From IMG/VR virus record IMGVR_UViG_3300035698_007750, positions 1 through 42,072 of that record: a stretch of DNA of 42,072 nucleotides; one strand, 5' to 3'. A model generated the notes under the pieces. The model saw only the letters and a list, made by a program, of their open reading frames with translations. It did no database searches and was not told the DNA's origin. The translations under genes were made by a program, and so were the position numbers. This stretch comes from a virus. Numbering within the stretch: the first letter of the stretch is position 1; each line of letters begins with the position of its first letter. Shown here piece after piece: positions 1 to 42,072 of the stretch.

Positions 1-213
1 CCCCGGTCAGATTAGCCCAGCGCAGTGCTGCCTCTCGCAGATTGGCCCCGCGCAGGTTGGCGCCGCTCAGGTTGACATCGCGCAGGGCGGCCCCGGTCAG
101 GTCGGCATAGCGCAGGTTGGCATCGCTCAGGTTGGCATCGATCAGATCGGCCCCGCACAGGTTGGCATTAGTCAGATCGGCCCCGCACAGGTCGGCTCGC
201 CGCCCGCCCGTCC
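1..213. repeat. Left copy of imperfect 213-base terminal duplication
   Basis: It aligns without gaps to 41860-42072 with 13 differences. Both copies encode the same pentapeptide repeats in the same frame on the minus strand. The left copy carries the N-terminal end of the gene and the right copy carries the C-terminal end. Confidence 0.9.
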
Positions 214-595
214 CGGCGCACCACGCCGCGTGTTCGGCCAGGATGTCGCTCAGGAGCTTGTCGTTGTGCATGATCTCGCTTGGCAGTCTCATCTCAGACC
301 TCCTTGTGCCGAGAATTGCCTCCGTGCGCATGCGCATGCGGCATTCAAGCCACGCAACAGCGACCGCCGCGATTTGTGTGATCTCGCGATCAAGCGCGTT
401 GTTCCATTCTTCCCCTGCTTCGGAATCCTGTCCGAATGTTACCTCAAGTATGCCTTCCGCCGCCTCACCGATTTCCTCGCTGAGAATGGTTAGCCAGGTC
501 GTGTCGGTGTGATTTTGCTCTCCCCACTTGGCGTCCTGTTCCATGCGCTCGGCGACCACGTCGGCCAGCGCAGCGTCCAGACTTGTGTTGTTCAT
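1..595 (-). CDS. MazG-like domain in frame with pentapeptide-repeat protein (runs off left edge)
   Basis: The start is ATG at 595-593 behind GGAGAGAGAC. Residues 1-100 resemble phage MazG-like nucleotide pyrophosphohydrolases: ERMEQDAKWGEQNH, then WLTILSEEIGEAAEGILE, then DREITQIAAVAVAWLE. The acidic EEIGE and DREI parts would bind metal, and the family hydrolyses NTPs to NMP. No stop follows; the frame runs through an internal ATG at 292 into about 13 pentapeptide repeats of the A(D/N)LxX type, which fold as a right-handed beta-helix. Position 1 is a codon boundary that matches 41860, so the gene continues at 41859-41501. The joined product would be 317 residues from 595, or 216 from 292. 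The frame is also open upstream to an ATG at 763 behind GGGAGGAGCG, but the residues in between are Arg-rich and unconvincing. A separate pentapeptide gene starting at 292 is as likely as a true fusion. Confidence 0.7.
   Translation of the reverse strand, partial: MNNTSLDAALADVVAERMEQDAKWGEQNHTDTTWLTILSEEIGEAAEGILEVTFGQDSEAGEEWNNALDREITQIAAVAVAWLECRMRMRTEAILGTRRSEMRLPSEIMHNDKLLSDILAEHAAWCAGTGGRRADLCGADLTNANLCGADLIDANLSDANLRYADLTGAALRDVNLSGANLRGANLREAALRWANLTG
290..305 (-). promoter_or_regulatory. Strong internal Shine-Dalgarno and start codon of the pentapeptide-repeat part
   Basis: On the minus strand AAGGAGG (305-299) lies six bases before ATG (292-290). This is the best ribosome site in the neighbourhood. 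It suggests that the pentapeptide protein (MRLPSEIMHNDKLL...) is made on its own, even though the MazG-like frame above reads into it without a stop. Confidence 0.65.
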
Positions 596-708
596 GTCTC
601 TCTCCAGAAGAAGATTGTGGCGTTGGCCAGGGCGAAGGGGACGGCGACGGTCGCGCTTTTGTAGTCGCGACTGGCGGTGTCCAGCGTCGCGGGCATCGGA
701 CAGGGCAT
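592..708 (-). CDS. Small single-pass membrane protein (38 aa)
   Basis: The frame runs from ATG at 708 to a TGA that overlaps the next start (ATGA at 595-592). Residues 17-35 form one hydrophobic segment ending in IFFWRET. It closely resembles the end of the membrane protein at 2814-2963: LDTASRDYKSAT against LDYTAGKHKSAA, then ANATIFFW against ANLVIFFW. The paralog has an extra N-terminal hydrophobic stretch that is missing here, and no good ribosome site precedes 708. The strong site before the ATG at 763 is in another frame, so a frameshift may separate the true start from this body. Function is unknown. Confidence 0.5.
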   Translation of the reverse strand: MPCPMPATLDTASRDYKSATVAVPFALANATIFFWRET

Positions 709-765
709 CGTCGGGCGGCGTCTTGCCGCCATGGCACAGTGGTGTTCCGCATGTGATTCCCATGG

Positions 766-1161
766 TCACGCTCCTCCCTCTGTGCTGTTGTAGAGGTCAT
801 AGAGCAGGGCGCCCACGCGGCACGCCGCCTGCTCGACGTGTGCGACTTCCAACCGGTCGTCCAAGTCAGCCCCTTCGCACCATGCCCACAGAAGCATGTG
901 CCCAATCTCGTGCATGACGGCGAACAGGGGGTCCATGTCTGCCGCTTCGCAGCGCTGCGGCCACAAAACCACTTGGAAACTCTCGTCGGCTGCGTGCGGG
1001 ATGCACTTCGCGCCGCATATCTCGTCGCCCTCTCCGTCGTCCTCCTCGGTGGCGACGATAAGGTCACATGACCAATGCCGGACGCCCGCGCGCTCTGCGG
1101 CCCACATGACCGCCGCGCTGATTTCCTCGGTCGCCCTCTCCTGGTATGGCTCGGTCCGCAT
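766..1161 (-). CDS. Zinc metallopeptidase-like protein (HEIGH motif)
   Basis: The start is ATG at 1161, behind GGAGGACTGAC and two bases after the stop of the gene upstream; longer in-frame starts exist but run back inside that gene. Residues 84-88 are H-E-I-G-H, the HEXXH zinc site. A Glu at about 110, in HVEQAACRVGALLYD, sits where gluzincins of the ImmA/IrrE type place the third ligand (E...A..FA..LL). ImmA-type proteins cleave or inactivate repressors, often with an HTH partner, but no HTH domain is visible in these 131 residues. It lies in a GC-rich stretch of the early region. The metallopeptidase fold is fairly likely; the target is unknown. Confidence 0.65.
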   Translation of the reverse strand: MRTEPYQERATEEISAAVMWAAERAGVRHWSCDLIVATEEDDGEGDEICGAKCIPHAADESFQVVLWPQRCEAADMDPLFAVMHEIGHMLLWAWCEGADLDDRLEVAHVEQAACRVGALLYDLYNSTEGGA

Positions 1162-1162
1162 G

Positions 1163-1753
1163 TCAGTCCTCCAATACCGGAGTATATTCTTCAGTGAGAG
1201 CCGCATCGAGTTTGAGAAATGCCTTGACTGCCGCAAGAACGCCGTCACCCGAGTATAATCGCCAAGTGATATCGTTCAAATAATGCCCTCGGGGTGTCGA
1301 AACGGGATCAGCCGACCAGTAAATCATGGATTTACTAATAATGCAGTCTCCGTTGTCATCCAGGGTAGCTCCGGCCTCTGGCCCCTGTGCGAACATGACG
1401 CCGACCGCCCCGTCCCGCTCCGCCACGAGTGCCTTGATGAAAGCGCCGTCAACGACGTGTATGTCGTTGCGATTGCATTTAAAGAGTGGGGAAGTGCAAG
1501 ATGAAACTGTACTGCTATACGCTGGTATTCCCGTGCTCAACCAGCTTTGGCGTCCGCACATGTCCCACAGTGACCACCAGCTAGTCCGCACGACCGCCAG
1601 CGGCGGCTTCTGCGAGTGGGCGTCGACCCATGTTGCGCACGCGTGAACCACGGCGTTGTGATGGTTATAGGAGGCCGCTGCTTGCTCCTTAGTTGCCCAC
1701 TCACGCACAAAACGCTCCGGCACCTCGATCGTCACCATCTTCTCATCACTCAT
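1163..1753 (-). CDS. Hypothetical protein, 196 aa
   Basis: The start is MSDEKMVTIEVPERF at 1753, behind GAGGAGACAGGC, and it overlaps the upstream stop by four bases (ATGA). The N-terminus (VTIEVPERFVREWATKEQAAASYNHHN) looks like a short beta strand followed by an amphipathic helix. The middle is rich in Ser, Cys and Trp. The C-terminal half (residues 100-196) reads as a compact mixed fold. I do not recognise a family. Its tight coupling to both neighbours supports it as a real gene of the early leftward operon. Confidence 0.7.
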   Translation of the reverse strand: MSDEKMVTIEVPERFVREWATKEQAAASYNHHNAVVHACATWVDAHSQKPPLAVVRTSWWSLWDMCGRQSWLSTGIPAYSSTVSSCTSPLFKCNRNDIHVVDGAFIKALVAERDGAVGVMFAQGPEAGATLDDNGDCIISKSMIYWSADPVSTPRGHYLNDITWRLYSGDGVLAAVKAFLKLDAALTEEYTPVLED

Positions 1754-1908
1754 GCCTGTCTCCTCTGTAAGTGTTGTACTACTCCTTGGAGTACCCGTTC
1801 AGCAACTTCCTGCCATTCTTCTGTATACGCCTGCACTACCGCTTGGTTACCATTTACCAATATGGTATATGCAGGCCCATCCTTGGTATGTACTATCAGT
1901 TGGAGCAT
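1750..1908 (-). CDS. Hypothetical small protein, 52 aa
   Basis: ATG at 1908 opens a 52-residue frame beginning MLQLIVHTKDGPAYTILVNG, with an amphipathic helix EEWQEVAERVLQGVVQHLQR after it. Its stop overlaps the start of the next gene in an ATGA junction, and its start overlaps the end of the previous gene by 13 bases. This tiling pattern of the operon is the main reason to accept it. A beta-hairpin plus helix layout is possible; no function can be assigned. Confidence 0.65.
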   Translation of the reverse strand: MLQLIVHTKDGPAYTILVNGNQAVVQAYTEEWQEVAERVLQGVVQHLQRRQA

Positions 1909-2201
1909 ATCAGACTACCCCCTTGATTTTGTGCCCCTGCGTCCTCCTTCTCCTCTAGGTAACCCCAACAGGCAGTTTGAAGTTCTTCTTCGAAGCCAGC
2001 AAGTTCCTGGTCCGACATGGCAGTATCATCTTCCAGCATGACGTCGTTGATCTCTATATAGGCAGGCATACCCGGGTAGCTTGGACTACTCCTCTCCTCC
2101 GGGGAGAACTCAAAGTTTACGCTGACCTCGATTTCATGTTCTGCCGGGCACCCCCGCATTATGCAGAGGTGCGTCAAGAATGTGTAATTCTCATTCACCA
2201 T
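1896..2201 (-). CDS. Hypothetical acidic protein, 101 aa
   Basis: I chose the ATG at 2201 (MVNENYTFLTHLCIMRG) because GAGG lies about ten bases before it; an in-frame upstream start at 2231 would run into the previous gene. The product is acidic, with a beta-rich N-terminal half (HEIEVSVNFEFSPEE, then AYIEINDVMLEDD) and a short C-terminal helix (DQELAGFEEELQTACWGYLEEKE). It resembles small proteins common in phage early regions, but I cannot name the family. Confidence 0.65.
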   Translation of the reverse strand: MVNENYTFLTHLCIMRGCPAEHEIEVSVNFEFSPEERSSPSYPGMPAYIEINDVMLEDDTAMSDQELAGFEEELQTACWGYLEEKEDAGAQNQGGSLICSN

Positions 2202-2217
2202 GAGATGGTATCCTCGA

Positions 2218-2817
2218 TCAGGTGGCCTCATTGGGTGCGAAGTAAAGACTGGTGACAGCGTGGCCAGAAAGGCACTTCGACAACTCGACTTCGATGTCGA
2301 ATGCTGCGAGGGATGCCCGCACTTCCACTAAGGCAGAGGCCCAGCGGGGGCGGAGATAGCATTCAGCTCGGTGTCGGAGTTCCTCCCAAGGTGCAAGGTC
2401 CTGGCCCCACCTTGCAATGAGGTAAACATCCCTAGGAGAATACCAATCTTCCCCACGGCAGCCCAGCAAAATGCACTCTGAGCCGTCATAAAAGCCCTCT
2501 GAGAGCACGTAGTAGGAACGGAATTCGTGGAGCGCTTCCGCAAGTTCTAACGCTTGGAGTACTTTCAAGGGTATAACAGCTGCGTTGAACTGTTTGACAT
2601 CCATCCGCTCGGTGTATACTGCCTGGATACACTTGAGCTGCGCGGTTCCTTGCTTGGGGTACGGGAGGCCCACAAAGGCCGCGTTGGACTCCGGATCAAC
2701 CAGCTTAGTTTGACCCACGAGGCCCAATCTCTGGGCTGCCTCAGAAATACCGGGGAGGTCCTCAGTCACTTGCGGGAGTTCGGTAAGGAACAGCTCGACT
2801 TGCAGGGTAGTCATCAT
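2218..2817 (-). CDS. Hypothetical protein, 199 aa
   Basis: Two adjacent ATG codons at 2817 and 2814 follow GGAGGATGC, and the start overlaps the stop of the membrane-protein gene upstream (TGA at 2816-2814). The product begins MMTTLQVELFLTELPQVTEDLPG and has a long helical middle (KVLQALELAEALHEFRSYY) followed by a mixed segment (GSECILLGCRGEDWYSPRDVYLIARWG). No known domain or membrane segment is apparent. It ends 17 bases before the next start. Confidence 0.7.
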   Translation of the reverse strand: MMTTLQVELFLTELPQVTEDLPGISEAAQRLGLVGQTKLVDPESNAAFVGLPYPKQGTAQLKCIQAVYTERMDVKQFNAAVIPLKVLQALELAEALHEFRSYYVLSEGFYDGSECILLGCRGEDWYSPRDVYLIARWGQDLAPWEELRHRAECYLRPRWASALVEVRASLAAFDIEVELSKCLSGHAVTSLYFAPNEAT

Positions 2818-2963
2818 GCATCCTCCGGCCAAAAGAAGATGACCAGGTTGGCCATCGCTAGGGCGAGTGCAATCGCAGCACTCTTATGTTTGCCAGCTGT
2901 GTAGTCCAGTGCGCCACCAATGAGGAACAGGGTTACTATTCCAATGTAAATGGTAGTTCTCAC
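2814..2963 (-). CDS. Small two-segment membrane protein (49 aa)
   Basis: It starts with GTG at 2963 in a GTGA overlap with the upstream stop and ends in TGA at 2814. Residues 5-18 (IYIGIVTLFLIGGA) and 29-45 (AAIALALAMANLVIFFW) are hydrophobic, joined by a short polar turn LDYTAGKHKS. This would be a helical hairpin in the inner membrane. It is a paralog of the shorter protein at 592-708. It is too far from the lysis cassette to be called a holin. Possible roles are superinfection exclusion or membrane takeover, both guesses. Confidence 0.6.
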   Translation of the reverse strand: MRTTIYIGIVTLFLIGGALDYTAGKHKSAAIALALAMANLVIFFWPEDA

Positions 2964-3220
2964 GAGTTGGAATCTCCCAACAACGACATGAGGTCTGAGT
3001 CATCGGAAAACTCCTTCACAGGTGCAGGCGCTTTGGATTTCTTGTTGCGCCCACGTCCAACCTTCGGTTTGCTGCTACCTTTACTGCGGGTTTCCTGCCT
3101 CTTCTGTTGAGTTACTTCTTGGCGCTTCTTCCGGTGACTCCGGAGGTTTTCCTTGAGCGCTTTCTCATACTCCTGAAGTTCTGCAGGAGTCATATCCTCA
3201 ACGGGCTTATCCATATCCAT
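2960..3220 (-). CDS. Small basic protein with shared end motifs, 86 aa
   Basis: The start MDMDKPVEDM at 3220 follows AGGAGTCCCCGT. It begins with the motif DMTPAELQEYEKAL. Residues 25-70 are very rich in Lys, Arg and Gln (SHRKKRQEVTQQKRQETRSK, then PKVGRGRNKKSK), which suggests nucleic-acid binding and disorder. It ends with the acidic-hydrophobic motif FSDDSDLMSLLGDSNS. Both end motifs recur in the protein at 7501-7959 (AMTPAQI and FSGDSDLTDLL). The middle of the two proteins differs. Function is unknown; a scaffold or host-directed adaptor is one idea. Confidence 0.65.
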   Translation of the reverse strand: MDMDKPVEDMTPAELQEYEKALKENLRSHRKKRQEVTQQKRQETRSKGSSKPKVGRGRNKKSKAPAPVKEFSDDSDLMSLLGDSNS

Positions 3221-3230
3221 ACGGGGACTC

Positions 3231-3773
3231 CTAACGGGGTCTAATGGGGAACGATGCGGGTTGGTAGGACTCGCAACCCATTTCTGCACAGCCTCCTACG
3301 ACACCTTCCTTGTTGATGGTGTGGTCCAAGAAGCGCGCCCCACAGAGACACTCTGGTTCGACGAGGCTAACCTTCAGCAGGCCTTCCTGGGGGTCAATGA
3401 TAACTTCTATGTGGGCACTCCCACCATTGTAGATGGTAGGCAGGTCAGGCATGTAAGTCAAGAAGGACAGGCCAAGTTCCTCCAGGGTTATCACTGCTAA
3501 GCCCCCGTAGGCAATCTCGACCACTTCCTGAGAGGAATCCATGATTGGAGGTTCTTTCAGGGTGGCTGGACCATTCATAATGAACTTATCCAACTGCCGA
3601 ATACCCCTAACTGCATGGAGTTCCAGAGTTATGTGTGCCTGATCTTCTTCTGCTAGGTAGGGGTACTTCTTCCCAAGGTGCTCACACAACGAAGGGATAG
3701 CATCACGTTTCTTGCGCCAGTCTGTGAGTAACGCAGACATAACTGCACGGATTGCTTTGATACGCTCTCGCAT
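3231..3773 (-). CDS. Hypothetical protein, 180 aa
   Basis: ATG at 3773 lies just after the stop of the Lar-like gene (TAATCATG), with AAAGGAGAAC about twelve bases upstream. The N-terminal half is helical and charged (MRERIKAIRAVMSALLTDWRKKRDAI). The middle has a repeated hydrophobic beta pattern (VVEIAYGGLAVITLEELGLSF). The end has several Cys residues (ECLCGARFLDHT, GGCAEMGCES) that could hold a metal. No family is recognised. Confidence 0.65.
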   Translation of the reverse strand: MRERIKAIRAVMSALLTDWRKKRDAIPSLCEHLGKKYPYLAEEDQAHITLELHAVRGIRQLDKFIMNGPATLKEPPIMDSSQEVVEIAYGGLAVITLEELGLSFLTYMPDLPTIYNGGSAHIEVIIDPQEGLLKVSLVEPECLCGARFLDHTINKEGVVGGCAEMGCESYQPASFPIRPR

Positions 3774-3775
3774 GA

Positions 3776-3955
3776 TTACTTTGTTCTCCTTTGCAGGTCA
3801 TTCCACTCGCGCCGGACATTGTCCTGAGTGCCCATGATTGTGCGATTGCATTTGCGGCACTCCAGCACAAACTGCCCTTGATGTCGAGTTAGGTCGGGTA
3901 ATTGCTTGCACTTGCTGCAGAGATGCACCCCGGCGAGAAAGTTCTGTCTCGTCAT
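3776..3955 (-). CDS. Lar-like restriction-alleviation zinc-finger protein, 59 aa
   Basis: The frame MTRQNFLAGVHLCSKCKQLP runs from ATG at 3955 to TAA at 3776. It has two CxxC pairs (CSKC and CRKC) about twenty residues apart, then T..N.RREWN. This is the layout of the small Lar-type restriction-alleviation proteins, which end in a similar WN box and modulate type I restriction. The match rests on pattern only, and other small phage zinc ribbons look alike. It sits two genes before the C5-methylase-like gene in the same operon, which fits an anti-restriction role. Confidence 0.55.
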   Translation of the reverse strand: MTRQNFLAGVHLCSKCKQLPDLTRHQGQFVLECRKCNRTIMGTQDNVRREWNDLQRRTK

Positions 3956-3964
3956 CCTGGTCCC

Positions 3965-4468
3965 CTAGAAAGAGAGGCTAGTGTCATCAGGGTAATTAGC
4001 CGGGCCATCGTCAGCAGCGAGACCAAGTGGGCCCTGGATTTTCTTGCTGCGTGCATCTTTGATATTCTTCAGCTTCTCCACTGCGAGCTTCGCGATTTTT
4101 GTGTCTGTGATTTTTGCATGCGACTTCTTCTGCTCTTCCGTGCGGTAAGGTGCTGTCGCCTTGCACGCAGGATAGCCCGTGCATCCCCAGAACTTCTCGT
4201 TGGTGGTCCGATTCCGCCTTATGTGCATATCTCGACCACAGGCCATGCACGTGCATTTCTCAAGGGCGATCTTCTTCGGCTCTGCAGTGAGCAGGGGCTT
4301 CAACTGGAGGTTGCAGAAATCCTCTGCAGCCTTATCAGTGGGGAACAGGATGCATGCCTGCATAGCGAGCTTTATGAATACCTCCACCGTTTGCCCTTCC
4401 CGATGGTATGCATACAAATCCTTGGCCTTGAAGCAGAGTTCTCCGAAGGGGGTCTCCAAATATTTCAT
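3965..4468 (-). CDS. Topoisomerase-type zinc-ribbon protein with SSB-like tail
   Basis: It starts at ATG 4468 after the TAA of the methylase-like gene. The N-terminal 60 residues are unassigned. Residues 70-105 hold CTCMACGRDMHIRRN and FWGCTGYPACKAT, the four-Cys ribbon found at the C-terminus of topoisomerase I and in nuclease-associated proteins, where it binds ssDNA. A basic helix follows. The last residues (DDGPANYPDDTSLSF) form an acidic tail with a terminal Phe, like the tip by which bacterial SSB recruits partners. I infer an ssDNA-binding accessory factor. Confidence 0.6.
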   Translation of the reverse strand: MKYLETPFGELCFKAKDLYAYHREGQTVEVFIKLAMQACILFPTDKAAEDFCNLQLKPLLTAEPKKIALEKCTCMACGRDMHIRRNRTTNEKFWGCTGYPACKATAPYRTEEQKKSHAKITDTKIAKLAVEKLKNIKDARSKKIQGPLGLAADDGPANYPDDTSLSF

Positions 4469-4469
4469 C

Positions 4470-5099
4470 TTAGTTCTCTTTCAAAATGTCTGTAACTGGG
4501 CGCACAAATGCGCCCCATTGGTCCGCCATTGCAGCGGCAATGCCTGGGTAAGTCTGGCTCCGCATGGCAGAGCGGGACTTATTCGGCCCTATAGCGTTAT
4601 CTCCCTTGTCTGTCTGGTTTGCCCACCGAGGTAGGCCCTTTACCCACCGAGGTTTGATGCCCTTTGTGGGTTGCAACCGAGGAAGGTTCTTCAACCAGAG
4701 TCCCGTTTTCTTGCTCGCGTCCTCCCCGAAATTATAGGGTTGAATATATTGATCTGGTGGGCGCATTGTGGTGCTCACAATACCCACTGGATTCTCTATC
4801 CCGATGTGAGGTATGGGTGCTTCAAGTAAGGCTAGGAAGAACGACAAGGCTTCCTCTGTTAGTGCCAAAGGGCGGTAGCCGTTGTTGGTCCAGTGTATGC
4901 CGGAAGAGCATATGTATGTGCACGGTGGGTGTGCTACCATCAAGTCCCACTCTTCGCATAGAAGCTCCAACACGTCACCAACATAGTGAGGGCCAACTGT
5001 ATCCGAAGGGCGCGAATCACACGAGAGAGCGTAATGCCCTTTCCGAGTGAAAGCGTCGCGGGCTACCCCGCTGGCTTCACAGGCGATTAGGACGTTCAC
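4470..5099 (-). CDS. C5-cytosine methyltransferase-like protein
   Basis: The start is GTG at 5099, overlapping the upstream TGA, with GGGAG eight bases before it. Residues 1-30 (MNVLIACEASGVARDAFTRKGHYALSCD) form the SAM-binding strand and loop, here without the usual GxG. AHPPCTYICSSG around residue 56 carries the P-P-C of motif IV with the catalytic Cys. ENPVG near residue 101 matches motif VI (ENV/ENP). At 209 residues it lacks an obvious target-recognition domain and is shorter than classical enzymes, as in other phage versions. Likely role: marking phage DNA against host restriction, or a related base modification. Confidence 0.65.
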   Translation of the reverse strand: MNVLIACEASGVARDAFTRKGHYALSCDSRPSDTVGPHYVGDVLELLCEEWDLMVAHPPCTYICSSGIHWTNNGYRPLALTEEALSFFLALLEAPIPHIGIENPVGIVSTTMRPPDQYIQPYNFGEDASKKTGLWLKNLPRLQPTKGIKPRWVKGLPRWANQTDKGDNAIGPNKSRSAMRSQTYPGIAAAMADQWGAFVRPVTDILKEN

Positions 5100-5305
5100 A
5101 GCCAGGACTCCCGTTGGTCTGGAGTGCAGAAAACTAGTTCATGGAGGAACACCAGATTGTGGCAAGCTGAACAAGCCGGGCAGAAATAACCTAAGGTAGC
5201 ATCCCATTGGGTGTCGCACTCAGGGCATACGTATGATTTGTGAGTGTGCACTTTGATAAGGTAATCTATGATCAAGCTGTAAGCACGGGTAAAGTCAGCT
5301 TTCAT
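5096..5305 (-). CDS. Small zinc-ribbon protein, 69 aa
   Basis: I chose ATG at 5305 (MKADFTRAYSLIIDYLIKV) because GAGG lies six bases upstream; it overlaps the previous gene by eleven bases. Two CxxC pairs (CPEC and CPAC), with a further Cys after the second, make a zinc ribbon in YVCPECDTQWDATLGYFCPACSAC. Such ribbons often bind nucleic acid or protein. No closer assignment is possible. Confidence 0.6.
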   Translation of the reverse strand: MKADFTRAYSLIIDYLIKVHTHKSYVCPECDTQWDATLGYFCPACSACHNLVFLHELVFCTPDQRESWL

Positions 5306-5522
5306 CGGTAGCCTCGTAGTCTCTAGGGATGTCGGGTAACAACCACCCAACTAAGGGGTGACTGATAATTTGCGCTAGCCGGGTAATTTGCCAGCTTCCT
5401 GATTCCGTGAGAGCGCATTCAGCCCATCCATATTGGGAATCGAATATCACAGCATGGGATGGGAAGATAAACCCTGGGGGATTGTGTAACCAGTCCTCTG
5501 GTAAGCGTGATAGCTCCAGCAC
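5295..5522 (-). CDS. Hypothetical protein, 75 aa
   Basis: It begins with GTG at 5522 (MLELSRLPEDWLHNPPGF) behind GGAGACAAAT. The protein is small, mildly acidic and beta-rich (AVIFDSQYGWAECALTESGSWQITRL). It is the first gene after a 163-base gap that carries one copy of the dispersed palindrome. No family is recognised. Confidence 0.6.
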   Translation of the reverse strand: MLELSRLPEDWLHNPPGFIFPSHAVIFDSQYGWAECALTESGSWQITRLAQIISHPLVGWLLPDIPRDYEATDES

Positions 5523-5551
5523 ATTTGTCTCCAGATGAGAGAATGCCCACT

Positions 5552-5581
5552 GGTAAACCCTTCAAATTGTGAAACATTATT
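5552..5581. repeat. Dispersed palindromic element, copy 1
   Basis: GGTAAACCCTTCA, AATTG, TGAAACATTATT forms a CTTCA/TGAA-type hairpin in the gap between the genes at 5295 and 5686. The rest of this gap shows nothing I can name. Confidence 0.7.
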
Positions 5582-5685
5582 TGGCCTTGCCAGTGAGGCC
5601 GAGGAGGGTGGGGCGCAGGGGGAATGGACCCCTACGCCCCAAGCGCGCTACTATTGCTCGGAGACCGTGAGCAAGAGCACGCTTT

Positions 5686-6207
5686 CTAATCAAGCATGCT
5701 GGTGTAGGAAATGCGCACGTCTTTCAAGATATGCGCCTTGCTGAGTTCAAGGGAAAGAATGCGAGCATACACCTGTTTCCTCTCAAGTGATTGCCCGAAC
5801 TGATGTATCCATATCAGCACGCCACCACTGTAGGAATTCTTGCTGGCCAGGTTGCGCTTCTTGAGCCAGTTCGCAAATCTACAGTTTCCTGGATGAATAT
5901 TGACTGAGGCGTAACCACACACGCCTTCGTTCACCTTCCATGCTTTGGTGATGGGTGATGAATCATCCAACATGTTAACATGTTGCACAACGGCCATAGG
6001 TGCCGGCGTGTGCAATTCCGCCAACCGTTGCGCTTTGGCGGATGCTTGAGACCAGATCATCTCGTACTGCAGATAATCAGCTTCCTTCTCTGCACGCTGA
6101 ATATCAGCACGCTCTCTCCATACGAGATAATGCTCCCTCCGATGGACGAAGCAAAACTTGCTCTTGCCAACCCGGTCATCTTGGCAGCCTTCCTCTGCAC
6201 ACTTCAT
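5686..6207 (-). CDS. Zinc-knuckle protein of unknown function, 173 aa
   Basis: ATG at 6207 (MKCAEEGCQDDRVGKSKFCF) has GGAG nine bases upstream and is preferred over the in-frame TTG at 6222. The N-terminus has a C-x4-C-x10-C-x2-H pattern (C3, C8, C19, H22), a compact zinc knuckle. A charged helix follows (EHYLVWRERADIQRAEKEADYLQYE). The C-terminal half (residues 85-173) is a mixed domain with a Trp- and Asn-rich core. I do not recognise it. It is the second gene of the early operon, so an early host-takeover role is possible. Confidence 0.65.
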   Translation of the reverse strand: MKCAEEGCQDDRVGKSKFCFVHRREHYLVWRERADIQRAEKEADYLQYEMIWSQASAKAQRLAELHTPAPMAVVQHVNMLDDSSPITKAWKVNEGVCGYASVNIHPGNCRFANWLKKRNLASKNSYSGGVLIWIHQFGQSLERKQVYARILSLELSKAHILKDVRISYTSMLD

Positions 6208-6232
6208 CAGACTGGTCTCCAAACAAAGGTAA

Positions 6233-6631
6233 TCAAATAAGCATTTCGGCCTTGAGAAGGGCGAGCAATTCTTCGTCCGTCACAACCGGGGTAGGTTCAC
6301 TTTCCTTCTTGGGGGTGGCACTTGCCTTGTGCGGCCTGCGTATCTTCCGGGCCTTCTTCCTCCGTTGCTCTGCTATGTAGGCCTGCCTATCCAAGTACGC
6401 TTGTGCCATTTCACGCTTGACGATCTCACACTGTGCGTGTTTTAAGAGCTTAGGAAAGCACTCACGTAGGGCGGCTTGCCGTGCGCCCTCCAACCACGTT
6501 GGATTAGGTATGTCCTCTTCAGTAGGCAAGCACACAAGCATCTCACTGATTGTTGTGTCAGCACGCTCAAGTGAACACTCAAGCCTGGCACAATAAGGGG
6601 AGAAATGACAGTAAAGTGGTATCCATTCCAT
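6233..6631 (-). CDS. First gene of the leftward early operon, 132 aa, unknown function
   Basis: ATG at 6631 (MEWIPLYCHFSPYCARLECS) is preceded by GGAG with eight bases of spacing; this is the promoter-proximal gene of the minus-strand unit. Residues 60-115 are helical and strongly basic (REMAQAYLDRQAYIAEQRRK, then KARKIRRPHKAS). The end (TPVVTDEELLALLKAEMLI) is an acidic-hydrophobic helix loosely like the C-terminal motif shared by the proteins at 2960 and 7501. Its place suggests immediate-early expression. Confidence 0.65.
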   Translation of the reverse strand: MEWIPLYCHFSPYCARLECSLERADTTISEMLVCLPTEEDIPNPTWLEGARQAALRECFPKLLKHAQCEIVKREMAQAYLDRQAYIAEQRRKKARKIRRPHKASATPKKESEPTPVVTDEELLALLKAEMLI

Positions 6632-6705
6632 ACCAAATACTCCCGTGGTGAAAGTGAACACTGCAAGCCTTGCATAGGTGCAAGGGGGGAAATCGTGATA
6701 CCCCG

Positions 6706-6734
6706 ATTATAATGGATTTCCCCCCCAAATGCAA
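6706..6734 (-). promoter_or_regulatory. Sigma70-like promoter for leftward early operon
   Basis: On the minus strand TTGCAT (6734-6729) is followed by 17 bases and a perfect TATAAT (6711-6706). The spacer contains seven Gs. Transcription would start near 6699, about 70 bases before the first start codon at 6631. The -35 box matches the consensus at only three positions, so an activator may help. Confidence 0.5.
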
Positions 6735-7079
6735 GGCTTTGCCATAAAATCCATACTCCCTTGATCCTTCTTAATAGGAAAAGCCCTTCCATCAAGGTTA
6801 TCGACCTATCCACTATCAAGGCATTCTCACCACCACTACTCCACAACTGCACATCACCTTGTAACCCTGGCATTGATGGGAGGAAAACACTGCACGCAAG
6901 GTAGTCAAGGCTTCCACGAAATCCCTATCTTGCAAGCCTTGCGTACGTGAGCGTGTGGTGCGCGGGTGCTTGGAAGGGAGGAAAGGATGAGTATAACATT
7001 TGAGATAGCTACGCAAGAGTATAGAACAGTGTGAAGTTATGACTATAAGATAGGCCCTAAAGCCTTTCTGGCAAAGGGT

Positions 7080-7101
7080 TTAGGTGATGTTGGACAGTAT
7101 A
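7080..7101. repeat. Left arm of 22-base inverted repeat
   Basis: ATGTTGGACAGTATA (7087-7101) is exactly complementary to 7209-7223. Extending the arms to 7080 and 7230 gives 22 bases with two mismatches. The arms enclose about 107 bases of G-rich and AT-rich sequence. Confidence 0.85.
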
Positions 7102-7208
7102 GGGGGGGTGTCCCTCCCGTTCTCCCTGGCCCTATATTCTATATACTATATATATATATATATTATATAAAGATATAGATTCAAAGAGGGGGAGGGGGGG
7201 AGGGGGGT

Positions 7209-7230
7209 TATACTGTCCAACATGCCCTAA
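7209..7230. repeat. Right arm of 22-base inverted repeat
   Basis: TATACTGTCCAACAT (7209-7223) pairs with 7087-7101. It directly follows the run of G-tracts (5, 6-7 and 6 Gs) that could form a quadruplex on the plus strand. Confidence 0.85.
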
Positions 7231-7259
7231 GTGCTTACTGAGGAACACTTTAGAGTGAT

Positions 7260-7268
7260 TGTTATAAC
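7260..7268 (+). promoter_or_regulatory. Extended -10 promoter candidate for the gene at 7501
   Basis: TGTTATAAC is an extended -10 box (TG, one base, TATAAC). No clear -35 lies 17 bases upstream. It would give a leader of about 225 bases that includes copy 2 of the dispersed palindrome. Confidence 0.35.
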
Positions 7269-7279
7269 ATAACAACCTT

Positions 7280-7305
7280 AACTTCAGAGCTTGAAGGGTT
7301 TACCC
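7280..7305. repeat. Dispersed palindromic element, copy 2 (diverged loop)
   Basis: CTTCA, GAGCT, TGAAGGGTTTACC. Read on the minus strand the arm GGTAAACCCTTCA is identical to that of copy 1, while the loop and far flank differ. Confidence 0.55.
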
Positions 7306-7500
7306 TATGCAAAATCGAGTGTGAGGTTTGCGCATTGAATCGCAACAAATGAAAGCGCGAATTGAATCCATGAATTGCATCCATGAAATGCTTTCTGGAA
7401 TATTCACTTTTCATGCTTGCAATGCCCCTAGGGAAATGGTAATATTTACGTGCTCTTTGAAATCATCCATATGCAAGCGCGCCAACGAAAGGGAAACACC

Positions 7501-7959
7501 ATGTCGAAGAAAAACAATGTTGTTGATACTGACGTTGACGCAATGACTCCCGCGCAAATCGACGCGGCCTACTTTGAGAACAGTGTCGTCGTTGCGGCGA
7601 TTGACCAGAACGGTAGGACCATCGACGTAAACAGCATCCGCAAGCTGGCAGAACACAAGGGCGTTGACAGTGTGACGCTGGACGATGGCACAGAGTACAC
7701 GCCGGAAATCACGCATATCACGAGTGCAACCATCCGGGTTGTGAGGCTTGACGCATTCAATCCGGCCATGCCCGAATCCGCAAAGGTCGTGCTCCAGAAG
7801 TCGCTCTCCAGCAAGGCGGCAGGCCAGTGCCGAGCGGCGTTGATTCGCACGCTCAAAAAGACTCACGGATACGGCCCGGCGAATAGCGCCAAGACTACCA
7901 CCAAAGTCAGCGCGACATTCAGCGGTGACTCGGATCTTACGGACCTTCTCACGCAGTGA
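7501..7959 (+). CDS. Monocistronic small protein with shared end motifs, 152 aa
   Basis: ATG at 7501 (MSKKNNVVDTDVDAMTPAQI) follows GAAAGGGAAACACC. It has its own leader and a strong terminator right after it, so it is expressed alone between the early and late units. The N-terminal DAMTPAQIDAAY and the C-terminal FSGDSDLTDLLTQ match the ends of the protein at 2960-3220. The middle (residues 30-115) is a compact alpha/beta region ending in a basic helix (AAGQCRAALIRTLKKTHGYG). GC content is higher than in the surrounding non-coding DNA. Role unknown; a regulator or abundant early protein would fit the arrangement. Confidence 0.75.
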   Translation: MSKKNNVVDTDVDAMTPAQIDAAYFENSVVVAAIDQNGRTIDVNSIRKLAEHKGVDSVTLDDGTEYTPEITHITSATIRVVRLDAFNPAMPESAKVVLQKSLSSKAAGQCRAALIRTLKKTHGYGPANSAKTTTKVSATFSGDSDLTDLLTQ

Positions 7960-8012
7960 TGCACACTCACTGACGCACACGTCTTGACGCACAAACGCGC
8001 GCTTGCATGGAT

Positions 8013-8056
8013 GATCGGGCCTTACTCCCATCGGGGGAGTAGGGCCTTTTCTTTTG
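8013..8056 (+). terminator. Rho-independent terminator after the gene at 7501
   Basis: GGGCCTTACTCCC, loop ATCG, GGGGAGTAGGGCC form a long GC-rich stem followed by TTTTCTTTT. This is the clearest terminator in the window and isolates the late operon downstream. Confidence 0.85.
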
Positions 8057-8133
8057 GTTCGCGCGCGTGCTGGATTGCGCGCCTTGTGGGGTAGGATGGC
8101 GTGCCTTGTCCTTAGCCTGAATTCCGGCACCAT

Positions 8134-8245
8134 AGCCCCGATGCTAGGATAGTCGCAAGGGCGAGCTTTCCAGGCCCCGATCGGGCCTTCCATGCCCCGA
8201 TTGTCTCGAATCTTTCCATGCTCCCAAGCTCGCACCATGCCCCAG
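8134..8245. repeat. Short C-rich direct repeats
   Basis: GCCCCGAT occurs at 8135-8142, 8174-8181 and 8194-8201, with a near copy (GCCCCAGG) at about 8239. GATCGGGCCTT occurs at 8013-8023 and again at 8179-8189. They lie in the gene-free stretch upstream of the terminase genes. Confidence 0.6.
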
Positions 8246-8274
8246 GGTAACCACGGGAGCCAGGCTGTATAGCA

Positions 8275-8415
8275 TTCTCACACGCTCCCACACGTGCAAT
8301 CACGCACAAATGGACACGCGCGTACGCTCCCACACGCGCTAATTGACCACACGCACGCGCGCTAAATGGTCGCACGTACGCACAAGCGCACGCGCTAGAA
8401 AGACACACGCGCGCG
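8275..8415. repeat. Low-complexity CACACG/ACGCGC tract, possible packaging site
   Basis: About 140 bases are made of variants of CACACG, CGCGCG and TCGCACG with repeated ACGCGCTAA and GCGCGCTAAATGG units. Much of it alternates purine and pyrimidine, which favours Z-DNA. It lies about 200 bases before the small terminase gene, where many phages keep their cos or pac site. The rest of 8057-8611 holds a C-run (about 8443-8464) and AT-rich DNA just before the gene. Confidence 0.45.
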
Positions 8416-8611
8416 AGCGGACTCGACTCCCTGCGTAGACACCCCTAGCACCCCCCCACCCCCCTTGTTACTTTAGTTATACCTATGCCACTAATTCTTG
8501 ACGTTTTTTGAAGTTACCCTAGGTTATAAGATAACTTTTCCATTTGGCATTGCCTAAATGATCGGGTATTATGCAGAATGATGGTAATAAAGTTCATATG
8601 GATGGGTGAGA

Positions 8612-9097
8612 ATGGCAATCAAACAACAGCGAGTCAAGAAGATCACCACCAAAGCTAGGCAGCTTATGAGGTTGCTGGTGAGTGGCGAGACCATTACTGC
8701 CGCCGCAAAAAAGGTGGGGTATTCACTCAGCCATGCTTCTTCTCTTTCTAATTCTGATATTTTTGTGCGTGAGATGGAACTCATGCAGAAGGATATTAGG
8801 GATAAGACTGTTGAAATGGTTGCTGAGAGAGATGTGATTGAGATGGCTAGGGAGAGGTTGAGGAAGGAAGTTGATCCCTCCATTGAGCGCATTGTTGCAC
8901 TTAGGGATGCAGCAGAAAAGGAAGATGTGCAACTGCGCGCAGCTATGGATATTCTGGACCGCGCGGGGTTGAAACACACCGAGAAGGTCGATGTGGATAT
9001 GAATATTGAGGTAGATATATCCATCAAGAAGATAATCGCAACCGCCCTGGTTGACCTTAGGGAAGGGAGGCTGAGTCATGCCGACCTTGAAAACTGA
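8612..9097 (+). CDS. terS: Terminase small subunit
   Basis: The start ATG at 8612 (MAIKQQRVKKITTKARQLMR) follows GGGTGAGA; an in-frame GTG lies six bases earlier. Residues 18-50 (LLVSGETITAAAKKVGYSLS) form an HTH of the kind that recognises the packaging site. A long coiled-coil helix (VREMELMQKDIRDKTVEMVA) and a C-terminal segment that should contact the large subunit follow. The stop overlaps the start of the large terminase gene by 20 bases. Size (161 residues) and order are standard for a small terminase. Confidence 0.8.
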   Translation: MAIKQQRVKKITTKARQLMRLLVSGETITAAAKKVGYSLSHASSLSNSDIFVREMELMQKDIRDKTVEMVAERDVIEMARERLRKEVDPSIERIVALRDAAEKEDVQLRAAMDILDRAGLKHTEKVDVDMNIEVDISIKKIIATALVDLREGRLSHADLEN

Positions 9098-10670
9098 GGA
9101 GCGGGATTTCATAGCGAAGCTCGGGCGTGCCAGGTTCAAGTATTTCTGCCAGTTGTTTATTCCTGATGACTGGTTTGATGAGGACTTCCACGGTTCCCTA
9201 TGTAACTTCCTGCAGTTTGGGGATACTATGAAGCCTGGGAACCGGAGAACGCTAGTGCGCAATGGGAAAGAGATAAAGGGTGCCATTGATAAGTTGGTGG
9301 TCATGCCGCGTACTCATCTCAAGACTACCATCGCTGCACAGTTTTTCTCTTTGTGGAAGGCTGTGAAAGATCCGGAAATCCGCCAGTTGATAACGTCGAA
9401 TACCCTGACGAATGCGCAGAAAACTGTGCACTCTATTAGGGGTATCGTGGAAGGGAACCCGCTTTATCAGGCTCTCTACCCAGAGACATTACCTAGAAGC
9501 TGGCATAGAGAATGGAGCGATACAGCTGCATCGCTCAATAGGTTGAATGAGTGGCCCGAGGCTACCTTTGAGGCTGCAGGCATTGGTAGCTCTATCATTC
9601 GTAGGCACTTCAATCATATTATTGAAGATGATACTGTGTCTCCGAGTAAGGATCAGATCACCGATGAGGAGATATTGCCTACGCTGGATGAACTCCAGAA
9701 GGCTATTGGTTTTCACAAGTTGACCATACCGCTCTTGATTAGTCCTGACTCTGATGAGAGGACTGTGATAGGGACTCGATGGGCTGCTGCGGATCTCATT
9801 CAGCATATCTATGATAAGGAACTTGAGAAGGCTGGTGGGCGCTTCCATGTTTGGGATGTGCCGGCCTACACAGCTGAAGGGACTCCTGCATACAAGCGTT
9901 TCAGTGAGGACACACTCAGAGCAATTAGGCGTGCGATGGGTGAGTACATGTTCTCTGCATTGTATCTGAACAAGCCTATGAGTAGTGATTTCATGAAGTT
10001 CCGGCCTGAGTGGGTTAGGTATTACACGTTCAGTGACCCAATCTATCAGAAGGCCAAAGAGGATGGGTATGTGGTTGTTACAGTGGATGCTGCAGATCCG
10101 CCCACAGGGAAGGAATCGCAATGCTACACAGCCATTACCCCGGCACTGAGATGTAAGTTTGGTATGTTCCTCTTACCTTATGTTAGGGAACGTCTCACCC
10201 ATGATCAACTCTTAGAGGCCATTATCAAGGTGGGGTTGGAGTGGGATGCACGGGTGATAAGGATTGAGGCGGATAAGTATGCCTACCTGAAAGAAGCCTT
10301 GCAGATGAAGATGCGAGACAAAGGTGTCCATCTGCATATTGAAATGGTCAAGACGAAGGGAAGGAAGAAGGAGGCTCGTATTATGGGTCTCCAGCCCTTC
10401 TTTGAGAATAGGATGGTTTACTTTCTCAAGGGGCAAACTTCCCAACTTGAAAGCGAGATGTATACATTCCCTCGTGGTGTGACAGTGGACATTCTAGATG
10501 CGTTGGCTTGGCAGGTTGACTTCAATCTGGCACAATTGGTATCTCATACCAGCTTCGACCAGGATGTAGAAGAACACGCGAGTAACATGGTTACATTCAG
10601 CTTTGATGAGATTATGGCTGCTTGTGGTTTGGGTGCGACTCAGACCACCTTCTTTTCGCGCCAGCGATAA
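9078..10670 (+). CDS. terL: Terminase large subunit (ATPase and nuclease)
   Basis: This 530-residue motor packages DNA into the prohead. The ATPase part has the Walker A-like VVMPRTHLKTT at about 74-84 and a Walker B with catalytic acid in FNHIIEDDTV at about 178-186. The C-terminal RNase H-like nuclease shows VVVTVDAADPP, then IRIEADKYAY, then DILDALAW as the three acidic motifs. The Walker A is of the deviant terminase type (no G-K-S/T). It overlaps terS and is followed directly by copy 3 of the dispersed palindrome. Confidence 0.92.
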   Translation: MPTLKTEERDFIAKLGRARFKYFCQLFIPDDWFDEDFHGSLCNFLQFGDTMKPGNRRTLVRNGKEIKGAIDKLVVMPRTHLKTTIAAQFFSLWKAVKDPEIRQLITSNTLTNAQKTVHSIRGIVEGNPLYQALYPETLPRSWHREWSDTAASLNRLNEWPEATFEAAGIGSSIIRRHFNHIIEDDTVSPSKDQITDEEILPTLDELQKAIGFHKLTIPLLISPDSDERTVIGTRWAAADLIQHIYDKELEKAGGRFHVWDVPAYTAEGTPAYKRFSEDTLRAIRRAMGEYMFSALYLNKPMSSDFMKFRPEWVRYYTFSDPIYQKAKEDGYVVVTVDAADPPTGKESQCYTAITPALRCKFGMFLLPYVRERLTHDQLLEAIIKVGLEWDARVIRIEADKYAYLKEALQMKMRDKGVHLHIEMVKTKGRKKEARIMGLQPFFENRMVYFLKGQTSQLESEMYTFPRGVTVDILDALAWQVDFNLAQLVSHTSFDQDVEEHASNMVTFSFDEIMAACGLGATQTTFFSRQR

Positions 10671-10695
10671 TGCTTCACAATTTGAAGGGTTTATC
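10666..10695. repeat. Dispersed palindromic element, copy 3
   Basis: GATAATGCTTCACAATTTGA and AGGGTTTATC; its reverse complement matches copy 1 at nearly every base. It overlaps the terL stop codon. The GAAGGG of the arm also sits nine bases before the next ATG and could serve as its ribosome site. Confidence 0.7.
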
Positions 10696-10698
10696 AGT

Positions 10699-10998
10699 AT
10701 GTATAATGAGGTAAGCGATGGAAAAGTCGTAGCAGCCAGTGCTAGTGTATTCGCTGGCCCGTGTAAGGTGACCGCCCTGTCTGTCAGGGTGGGGTCCGCC
10801 GACACCACTGTGGAGATTCTCGATGGTGGCTCTGCTGGTACTAGCAAGTGGAAGGTTGAAGGGCCTTCCGCGAGTGCGAAAACCACGGTGCATTTTACTT
10901 TCCCATCACCCATTGGAATCAGCAATAGCTTGTATGTAAAAATCACCGGTACCGCTGCATATGCAAGCATTGCTTTCATCCCTAAAAAGGTGGCCTAA
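10699..10998 (+). CDS. Small beta-rich structural protein, 99 aa
   Basis: ATG at 10699 (MYNEVSDGKVVAASASVFAG) is chosen because earlier in-frame codons overlap terL and encode unlikely sequence. The whole protein alternates short hydrophobic strands with Ser/Thr/Gly turns (KVTALSVRVGSADTTVEILD, TTVHFTFPSPIGISNSLYVK), which suggests a small beta-sandwich such as a head fibre or decoration protein. It overlaps the portal start (TAATG). Position between terminase and portal supports a virion role; nothing more specific can be said. Confidence 0.65.
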   Translation: MYNEVSDGKVVAASASVFAGPCKVTALSVRVGSADTTVEILDGGSAGTSKWKVEGPSASAKTTVHFTFPSPIGISNSLYVKITGTAAYASIAFIPKKVA

Positions 10999-12743
10999 TG
11001 CCTACTGCTGAAGAATGGGGTGAGATGATAGCGAAAGCCCGTAAGTATCGTATGCATACGGGTGGGAGCAAGATGTGGCCAGCCTACCGAGGGTATCTAA
11101 AAAATGACTTCCTTGGGTGGGGTCATGGTCTACCTGGTAACAGTACCGGGATTCTCCCATACAATATCTCGTACGCCCATTTTTCTACTACCGTGCCGCA
11201 GATTTACTATCGGAATCCTTACATCATGGTCTCCCCTCGAAATGCTCCAGGCCGGGAAGTCGCGGCTAAGGTAATCGAGAGTGTAGACAACTGGATGATG
11301 GAAGAACTCCAGATAAAAAGATTCATGCGTCAACTTATCCAAGATGCCATAGTTACAGGCACAGGTATTGGAAAGATTGGGTATGACTCTCTTTATGGGT
11401 ACGATAGCAAGCTCGGGAAGAACTCAGAGTTTGATCCCACGAAGGCCCGGAGACACTCTTGGCATGAACTTGCGCAGCCAGGATTACCTTGGGCGCTCAG
11501 GGTGATGCCAGAGAGTTTCTACATACCTTATCCGTATGCTGACATTGAATCAGCTCCTTGGGTAGCGCATGAGATTTTCCGTCCCTTAGAGGATCTAAAA
11601 CGGGATAAGAAGTATACCAACACAGACAAACTTACTCCAACACATGTGCAAACCCCTGATCCAGAGCTGGACAATGGGCATCTTGGGGAAACTGCTGACT
11701 GGATGCGTGGTAACGAGTTGGTGCATTTCTATGAAATCCGCGATGCGCGTACTGGCACCATTGTTGCGGTTGCCCCGGAGTCCAGTACAATCATACGGAA
11801 AGAGCAAGATGACCAGTTGCAGATAGCCGGGCTTCCATTTGTGCGCCTTAGGTTCAACGATGATCTCCAGAACTTCTGGGGGACAGGTGACTTCGAACTC
11901 TTGGAGCCCCAGCAACTAGAAATCAATGATGCACGCACACAAGCAATGAGGCATCGTAGACTCGCAATCATGCGTATGATAGCTACCAGGGGGACTTTTG
12001 ATCCCGACGAGCTAGAAAAGTTGGGGTCCGACGTAATCGGACCTATTGTTATTGCAGATAATCCTGTGGGTCCCGACCAAGTACAAATGATAACCCCGCA
12101 TATCCCGCAGGATCTGCTGCTGTGGACTCAACAAATGCGCGATGATGCTAGGGAACTTATTGGCACATCTGAAAACCAAGCTGGTATGTTCTCAGGTGGC
12201 CGTAAGACTGCTCGTGAAGTAATGACGGTTCAAAACGCGGCAGACTTACGAAGTGGTGCTAGACGCGATCTTGCTGCAGATGTGTTGCAGGAGCTCTTTG
12301 GCAAACTCAATCAAGTGATCTTCCAATTCTGGGAAGCTGAGCGCGTTGTGCAGGTGGTAGGGTATGATGGTGCGCGCTACTGGGTGAAGTTCACACCTGA
12401 AGAGATCCGATTGAATACTCGGCTGAAGATAGACGTGGATAGTATGACCCCCGAAACAAAGCAGACACGCAGGGGTGAGATCATGCAGCTCATGCAGGTG
12501 CTTGGGGAGAACCCCAGAGTGAACCGTGATTACCTCTTGAAGATGCTCCTGAAAGAGTTTGATTGGTTGGACGCCATGGCACTCTTCCCGGAAAGTGAAG
12601 AAACTCGGAATGGTCCAATGTCTGCTAGAGATTTCGAGGGTCAGCAACAACAGCTCCTTCAGAATCCCAAGAAGATACAGAGTCGAGCAAAAGAAAACGC
12701 AGATCATTTCAACATCAAGGGGGTGAAGAATGCCCCTGTATAA
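10998..12743 (+). CDS. Portal protein
   Basis: At 581 residues and directly downstream of terminase, this is the dodecameric head vertex through which DNA passes. The N-terminal region (YRMHTGGSKMWPAYRGYLKN, then LPYNISYAHFSTTVPQIYYR) is typical of podovirus portals. The middle has the pattern QQLEINDARTQAMRHRRL and GGRKTAREVMTVQNAADLRS that forms the tunnel helices. The C-terminus is a Gln-rich helical tail. It overlaps the following small zinc-ribbon gene by 14 bases. Confidence 0.88.
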   Translation: MPTAEEWGEMIAKARKYRMHTGGSKMWPAYRGYLKNDFLGWGHGLPGNSTGILPYNISYAHFSTTVPQIYYRNPYIMVSPRNAPGREVAAKVIESVDNWMMEELQIKRFMRQLIQDAIVTGTGIGKIGYDSLYGYDSKLGKNSEFDPTKARRHSWHELAQPGLPWALRVMPESFYIPYPYADIESAPWVAHEIFRPLEDLKRDKKYTNTDKLTPTHVQTPDPELDNGHLGETADWMRGNELVHFYEIRDARTGTIVAVAPESSTIIRKEQDDQLQIAGLPFVRLRFNDDLQNFWGTGDFELLEPQQLEINDARTQAMRHRRLAIMRMIATRGTFDPDELEKLGSDVIGPIVIADNPVGPDQVQMITPHIPQDLLLWTQQMRDDARELIGTSENQAGMFSGGRKTAREVMTVQNAADLRSGARRDLAADVLQELFGKLNQVIFQFWEAERVVQVVGYDGARYWVKFTPEEIRLNTRLKIDVDSMTPETKQTRRGEIMQLMQVLGENPRVNRDYLLKMLLKEFDWLDAMALFPESEETRNGPMSARDFEGQQQQLLQNPKKIQSRAKENADHFNIKGVKNAPV

Positions 12744-12987
12744 ACTGGTATGTCTCACCTGTGGAGTAAAGAAATCCATCATCTGTAATTATAAGGATAA
12801 GCCCACAGTGTGCGCCTGCGGTGGCAAGTTGGATATGGATTGGTCAGATGGGAAACCCCCAGCGGGCCATGTGTTCCAGCCTTTCCTGCACCCGCATATG
12901 GATTTTGAACCCGTGGAAATTCGCTCTAAGAGCCACCTTAGGGATGAATGCGATAAACGCGGGGTTACTTCTGATATGTTAGATTGA
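12730..12987 (+). CDS. FmdB-like small zinc-ribbon protein, 85 aa
   Basis: MPLYKLVCLTCGVKKSIICN begins with the PxYxxxCxxCG opening of FmdB-type ribbons, and the second pair is C-A-C-G-G at about residue 35. The C-terminal part (PVEIRSKSHLRDECDKRGVT) is a helix found in many phage small proteins next to portal genes. The stop overlaps the next frame. Role unknown; zinc-stabilised accessory to head assembly is possible. Confidence 0.7.
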   Translation: MPLYKLVCLTCGVKKSIICNYKDKPTVCACGGKLDMDWSDGKPPAGHVFQPFLHPHMDFEPVEIRSKSHLRDECDKRGVTSDMLD

Positions 12988-12995
12988 GGTGCGAG

Positions 12996-13259
12996 ATGGC
13001 TGAGGAAGATCAGATTGAGGTTGAAGCGAAGATACTCCTAAAGGTGCATATCGTAGTCTACGATAGCCAGCCAGCAGATGTAACCTATGAGTGGGATGAA
13101 GAAATAGGCCCAAGTGCGAGGATAGCAAAGCGCGCCTCCAGGGCAATCACTCGAGGTTACGGCAAGAACAAGATGCAGTTCTTTGAAGGACTCCCGGATA
13201 GAAGTGTGGACGATGCCACCGATGAAAGCGATGAACCTTTGGACAACATGAAGGAGTAG
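12996..13259 (+). CDS. Hypothetical protein between portal and scaffold, 87 aa
   Basis: ATG at 12996 (MAEEDQIEVEAKILLKVHIV) follows GAGGTGCGAG; an in-frame ATG at 12984 is less well placed. The N-terminal half is a beta hairpin pattern, the middle a basic helix (IAKRASRAITRGYGKNKMQF), and the end is acidic. No family recognised. Confidence 0.6.
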   Translation: MAEEDQIEVEAKILLKVHIVVYDSQPADVTYEWDEEIGPSARIAKRASRAITRGYGKNKMQFFEGLPDRSVDDATDESDEPLDNMKE

Positions 13260-13263
13260 AACC

Positions 13264-14067
13264 ATGGGTAGCGATGAGTTTGCGGATGATCTGCTGAGGG
13301 ACGCTGGGATACTTCCTAACGAATTAGAAGATGGATTTGTCTCTGATGAAGAGGGTGAATCCACCGAGGAATCCACCGAGGAGGAATCCACAGAAGAAGC
13401 GGCTTCAGAAGAAACATCGGACCAGGGTGATGAATTGGCCCTCCTGAAAGCGAGTTTGGCTGAGAAGGATGAGTCTCTTGTACAGATGCAAGAGACCGTC
13501 GACCGTCTTAGCAATGCGGTGGCTTCTCCCGATAAACTTCGGCAGTTGCTGCAAGACCTGGGAAGCAAGAACCCAGTCAGCTCCGAAAGCGGTGGGGATG
13601 ATCAGGACCTCACCTATTTGACTAATGAGCAGCTTCACGAGAAGGTGTTGAAGACAGTAGACGGCAAGCTGTCTAAGCGGGATTCTGACATGCAGGCTGA
13701 GTTCAAGAATTTCTCGCAATCCCTCAAGATGCTAGCGGCTCAGACGGATCTCCAGCTTACCCAGCTTAGACACTCTGACCTTCAGGGGAAACTTAAGGAC
13801 AAGGATTATGTGAAAGCATTTTCCAACGTTGCTAAGGATCACCCAGACTGGGGTGCTGAGCAAGTGTACAACCAGGTTGCCGAACGTGAGGAGCTAGAAG
13901 AACTCCGTAGAGAGCGAACAGTCCAGAAGGAACAAGCGAAGAGCAAAGGTGCTGAGACGGAGAAGCAAGGACGTGTCCCGAAAACTACTAGCCCAGAAAT
14001 TACCTCAATTCGAGGTGGTGTTGTGGCAGCAGTTAGGGAATCACTAAGAGAGTCAACTGAGGGCTAA
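13264..14067 (+). CDS. Capsid scaffolding protein
   Basis: The 267-residue product lies just before the major capsid gene, is highly acidic at the N-terminus and largely coiled-coil (ELALLKASLAEKDESLVQMQ). These are the hallmarks of a podovirus scaffold that shapes the prohead and then leaves. An in-frame 12-base tandem repeat (GAATCCACCGAG at 13357 and 13369, a third degenerate unit at 13384) encodes E-S-T-E repeats. The C-terminus is basic (KGAETEKQGRVPKTTS), as expected for the part that binds coat protein. Confidence 0.8.
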   Translation: MGSDEFADDLLRDAGILPNELEDGFVSDEEGESTEESTEEESTEEAASEETSDQGDELALLKASLAEKDESLVQMQETVDRLSNAVASPDKLRQLLQDLGSKNPVSSESGGDDQDLTYLTNEQLHEKVLKTVDGKLSKRDSDMQAEFKNFSQSLKMLAAQTDLQLTQLRHSDLQGKLKDKDYVKAFSNVAKDHPDWGAEQVYNQVAEREELEELRRERTVQKEQAKSKGAETEKQGRVPKTTSPEITSIRGGVVAAVRESLRESTEG

Positions 14068-14069
14068 CG

Positions 14070-15050
14070 ATGGCAACACGCACTGTTAATATCGAAGATC
14101 TCTATGTGACTACCTTGGCAAAGGTCCGTAAGGTCATTCACAACCAGGTCTTTGAGACCAACCCATTCTACCTGTGGCTTCAGAAGAAGGGCAGAATGCA
14201 AACCCAGAAGGGCGGGCGCAAGATCGAGAAGCGCGTGCGCTATGGGAAGAATGAGACCGTTACGGGTATCGGCCGTGGTGGAAGCGTAGAGTTTGCAGAA
14301 ACCAAGCACCGCACAGTGGCTGAGTACGATTGGAAGTATTGTACTGGCCATATTATCTCCTACTTCGCCGACAGGCAGAAGAATCAAGGAGAAGCGGCAA
14401 TCATCAAGCAGGTCGAAGATGACATTGAGAATCTCACAGAGTCCACGATGGAGTGGTATGAAGAGAAGCTCTATGGGGATGGGACGGATGATAATGGCAA
14501 GGCTATTGATGGCCTGCTCCATTTCATTCCGGATGATCCCACTGCAGCCACGGGTATCGGTGACATCACCAGTGTCACCAATGCTTGGTGGAGGGCCACT
14601 GTCAATAGTATGAGTGGATACAATGCTGTTGTTTATCTCTCCAAGTTCATGCGGGAGATACGCAACGACATATCTAAGCTCAAGTCGGCCCAGAGGTATC
14701 CTGATCTTATCCTCACCACAGAGGACGTGTATGGTCTCTATGAGGATGAGATCGAAGAGCGCCTCACCATCAGGATCACCGATAAGGACATGATTGATCT
14801 TGGCGTAGGCGACATCAAGTACAAGGGTGCCGCCATGTTCTGGAGTGATGACTGCCAGGCCGGCACCATGCAATTCCTGAACACCTCTGCGATTGACTTT
14901 ACGTATGATCCTACGTCATGGCTTGCAACGCAAGACTGGCAGGATATTGCTAACCAACCGGGTGATCGAGTCCTTCACATGCTGAGCGCAGGAAATCTGA
15001 GCGCGAAGTGTCTGAAGCAGCTTGGCAAGATCACTGACATCTCTACATAA
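14070..15050 (+). CDS. Major capsid protein
   Basis: 326 residues starting MATRTVNIEDLYVTTLAKVR, two bases after the scaffold stop. The sequence follows HK97-fold coat proteins of the podovirus type: a helical N-arm, an FAETKHRTVAEYDWKYCTG E-loop-like region, a long spine helix (EDDIENLTESTMEWYEEKLY), the LILTTEDVYGLYEDEIEERL A-domain segment and the closing LATQDWQDIANQPGDRVLHM, which is typical of this coat family. Codon use is that of a strongly expressed gene. Confidence 0.85.
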   Translation: MATRTVNIEDLYVTTLAKVRKVIHNQVFETNPFYLWLQKKGRMQTQKGGRKIEKRVRYGKNETVTGIGRGGSVEFAETKHRTVAEYDWKYCTGHIISYFADRQKNQGEAAIIKQVEDDIENLTESTMEWYEEKLYGDGTDDNGKAIDGLLHFIPDDPTAATGIGDITSVTNAWWRATVNSMSGYNAVVYLSKFMREIRNDISKLKSAQRYPDLILTTEDVYGLYEDEIEERLTIRITDKDMIDLGVGDIKYKGAAMFWSDDCQAGTMQFLNTSAIDFTYDPTSWLATQDWQDIANQPGDRVLHMLSAGNLSAKCLKQLGKITDIST

Positions 15051-15062
15051 GGAGGACTCACC

Positions 15063-15809
15063 ATGACTATGCAACTCTGCGCGACTCCTCCGTTGATTGC
15101 TAATCCCCAGGATATCATGGCTATATCGGCAACGCCGATGTTGGCCTTGGGGACCAAGCTTGAGATCGGTGAACGAGTGTTCCGTTATGGGCTTGCTGGT
15201 GGCACAACTCTTGCGCGTGCTAAGATGTGTCAAGCGCCAGTGCCTGATACGGACTTCGTCAACATAGCAGTGGCTGCTGTTGCTGCTGTTGGTGCAGTTG
15301 AGGTTACGGTTACCCTCGGCAGCACTCTTGTAACGAAGAACATGTTTGCTAACGGCTACATCCACATCAACGATGGTGGTGCAGACACGGAGCAAGAAGG
15401 GCAAATTTCCAGGATCAAGTCTCACCCGGCTGCTGCCGCTGCGGCCAGTCTTGTGATCACACTGGAAAGCCCTTTGATTACGGCGCTGACTGTTGCCGGA
15501 GAAGCCACCCTCACCCTGCCTAAGTTCAACGGGGCTGTTGTGGCTCCCAATGGTGGGATGACTTCGCAGGCAGTTGGTATCCCTCTCGTGGCTATCACGA
15601 ATGGATACTACGGTTGGTTCCAGACTCAGGGGTCTGCACCTTGTTACGGTGTGGGCACTCTTGTAATCGGTAACCCGGTTTCTCTTGGCGGGACAACTGA
15701 TGGCGGCTGTGGCCCTATGGCTACCAGCGCGATCATAGAGGTTTGGGGTATTGTCCAACAGGTCAATGCCGATACCGAATACGCCATCATTGACCTCAAA
15801 TTGGAGTAA
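15063..15809 (+). CDS. Head decoration or minor structural protein, 248 aa
   Basis: ATG at 15063 lies behind AAGGAGGACTCACC, a very strong ribosome site. The protein is Ala/Gly/Val/Thr-rich with many short beta strands (VAAVGAVEVTVTLGSTLVTK). The end, with GTLVIGNPVSLGGTTDGGCG and then AIIEVWGIVQQVNADTEYAI, resembles small capsid-stabilising proteins that coat the head. It sits right after the coat gene and before a strong stem-loop, which suggests high-level expression with the coat protein. Confidence 0.65.
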   Translation: MTMQLCATPPLIANPQDIMAISATPMLALGTKLEIGERVFRYGLAGGTTLARAKMCQAPVPDTDFVNIAVAAVAAVGAVEVTVTLGSTLVTKNMFANGYIHINDGGADTEQEGQISRIKSHPAAAAAASLVITLESPLITALTVAGEATLTLPKFNGAVVAPNGGMTSQAVGIPLVAITNGYYGWFQTQGSAPCYGVGTLVIGNPVSLGGTTDGGCGPMATSAIIEVWGIVQQVNADTEYAIIDLKLE

Positions 15810-15815
15810 GGCGGC

Positions 15816-15872
15816 GGGTTTGGGAGGGAGGTAAACGGCACTCTTCGGCACTCTCTCCCAAACCACCCTTTT
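15816..15872 (+). terminator. 14-base stem-loop after the capsid genes
   Basis: GGTTTGGGAGGGAG (15817-15830) pairs with CTCTCTCCCAAACC (15851-15864) with one G-T wobble; the loop is 20 bases and ACCCTTTT follows. The T-run is short, so it may act as a partial terminator or as a stabiliser of the capsid messages while the operon continues. Confidence 0.7.
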
Positions 15873-15886
15873 GATGGAGTAATAAC

Positions 15887-17005
15887 ATGGCAGTAACGAT
15901 AACCAACTTCGCAAGAAACACAGAACGTGTTAGCCGGAACTTCCAAATGCAGTTTGGCACGCTTGCTTTTGATAGTGCGTACCCCAAGGGTGGGGAAGAT
16001 ATTTCTGACATCGAGTATAATTTCCGCGACCTGCAGAGTATCTGTGTTTTTCCTACGGGAAGATACACCTTTGAGTATGACCCCACCAACAAGAAAGTCA
16101 AGGCGTTCGATCACGAAGCCCCGGTGGTCGTGATTGAAGAGCAGCATACCATAGCGTCCAACGCTATCACGTTGAACTACCCCGCGGCTTTTATAATGGC
16201 CGTTGCCCAAGCGGATGATGCTGTCAATATCTCAGATAGCGGAGCAACGGTTACCACTGGGGAATGCCAGTTCAAGTGTGAAGAGGGTGTTCAAACGGTT
16301 ATCACTTTCCAGGCAGCCCTTACAGGCGCTGTTGTAGTTACCTACGCTACACAGGCTTGGAAGGAACTGTGGGACTTGGCAGTGGTGGAAGAGACTGTCA
16401 CCGTTACGTCTCATATTGGCCTACTTGCCAACAATGCCCTGGCTATCCAAAGTGTGCGCTCTATCGGCACTACTGGATCGAATAGCTGTAGCTTCCTGGA
16501 CAAGGATGACACCGTTGCTACTACTGAGGTAGACATCGACCTTTCTCCTGCGGCTACTAACACGGCACTCACCTTCTACGCAACGGATGCTATCACCAGT
16601 GCAGTTGTTACCTACATCAAGCTGCCTACCAGTGGATTCCTCGCGGACAACTTTGTCGAGGAAGAAGCTGCCACGGAAAGTAGTGGTGCGCAAACATTTG
16701 ACTACCCGGCTTGCTTGCTTTGCTATGGGCAGCAGGTGCCAGTCAATGGGGCCGCCACTGAAAGATTCATTGATGAGGGTGGTAGTGCTGGTGCTGGGGA
16801 AGCAGAATCTGCATGGCGTGGAGCATTCTTTGGGGCGGGAAGCGCTGCTCTGGTTCTTGCAACGCAAGGCACTGGTAGTGCTGCAACTATGGCCTATGTA
16901 AAGGGTATGTTCTCAGAAATTCCTTCTGCACCCATAGAAGTAGCAACTGGAGTTGATCTTTCAGGTCTTACAGCGGTACCGTATATCGCTGTAGGCATTG
17001 ACTAA
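15887..17005 (+). CDS. Structural protein of unknown role, 372 aa
   Basis: The start MAVTITNFARNTERVSRNFQ at 15887 follows GGAGTAATAAC. The product is rich in Thr, Ala and Val and made of beta strands, with repeated motifs such as TIASNAITLNYPAAFIMAVA and AATNTALTFYATDAITSAVV. Such composition is typical of virion surface or tail-interface proteins. Its place between the coat genes and the adaptors supports a structural role. No known domain recognised. Confidence 0.6.
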   Translation: MAVTITNFARNTERVSRNFQMQFGTLAFDSAYPKGGEDISDIEYNFRDLQSICVFPTGRYTFEYDPTNKKVKAFDHEAPVVVIEEQHTIASNAITLNYPAAFIMAVAQADDAVNISDSGATVTTGECQFKCEEGVQTVITFQAALTGAVVVTYATQAWKELWDLAVVEETVTVTSHIGLLANNALAIQSVRSIGTTGSNSCSFLDKDDTVATTEVDIDLSPAATNTALTFYATDAITSAVVTYIKLPTSGFLADNFVEEEAATESSGAQTFDYPACLLCYGQQVPVNGAATERFIDEGGSAGAGEAESAWRGAFFGAGSAALVLATQGTGSAATMAYVKGMFSEIPSAPIEVATGVDLSGLTAVPYIAVGID

Positions 17006-17027
17006 CATCTAGGGAGGTCCTGGAGCG

Positions 17028-17714
17028 ATGGCTCTTACAAGATTGCAGCTAGTCACCAACGTGGCTAATACCTTGCATAGGCTAAGCACCGCGGAATTAC
17101 GTGACCGCTCAACAACATTGTCAACGCAGATCGTGACCTGGCTCAACTTTGCGCAAAATAGAATCGTGCGTGATGCGAGTAGGCTCCATGGTTTCGAGTT
17201 CTCATCGCTCCAGGACACCCAAGTGGTTTCTTTCACGCAAGGAACAGGCTCTGGTGCGCTCCCCACAGGGACCAAAGCTATAAAGAACTTCAAGGTTACC
17301 ACGAGTGGAAGTCCCGTTTACCTTAGATATATTCCCTCCGAGGATTTCGATAAGATTATCCCAGACCCGGCTAATAGGGAGCAAGGAACGCCCCTGCTAT
17401 ATACCATGTGGAGTAATCAGTGGGAAGTTTATCCAGTGCCTAATCAGGCATATGCTGGGAGCCTACGTAGAAGTAAGTACCCCACTGAGTTAGCTGCGGA
17501 TAGTAGCACAAGTGATCTGCTCTACATGGATGATGTCATCATAGCTTACGCTACAGCGATAGGGTATGAGTTCCTTCGTGAGAATGAAGATGCTACGCAT
17601 TGGTACCAAGTAGCTACGAATCTGCTTGCTCAGTCAGTGGAGGCTAACGTGCATAACACCACTCCGACTGAGGGTATCATGATCCAGAGTCAGTCCCCGG
17701 AGGGGCAGGCATGA
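17028..17714 (+). CDS. Head-tail adaptor-like protein 1, 228 aa
   Basis: The N-terminal helix pattern (TRLQLVTNVANTLHRLSTAE, then TWLNFAQNRIVRDASRLHGF) and the LPTGTKAIKNFKV and PSEDFDKIIPDPANREQGTP segments match podovirus adaptor proteins (gp4/gp11-like) that sit under the portal. The C-terminal helix pair (IIAYATAIGYEFLREN) completes the fold. It has the same length and the same order of motifs as the following gene, which overlaps it by four bases (ATGA). Confidence 0.65.
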   Translation: MALTRLQLVTNVANTLHRLSTAELRDRSTTLSTQIVTWLNFAQNRIVRDASRLHGFEFSSLQDTQVVSFTQGTGSGALPTGTKAIKNFKVTTSGSPVYLRYIPSEDFDKIIPDPANREQGTPLLYTMWSNQWEVYPVPNQAYAGSLRRSKYPTELAADSSTSDLLYMDDVIIAYATAIGYEFLRENEDATHWYQVATNLLAQSVEANVHNTTPTEGIMIQSQSPEGQA

Positions 17715-18397
17715 CAACTTTCCTAACATTGCAGGATGATCTCTTTGAGATGCTGGTGCAGCACGCGCCTAAAGTGGGTGGTGTGCACTCAGGGAGTATG
17801 ACTACCCGATTGAAAAGATGGGTGAATTCGGCGGTCCGAGATATCGAGACTCGGTACCTCTTCCCGGAGTTACAAGAGTCATACGAGGGTGTAACAGTAG
17901 CGGATACGGAATCCTATAGCTACCCTTCCGATTATTACAAAACATTAGCACTTCGGATAGTGGATAGTGCTGCTGGAACATATTTGACTAGAATCGCTGC
18001 GTCACGATTCGACAAGGAGTTCCCACACTCCACCACGTCAAACTCGGGCCGCCCTTCATTCTTTGTGGAATGGGATAGTGTGTTTAGTTTATCTCCCATC
18101 CCAGACGCTATCTATACCTACTATCTCCGGTACTGGAAGATCACAGGGGATATGGTGTTAGACACTGCGGAACCCCTGTTGAGTGGGCGTGATAGCATTA
18201 TCATTCCTATGGCGTCTGCAGAGGCACTTGCGGAATTGGGAGAAGCAATAGCCAGTGCTAACATGCTTGCTCTGGGTGAACGAAGAATTGCCAAAGCTAT
18301 GCGGGAAGTGCAAACTGAACCGGGGCATACTCCTATGCTAGGGGGCTTTTCACTTCTTGGACGTTCTAACACAGACATTCATGTTCCCCTTCCGTGA
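17711..18397 (+). CDS. Head-tail adaptor-like protein 2, 228 aa
   Basis: It starts in an ATGA overlap with the previous gene. Matching segments are LKRWVNSAVRDIETRYLFPE (adaptor helix), YSYPSDYYKTLALRIVDSAA, AASRFDKEFPHSTTSNSGRP and a C-terminal helical pair (AEALAELGEAIASANMLALG). The two adjacent 228-residue proteins look like a tandem duplication that has since specialised, possibly as two stacked rings of the neck. Confidence 0.6.
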   Translation: MTTFLTLQDDLFEMLVQHAPKVGGVHSGSMTTRLKRWVNSAVRDIETRYLFPELQESYEGVTVADTESYSYPSDYYKTLALRIVDSAAGTYLTRIAASRFDKEFPHSTTSNSGRPSFFVEWDSVFSLSPIPDAIYTYYLRYWKITGDMVLDTAEPLLSGRDSIIIPMASAEALAELGEAIASANMLALGERRIAKAMREVQTEPGHTPMLGGFSLLGRSNTDIHVPLP

Positions 18398-18407
18398 GGT
18401 AGTATAA

Positions 18408-19490
18408 ATGGCTAACACAGCTACAAAGTGGTTCGGGTTAGAAATGCCCGCATCAGGTGATTACGATTGGGATGACGAGGTAAATGATAATTTTGAGAAA
18501 CTAGCATCCCTTGCGGGCATTCAGATCATAGATCAAGATCTCACAACACCCCCTGGGAGTGAGACCGATGGGGATGCTTACATTGTAGCCACGGGTGGGA
18601 GCGGTTCCTGGGCTAGCAAGGATGCACAGATTGCTATGTATGTAGCTAGTGCATACGTATACATGACTCCCCCCGAAGGTTACATTGTGTACGTGTTGGA
18701 CGAAGACCTGCATTACTATTGGGATGGTACTGCTTGGACCGACCTAAGTGAAGGTATGACCAACCACTCCAGTATAACCACCATTGAGGGGGATATTACT
18801 GATCTTGAGACTGACATACTCACCATTGAAGGGGTGTTAGATGAAGGTGGGTGGCAGGCCCTTGCTACAGCGGAATACAACGATGAACCGCCTAGCTCCT
18901 CAACAGTCACAATGGTCAGTGATCTCACAGCTTTGTTGCACGTGGGAGACGCAATAAGATTTACCCTAGGGGGTAGTGCTAGTGCCCCTGGAGTTTACTA
19001 TGCGTGGATAAAAACCATTGCTGCAGGATTGCTCACTATCCAAGGTGCTCCCTTGGAAACTGACGACGGAGATCTAACCAAGCTCGAATGGGCACCTTCA
19101 TCCGCAAAGGTTCACCGCTGGGTTATCCCTGTGCGAAGCACATATGCCGATGCTACTGGAAGCGTTCTTTCTGCAGATGAGAAAGTTCTTGTAGAATGGC
19201 ATGGGCGTACGCTTTACTTGGTGCATTTCACTGTTGTGCATGTTACAGATGACACAGTTGCGCAGCCGTATGTTACTCCGAAGATAGGTGGTAACGCGGT
19301 TTCTACGGATAACACGAACACAGGCCCACAGGTAGGAACTTCCGAAGTAGCGAATGGGGATGTTGGAATAAACGTATCCAACTATGATCTCACGGATGGA
19401 GACGCTTTTGATATATTAGCAACTGCTCACGGAAGTGGCGCAGGTGATGCAGAAGATCTCACAATCTTTGTTGCTCTTGTAGAGGGATAA
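18408..19490 (+). CDS. Tail fibre-like protein with DUF2793-like segment, 360 aa
   Basis: The N-terminal segment TKWFGLEMPASGDYDWDDEV and VNDNFEKLASL is typical of fibre-base proteins. It is followed by a DUF2793-like stretch (TDGDAYIVATGGSGSWASKD, then PPEGYIVYVLDEDLHYYWDG), which is common in phage tail proteins. A short coiled coil (ITTIEGDITDLETDILTIEG) precedes a beta-rich C-terminal domain that may contact the host surface. I infer a trimeric fibre or spike part. Confidence 0.6.
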   Translation: MANTATKWFGLEMPASGDYDWDDEVNDNFEKLASLAGIQIIDQDLTTPPGSETDGDAYIVATGGSGSWASKDAQIAMYVASAYVYMTPPEGYIVYVLDEDLHYYWDGTAWTDLSEGMTNHSSITTIEGDITDLETDILTIEGVLDEGGWQALATAEYNDEPPSSSTVTMVSDLTALLHVGDAIRFTLGGSASAPGVYYAWIKTIAAGLLTIQGAPLETDDGDLTKLEWAPSSAKVHRWVIPVRSTYADATGSVLSADEKVLVEWHGRTLYLVHFTVVHVTDDTVAQPYVTPKIGGNAVSTDNTNTGPQVGTSEVANGDVGINVSNYDLTDGDAFDILATAHGSGAGDAEDLTIFVALVEG

Positions 19491-19491
19491 C

Positions 19492-19881
19492 ATGAATAGC
19501 ACATTTCTTCGTGTTAGTAAATGCCAAGATGACCCATCTCCGATTATCGTGCAGAAGTATCTGGATACTGGACGGGAGAGGATTGTATCAGACCAGCAAG
19601 ATATTTTCCTAGCTTGGTGTGCTCTTGGGCATACTCCAGAGGAGGTCACCCGGATTCCAGCAAGCCCGCGAGTGATACCGCTGTTAGTGCGCAGGACAAA
19701 CATTGAGAATAAGCTCATACGCAAGAGATACTCGCATAGTCAAGAATTGCATATGCTGAGGACTCTCGTGAGTGTCATCATTGCACAACATCCACAGCCG
19801 AGTATGCCGGTGGTATATACGACATATCTCGCACACGTAGCAGAAGCGCAAACTAATGCTAGTCAAGAGGTCACAAAGTAA
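19492..19881 (+). CDS. Hypothetical protein, 129 aa
   Basis: ATG at 19492 is two bases after the previous stop and the end overlaps the next start by one base. The protein is helical, with RERIVSDQQDIFLAWCALGH and HTPEEVTRIPASPRVIPLLV followed by RRTNIENKLIRKRYSHSQEL. No catalytic motif and no membrane segment is visible. I considered an endolysin because of the location and found no support. Function unknown. Confidence 0.55.
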   Translation: MNSTFLRVSKCQDDPSPIIVQKYLDTGRERIVSDQQDIFLAWCALGHTPEEVTRIPASPRVIPLLVRRTNIENKLIRKRYSHSQELHMLRTLVSVIIAQHPQPSMPVVYTTYLAHVAEAQTNASQEVTK

Positions 19882-20768
19882 TGGGACGCTCCAACATTGG
19901 AAACATTGGTAGTGGTGTTGGCTCTGGTGGCGCGGGAGGCGGCGGTGGCGGTGGCGATACTGCTGAACTAGTGGCTGCTTGGCGAGCTGGGGTTGATAAC
20001 ACTCCCCCTTACGAAGGTTTGCCCTCTAGTATTCTTTCGCCGTATGATCAGTACGATCCATCTGAGGCAGGCACTCAATACACCTCTGGGGAGCTTACCA
20101 CAATCCTCACTGATGACGCTAATCATGTGGATGCAAGTGGAGCAAATGGAGCAAGCCATGAATTGAAGTTCTCAGTCCCAGGGAAAGACTATTGGTACAA
20201 ATTTGAGTTCAACATAAACAATGGCGATGGGGTTAATGATGGGATATACATCTACAACTCATCTACTCCATTAGAGTATATTGTTCTAGGGAATTTCGTG
20301 GGCGAGGATAATTATTGCATCGTAGACAATGTTTTCTGGGCTTCTGGGTGGGACGAGGAATTAGGGGAAAGTGATGTAGATTTTATAGACGCTAGTAACT
20401 ATATCTATCTTTCTACCTACGATGATGCAGAACTGAATATCTATTATTTCAAGTGCACGAAAATGACCCCAGGGACGGTTACCATTACGATAGCGGGTGG
20501 AACCGGCGCCGCAGCGGTATGTAATGGTGTGTATACTTTCACGTATACATATGCCGCTGGCTGGGCACAACAAACAGGCCCGCAAGTATGCACGTTACTT
20601 ACTGGAGGGGGCGTCTGGTTGGTAGAAATTTCTAACTGGGGAGAATGGTATCTCGGCGGCGGAGTGAACTTTGCTGCAGAAGGGTGTAAGCCAGAGGGAT
20701 CTTATTATCTTGATGACGGCGACCCCAATGTTGGGGACTGCGTAGTCACCCGCGATGGTGACGTTTAG
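19881..20768 (+). CDS. Glycine-rich tail or adhesin-like protein, 295 aa
   Basis: A flexible N-terminal linker (GSGVGSGGAGGGGGGGD, residues 11-27) leads into a beta-rich domain with many aromatic and acidic residues (KDYWYKFEFNINNGDGVNDG, YIYLSTYDDAELNIYYFKCT). Such Gly-linked beta domains are typical of receptor-binding or fibre-tip proteins. The C-terminus has several Cys (CKPEGS, VGDCVV). The end overlaps the possible early start of the holin-like frame. Confidence 0.5.
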   Translation: MGRSNIGNIGSGVGSGGAGGGGGGGDTAELVAAWRAGVDNTPPYEGLPSSILSPYDQYDPSEAGTQYTSGELTTILTDDANHVDASGANGASHELKFSVPGKDYWYKFEFNINNGDGVNDGIYIYNSSTPLEYIVLGNFVGEDNYCIVDNVFWASGWDEELGESDVDFIDASNYIYLSTYDDAELNIYYFKCTKMTPGTVTITIAGGTGAAAVCNGVYTFTYTYAAGWAQQTGPQVCTLLTGGGVWLVEISNWGEWYLGGGVNFAAEGCKPEGSYYLDDGDPNVGDCVVTRDGDV

Positions 20769-20784
20769 TGATGGAGGTGTTGCG

Positions 20785-21114
20785 ATGTGGGATAAGTTTA
20801 TGGAGATTGCCAACTCAGATTTGGCATGGTCTCTCATGGTTGCCTTGGTTGTTCTCATCTTGCGAAGCCTTCGCACGAAAGAGAGCATTCTCTTGAAGTA
20901 CTACGGGATTTTTGTACAAGCAGTCAAGTTGGCCGAGGAGCAGATTCCGGATGATTCTTCTGCGGGCCTCGGAAAGTTTGACTTGGCACTCAAGCGGGTT
21001 ATACAGCTGATCGAAGACGCCGAAGGAAGAGCGCTCACTCAGGCAGAATTGGGTGAAGCTGCAGCAAAGATTTCCGAAGTGCATGACACTCTTGAGAAAG
21101 AAGGCACTCTCTGA
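20785..21114 (+). CDS. Holin of the LLH type
   Basis: ATG at 20785 (MWDKFMEIANSDLAWSLMVA) follows GGAGGTGTTGCG, which decides against the earlier frame start. Residues 14-30 form one membrane helix, followed by a basic RSLRTKE. The soluble part, with FVQAVKLAEEQIPDDSSAGL and KFDLALKRVIQLIEDAEG, then a C-terminal helix EAAAKISEVHDTLEKEG, is the layout of LL-H type holins. It opens a three-gene lysis cassette whose members overlap by one base. Confidence 0.65.
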   Translation: MWDKFMEIANSDLAWSLMVALVVLILRSLRTKESILLKYYGIFVQAVKLAEEQIPDDSSAGLGKFDLALKRVIQLIEDAEGRALTQAELGEAAAKISEVHDTLEKEGTL

Positions 21115-21470
21115 TGCTAAAAACGCTCGGTTACATCTTGCTAGAACTCTTGCGATGGTTGCTCCCTGAGGTGCTTGAAGAAAGTAAGCCTACCCTCCAA
21201 GATAGCAAGGGAAACACTGAGCGGGATAACGCTATCCAAGAGAAGATTCGCAAGGAGTGGGGCCTGGGCTTGCTCCTTGTGTGCCTTCTCTCTTTGGCTG
21301 GTTGTGGCTATCGAGTAGTCTACGTCCCTAATGGCACCGCGGTTAGGTTACGTGAGACTATTAAAGAGGTTGATGTATGGGTGCTGGATGAGAATGGGAC
21401 GCCGGTTCCTTCCACAATGAATATACCCGAGGGATGGTTTGCAACTCCGTATACTGGGGATGAGGACTAA
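21114..21470 (+). CDS. Lipoprotein of the lysis cassette (outer-membrane spanin-like)
   Basis: The start overlaps the holin stop (TGATG). An amphipathic N-terminus (MLKTLGYILLELLRWLLPEV) and a charged linker (about residues 21-49) precede a typical lipoprotein signal LGLLLVCLLSLAGCG with the lipobox Cys at residue 64. The mature part (YRVVYVPNGTAVRLRETIKE, then VDVWVLDENG) recurs in phage lysis regions. A signal so far from the start is odd: either translation also begins inside near AAGGAG at 21255, or two genes fused. Together with the next gene I infer a two-component spanin. Confidence 0.55.
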   Translation: MLKTLGYILLELLRWLLPEVLEESKPTLQDSKGNTERDNAIQEKIRKEWGLGLLLVCLLSLAGCGYRVVYVPNGTAVRLRETIKEVDVWVLDENGTPVPSTMNIPEGWFATPYTGDED

Positions 21471-21754
21471 TGGAAACGCCTGCATTGATTAGCTTGATAG
21501 GGGCCTTGATAAATACGATAGGTTTAGCCATTGTTCTAGCCTTGTCCTTCAAGGCGGGTAAGTTTATCGGCGCGGTTACTGAGCAGATTACCCAGATGAC
21601 AGAGTCTCTAAAGAGGGTCGAGAATAGGCAGGCTACGTTGATAACAGATCACAAACTTTTTTCTCTGCGTGTGATTACCAAAGAAGATTGTGCTGATATA
21701 CGTAACAACTGTGCTGCCAAGTACCCTAGTCACCTTTCTAAGGGAGGCCTCTAA
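21470..21754 (+). CDS. Single-pass membrane protein with coiled coil (inner-membrane spanin-like), 94 aa
   Basis: One-base overlaps with both neighbours (TAATGG at each end). Residues 5-28 form a membrane helix (ISLIGALINTIGLAIVLALS) and residues 35-60 a heptad-like coil (VTEQITQMTESLKRVENRQA). Type II membrane topology with a periplasmic coil is expected of an i-spanin; haemolysin XhlA-like proteins look similar. Placement after a lipoprotein supports the spanin reading. Confidence 0.5.
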   Translation: METPALISLIGALINTIGLAIVLALSFKAGKFIGAVTEQITQMTESLKRVENRQATLITDHKLFSLRVITKEDCADIRNNCAAKYPSHLSKGGL

Positions 21755-22812
21755 TGGCTGATATTCCTACAGTAGCTTGGAATGAAAGCACACCTGCAGG
21801 CACTGACAAGCGCCATGAAGGTGATAACCGGATACGAGAACTCAAGCAGCAGATACGAGAGATTCTTGCCGTGGATCACACGGTTGAATCAAGCGGGCAA
21901 GATACCGATTGGGGTATGCACACAGCGATTTCCCTGCTAGTGCAGACTTCTGTTTCTGCTTTGGCAGATGCAGGTATGCTTTACGTGAAGGATGTTTCTG
22001 ATAAGGGTGAATTGCACTTCCTGGATGAAGATAGTAATGAGATTCAACTTACTAGTGTCGGTTCAATAAACCTTGCTGCGCTCTTACTGGCCACCAATCA
22101 GACTGTCACAGGGACCAAGACGTTCTCTGGTGGCGTAGTAGTGACTGCAAGTAACATCGCCCTTACTGCATATGACACCGGCACAGCTGATGTGGATGCT
22201 TCTTCTGCTACCGTGGGAGGTAACTCTACTCTCTGGGCGGATAATGCTGCTGCTGGTATGGCTTTCAAGGTGGATGGAGATGATAAGTATTATATCATCT
22301 CCAGTGTGACCAATGATACTTCCTTGGTACTCACGGCTGTATACGCAGGAACCTCTGCCGATCCAGTGAGCTACGAGATCAGGCCCACTATTGACGGTGT
22401 TTGTCCAGCATGGGAACCCAATGAGGGCGGGGTAGACACTGAACAGATTGCTGATGGTGCCATTGGAGCAGATCAGATTGATCTCGCTAGTATCCCTTTG
22501 GCTTCCTTTGCCACGGGTACATATACTGGTGACGGTGCAGCTACGCAAGAAATTAGCGCCACTGGAATTGATCTTTCCAGCGGTACGTGGCGAATTGAAA
22601 TTATGGCCGGCGCGGATCATCCTGGCCCTGTAATCAAGACTAATGATATGCCGGGGGCGTATTCTTACAGTGGTGGTGGCGGGAGTGGGAATAACTGGGA
22701 TGAAGATTGGATAATCAGCGCCGGCGATGGTACATTCACCGTAGGCACGCATAACAGCGTGAATGCCAATGCTGTAGTTTATTACTATACAATATGGAAG
22801 CTGGTTCCATGA
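21754..22812 (+). CDS. Tail fibre-like protein, 352 aa
   Basis: The opening (TVAWNESTPAGTDKRHEGDN and RIRELKQQIREILAVDHTVE) is a motif I associate with phage fibre proteins that attach to the tail by a short coiled coil. A repeat-like beta region follows (NLAALLLATNQTVTGTKTFS), then a Gly/Ser-rich C-terminal domain (GAYSYSGGGGSGNNWDEDW). It starts one base before the stop of the spanin-like gene and ends in an ATGA overlap with the nozzle-like gene. Confidence 0.55.
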   Translation: MADIPTVAWNESTPAGTDKRHEGDNRIRELKQQIREILAVDHTVESSGQDTDWGMHTAISLLVQTSVSALADAGMLYVKDVSDKGELHFLDEDSNEIQLTSVGSINLAALLLATNQTVTGTKTFSGGVVVTASNIALTAYDTGTADVDASSATVGGNSTLWADNAAAGMAFKVDGDDKYYIISSVTNDTSLVLTAVYAGTSADPVSYEIRPTIDGVCPAWEPNEGGVDTEQIADGAIGADQIDLASIPLASFATGTYTGDGAATQEISATGIDLSSGTWRIEIMAGADHPGPVIKTNDMPGAYSYSGGGGSGNNWDEDWIISAGDGTFTVGTHNSVNANAVVYYYTIWKLVP

Positions 22813-24425
22813 GACGCCAATACACGCAAATAGCTGCGCCAGTAGCGGGAGTTAGACTAGACCTCCCGTCTACAATGATCCCCAATGAAGCATGTGTTGA
22901 CTGTGAGAACGTTCGTCTTATACGTGGGATCATTAGTAAGATCGAGGGTTTGGTGGTCTTTGGTAACACTGATGCTGGTGGAGTCTATGGGTACGGTGAA
23001 GGCCCCTTTGGGCAGTATCCGTATGGCTCCCCGGATCCCATCATTGATGACGATGATCCCATACAAGCCTTGGCTTCCTATGGCGGGTACCTCATAGCGC
23101 ATACTGAAAAGGGTCCGTGGTTGTATAATGTGACCAGTAATACTTTTGAAAGTATTGCCGATGTAGAACTCACGGCTACCTATGATGATTACCCGAGTTG
23201 GGAGTTCTTTGATGATCTCTACATTTTCACAAATGGCGTGGATGTAATCAAGAGCTGGGACTTCTCGGCTGGTGCTGTTAGCGGGCTTACCGGAGCTACC
23301 AATTACATAGCTAGTTGGCTCCTTGGGTTTGCTGATAGGCTCTGCCTTTATGATTGCACGGATAGTAGTCAGCATGTGCCTAACCGAGTGCGGTGGAGTA
23401 ACATTGGGGATCCTGAAACATGGGATGCTGCAGATTACGCTGATATTTCTGCACTCGTGCCAGATGATCCAATTGTCAGAGCTGAGCGTATGGGCAATGT
23501 GGTGGTAGTCTATGGCAGAAGAAGCATTGCTATTCAGACTTACCAACCCAACGCTAACTTACCGTTCACATTTGAAAGCCGAGTTAGCGACTTTGGCTTA
23601 GTGGCACCTAGGGCACTCGCTAGCATTGATGGGAGAAAACACTTCTTCCTCGGTTGGGAAGATGTTTACATGTATGACGGTGGGTATAGTGTCCAATCCA
23701 TCGGCAAGGCGATCAGAAAAGAACTCTTTGAAGAGATAAACCACGAGTACATTAGTCGCTCATTCATGGTTTACCAACCTGAACTAAGGCAGATACGGTT
23801 ACATGTGCCCACAGGTTCGTACGCATATCCCAACGTCTGGTATCAAATGGATTTGGAGACCGGTGCTTGGAGTAAAGGTAATCGTCCTGTGCTTACTGGC
23901 TTTGGTAGGCATAGGACAGAATACACAATCGTCCAAGGGGATGCTTGGGATGACGAAACTGATCTCACGTGGGATAGTGAGACCTCCATTCTCTGGGATA
24001 ACTATGAGAAACAAGACGAGTTCCCATTTACCTTGTACGGGAGCACCGCTGGTATCGTGCTTTCTATGCGCGATGATGTGTATGATAATACCTCAGCAGT
24101 TATCTCACAAAACTGGATTAGCAAGGATTACGTGCCTAGCGCACGTTACCGCCAGGGGAGTATCACATGGTTGGGTTTCGCTATTGAAGCACGCGGAACT
24201 ACACTCAATGTAGCAGTATCCCTGGATGCAGGAGTAACCTGGGAACGCGTCGCGGCTCTTACACTTACGGACTCCTGGGATAAGTATCTGGTGGAACTGG
24301 ATCATCATGCTAGTCAAATTCGGATTCGTCTTTATGCTGGAGGGATGGGAGAATGGTGGGAAGCCCGTTGGTTTGAATTAGGATTCGTAGGCTCAGAAGA
24401 TACTTGGGGAGATGAAAATGCCTAG
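22809..24425 (+). CDS. Tail nozzle or tubular protein, 538 aa
   Basis: ATG at 22809 overlaps the previous stop; the five residues before it in the longer frame are unlikely. The opening, with QIAAPVAGVRLDLPSTMIPN and then CVDCENVRLIRGIISKIEG, is the mark of large beta-propeller tail proteins of podoviruses. Later blade-like repeats contain SWDFSAGA, VRWSNIGDPETWDAADYADI and VVVYGRRSIAIQTY. The role would be the tail channel end from which DNA leaves. Confidence 0.65.
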   Translation: MRRQYTQIAAPVAGVRLDLPSTMIPNEACVDCENVRLIRGIISKIEGLVVFGNTDAGGVYGYGEGPFGQYPYGSPDPIIDDDDPIQALASYGGYLIAHTEKGPWLYNVTSNTFESIADVELTATYDDYPSWEFFDDLYIFTNGVDVIKSWDFSAGAVSGLTGATNYIASWLLGFADRLCLYDCTDSSQHVPNRVRWSNIGDPETWDAADYADISALVPDDPIVRAERMGNVVVVYGRRSIAIQTYQPNANLPFTFESRVSDFGLVAPRALASIDGRKHFFLGWEDVYMYDGGYSVQSIGKAIRKELFEEINHEYISRSFMVYQPELRQIRLHVPTGSYAYPNVWYQMDLETGAWSKGNRPVLTGFGRHRTEYTIVQGDAWDDETDLTWDSETSILWDNYEKQDEFPFTLYGSTAGIVLSMRDDVYDNTSAVISQNWISKDYVPSARYRQGSITWLGFAIEARGTTLNVAVSLDAGVTWERVAALTLTDSWDKYLVELDHHASQIRIRLYAGGMGEWWEARWFELGFVGSEDTWGDENA

Positions 24426-24681
24426 TCTATCACAGGCTCCTATGTTACCTTTCCCTCCGGATAAGGATGATTTCCAAACAGCGTTAGTCCTGCGTTTAGA
24501 AGAACTCTTCCGCACAGTCTATGCTGATATTGCACAAGGAACTTCACAGTTCAAAGTGCTAACTGCGCCTCCTTCAACGACTGAGATAGAGGAAGGTCAG
24601 ATCATTATGGTTGATACTGGCGCTGCGAGAGCCTTTTACACGAAACTCAATGGTTCCGTAAGAACTGTTACGTTGACATAA
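24418..24681 (+). CDS. Small tail-associated protein, 87 aa
   Basis: ATG at 24418 (MPSLSQAPMLPFPPDKDDFQ) has GGGGAG six bases upstream; an in-frame ATG two codons earlier is too close to it. It overlaps the nozzle gene's end by eight bases. The first half is a Pro-rich arm and helix, the second a small beta unit (EGQIIMVDTGAARAFYTKLN) like those that end phage fibres. Unknown function. Confidence 0.6.
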   Translation: MPSLSQAPMLPFPPDKDDFQTALVLRLEELFRTVYADIAQGTSQFKVLTAPPSTTEIEEGQIIMVDTGAARAFYTKLNGSVRTVTLT

Positions 24682-24692
24682 GGAGTATTACC

Positions 24693-25529
24693 ATGAGTTG
24701 GGAAGATTTCGCATTTGGCCCGATGGGTGCTGATATGCTTAGTGGTGGTAATGACAATGGTATGCGCACGTACCCCACCATGAACAAGAAGCAGAAACAG
24801 ATGTTCAATACTATCATGCCTTGGGCGCAGGATAGCATTGGTCAGGGTCTTACACCCTGGGCGGACACGGGTAATTTCAATGGTGCGTATGAGTGGACTT
24901 CCCCTTTGAATACGCTAGAGAATCAGGGGATGGGCGCACTTGCGCAATTCGTGAATACTCCACAAGACTACGGTAATTTCAGAGGCGCCTTGGATACTGC
25001 TGTGCAAGGGTTATCTCCTGAATACATGCAAGGGCAGTTCGATCAGAATATACTACCCAGGCAGAAACGCTTGTTCAATGAACTTGTGATGCCGCAGGTG
25101 CAGGAGAGTTACGCAGGCACGGGTGCTTTTGATAGTGGTGCTAGAAGGCAAGCCGAGGTTGATGCTGCTAGTCAATTCAGTGAGGCCGCAGGTGGCACAC
25201 TTTATGATATGATAATGCAGGGGCAGCAATATGGTAGGGATGCTTTGTATAACTCCCCGGCTGTGTTGCAATTCCTTGCACAAGAACCTTTGGCACGTGC
25301 GCAAGCTGGACTTGCTGGTGGTGCTGTAGAGAGGAACGCGGAGAATATGGAGATACAGGCACGGTACCAAGAGTACCTCCGTACGCAACCAGAAGCTAAT
25401 CCTATGCTTGATCGTGTGATGCAGCTACTTGGCATGACAACTCAAGCGTATCAGAATGTAGAACAGACTAACCCATTGGCCGACATAATGCAGATTGGGG
25501 CGAAATTACTGCCCTTGGCCCTCGCGTAA
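24693..25529 (+). CDS. Internal virion protein (ejection) 1, 278 aa
   Basis: The start MSWEDFAFGPMGADMLSGGN follows AAGGAGTATTACC. The protein is Gln-, Ala- and Met-rich and mostly helical, with QGQFDQNILPRQKRLFNELV and VQESYAGTGAFDSGARRQAE, a pattern I associate with the smaller internal core proteins of podoviruses. It stands first in a block of three genes that ends with a giant one, the usual order of ejection proteins. Confidence 0.55.
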   Translation: MSWEDFAFGPMGADMLSGGNDNGMRTYPTMNKKQKQMFNTIMPWAQDSIGQGLTPWADTGNFNGAYEWTSPLNTLENQGMGALAQFVNTPQDYGNFRGALDTAVQGLSPEYMQGQFDQNILPRQKRLFNELVMPQVQESYAGTGAFDSGARRQAEVDAASQFSEAAGGTLYDMIMQGQQYGRDALYNSPAVLQFLAQEPLARAQAGLAGGAVERNAENMEIQARYQEYLRTQPEANPMLDRVMQLLGMTTQAYQNVEQTNPLADIMQIGAKLLPLALA

Positions 25530-25553
25530 CCCTTCACAATTTGAAGCATTATT
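25526..25553. repeat. Dispersed palindromic element, copy 4
   Basis: GTAACCCTTCACAATTTGA and AGCATTATT. It overlaps the stop codon of the gene at 24693, just as copy 3 overlaps the terL stop. Confidence 0.7.
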
Positions 25554-25564
25554 AGAAGGCACAA

Positions 25565-26635
25565 ATGCCACAGGCACAATACTTCGGAACCGTCAAGCCC
25601 CAATCAGTCCTTAGTCAGATAGCAGACGCTGTCGGCGCAGGGATGAATAGTTACCAGCAAATCCAAGCTTTGGCTAAGCAGGATGAAGCGCGTAAGTTCA
25701 CCCAAGAACTAGCCACGCGGAGCGCTGGGCAGGCAGACAGGCAGCTTGATATACAGCAAGGAGACTTGGATCTCCGTGGTGAACTTGGCAGAGCTAAGAG
25801 TACGCCTAACGTAAGTGCATTGGATACTGAAATCTTCAACGCGGCTAGAGTAGCGTATCACGATCCCAAGACAGACGATGCTGGAAAACAGCTGATAGTA
25901 TCTGCTATGGGATCAAAGTTTGGCCCACAGGCAGCTGCCTTGGTAACTGTAATGCGTCCTGAGGAAAAGCCCCTATCCACAGATAATGTGAAGGCAGGGT
26001 TCCTGCGAGAGGGGGGTGCCAGTGCTACTGGGGAAGAGAAAGCCGCCTTAGCACTTGGTAAGCTCCCTGGAGAAGTACGTGCTGACATAGGTAATACAGA
26101 GGCGAGCACTGGACTTATCCAAGCGCAGATACCCGGTGTGCAGGCAGAGAGTAATGTGAAAAGTGCTGCTGCAATGCAACTCCTTGGGAGTGGGAGCAGC
26201 CTTGCCGATGTTTTCGGAGTCAAGAAATCCGAGAGCCAGCAGATAGCGGATATGGCGAAGGTCATTGAACAAATTACTGGAGAATCGGTATCATCGGAAG
26301 GTATTTATGCCCTAGCAGATATTCAAGAGGCTGCCCCGCTGTATCTGAATCGGGCAGAGATGGAGAGGCGCGAGGGACGTCTGATCAACGCGGGTCTTGA
26401 ACTTGCTAAAATATCTCAATGGGGAATGCTGGGGCAATATTCCTATGGGGAAGAGTTTGGTGCTATGGGACGTGCGCTACTAAACAAAGGCCCTGTTGAG
26501 CGCGTGCCTAGTATCTTCGCTGACATGCTGAAAAAACTAACTAGTAAGCCAAGTACCCCCAAGACGAAAACAACTCAGCAGTTGAAGAACAAGACTGTAG
26601 ACCTCCAGGACGTTTATGACGATACGGGGATATAA
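25565..26635 (+). CDS. Internal virion protein (ejection) 2, 356 aa
   Basis: ATG at 25565 follows AGAAGGCACAA. The protein is Ala/Gln/Glu-rich and helical. Residues 20-75 (AVGAGMNSYQQIQALAKQDE, then QADRQLDIQQGDLDLRGELG) look like a long coiled region. The C-terminus is basic (LKKLTSKPSTPKTKTTQQLK). Size and order match the middle ejection protein, which helps build a channel through the cell envelope. No enzyme motif is visible. Confidence 0.55.
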   Translation: MPQAQYFGTVKPQSVLSQIADAVGAGMNSYQQIQALAKQDEARKFTQELATRSAGQADRQLDIQQGDLDLRGELGRAKSTPNVSALDTEIFNAARVAYHDPKTDDAGKQLIVSAMGSKFGPQAAALVTVMRPEEKPLSTDNVKAGFLREGGASATGEEKAALALGKLPGEVRADIGNTEASTGLIQAQIPGVQAESNVKSAAAMQLLGSGSSLADVFGVKKSESQQIADMAKVIEQITGESVSSEGIYALADIQEAAPLYLNRAEMERREGRLINAGLELAKISQWGMLGQYSYGEEFGAMGRALLNKGPVERVPSIFADMLKKLTSKPSTPKTKTTQQLKNKTVDLQDVYDDTGI

Positions 26636-26637
26636 CA

Positions 26638-29600
26638 ATGGGTGATAGCTTAGACGAACAGCTAGAGGTAATTGCACAACAGGGTGACAAGGCAACTGCT
26701 AAGCAGATGACTAATGCTGCTAGGGCTGCTATCAAAGAGAAGCGCATTACTTGGCCTGACTTGATAAATACTACAGCATGGTCTGGTGCTGTTGTAGAAG
26801 AGAGGAAAGAACTCAAAGCATTATACTGGGAGACAATCCTAGCCAGCCCCAAGGTTCAAGCAGCAGTCAAGAAGGATCCGGCCGCGCTGGAAATCATCAG
26901 AGCAAAGTTTGATTCGCATACGAAGTATAAAGACGAACTCCTCTCCCCTGTGGAAATGGTTGAAGTCAAGAAGAGAAACTTACTAGACAGACAGATGGCT
27001 GAGTACCGCGTAGCGCAATCTAATGACTCCCCCTCTTTCAAGCGGTCCTTTCTGGAAGAAGTTGCCTTCACGCTCAACGCACTCCCAGAAGCCGGCATTG
27101 CTGCCTACAAGGGCGTAGACAGCGGTTTGGAGTACATAGCCGATAAAGCCTTGAAGGCCCCTGGTGCTTTCCATATGCCCTTCTATGACAAAGTCATGGA
27201 GGGGGAGCGGCGTACCCAAAGGGTTAGGGAGATACAAGCTGAAGCGCATAGTGACCTCAGCAAGTCAGCTATGTTTGCTTCGGATGTTCGAGATGGATTA
27301 GCCAAATTTCTCTCTAGTTTGGTAGTGCTAAAGATGACTAACCCAACGGCGGTTATCCCAGGTGCTGCTGGCGGGGCGCTCTCCGGGGTTTCTCGTATTG
27401 CCGCAATAGGAAAGAATGCTGTAGGATTAGGCTTGCGGTCTGCCGTCTTGCAGGAAGGGACACTCCCTGAGCGTTTCAAGTCTTTCTATACTACCACGCT
27501 ATTCGCGGGCACTCCTATACCAACAGGATTTGCTAGGACTCCTGCAGGTGCTAAGGTCTTGGACTTCATGGCTAACACTGCACTTTCTAGCTTCTTTATC
27601 TATCCTGAAATAGTGAAAGCTGCTCGTGAGAATGACCAAGCCCTCCTTGCTAATCCGGATTTCATTGTCACAGCATTCACTGATGCGATCCTTTCATCGT
27701 CTACCTCAACGCATTGGCAAGCGGGGGTGGAAAAGGCGGTCTCTGAGTCAAAGATGACTGCGGCTGAGGAAAAAACATTTAGAGCTGACGCTGAGAAGTC
27801 TTGGGGAATACTCCAAGGTAAACTTCTCAACGGCGAAACAGTAACAAATCTGAACTACACGCCAGTGAAACTCGTAGGGTCTATGCGGGATGCTTCTGGT
27901 GTTGTATATCGCGCTGGTCCTGTGCCCCTTAGCAGAGTACAAACTGCGGGCATGGGGATGGACGTTGCTCAGATCAACAGAGACACTGGGCAGATATGGT
28001 TGTCTCTGCCTCAGCAGCTTCGACTCAGGATATACGAAGGAACTCCCAAGGAAGCCAAGGATATAATCAGGCAAGCTGACCGGCTTGGCCTTAGTGGGAA
28101 AGCGAAAGAGCAGTTTATACTAGAAGCTGTCCCTAGTAAGGCAGATAGACTCGCAGGTGATAAACCTCCGATAGCACTCCGAGAGCAACTCCACGAGGTT
28201 GATAAGACTGAAGCACTCAACTTTGATACCAGCAAGGGTGCCCAGCCTGAAAAAGTATCAGGAACAGCCGAAGTGCAGATAGATGGACCTAAGGGAACCC
28301 ATGAACGAGGGCAACTGGTTGTTAGGTCCCTTGAAGAAATACCCATGAATAGGGCATCCAGCGGAGATGGCTACAAGGCTAATACGCATTACGAAGCTAA
28401 CGCCAAGAAGGTAGTCGGGGGAATGCGGGTTATCCTAAAGGCGCTTGCGGGTGCGGCAACGCCAGAAGGATATGAAAAGAACAAAGCTGCTATCAAACTC
28501 GGATGGGCACAGGTGTTGTCGGGCTTCAAGCATAGTTCTGGACGAAATACTCACACAGAATTCTGGCCAGAAAAAGACCTTGGCGCAGAAAGCGCGAAGA
28601 GTATCACAGAGGCATCAGAGATAATAACCAAGAAACTCGCACAGATCGAGGACTATGGTTCTGAACTCCCTTCTTCCGACCTTGCCGATGTAGCTAATGC
28701 TGCTAAGGGATTCCTATCTACCTTTGCGCAAAGCATGGCAGAGAGTGTATCTTCTGGTAAGCCCAAAACAAATGCGTTTATCAGTGATCGAGTGGTACGA
28801 GCAGCTATAGAACTTGAAGGTTTACTAGCGCGTCTTGACGGGGGAATATCCTCCAAAGGTGCCATTGCAGATATACAGAGGAATAGTTCAGACATGCTCC
28901 TCAAGCCTGGGCAACTTTCTGCGGATACCGTAGAAGCCATGCGAGAAATGAGGCAGCAACGTGCCTATGCAAATATGCCCAAGGAAGAATGGGACCGCTT
29001 CGTAAACTCGCAGTTGACCCCCGAGGAGAGGGCTCTTTATAAGTACCTCGAAGACCCGACTAATCTCGAGTTAGCCCGGGATGCAATTGAGTATGATGCA
29101 GACATGGCACTTAGGGATAACATTCGTTACTGGGATGAACGTGGTAACAATGTTATAGATGGAACTAAGCCATCATCTCCAGGACCGACTAAGGATCCTA
29201 AGGGAAAACGCACCGCCATAGAGGAACTTGAGAGTGCACGTGTCCTCTACAATGAGAATAGAACCCTAGCTCAGCGCATAGGTGGAACACTTGCTGGATG
29301 GGCGAGTGAGACAGCGTATTTCGCATCCAGGAATATGCCCACCTTGGGGCGCCTGTTCTCCATGATTCCTTCAAGGATTGCACAAACGCAACAAATGGCT
29401 ACCGCTTGGGTAGCTGATGTGACAAAACATGGGCCTGATCTAACCGATGCGGACTTCCAGAATATTCTCTGGATGCAAGCATCGAAGGTCGACCAGCGTA
29501 ACATTATGAATACTTACACTGGTGCAAAGCGTAAGCAAATGGCCTACGCAGCCAAACGTACCAACTGGCTCATGGAGAAGTTTGGTAGGATCGCCAAAGC

Positions 29601-31566
29601 GTCCGGTGCCATGAATAAGGATTGGCCAGCGTCTTTCCTTGATAAACTATCCGAGGAGAAGGGTGATCTTCTTGGTAAGCTGCGGGAGAATCCTAAGCAA
29701 CCTCGTAAGCAAAGGCGCCTTGCTGAGATTGATACTATTGAACAATTTGTCAAGAACATGGAAGTGCGGTATGCACCCATAGTAGCTAGCTGGTTTGAGA
29801 AGGGGCTTACCTCGGCCGGGGATAAGCTATACGCGGTTAGTGGAGCGCATTTCAACCGTAGAAAGACCGTGGATATAAAAGCGTTGTTCACGAGTTTACG
29901 TGAAAATGGCCTAGTGGAGGATTCAGACGCTAACATTATCAACGTAATGGCACAGTATGCCAATCGTGCTGGTGCTATCTTCGGCACGGCTGCGTTGCTG
30001 AAAGAAGCTCGCAGAGTTGGAGCTGTCCTTCCAGCTAACAAAGCGCCAGCAAACTGGAAAAGACTAAACTCCGGTAGCAAGGAAGCTGTAAATCCTGATC
30101 TTGCTCACAAACTAGACGCTGCAAAGACACGTCGTGGGTCTAGCAAACTAGATGCCTTCTTCGGAATATCCAAGATGGCACAGTTTATAGACGCATCTGG
30201 TTTGTTTGTGTATGATATGTTTCAAGCTGGGTACACTGGCGCGTGGCTCCCGTGGAATCTCCCAACTTATTCAGTCAACCTGGTCAGGGGCTTCCGGGAT
30301 GTAATAACAAAGAGCAACGATTACCTTGCTGCTACAGGTAATGGTCTATTCGCTTACCCATATACTCCGCCGAAGGATAGCTACTTCGAAAAGATACGCA
30401 TGGCACAAACTGCGGACATCTGGAAGAAAGCTGGTATATGGGTAACTGATGGAATCAACAAGCAGGATCCGACGTGGGCGATATTGAGTAAGTCTGCGAC
30501 ACTTCCGCTTAGGGTTACCATGAATTCGCTATGGGAAGTTGCGTGGACTGGAGATCACATAGCGCGCATGGCGACATACCAGTACCTGCAGAGTAAGAAG
30601 GGTTTGACCGGTAAGGAAGCTGCTACAGCAGCTGCAATCATACATGCTGCCTACGATGACATCCCAGCAGGCACGCGTAAGGTACTGAATAAAATCTTCT
30701 TCACTCCATCGTTCACCATTGCTACTACCAGGTTCCTATTCGCTTCTGCGACCAACGCGGCTAAGGTAGCTGGTAACACGGTAACAAAGAAGAAGAGCAC
30801 TGACTATCAGAAGGTTATGGGTACTGCTGCCGTGGGTGTAGTAATGACAAACGTCATGCACCATGGTATCATGCTTGCCCTCGGATACGAAACAGTAGTG
30901 CCTGGATACAAGTATCGTAAAGAGATTATCCGTGAGGATGGAACTCATGGGTACCTCTATAGTAGTCTTGCCCATCCAGCCAACCTGATACAAAGGCACA
31001 TTTGGAGATTCCTGGATATGCCTAAGGATCCAGAGAAGCGAAATGCGGCACTCCTGCGAAAGTTTGGTAACATCGCTCATCCACTTATAAACTTCTGCAT
31101 AAGGATGTCTGAGAATAGAAAGGCTGATGGGACTCCAATCTTCAATGAGTTTGAAGGTACTGCTAATGAACTCTTCAAGCGCACAGAATACGGACTTAGT
31201 GAACTCATCCCCATATTGACTGCTTGGCAAGGTGAGGTGAGACGTGGCGATAAGGAAGCAACCAAAGCACTCTCTGAATTGCCCTTGCTGGTTGAGGGTT
31301 TCTTCAAGTGGAAAGGATTCAACTACGTAACAGGTTCAGACATGTCCCGAGCTAGCTGGAAGATGCGAGACATAGTAAAGCTCTTTGAGAGGCGCATCAA
31401 GCAGCAAAATAGGGACGCACGAGAACGAGGTGTGCCGTTGGATAGAGAAACTATTTTACGTCAGAGCGAGGCTTTCAGATTAGAGTTGCAACAACAGGTC
31501 GACGAGATACGTCGATTGAGACAGGAGCGAAGCAATGAGAATAATGGTAATCGCAGCAGACAGTAA
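26638..31566 (+). CDS. Giant internal virion (ejection) protein, 1642 aa
   Basis: The largest gene of the window, two bases after the previous stop. A long charged N-terminal half (with YKGVDSGLEYIADKALKAPG and hydrophobic TNPTAVIPGAAGGALSGVSR around residues 230-250) leads to a C-terminal region (about 1270-1500) that resembles domains of large polyvalent phage proteins: WEVAWTGDHIARMATYQYLQ, AAIIHAAYDDIPAGTRKVLN, IFFTPSFTIATTRFLF. I see no lysozyme or transglycosylase catalytic motif. Its role is DNA entry through the envelope. The last 32 bases overlap the next gene. Confidence 0.7.
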   Translation: MGDSLDEQLEVIAQQGDKATAKQMTNAARAAIKEKRITWPDLINTTAWSGAVVEERKELKALYWETILASPKVQAAVKKDPAALEIIRAKFDSHTKYKDELLSPVEMVEVKKRNLLDRQMAEYRVAQSNDSPSFKRSFLEEVAFTLNALPEAGIAAYKGVDSGLEYIADKALKAPGAFHMPFYDKVMEGERRTQRVREIQAEAHSDLSKSAMFASDVRDGLAKFLSSLVVLKMTNPTAVIPGAAGGALSGVSRIAAIGKNAVGLGLRSAVLQEGTLPERFKSFYTTTLFAGTPIPTGFARTPAGAKVLDFMANTALSSFFIYPEIVKAARENDQALLANPDFIVTAFTDAILSSSTSTHWQAGVEKAVSESKMTAAEEKTFRADAEKSWGILQGKLLNGETVTNLNYTPVKLVGSMRDASGVVYRAGPVPLSRVQTAGMGMDVAQINRDTGQIWLSLPQQLRLRIYEGTPKEAKDIIRQADRLGLSGKAKEQFILEAVPSKADRLAGDKPPIALREQLHEVDKTEALNFDTSKGAQPEKVSGTAEVQIDGPKGTHERGQLVVRSLEEIPMNRASSGDGYKANTHYEANAKKVVGGMRVILKALAGAATPEGYEKNKAAIKLGWAQVLSGFKHSSGRNTHTEFWPEKDLGAESAKSITEASEIITKKLAQIEDYGSELPSSDLADVANAAKGFLSTFAQSMAESVSSGKPKTNAFISDRVVRAAIELEGLLARLDGGISSKGAIADIQRNSSDMLLKPGQLSADTVEAMREMRQQRAYANMPKEEWDRFVNSQLTPEERALYKYLEDPTNLELARDAIEYDADMALRDNIRYWDERGNNVIDGTKPSSPGPTKDPKGKRTAIEELESARVLYNENRTLAQRIGGTLAGWASETAYFASRNMPTLGRLFSMIPSRIAQTQQMATAWVADVTKHGPDLTDADFQNILWMQASKVDQRNIMNTYTGAKRKQMAYAAKRTNWLMEKFGRIAKASGAMNKDWPASFLDKLSEEKGDLLGKLRENPKQPRKQRRLAEIDTIEQFVKNMEVRYAPIVASWFEKGLTSAGDKLYAVSGAHFNRRKTVDIKALFTSLRENGLVEDSDANIINVMAQYANRAGAIFGTAALLKEARRVGAVLPANKAPANWKRLNSGSKEAVNPDLAHKLDAAKTRRGSSKLDAFFGISKMAQFIDASGLFVYDMFQAGYTGAWLPWNLPTYSVNLVRGFRDVITKSNDYLAATGNGLFAYPYTPPKDSYFEKIRMAQTADIWKKAGIWVTDGINKQDPTWAILSKSATLPLRVTMNSLWEVAWTGDHIARMATYQYLQSKKGLTGKEAATAAAIIHAAYDDIPAGTRKVLNKIFFTPSFTIATTRFLFASATNAAKVAGNTVTKKKSTDYQKVMGTAAVGVVMTNVMHHGIMLALGYETVVPGYKYRKEIIREDGTHGYLYSSLAHPANLIQRHIWRFLDMPKDPEKRNAALLRKFGNIAHPLINFCIRMSENRKADGTPIFNEFEGTANELFKRTEYGLSELIPILTAWQGEVRRGDKEATKALSELPLLVEGFFKWKGFNYVTGSDMSRASWKMRDIVKLFERRIKQQNRDARERGVPLDRETILRQSEAFRLELQQQVDEIRRLRQERSNENNGNRSRQ

Positions 31567-32494
31567 TCTTGTGGGACTCGCAGTTGCGTTGCAGCTAGAA
31601 GAGACAGAAACCCGGCTGATAACTATTGGGAACAACTGGGCAGGGTGTGGAGAAGGCTTAGTCGGAAACCTAGCTATTCAACCTGGCGATACCCAAGCAC
31701 TTATCAACGCGGTGAAAGTATGGGAGCCAGACTTAGTGGTTACTGACTATGCCCATCCAGCGCTCCCTCTTGCAATAGCGCCTGGGAAACTGTCTGGTAT
31801 GAGTGCTATCTCCACAGTAACCAAGAACAGCGGGGAGTATGCAGGGGCCGTGCAAGTACTCGTAGGGCACTTGGATATTGATAGTCCCGTATATGGCTAT
31901 TGGGATGGGATGGTACTCAAGGCTGTGGTGAATGCCCAGGTTTGCATAGGGCATCATGCTGGAGGGCTTGGTAGACAGATACCTTCGGCTTACTTGATCA
32001 AAGCAGCAGAAGTACCCGACGCCCCAAAGGTTTATGGATTACTCAAATCCACACAGCATCAAGGGTTCGTGCGGATAAGCGCAGAAGGATTATCCTTTGG
32101 GTGCCCACCGGGTGTGCTGGCGGGTATTCGTGAACTCTTGATAGGCAAGCTAGAAGGACTGTTCTGTGTAGGAGATGCTAGTATACGTACGGATACTGCT
32201 ATCTCGGTGGCACTGACCACTCCGCCATACCCAGAGAAGGGAAACGAAGTGCGTGCATGGGAGGTGGAGTTCGGTGCACTGAGGCACCTATACCTCCAAG
32301 CGGCGGGAAAGTTCCACACTGGGGTGTGTGAAGGTGTGATAGCGTGGGTAACTGCAAGGGGAACCAGTCGCTACGAGGCCAGCAGGAGAGTTATGCGAAC
32401 ACTCTCCCGCTTGGACCTCGCAGAGAAGCAGTATAGGGTAGACCTTAGAACAGGTATCTATACGCAGTTTTCCTACCTTCTATGTTCTGGATGA
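31535..32494 (+). CDS. Shortened PurD (GARS)-like protein, 319 aa
   Basis: ATG at 31535 follows AGGAGCGAAGCA inside the end of the giant gene. Residues 1-100 (MRIMVIAADSNLVGLAVALQ and PDLVVTDYAHPALPLAI) resemble the pre-ATP-grasp domain of glycinamide ribonucleotide synthetase. Residues 222-305 resemble its last domain: AISVALTTPPYPEKG for VSVVLA..GYP..Y.KG, then GKFHTGV for VFHAGT, then KQYRVDLRTGI for YYRRDIG. The part between is far shorter than normal (319 against about 430 residues) and the ATP-site acidic motif (EFN.R.GDPE) is replaced by GLSFGCPPGVLAG. So an active ligase is unlikely. What it does in the phage is unknown. Confidence 0.5.
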   Translation: MRIMVIAADSNLVGLAVALQLEETETRLITIGNNWAGCGEGLVGNLAIQPGDTQALINAVKVWEPDLVVTDYAHPALPLAIAPGKLSGMSAISTVTKNSGEYAGAVQVLVGHLDIDSPVYGYWDGMVLKAVVNAQVCIGHHAGGLGRQIPSAYLIKAAEVPDAPKVYGLLKSTQHQGFVRISAEGLSFGCPPGVLAGIRELLIGKLEGLFCVGDASIRTDTAISVALTTPPYPEKGNEVRAWEVEFGALRHLYLQAAGKFHTGVCEGVIAWVTARGTSRYEASRRVMRTLSRLDLAEKQYRVDLRTGIYTQFSYLLCSG

Positions 32495-33602
32495 CCTGAA
32501 TGCGCCCGGCCTGTTCCAGCGATGCTATTACATCACTAAGCTGCACAGCGGACATCATGTAAGATACCTTTCGGAGTAGTTTTGCCCGCTCGATCACCTT
32601 GGCCTTTCTGATATGGGATAGTACTTTCGCTTGGAGTTCACCAGTCTCGGTTCGTTGAATGAGTTGCATGATCTTAGGCAAGTGCTGCTCATTCTCGTTT
32701 ACCAAGTCCAGAGCTTCCTCTAGGTGTTCTTGCCCCACCACTAGGGAATCATCCCTACTGACAGATAAGATCATAGACACTTTGAGGATAGTATCTGGCT
32801 TCCTACCCATGTAACCTGTGGAATCATCTAGTGCATCAGGGTTCCACAGATGATCGTAGTAATCCTTGAACCACTGACGCCCGCCCGGAGTTACTTCCAC
32901 AGCTCCACTCAGTGTGGCTATGTATTTCAAATCCTCGACTAACGCATGCCTGAGTGCTCGTTGCCTTTCTGTTACCTCAGGCCACGCTATCCTAGTATTC
33001 AAGGGCGGTTGATGCACGAAGATCACGCGCCCAGTGAACCCACCTTCAATAGCATTCTTTGGTAGACTATCCTGAAACCACTTCGGGGTAGTACCAGCAA
33101 GCATGTTTACATACACTTGCGATGCTTCTTCTACTCCTCTGCCTACGGTGCGGTAGTCTAGAATATCCGGGCAGTCATATGCCTTAGTGAGCAAATGTAC
33201 AAGTGATGCGTCCTGCGCAGACTGTCCAAGGAATACCGCCATCTCGTCTATGCAGAGCAATCCTGAAGACACTCCAGTATCTTTCGCCTTCTCTTTCAGA
33301 GCTTGTATGAGTGCCTCTGGGGTGGTTTTCTGGGCGAGGACATTTGATCGCTTGTCTGCCTCCCGGTATATCTTCGAGGCTATTCCGATAGCGGTGCTTT
33401 TACGTGATAGCGCACTCTCAGCTACCAGGATTACATAGAGATTAGGGTGGAGTTTGTAGTAAGCGCGGTCCATGTAAACTTGCCTGTATGTTGCCGAAGC
33501 AATAACAGTCATACCGCACCAGAGATGAAACACGTCAGGGCTTTCTTGGAGTTGTGTGAAGCGTAGATACGTCTCCAACCAATCGTCACAAGTTCGTCCC
33601 AT
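32445..33602 (-). CDS. DUF3987-like replicative ATPase (helicase-like)
   Basis: Last gene of the leftward unit, converging on the PurD-like gene with a 50-base overlap. ATG at 33602 follows AGGAGGCTG. Residues 30-60 (GMTVIASATYRQVYMDRAYY) and YVILVAESALSRKSTAIGIA match the DUF3987 family; the P-loop here is degenerate (no GxxxxGKS; AESALSRKST instead). GLLCIDEMAVF is the Walker B and MLAGTTPKWFQDSL a sensor-like segment. The C-terminus is a winged-helix-like region. It probably moves on DNA at the fork, next to the polymerase. Confidence 0.6.
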   Translation of the reverse strand: MGRTCDDWLETYLRFTQLQESPDVFHLWCGMTVIASATYRQVYMDRAYYKLHPNLYVILVAESALSRKSTAIGIASKIYREADKRSNVLAQKTTPEALIQALKEKAKDTGVSSGLLCIDEMAVFLGQSAQDASLVHLLTKAYDCPDILDYRTVGRGVEEASQVYVNMLAGTTPKWFQDSLPKNAIEGGFTGRVIFVHQPPLNTRIAWPEVTERQRALRHALVEDLKYIATLSGAVEVTPGGRQWFKDYYDHLWNPDALDDSTGYMGRKPDTILKVSMILSVSRDDSLVVGQEHLEEALDLVNENEQHLPKIMQLIQRTETGELQAKVLSHIRKAKVIERAKLLRKVSYMMSAVQLSDVIASLEQAGRIQVIQNIEGRKTAYRYLF

Positions 33603-33849
33603 CAGCCTCCTCTTTCTGGATCTTCTTTGCCCGTTGATACCCGCGTACTTGCTCAGAGGTTCTTTGTCTACGCTCGTTGGTGGACCAGTACCTGACGGTG
33701 GAGTAGGGCATATGTAGAAGCTCAGAGATTTCTCTAAGGGACAGATTCTCGACCATTAGTCTACGTATCTCTTCCACTTGCTTCTGTGTTACGCGCCTAC
33801 GCTTATCCAGCTTCTCAGAATACTTTGGTGGGTATGTATCGTCCTTCAT
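33586..33849 (-). CDS. Small HTH DNA-binding protein, 87 aa
   Basis: ATG at 33849 (MKDDTYPPKYSEKLDKRRRV) is preferred to the in-frame start at 33870, which lies deeper in the polymerase gene; both overlap it. The HTH is VTQKQVEEIRRLMVENLSLR followed by EISELLHMPYSTVRYWST, of the Hin/MerR-like homeodomain type. Flanks are strongly basic. It overlaps the ATPase start. It may load the helicase at an origin or regulate the operon. Confidence 0.65.
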   Translation of the reverse strand: MKDDTYPPKYSEKLDKRRRVTQKQVEEIRRLMVENLSLREISELLHMPYSTVRYWSTNERRQRTSEQVRGYQRAKKIQKEEADGTNL

Positions 33850-36184
33850 TGTCTTTCTCACATTTAGCAAGGTTATTCCAGTCTGGACCTATCTTCACCT
33901 CCCAGGGGATAATGAGTTCGCCTGCTGGATAACTCAGGGGGACTTGGAAAGCCTCGTCAACTAGTCTAAGTGATTGACCCAACTGAACATACGCAACTTG
34001 GAATAGCACGGAGTCGTGCACCTGGAGGAGTATGTCTATGGAGTCCAATGCGTGCTCTTTGGTTAGCCTGCGCAGATTCACAATTGCCAGGTTGATAACA
34101 TCTGCCACCGTTGATTGTGGTTCGTACGCTAACAGGATGTTCTTCAAGTGCGCATCATTGCGCTTGTAAGTAATCCTCTTTCTACCTGTTGCAGTGACTA
34201 TGGTGCGTGTGGTTCGGATTAGCTCATCTATCTGCATATGCCAAACTGCTACTTGTGGATGCGTTTCCAGATAGAAGCGTCGAATAGCCTCCGCTTGTAT
34301 TTTAGATATGCCTAACTGTCCGGATAGGTTATTGGCACCTTCACCATAGTTCACACCATGCACGACACTCTTGAATATTTGTCGCTGGGCAGGTGTGACT
34401 TCCTCAGGTGTGACCCCATAATGTTCTGCGGCTACCATACGGTAAGGGTCCTCTCCAGCACGGAAGGAATCCATTACCTTTGTATCGCCAGTAAGCCAAG
34501 CTACAACATGGGCATCCGCTTTTGAGAGGTCGACATTCACAAAGATCTTTCCCTCATCAGGGATATAGACTTCTCTGCATATGCCTTCGGGAACATTCTG
34601 CATGTTGGACCCGCTATTGAATACAATACTGAAACTGGAAGAGAGTCTACCAGTCTCAGGGGCGCTCTTTTCTTTTCCATCTTGCGTAACAGTTTGACCT
34701 AAGTTGAAAGAGGTATGCATCCTTCCCTTTACCAAAGGCTGTTTCAGGTAGGTACTAACCAGCTTGTGTACTTTGCGGTGATTCAAGATTGCTTGAACAG
34801 CGCCTGTTGTATCGTGACTAAGCAGGGATTCGAGTGCTTTCGCATTGGTAGTAAGCTTCCCATCTTTCATACGCTTAGGTAATTTTAGCGTAGTAAAGAG
34901 CAACTCTTTCAATTGGATATGAGAACGTATGTTCAACTCGGCACCATTTACTTCGTTGACTATGTTCTCATACTCTGCAATATCTTGCTCCATCTCCACC
35001 AGAGCTTCCGCGCGCTTTTCTGTGTCAACACGAATGCCCAGCATCTGTGCGTTGAGAAGAATAGGGATAAGTGGGTTGACTATATCACAGTAGAGTGACC
35101 ACACACCCAGCTCGATAGCTTCTTCGACTAGACCCTCGCTTACTTCAAAGGTCAGTACTGCATCTGTTCCGTTGTACTTCCAGAACTGCTCATCCCCTTG
35201 GCTGGACCAGTCTGAATAGAACGGGTGATCCGTGTATAGCGAGGCTAGGAAGTCCAACGATTTAGGCAACTCAGGATATATGCAATGGAAGAGACACATT
35301 GTATCTACCCAAAGATTGCACGTATGTATCCCGATGCGCCTTTCGATTACACCCATATCGAACTGCGCATTCTGAGCAATCTTTTTGATTTTGCTTGTCT
35401 GTAGCAGCGCGGCAATACCTAACCATATTTCTTCTTCTTGCTCCTCTGTCCATCGGTTTGCAACTATGTCAACACTTACAGAATACGTAAAGGGAATGAC
35501 GAAAGAATCAGTAGCAGACCAAGCGAATGCAATAGAGGTTATATAGCATTCCCCTCGTGTAGTCTCAATATCGAATGAGAGTTTCTCTTGCGTGGATAGA
35601 AAGGTCAGTGCGGTCAGAACTTCTGGGAAACTAGGATTTACCTTGATGTTTCGTTGGAGGCGCCGCAGTTCATGGAAGGTAGCTTCTTTCTGAGCTTTCT
35701 GCAAATCACCTAGGACCTGCGGGAAGTAATCCCATTGCTTGCGTATCTCCCCGGGATGTATGGTAGCCATGACTTTACAACCTAGCTCCATATTCCAGAG
35801 AACACTCCCTCTCCACTTAGTTATCCTGTGAAGTCCTTGCACATGGACAAGAGGGATTTCCCCGAGGAGTATAACTAGGTTCGGATTTGTTCTTCTAATA
35901 TCATCCTTCAACTCACGGAGTTCTTCCGCAACCAGTTCGTCTGGGAGTGCGTTGAATTTATTCCGCGAAGGCCGGTACCTGCATACATTGCTAACTCTGC
36001 AGGCATTACGATGCATACCTGATTGCTGGAGAAAGGAGTTTAGTAATCTCCCGTCAGTACCAGCAAAGGGGCGCAGCACCTGGTTATCCTCGCGACTAGG
36101 CACTGAACCCACGATGTAAATGTTAGCATCTTCCGGACCCTCTGCATTCACTCGTCTCGTAGAATACTTCGGGGTATCTGGCAT
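33815..36184 (-). CDS. polA: Family A DNA polymerase with UDG-like N-terminal domain, 789 aa
   Basis: Three parts are visible. Residues 15-170 resemble a uracil-DNA glycosylase-like domain (IYIVGSVPSREDNQVLRPFA, then VSNVCRYRP, VMATIHPGEI). Residues 190-370 are a 3'-5' exonuclease with SFDIETT, AQNAQFDMGVI and YNGTDAV, the three acidic motifs. Residues 400-780 are a PolA palm: motif A VNVDLSKADAHVV (catalytic Asp about 552), motif B RQIFKSVVHGVNYG (about 601-614), motif C QVHDSVLF. Two residues are unusual: Asp in place of the steric-gate Glu in motif A, and His609 (CAT at 34360-34358) at the E. coli Phe762 position. It starts right after the methyltransferase stop. Confidence 0.9.
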   Translation of the reverse strand: MPDTPKYSTRRVNAEGPEDANIYIVGSVPSREDNQVLRPFAGTDGRLLNSFLQQSGMHRNACRVSNVCRYRPSRNKFNALPDELVAEELRELKDDIRRTNPNLVILLGEIPLVHVQGLHRITKWRGSVLWNMELGCKVMATIHPGEIRKQWDYFPQVLGDLQKAQKEATFHELRRLQRNIKVNPSFPEVLTALTFLSTQEKLSFDIETTRGECYITSIAFAWSATDSFVIPFTYSVSVDIVANRWTEEQEEEIWLGIAALLQTSKIKKIAQNAQFDMGVIERRIGIHTCNLWVDTMCLFHCIYPELPKSLDFLASLYTDHPFYSDWSSQGDEQFWKYNGTDAVLTFEVSEGLVEEAIELGVWSLYCDIVNPLIPILLNAQMLGIRVDTEKRAEALVEMEQDIAEYENIVNEVNGAELNIRSHIQLKELLFTTLKLPKRMKDGKLTTNAKALESLLSHDTTGAVQAILNHRKVHKLVSTYLKQPLVKGRMHTSFNLGQTVTQDGKEKSAPETGRLSSSFSIVFNSGSNMQNVPEGICREVYIPDEGKIFVNVDLSKADAHVVAWLTGDTKVMDSFRAGEDPYRMVAAEHYGVTPEEVTPAQRQIFKSVVHGVNYGEGANNLSGQLGISKIQAEAIRRFYLETHPQVAVWHMQIDELIRTTRTIVTATGRKRITYKRNDAHLKNILLAYEPQSTVADVINLAIVNLRRLTKEHALDSIDILLQVHDSVLFQVAYVQLGQSLRLVDEAFQVPLSYPAGELIIPWEVKIGPDWNNLAKCEKDNEGRYIPTKVF

Positions 36185-37690
36185 TTACTTGGCCTCTCTG
36201 AGAGACTTCTTAGCATACTCCAACAGTTCTGGACGTTGCTCAGGATGAGCATTCCAGTAGGCTTCCCAGGCTTTGGTGCCCGGAGCCAGATGCTTGTAAT
36301 CAGAGGGTACCGGCACAGAACTCTTGGGTGTTTTTGGGAGGACTACTTTCTTGGGCGGTTGCGCACCACCTTCAGAAAGGGTTTCCCCGAGTTGCACCAG
36401 TGCCAGCTTTGCTTTACTGGCATAGATGTTATCAAGTTCAAATCCCTTACCGATTCGTTTGGTTGCCTCACAACCAAGTATTGTAGCGCCGCTGCCGCAG
36501 AAAGGATCTAGGACAATATCGCCAGGGTCTGTATGCAGAGTGACAATCCTTTCCATGAGTGCAACTGGGCGCTCAGTTGGATGTATCTTTAGGTTCGGGG
36601 CTACCCGAGGGAAGGTAAACACATTTGTGCACCCGGGTTCTGTGAGATCACGTCTACCCTTGCTACAATGAAGGATCATCTCATAGTTATCAGCATGGGT
36701 TGACCTGTCTGACAAAGCTCCCCCACCACCAGTCTTGTGCCAGATGAGGGGCTTGATGTTGACACTGAACCCCGCAGCTGCCATGAGATCACGGATAGCT
36801 TGCATATTCAAAACATCGAAGAAAACCAAGCAATCCGCATTATCCCGCAAGACTCGATAGAACTCCTTGGCTGCCTCGGTTAGGAGTTTTATCACGCCAG
36901 CTTGACTATCATCGTATGGGATAACTATCTGCGCACTTCCGCGCATCTTCAAGTCTTTCCCATATGGGGGGTCAGTTATGATAGCATCTATGCTATTGTC
37001 TGCTATCTTCTTTAGTAGGTCAAGACAATTACCTTGGGTTATGGTACCCTGGATAACATGCGCACCGGCCTTCTTCTTTAGAACTTCTAGCTTGCGCTCA
37101 ACTACCTTGCTGAGTTGCTCGGAAACTTCATCCTCTTTGGAAGTCTGGAGGGCTTTGAAAGCATCGGTCTTGTTTTGAAACTGTGTAAGCTCAGCGTTCT
37201 CTTCACATGCCAAAGCGAGCTGGAGGTCTTGGCTCATTGTTGCCATTGACACACCGAAATGCTTAGCATGTTCAGCAATCGACCACCCTTCATCGCTAGC
37301 ATCCTTAGTAGGACGGCCAGGTTTCTTGACCCCATAGAGCTTACACTTGATTCTGAACAACCTAACTATGCTCTTGAGGTACTCAGGCCAAGTGAAGTTT
37401 TCTCTGCGAAGGTTCTCTTCGAGTTCGATTTCCCGGGCCTGCTCTTCTGAGATTGCTTCCCTTCCAAGTGTGGGGATTTCTGTCCAGCCAAGTTTCTTGC
37501 AAGCGTTCAGCCTGCGTTCGCCGGCGATCAATCGGTTGTTAGCGTAGTCAATAAAGATGGGGTGCAGTAAACCCAATCGTTGAATGGTGAGTGCAAGCCC
37601 TTCTATGTCGGTCAACTTCTCACGATCACGATCCTCCACTAAAATTGAATCAATGGGGATCATCTTTACTACGTATTCTTGGTCTACCAT
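36185..37690 (-). CDS. ParB-like domain fused to beta-class DNA methyltransferase, 501 aa
   Basis: ATG at 37690 (MVDQEYVVKMIPIDSILVED) has GGAG upstream; the longer frame starts inside the palindromic gap. Residues 1-200 are ParB-like (LTIQRLGLLHPIFIDYANNR, IAGERRLNACKKLGW, ELEENLRREN), with an HTH near WSIAEHAKHFGVSMATMSQD. Residues 215-430 are an amino-methyltransferase with AIITDPPYGKD (motif IV, 239-243) before DPFCGSGATI (motif I, 395-401), the order of the beta class (N6-adenine or N4-cytosine). This fusion is known in phages and likely protects phage DNA or marks its origin. Confidence 0.85.
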   Translation of the reverse strand: MVDQEYVVKMIPIDSILVEDRDREKLTDIEGLALTIQRLGLLHPIFIDYANNRLIAGERRLNACKKLGWTEIPTLGREAISEEQAREIELEENLRRENFTWPEYLKSIVRLFRIKCKLYGVKKPGRPTKDASDEGWSIAEHAKHFGVSMATMSQDLQLALACEENAELTQFQNKTDAFKALQTSKEDEVSEQLSKVVERKLEVLKKKAGAHVIQGTITQGNCLDLLKKIADNSIDAIITDPPYGKDLKMRGSAQIVIPYDDSQAGVIKLLTEAAKEFYRVLRDNADCLVFFDVLNMQAIRDLMAAAGFSVNIKPLIWHKTGGGGALSDRSTHADNYEMILHCSKGRRDLTEPGCTNVFTFPRVAPNLKIHPTERPVALMERIVTLHTDPGDIVLDPFCGSGATILGCEATKRIGKGFELDNIYASKAKLALVQLGETLSEGGAQPPKKVVLPKTPKSSVPVPSDYKHLAPGTKAWEAYWNAHPEQRPELLEYAKKSLREAK

Positions 37691-37746
37691 GGTAACTCCG
37701 TAGGGAAGAGAAAGAGCGGGAGCGCCAGTCGGTGACGCCCCCGCTA

Positions 37747-37776
37747 GATAACCCTTCAAATTGTGAAGGGTTTTAC
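37747..37776. repeat. Dispersed palindromic element, copy 5 (most symmetric)
   Basis: AACCCTTCA, AATTG, TGAAGGGTT is a nine-base-pair hairpin. A second pair of arms (CCGCTAG at 37741-37747 and CTAGCGG at 37786-37792) encloses it, giving a nested structure between two genes. Confidence 0.75.
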
Positions 37777-37792
37777 AGTCTCCCCCTAGCGG

Positions 37793-38170
37793 TTAGGAGT
37801 TGAGGGACACATAGTCATCAACGTCATTGCTAGGCTTGCCATCGTACTCACCCAGGGAAACCACCAAACCCACCTCGGCACCCAGGATGTCATCCGTATC
37901 CAACCCATCATCGTCATACGGAACACCTGCGCACTCGACGAACTTCTTGAGATTCCAGAGCGCGCTTTCCTTCAACGAACAGTTGAAGAACAGGGAGCGC
38001 CCTGAGCAATCTCCCTCGGCAATCCGAGCTTCGATGTGCAGGTAGTAGCCATCCTTCTTCTTGGTTTCTCTCTGTTCCACAGCATGAATGCGGCACGCGT
38101 AGGTGTCCGCGGGAACCGGCGAGAACTCAGACTCGATAGCACCAAACTCCGGCAATGTCAATCTAGCCAT
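37793..38170 (-). CDS. ssDNA-binding protein (DUF669-like), 125 aa
   Basis: ATG at 38170 follows GGAGAAGTAAA. The pattern PADTYACRIHAVEQRETKKK, DGYYLHIEARIAEGDCSGRS, LFFNCSLKESALWNLKKFVE is that of DUF669-type OB-fold proteins, which partner phage annealases or serve as SSB. The acidic C-terminus (EYDGKPSNDVDDYVSLNS) fits. It sits between the Sak4-like ATPase and the methyltransferase, in a recombination block. Confidence 0.7.
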   Translation of the reverse strand: MARLTLPEFGAIESEFSPVPADTYACRIHAVEQRETKKKDGYYLHIEARIAEGDCSGRSLFFNCSLKESALWNLKKFVECAGVPYDDDGLDTDDILGAEVGLVVSLGEYDGKPSNDVDDYVSLNS

Positions 38171-38208
38171 TTTACTTCTCCAAGCAAATGTGATAAAGGG
38201 TTAGTGCG

Positions 38209-38907
38209 TCACTTTGTGCTACGCTTCACCTTTCCTATGATAACGTTGTAATCCGCAAGTTCATAGGTATCCAGAACATCCAAGCGAGACTTGGCTGTGA
38301 ACCTACGAGTTCCCACAGTGTGCATCCCAAAGGTAACCTTCTTTGTCTTGAGGTCAGTTCTGGGTTCCATTCGGTAGACTTCATCAAACATGAGGGGGAG
38401 TTCTGTAGGCATACTCTTACCTACAATCAACGGGCGAATTAGCAAAGCACCCGTATTCTCATCCTTCACCATTTCCTCATGCGCAGTTACTACCACGTTG
38501 AACTGCGCATTCATCAAACCCATTACGAGTTCTCTCAACCACCTGACAAGGAGTCCCCATTCATGCAGCGTGGGTTCATCCCTGTTATTCAAAGAGAGAA
38601 TCTTATTCATCGCATACTGCTGGATGGTAGTTATGGAGTCTATAACCACAGTGCCCCATTCTGCATCATCCAAGCTGCGCAACTTCTTTTCAATAGCATC
38701 CCAGGCTGTGGGGTCTTTGGGATCTACATCCACATACGTATCATACTCAACGTCCCTACCCCGTATCGACACTGTTCCACTGTCGCAGTCGAACATATAG
38801 ATAGGTTTGGGGAATGTAGATGCAAACACTGTTTTTCCTGTACCACTGGCGCCATAAGTGAGAACACGAAGGTTCTTTGGAATGAGTATATCTTTAGCGT
38901 TAGGCAT
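38209..38907 (-). CDS. Sak4-like RecA-fold ATPase, 232 aa
   Basis: ATG at 38907 follows GGAGGAGGAGA. Walker A is YGASGTGKTVFAS (about 18-30), with CDSGTVSIRG as a conserved AAA_24 segment; Walker B is GTVVIDSITT near residue 90. The rest (NVVVTAHEEMVKDENTGAL) is typical of the family. Sak4 proteins are small RecA-like factors that help single-strand annealing and phage recombination, and usually sit beside an SSB gene, as here. Confidence 0.8.
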   Translation of the reverse strand: MPNAKDILIPKNLRVLTYGASGTGKTVFASTFPKPIYMFDCDSGTVSIRGRDVEYDTYVDVDPKDPTAWDAIEKKLRSLDDAEWGTVVIDSITTIQQYAMNKILSLNNRDEPTLHEWGLLVRWLRELVMGLMNAQFNVVVTAHEEMVKDENTGALLIRPLIVGKSMPTELPLMFDEVYRMEPRTDLKTKKVTFGMHTVGTRRFTAKSRLDVLDTYELADYNVIIGKVKRSTK

Positions 38908-39799
38908 TCTCCTCCTCCTTGATTAGTCTAAGCTGCTCTTCTTCGGTAGTCCACTGGGCACGGAAGGGCCCACTGTCCGCACCGAATATACAGCCGTCTC
39001 GGTAGGGACACCCTCCCCATTTGTCACAACTTACTTCTCGCATTTCAAACTCTCTGTTAGTGATGGACCTTTCTATCGCTGAAGTCCATGTATCCCACTT
39101 CCATTCGAAAAGATCATACTCACGATTGATTCGTGGACTGATATCCCTGGCATACTGAGGCGTGCGGGGATTCAATGCTGTGCTGATTGCGTCAATGATT
39201 ACCCCATCGCATTGCCCGAGCAGGTTTAGTACCGCGTAGCTGTACGTATCCATCTGAACCGAAGGACGAAATTGATTCCAGAAGGACTTACCCAAGCTGG
39301 AACCAGTCTTGTGATCCACAACATAGACGGAATCACCCTTCCTAAGGATAGCATCAATGCGCCCAGTTGCTATAGTTCCATTGGGCATTGGGAGTTCAAA
39401 GGTGCGCTCAATATCATCTGGAGACAGAACGTCATCCTTCCAGAACGCTACATACCCAGCGATAAGTGCACGCCCATGGTTAGCACTTCTCCTGTTGTCT
39501 CCCCAGTCAGGCGGAAGTTTATCCCACCACTTTTGTGCTTGGTCTAGGTTGCCAGTCTTGTACCATTCGCAGAGCACTTCATGGACAAGCCAGCCGAATA
39601 GACGTCCTGTGGGTTCACAGAGATGCCGGAGTTTTAGTATGTATTCATAGTAAAACTTCATGGGGCATTCTTGGTAACACTTGATGCAGGTACTGTCATA
39701 CTTACGCGCACTTGCCTCAGCGTGGCCACCCCCGATCAGGAGTTTCCGGAGTTCCAATGATAGCCGGGCTTTCGGGTCTTGTATGAATGAGATTCTCAT
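38900..39799 (-). CDS. Cas4/RecB-like PD-(D/E)XK exonuclease, 299 aa
   Basis: ATG at 39799 follows AAGGACCCCA; the end overlaps the Sak4-like gene. Residues 147-164 carry GRIDAI (Asp149) and VVDHKTG (D162-x-K164), the core of the PD-(D/E)XK nuclease. Cys residues near the N-terminus (C38, C41, C45) and a C-terminal CDKWGGCPYRDGC could hold an Fe-S cluster, as in Cas4 and AddB-type nucleases. Expected activity: resection of DNA ends for recombination. There is no Cas operon nearby, so it is not a CRISPR gene. Confidence 0.8.
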   Translation of the reverse strand: MRISFIQDPKARLSLELRKLLIGGGHAEASARKYDSTCIKCYQECPMKFYYEYILKLRHLCEPTGRLFGWLVHEVLCEWYKTGNLDQAQKWWDKLPPDWGDNRRSANHGRALIAGYVAFWKDDVLSPDDIERTFELPMPNGTIATGRIDAILRKGDSVYVVDHKTGSSLGKSFWNQFRPSVQMDTYSYAVLNLLGQCDGVIIDAISTALNPRTPQYARDISPRINREYDLFEWKWDTWTSAIERSITNREFEMREVSCDKWGGCPYRDGCIFGADSGPFRAQWTTEEEQLRLIKEEENA

Positions 39800-39896
39800 T
39801 GGGGTCCTTATATTCCAGGATTGATTTGCAAGTCTGGAGCATCATGATGGCAAAGAGGAGCCCCATCCACCAGGCAATCTTTATTGCTATCGGCAT
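39717..39896 (-). CDS. Possible small overlapping membrane protein, 59 aa
   Basis: MPIAIKIAWWMGLLFAIMML gives one good membrane helix at the N-terminus. The frame overlaps the ends of both neighbours (39808-39896 and 39717-39799) and has only a weak ribosome site. It bridges the eight-base gap between them, which is some support; it could equally be a chance frame. Confidence 0.3.
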   Translation of the reverse strand: MPIAIKIAWWMGLLFAIMMLQTCKSILEYKDPNENLIHTRPESPAIIGTPETPDRGWPR

Positions 39897-40494
39897 GGTT
39901 ACAGAGTTCCCATTGCCCAAGAGCCCACCGGTTCGCATTCCAACCTCTTCCTAAGCACTCTGCACAGTGCATGTTGTCGGCTCGGTCTGGCCCAAAAGCT
40001 AAGGCGTCCTTGAGACTCAGCAGCACCAACGGGGTTTCGCGGAAGAACTCGATCTCCCTACAAGTTCCCTCACTCTGCTTCCAGTCATTCATCAAAATGA
40101 TACCTCGCCAGAGGCCATTCTTGAGAACCTCCTGGTTGAAAGCATACCATTCGTCCACTGGAACATCAGGGAGAAGGGTAACAAAAGGATGGTCCTCTAA
40201 GATGGGTGAGTAGATCAGGAAGCCAGCATTGTGTAACACGTGAGCCGCTGTTACATGGAGATCATACTGGAGTTCCGGATCTATGGAGTATGGTCCAGCC
40301 AGATACCATAAGCCAGTGTTGCTCGGGGCTACCAATCTAGCAGGCGTGACCCCGAGAAATCTACACAGATCATCCATGTTTCGTACAGTTAGGTTACTGG
40401 TTTTACTGGACACTCCTGTGATGCACTTACACTCATACCAGGTTATCTTCCTCCTTCGGAGATACATGGACACATTTGCTATGATGTCAAGCAT
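39808..40494 (-). CDS. HTH plus nucleoside deoxyribosyltransferase-like fusion, 228 aa
   Basis: ATG at 40494 has GGAG about ten bases before. Residues 1-58 form a Cro/CI-like HTH (ANVSMYLRRRKITWYECKCI, then SNLTVRNMDDLCRFLGVTPA). Residues 60-155 (GLWYLAGPYSIDPELQYDLH, then DEWYAFNQEVLKN and SEGTCREIEFFRE) match the nucleoside 2-deoxyribosyltransferase/DUF1937-like fold, with the YLAGPY opening and a Ser..Gly..Glu end. A CAECLGRGW and CNHAD tail may bind zinc. It may salvage nucleotides and sense them through the HTH; that link is a guess. Confidence 0.65.
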   Translation of the reverse strand: MLDIIANVSMYLRRRKITWYECKCITGVSSKTSNLTVRNMDDLCRFLGVTPARLVAPSNTGLWYLAGPYSIDPELQYDLHVTAAHVLHNAGFLIYSPILEDHPFVTLLPDVPVDEWYAFNQEVLKNGLWRGIILMNDWKQSEGTCREIEFFRETPLVLLSLKDALAFGPDRADNMHCAECLGRGWNANRWALGQWELCNHADSNKDCLVDGAPLCHHDAPDLQINPGI

Positions 40495-40759
40495 TTGATT
40501 CTAGTCTCCTGTATTTGGCGGCGATGACCCTCTTGGCAATACACTCGATGGAAGTAACTTCCTGGGGTAGCATATCTATCAGGACGTCATCTCCCTTGGC
40601 ACCTGGGCGTATATGGTTTATCCACGTTATAAACAACATGGGATCACTGTGGGGTATCCGGGAGTACGTATACCATACTCTTAGATAACGCGAAGTGAAT
40701 GGACTATACACGTCGAAGTATCCTGAGGTATCCGTTGGGTATTTCTTCCACTCATCCAT
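40487..40759 (-). CDS. Hypothetical protein, 90 aa
   Basis: MDEWKKYPTDTSGYFDVYSP starts three bases after the basic 40-residue gene upstream and overlaps the next start by eight bases. It is rich in Tyr, Trp and Arg, with a C-terminal helix (VTSIECIAKRVIAAKYRRLE). No family recognised; the tiling with its neighbours supports it. Confidence 0.6.
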   Translation of the reverse strand: MDEWKKYPTDTSGYFDVYSPFTSRYLRVWYTYSRIPHSDPMLFITWINHIRPGAKGDDVLIDMLPQEVTSIECIAKRVIAAKYRRLESNA

Positions 40760-40762
40760 TGC

Positions 40763-40885
40763 TTACTTCCGACCTTTCCCTGTTCTCTTGGTCGGAGAGC
40801 AACCGCCGCGCCCCTTGTTTGCCCGCTTACCGCCGCCACTTCCGTCACGCTTCGGAGTTCCTGTACTTTTCTTCGTTGCTGCCAT
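40763..40885 (-). CDS. Tiny basic Gly/Lys/Arg-rich protein, 40 aa
   Basis: ATG at 40885 follows GGAGATGTAAG. The product (MAATKKSTGTPKRDGSGGGK, then RANKGRGGC) has 16 basic residues and one Cys. The KRDGSG.GKRAN.GRGGC core recurs in small proteins I have seen in other phages. It should be disordered and nucleic-acid-binding. Confidence 0.65.
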   Translation of the reverse strand: MAATKKSTGTPKRDGSGGGKRANKGRGGCSPTKRTGKGRK

Positions 40886-40907
40886 CTTACATCTCCTTTG
40901 GTAAGGA

Positions 40908-41045
40908 CTATATGCCGATTATTTCCGACTCGTGTGTAAGGCACCACTTTGTGATTGCCCTTTCTATCTGTATCTGGCGGATGTCTAGTGCGCCTACTTC
41001 CTTGGGGTCCAGTCCCTCCAGTGGCCCATTGAATGGATCGCTCAT
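40908..41045 (-). CDS. Hypothetical small protein, 45 aa
   Basis: ATG at 41045 overlaps the upstream stop (ATGA), and the frame ends at TAG 40908. MSDPFNGPLEGLDPKEVGAL is followed by a helix DIRQIQIERAITKWCLTHES. The ATGA overlap and regular codon use make it likely to be real; function unknown. Confidence 0.6.
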   Translation of the reverse strand: MSDPFNGPLEGLDPKEVGALDIRQIQIERAITKWCLTHESEIIGI

Positions 41046-41389
41046 GATTCAGTCCCCTCGCAATCAATAGTCATAAGTGCGGGGTTGAGGACGCCGGCGG
41101 TCTCCGCCCCGCTCTGCACGGTTTCGTTCCACCAGAGCCGGAACTCTTCGCCACGAACGTGCATACAAGAAATCATGTGTGCCACACAGCCGGCCATATA
41201 TCCTGAGAGACCTATTCCAAACATTTCATCCCGGCTCTCTTCGGGAGTTTTACCCTCGTCCAATGCTGCGCCGACCTTGGAGGCCGCTACGATACAGAGA
41301 TGCCCATATGCGTCTTGATTGTGGGCGACGGTATTCTCCCACTCAGCCACCATGTCCGGCTTGCACGTCAAACGCTCGTCGTCTCTCAT
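41042..41389 (-). CDS. Hypothetical protein, 115 aa
   Basis: MRDDERLTCKPDMVAEWENT starts at 41389. The middle is helical, with DAYGHLCIVAASKVGAALDE and then MFGIGLSGYMAGCVAHMISC, the latter a possible membrane-associated segment. The 111 bases upstream (41390-41500) hold only a very short frame and the palindrome AGTGAAACACT. GC content is higher than in the replication block. No family recognised. Confidence 0.6.
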   Translation of the reverse strand: MRDDERLTCKPDMVAEWENTVAHNQDAYGHLCIVAASKVGAALDEGKTPEESRDEMFGIGLSGYMAGCVAHMISCMHVRGEEFRLWWNETVQSGAETAGVLNPALMTIDCEGTES

Positions 41390-41500
41390 GATTCAACCCT
41401 CTGATCTGATAGTGTGCCCGCAATAGGGCAAAAAGTGAAACACTTCGCTTCTAGTCTGATGGGGCGCTATAATGCCGCCGGTTCGTTTCCATTACTCATG

Positions 41501-42072
41501 TCAGACCTCCTCTGTCATGGTGTAGAGCAGCTTCGTCCGCCACTTCGCGCCCGCATGGTGGATGTACCGCGCGGGGCTCGCACAACGGATGACCTGCCCA
41601 CCTCCCATCCGCGCGCACCAGTCATCGGCAGAGCCCTTGTCCGGCCACAGGTAGAGGCCGTGGGCGCACTCGCAAGGGCCGGAGTTGAACGGCGTGGCGC
41701 GGTAGACGCAGCCTGCGGAATAGTGCGTGTTGCCTACGCTGGTACTCTTTGCGGTGCGCCAACCAATCACCCATCCCTGGCGTGCCGCCCACGGGGCGAA
41801 TGTCTCGGCCTGCCCATTGGCCCGGTTGCCGGGGGCCAGAACCGTGTTGGTCAGATTAGCCCCGGTCAGATTAGCCCAGCGCAGGTCGGCCTCGCGCAGA
41901 TAGGCCCCGCTCAGGTTGGCCCCGCTCAGGTTGACATCGCGCAGGTCGGCCCCGGTCAGATCGGCATAGCGCAGGTTGGCACCGCTCAGGTTGGCATCGA
42001 TCAGATCGGCCCCGCACAGGTTGGCATTAGTCAGATTGGCCCCGCTCAGATCGGCTCGCCGCCCGCCCGTCC
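41501..42072 (-). CDS. Pentapeptide-repeat protein, C-terminal part (runs off right edge)
   Basis: The frame is open to the window's right end and ends at TGA 41501-41503. It starts with pentapeptide repeats ([20 protein letters not shown] and so on to [19 protein letters not shown]), then a 110-residue C-terminal domain that is not a repeat ([20 protein letters not shown], with Cys and Trp residues). The frame agrees exactly with position 1 (codon start at 41860). Pentapeptide helices can mimic DNA and block gyrase, but similar proteins have many other roles. The C-terminal domain is not recognised. Confidence 0.8.
41860..42072. repeat. Right copy of imperfect 213-base terminal duplication
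   Basis: Gap-free match to 1-213 with 13 base differences, spread over the copy. Seven of the twelve changed codons alter the amino acid, mostly at the outward-facing repeat positions. Confidence 0.9.

Follow-up and report, generated by a model that had tools for sequence, protein, structure and literature searches.

We show, through intermediate profiles and structure comparison and not by single-sequence search, that the last plus-strand gene of the 42,072-base virus record IMGVR_UViG_3300035698_007750 (hereafter the window, meaning this whole stretch of DNA) is derived from PurD, the glycinamide ribonucleotide (GAR) synthetase of purine synthesis. Together with its relatives, this gene forms a series that begins with an intact ATP-grasp enzyme and ends with an apparent lid-less pseudoenzyme, carried in the virion operons of diverged uncultured phages. 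With slightly less than even confidence, we favor the explanation that the window protein is a late-made pseudoenzyme with a PurD fold that acts by binding and is possibly associated with the virion.

A PurD-derived gene at the end of the virion operon

The plus-strand virion operon of the window extends from the terminase gene (9078-10670) through an ORF of 1642 aa ending at position 31566, and the PurD-like ORF (31535-32494) is the final gene on this strand (Table 1). The first 32 nt of the gene overlap the 1642-aa ORF, and at its other end it converges on a replication module containing DUF3987, DNA polymerase, ParB-methyltransferase, AAA and PD-(D/E)XK genes, which bears out the placement at the end of the virion operon given in an earlier note on this DNA. 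That note also placed the gene after ejection proteins: the position agrees, as does the homology of an upstream putative stabilization protein, but the preceding proteins have no family matches. On position and this upstream homology, the ORFs before the PurD-like gene are probably ejection proteins. A tblastn search of 50,697 phage records found no relatives of the 1642-aa ORF (26638-31566), and the ORF occupying its place varies among related phages.

The PurD-like gene is a single reading frame of 319 intact codons from the ATG at 31535 to the stop at 32494, exactly the bounds given earlier. Per-codon usage scores +0.04 in this frame compared with -0.23 to -0.51 in the other five, with a codon fit weaker than that of the neighboring genes. 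Elsewhere in the window, a ParB-like N-terminal domain is fused to an N6/N4 DNA methyltransferase (36185-37759); at one related locus, L062, the regions similar to this protein lie in two ORFs, one on each side of the polymerase gene. The replication module also contains a DUF4406 domain (39808-40494) whose N-terminus reads as possibly helix-turn-helix-like, and a 209-aa ORF (4470-5099) resembles a phage cytosine methyltransferase on reading its sequence, with no Pfam match.

Table 1. Coordinates of the PurD-like gene, its parts and its neighbors in the window
Feature	Positions	Strand	Basis or remark
278-aa virion-module ORF (ej278)	24693-25529	+	homologues similarly placed in L058 and L155
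1642-aa ORF, probably final internal/ejection virion protein	26638-31566	+	position only, no family match
Ribosome-binding site AGGAG, 7 nt 5' of ATG	31523-31527	+	sequence; similar site in all short-form relatives
Short PurD-like protein, 319 aa	31535-32494	+	ORF, blind profile, fold match, codon use
N domain, about residues 1-114, Rossmann-like; only D71 kept from the PurD GPE loop	31535-31876	+	alignment; strands and helices of the model
Site of the absent ATP-grasp lid (B domain, E. coli PurD about 118-190, K145)	31866-31888	+	alignment
A domain in reduced form, having lost the TGxMG loop and the Mg ligands (E. coli E286, N288)	31889-32179	+	alignment
C domain, best-preserved part	32180-32446	+	TIGR00877 match 200-304; identity to short forms
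TARG-E-RR-x-x-RT motif, residues 273-289	32351-32401	+	common to short forms, mostly also L063, L154, L155
Convergent DUF3987 gene, replication module	32445-33602	-	tail-to-tail overlap of 50 nt with the PurD-like gene

Direct searches were uninformative. The 319-aa protein as a query had zero matches in Pfam, PHROGs, PDB sequences, the 50,697 phage records and a viral-contig scan, and megablast of the PurD-like region matched nothing. Viral-contig scans with single neighboring proteins also returned nothing, the productive scans being those based on alignments. The TIGR00877 purD model reached the protein at E 0.12 and 11.2 bits through a C-terminal match (residues 200-304), below its curated cut-off of 288 bits; a bacterial PurD profile did not detect it (E 50), and HHalign against a shallow alignment of close full-length relatives (A2) was not significant.

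The relationship becomes apparent through intermediates. A blind profile, built from five short phage forms and the full-length form L063 with the window protein left out, detects the window protein at E 1.5e-14, while the best of 200 shuffles reached only E 38. The blind short-form profile in turn aligns to the bacterial PurD profile with an HHalign probability of 99.6%. A short-form profile that includes the window protein matches solved structures at 7.4e-13 with PurD as all of the leading matches, and the family profile matches the PDB at 1.6e-41 with PurD as all of the top 11 entries. The window protein also matches several PurD-like proteins from loci fetched with the DNA polymerase, at 4e-8 to 2e-5. 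An E. coli PurD query, its sequence checked against 1gso, identified one phage relative, an unannotated ORF in MW202796.1 directly 3' of the last virion gene.

An AlphaFold2 model of the 319-aa protein, computed from an alignment that included full-length relatives, is moderately confident (pLDDT 68, pTM 0.73). It superposes 298 of 319 residues on E. coli PurD (1gso) with a Z of 20.3. The top 13 entries in the structural comparison are all GAR synthetases (Z 18.4-20.3), followed by biotin carboxylases at 16.8; a BFVD fold search with the model gave nothing at E <= 0.001. The predicted structure shows a PurD fold with the N-A-C arrangement. The earlier note had likened the N- and C-terminal domains to GAR synthetase, and both the blind profile and the fold matches agree with this. 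It had also proposed profile search and structure prediction as checks: the former succeeds through intermediates and fails directly, and in the latter GAR synthetases rank first, with an ATP site that is not intact.

Lost parts of the ATP site

Residues 118-190 of E. coli PurD have no counterpart in the alignment of the window protein. In PurD this segment is the ATP-grasp lid (B domain), and it contains Lys145. Smaller gaps correspond to E. coli residues 211-222, 274-281 and 293-302, and with these the earlier figure of about 100 missing residues is borne out. Counterparts of the metal ligands E286 and N288 are absent, in agreement with the claimed loss of the acidic ATP-site motif, and the protein also lacks the TGxMG loop, the hinge glutamate and the RxGDPE signature. 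R301 and D303 correspond to R416 and D418 of E. coli PurD, and are kept in the short forms compared, in bacterial sequences and in nearly all full-length phage forms. Within the R-x-D-IG segment, however, IG has become LR in the window protein, whose losses exceed those in the other short forms. Thus, bacterial PurD (TIGR00877; Pfam GARS_N/A/C; E. coli 1gso and human 2qk4) shares with the window protein its fold, the N-A-C domain order and the C-domain R-x-D, and differs in possessing the lid, Lys145, the Mg ligands, the TGGMG loop and the RFGDPE signature.

Lacking lid, ATP lysine, metal ligands and TGxMG loop, the window protein is unable to form an acyl phosphate from ATP in the manner of PurD, and judged from its alignment it cannot be an ordinary ATP-grasp enzyme. 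The same losses support the probable inactivity suggested previously. Alternatively, the reduced protein may still catalyze an altered reaction, perhaps with a partner supplying ATP binding. The ATP-grasp motifs kept in 43 of 44 full-length relatives speak for such chemistry; we nevertheless consider it very unlikely, given that the lid, Lys145, the hinge glutamate and the Mg ligands are missing and that neither the window nor the short-form loci yielded an ORF for a stand-alone lid domain.

Short and full-length relatives in other phages

Lid-less versions of 333-347 aa are found in at least five other uncultured phages (L058, L060, L067, L137 and L140), in each case just behind the final large virion ORF and in convergent orientation to the polymerase module. 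E. coli residues 122-188 (or 122-187) have no counterpart in those short relatives that were checked, so that the lid is lost at the place matching that in the window protein, and the position at the end of the virion genes is common to all. These five forms are 21-25% identical overall to the window protein and share with it the residues YP, KH/RH, TARG, RRxxRT and QYRxD. Unlike the window protein, they retain more of the A domain and the full R-x-D-I/V-G. The lid region of the 361-aa form of L062 is likewise reduced, and the lysine is missing from it. Counting L062, none of the seven short forms has the hinge, TGx[MQ]G or metal-site patterns, and a loose lysine-loop pattern matches one of them (L137), in the N domain. 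By profile similarity and the site of lid loss, the window protein fits this short phage group.

Full-length forms with an intact ATP-grasp occur in the virion operons of many uncultured podovirus-like phages, with 49 IMG/VR loci carrying them. Separately, a DNA polymerase alignment fetched 80 loci, many of them truncated; 20 have the PurD-like gene, in every case downstream of the polymerase and on the opposite strand. The full-length forms (MW202796.1, L008-L056, L063, L107, L123, L154, L155 and others) are homologous to the window protein and 420-500 aa long and, unlike it, keep the lid, the ATP lysine, the hinge glutamate and the metal-site glutamate. By pattern count, 43 of 44 distinct full-length phage forms have the ATP lysine loop, 43 have the hinge glutamate, 43 the metal-site motif and 42 TGx[MQ]G, so that in its ancestral state the clade was probably a ligase that used ATP. 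By the same count, the GAR-synthetase signature RxGDPE is present in 0 of 44.

Three of the full-length forms (L063, L154 and L155) have most of the C-domain features of the window protein. In L155 (record of L059), an ej278 homologue is followed by another ORF, a 1369-aa ORF and then the full-length PurD-like gene, which is the syntenic counterpart of the window gene. Its product combines an intact ATP-grasp with a C domain that is already short-form-like, including VTAR and RRAYRT, indicating that the C-domain change can precede the loss of the lid. The portal and capsid proteins of L154 match those of the window (1.5e-75 and 1.8e-52), and its full-length gene (L154:7659-8924) lies in the virion module between large ORFs and the portal gene, adjoining the portal on its 5' side. 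In a Rhodanobacteraceae contig the full-length form adjoins a tail-fibre gene, and in MW202796.1 the unannotated ORF (L007:42140-43468) adjoins the last annotated virion gene. Each record searched has one PurD-like copy, and no cultured phage in the collections searched carries any member. Some relatives of the window phage (L057, L061, L065, L071 and Mel-JY34) lack the gene, suggesting that it is not essential to this type of particle.

Among the more distant members, two full-length relatives (L143:1049-2317 and L144:7959-9260) are on contigs binned as Nitrososphaera and Kaiserbacteria, with neighbors that are not clearly phage-like; the gene next to that of L143 encodes a Na/Ca exchanger. 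In a very divergent 424-aa member (L113:10671-11942), the ATP lysine loop has apparently been lost, as has R-x-D-I-G at the C terminus.

The most conserved domain is A in full-length phage forms and in bacterial PurD, and C in the five short forms. The difference in conservation between the C and A domains (C minus A) is +0.07 in the short forms (n = 5); full-length phage forms give -0.18 and bacterial PurD gives -0.11 (column bootstrap, P at most 0.002). In its C domain, the window protein is more similar to short forms (identity 0.30) than to full-length and bacterial forms (0.17-0.19). The pattern RRx[YAM]R, noticed and counted on identical sequences, is present in 7/7 short forms and 3/44 full-length forms. 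The branch leading to the window protein is very long, at 2.5-2.7 changes per column. The protein groups with the other short forms in one tree with weak support (48/14) and forms no clade with them in another, and an AU test of a single short-form clade gives p 0.405. This grouping being neither shown nor rejected, there may have been a single loss of the lid or more than one.

Having lost more than the other short forms, including the R-x-D-IG to LR change, the window protein may be drifting. The alternative of decay holds that a full-length PurD-like enzyme was acquired as an accessory gene, then lost its function and is now being removed. Its long branch and extra losses, its codon fit and its patchy occurrence are what decay would produce. 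We consider decay unlikely, since the 319-codon ORF is intact behind a good ribosome-binding site, codon use is specific to the PurD-like frame, and lid-less forms persist with conserved motifs in at least five diverged phages. The word relic used in the earlier note is not the most apt for a shortened form that these phages keep in the same place, that is preceded by good ribosome-binding sites and whose C-domain residues are conserved. That several phages keep similar shortened copies in a matching place suggests instead a job that is probably non-enzymatic, and not mere debris.

Candidate roles of the window protein

The earlier note offered three functions: a virion protein built on an old enzyme fold, a decoy regulator of host purine synthesis, or part of a base-modification route. 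Of these candidates, a virion or virion-linked protein would best fit the position. In the pseudoenzyme explanation that we favor, the window protein descends from the PurD family through the phage clade carried in virion operons, and the loss of the lid, ATP lysine, metal ligands and TGxMG loop has abolished PurD-type formation of an acyl phosphate from ATP. Within the family, the lid-less forms show conservation shifted away from the catalytic A domain and into the C domain, where the TARG and RRxxRT residues have been gained. A conserved place among the late genes, together with constraint that now falls on a C domain rich in Arg, suggests that the protein functions by binding, and we infer that this domain contacts a phosphate-bearing or acidic partner. 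More tentatively, the partner may be a virion or packaging component, and the protein a minor virion, ejection or assembly protein. Such a partner is suggested by production together with virion proteins, from a gene that overlaps or abuts that of the last internal protein. It also appears the most likely one because the gene remains in virion operons though its place shifts (L154, L155, L142).

The R301/D303 pair, kept across short, bacterial and nearly all full-length phage forms, could instead serve a host-directed decoy, in which a PurD fold that retains the R-x-D of its C domain would bind phosphoribosylamine, GAR or host PurD itself at a late stage of infection and alter purine synthesis in the host. 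Absence of the gene from some related phages would be expected of such an accessory function. On the other hand, the TGxMG and GPE loops are altered or lost, the gene sits in the late virion operon and not among early host-takeover genes, and no purine gene besides the PurD-like ORF was recognized among the window proteins scanned. A decoy role seems improbable to us.

In virome surveys, purD or GART genes of viruses are listed among the auxiliary metabolic genes (PMC11097641, PMC12043954, PMC11360552). Compared by description only, the purD genes of these surveys resemble the window gene in being phage-encoded PurD of uncultured viruses; they are interpreted as helpers of purine synthesis, and the available excerpts of the surveys mention neither a virion-operon position nor the loss of the lid. 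These reports, along with the DUF4406 and DNA methyltransferase genes of the window, are the points in favor of a role in phage base modification or purine supply. For the window protein, we regard this role as extremely improbable: the catalytic residues are lost, leaving nothing to catalyze without lid and metal ligands, the gene is in the late operon, no base-modification cluster was recognized in the window, and RxGDPE is absent from all 44 full-length phage forms.

Returning to the particle-linked pseudoenzyme, a broader proposal is possible, though we lean against it: that the ATP-grasp is dispensable in virion-operon PurD and has been lost more than once (in the window protein, in the L058/L060/L067/L137/L140 group and in L062), that the role is non-catalytic and linked to the particle, and that at least part of the surveyed viral purD is a virion-module protein. 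If confirmed, the series from ATP-grasp enzyme to lid-less pseudoenzyme would be a clear case of phages reusing a purine enzyme fold, and a caution against taking every viral purD for purine supply. The phage ATP-grasp proteins described in papers on LUZ24-like phages and Pa11virus belong to other ATP-grasp genes, located in the early module in LUZ24-like phages.
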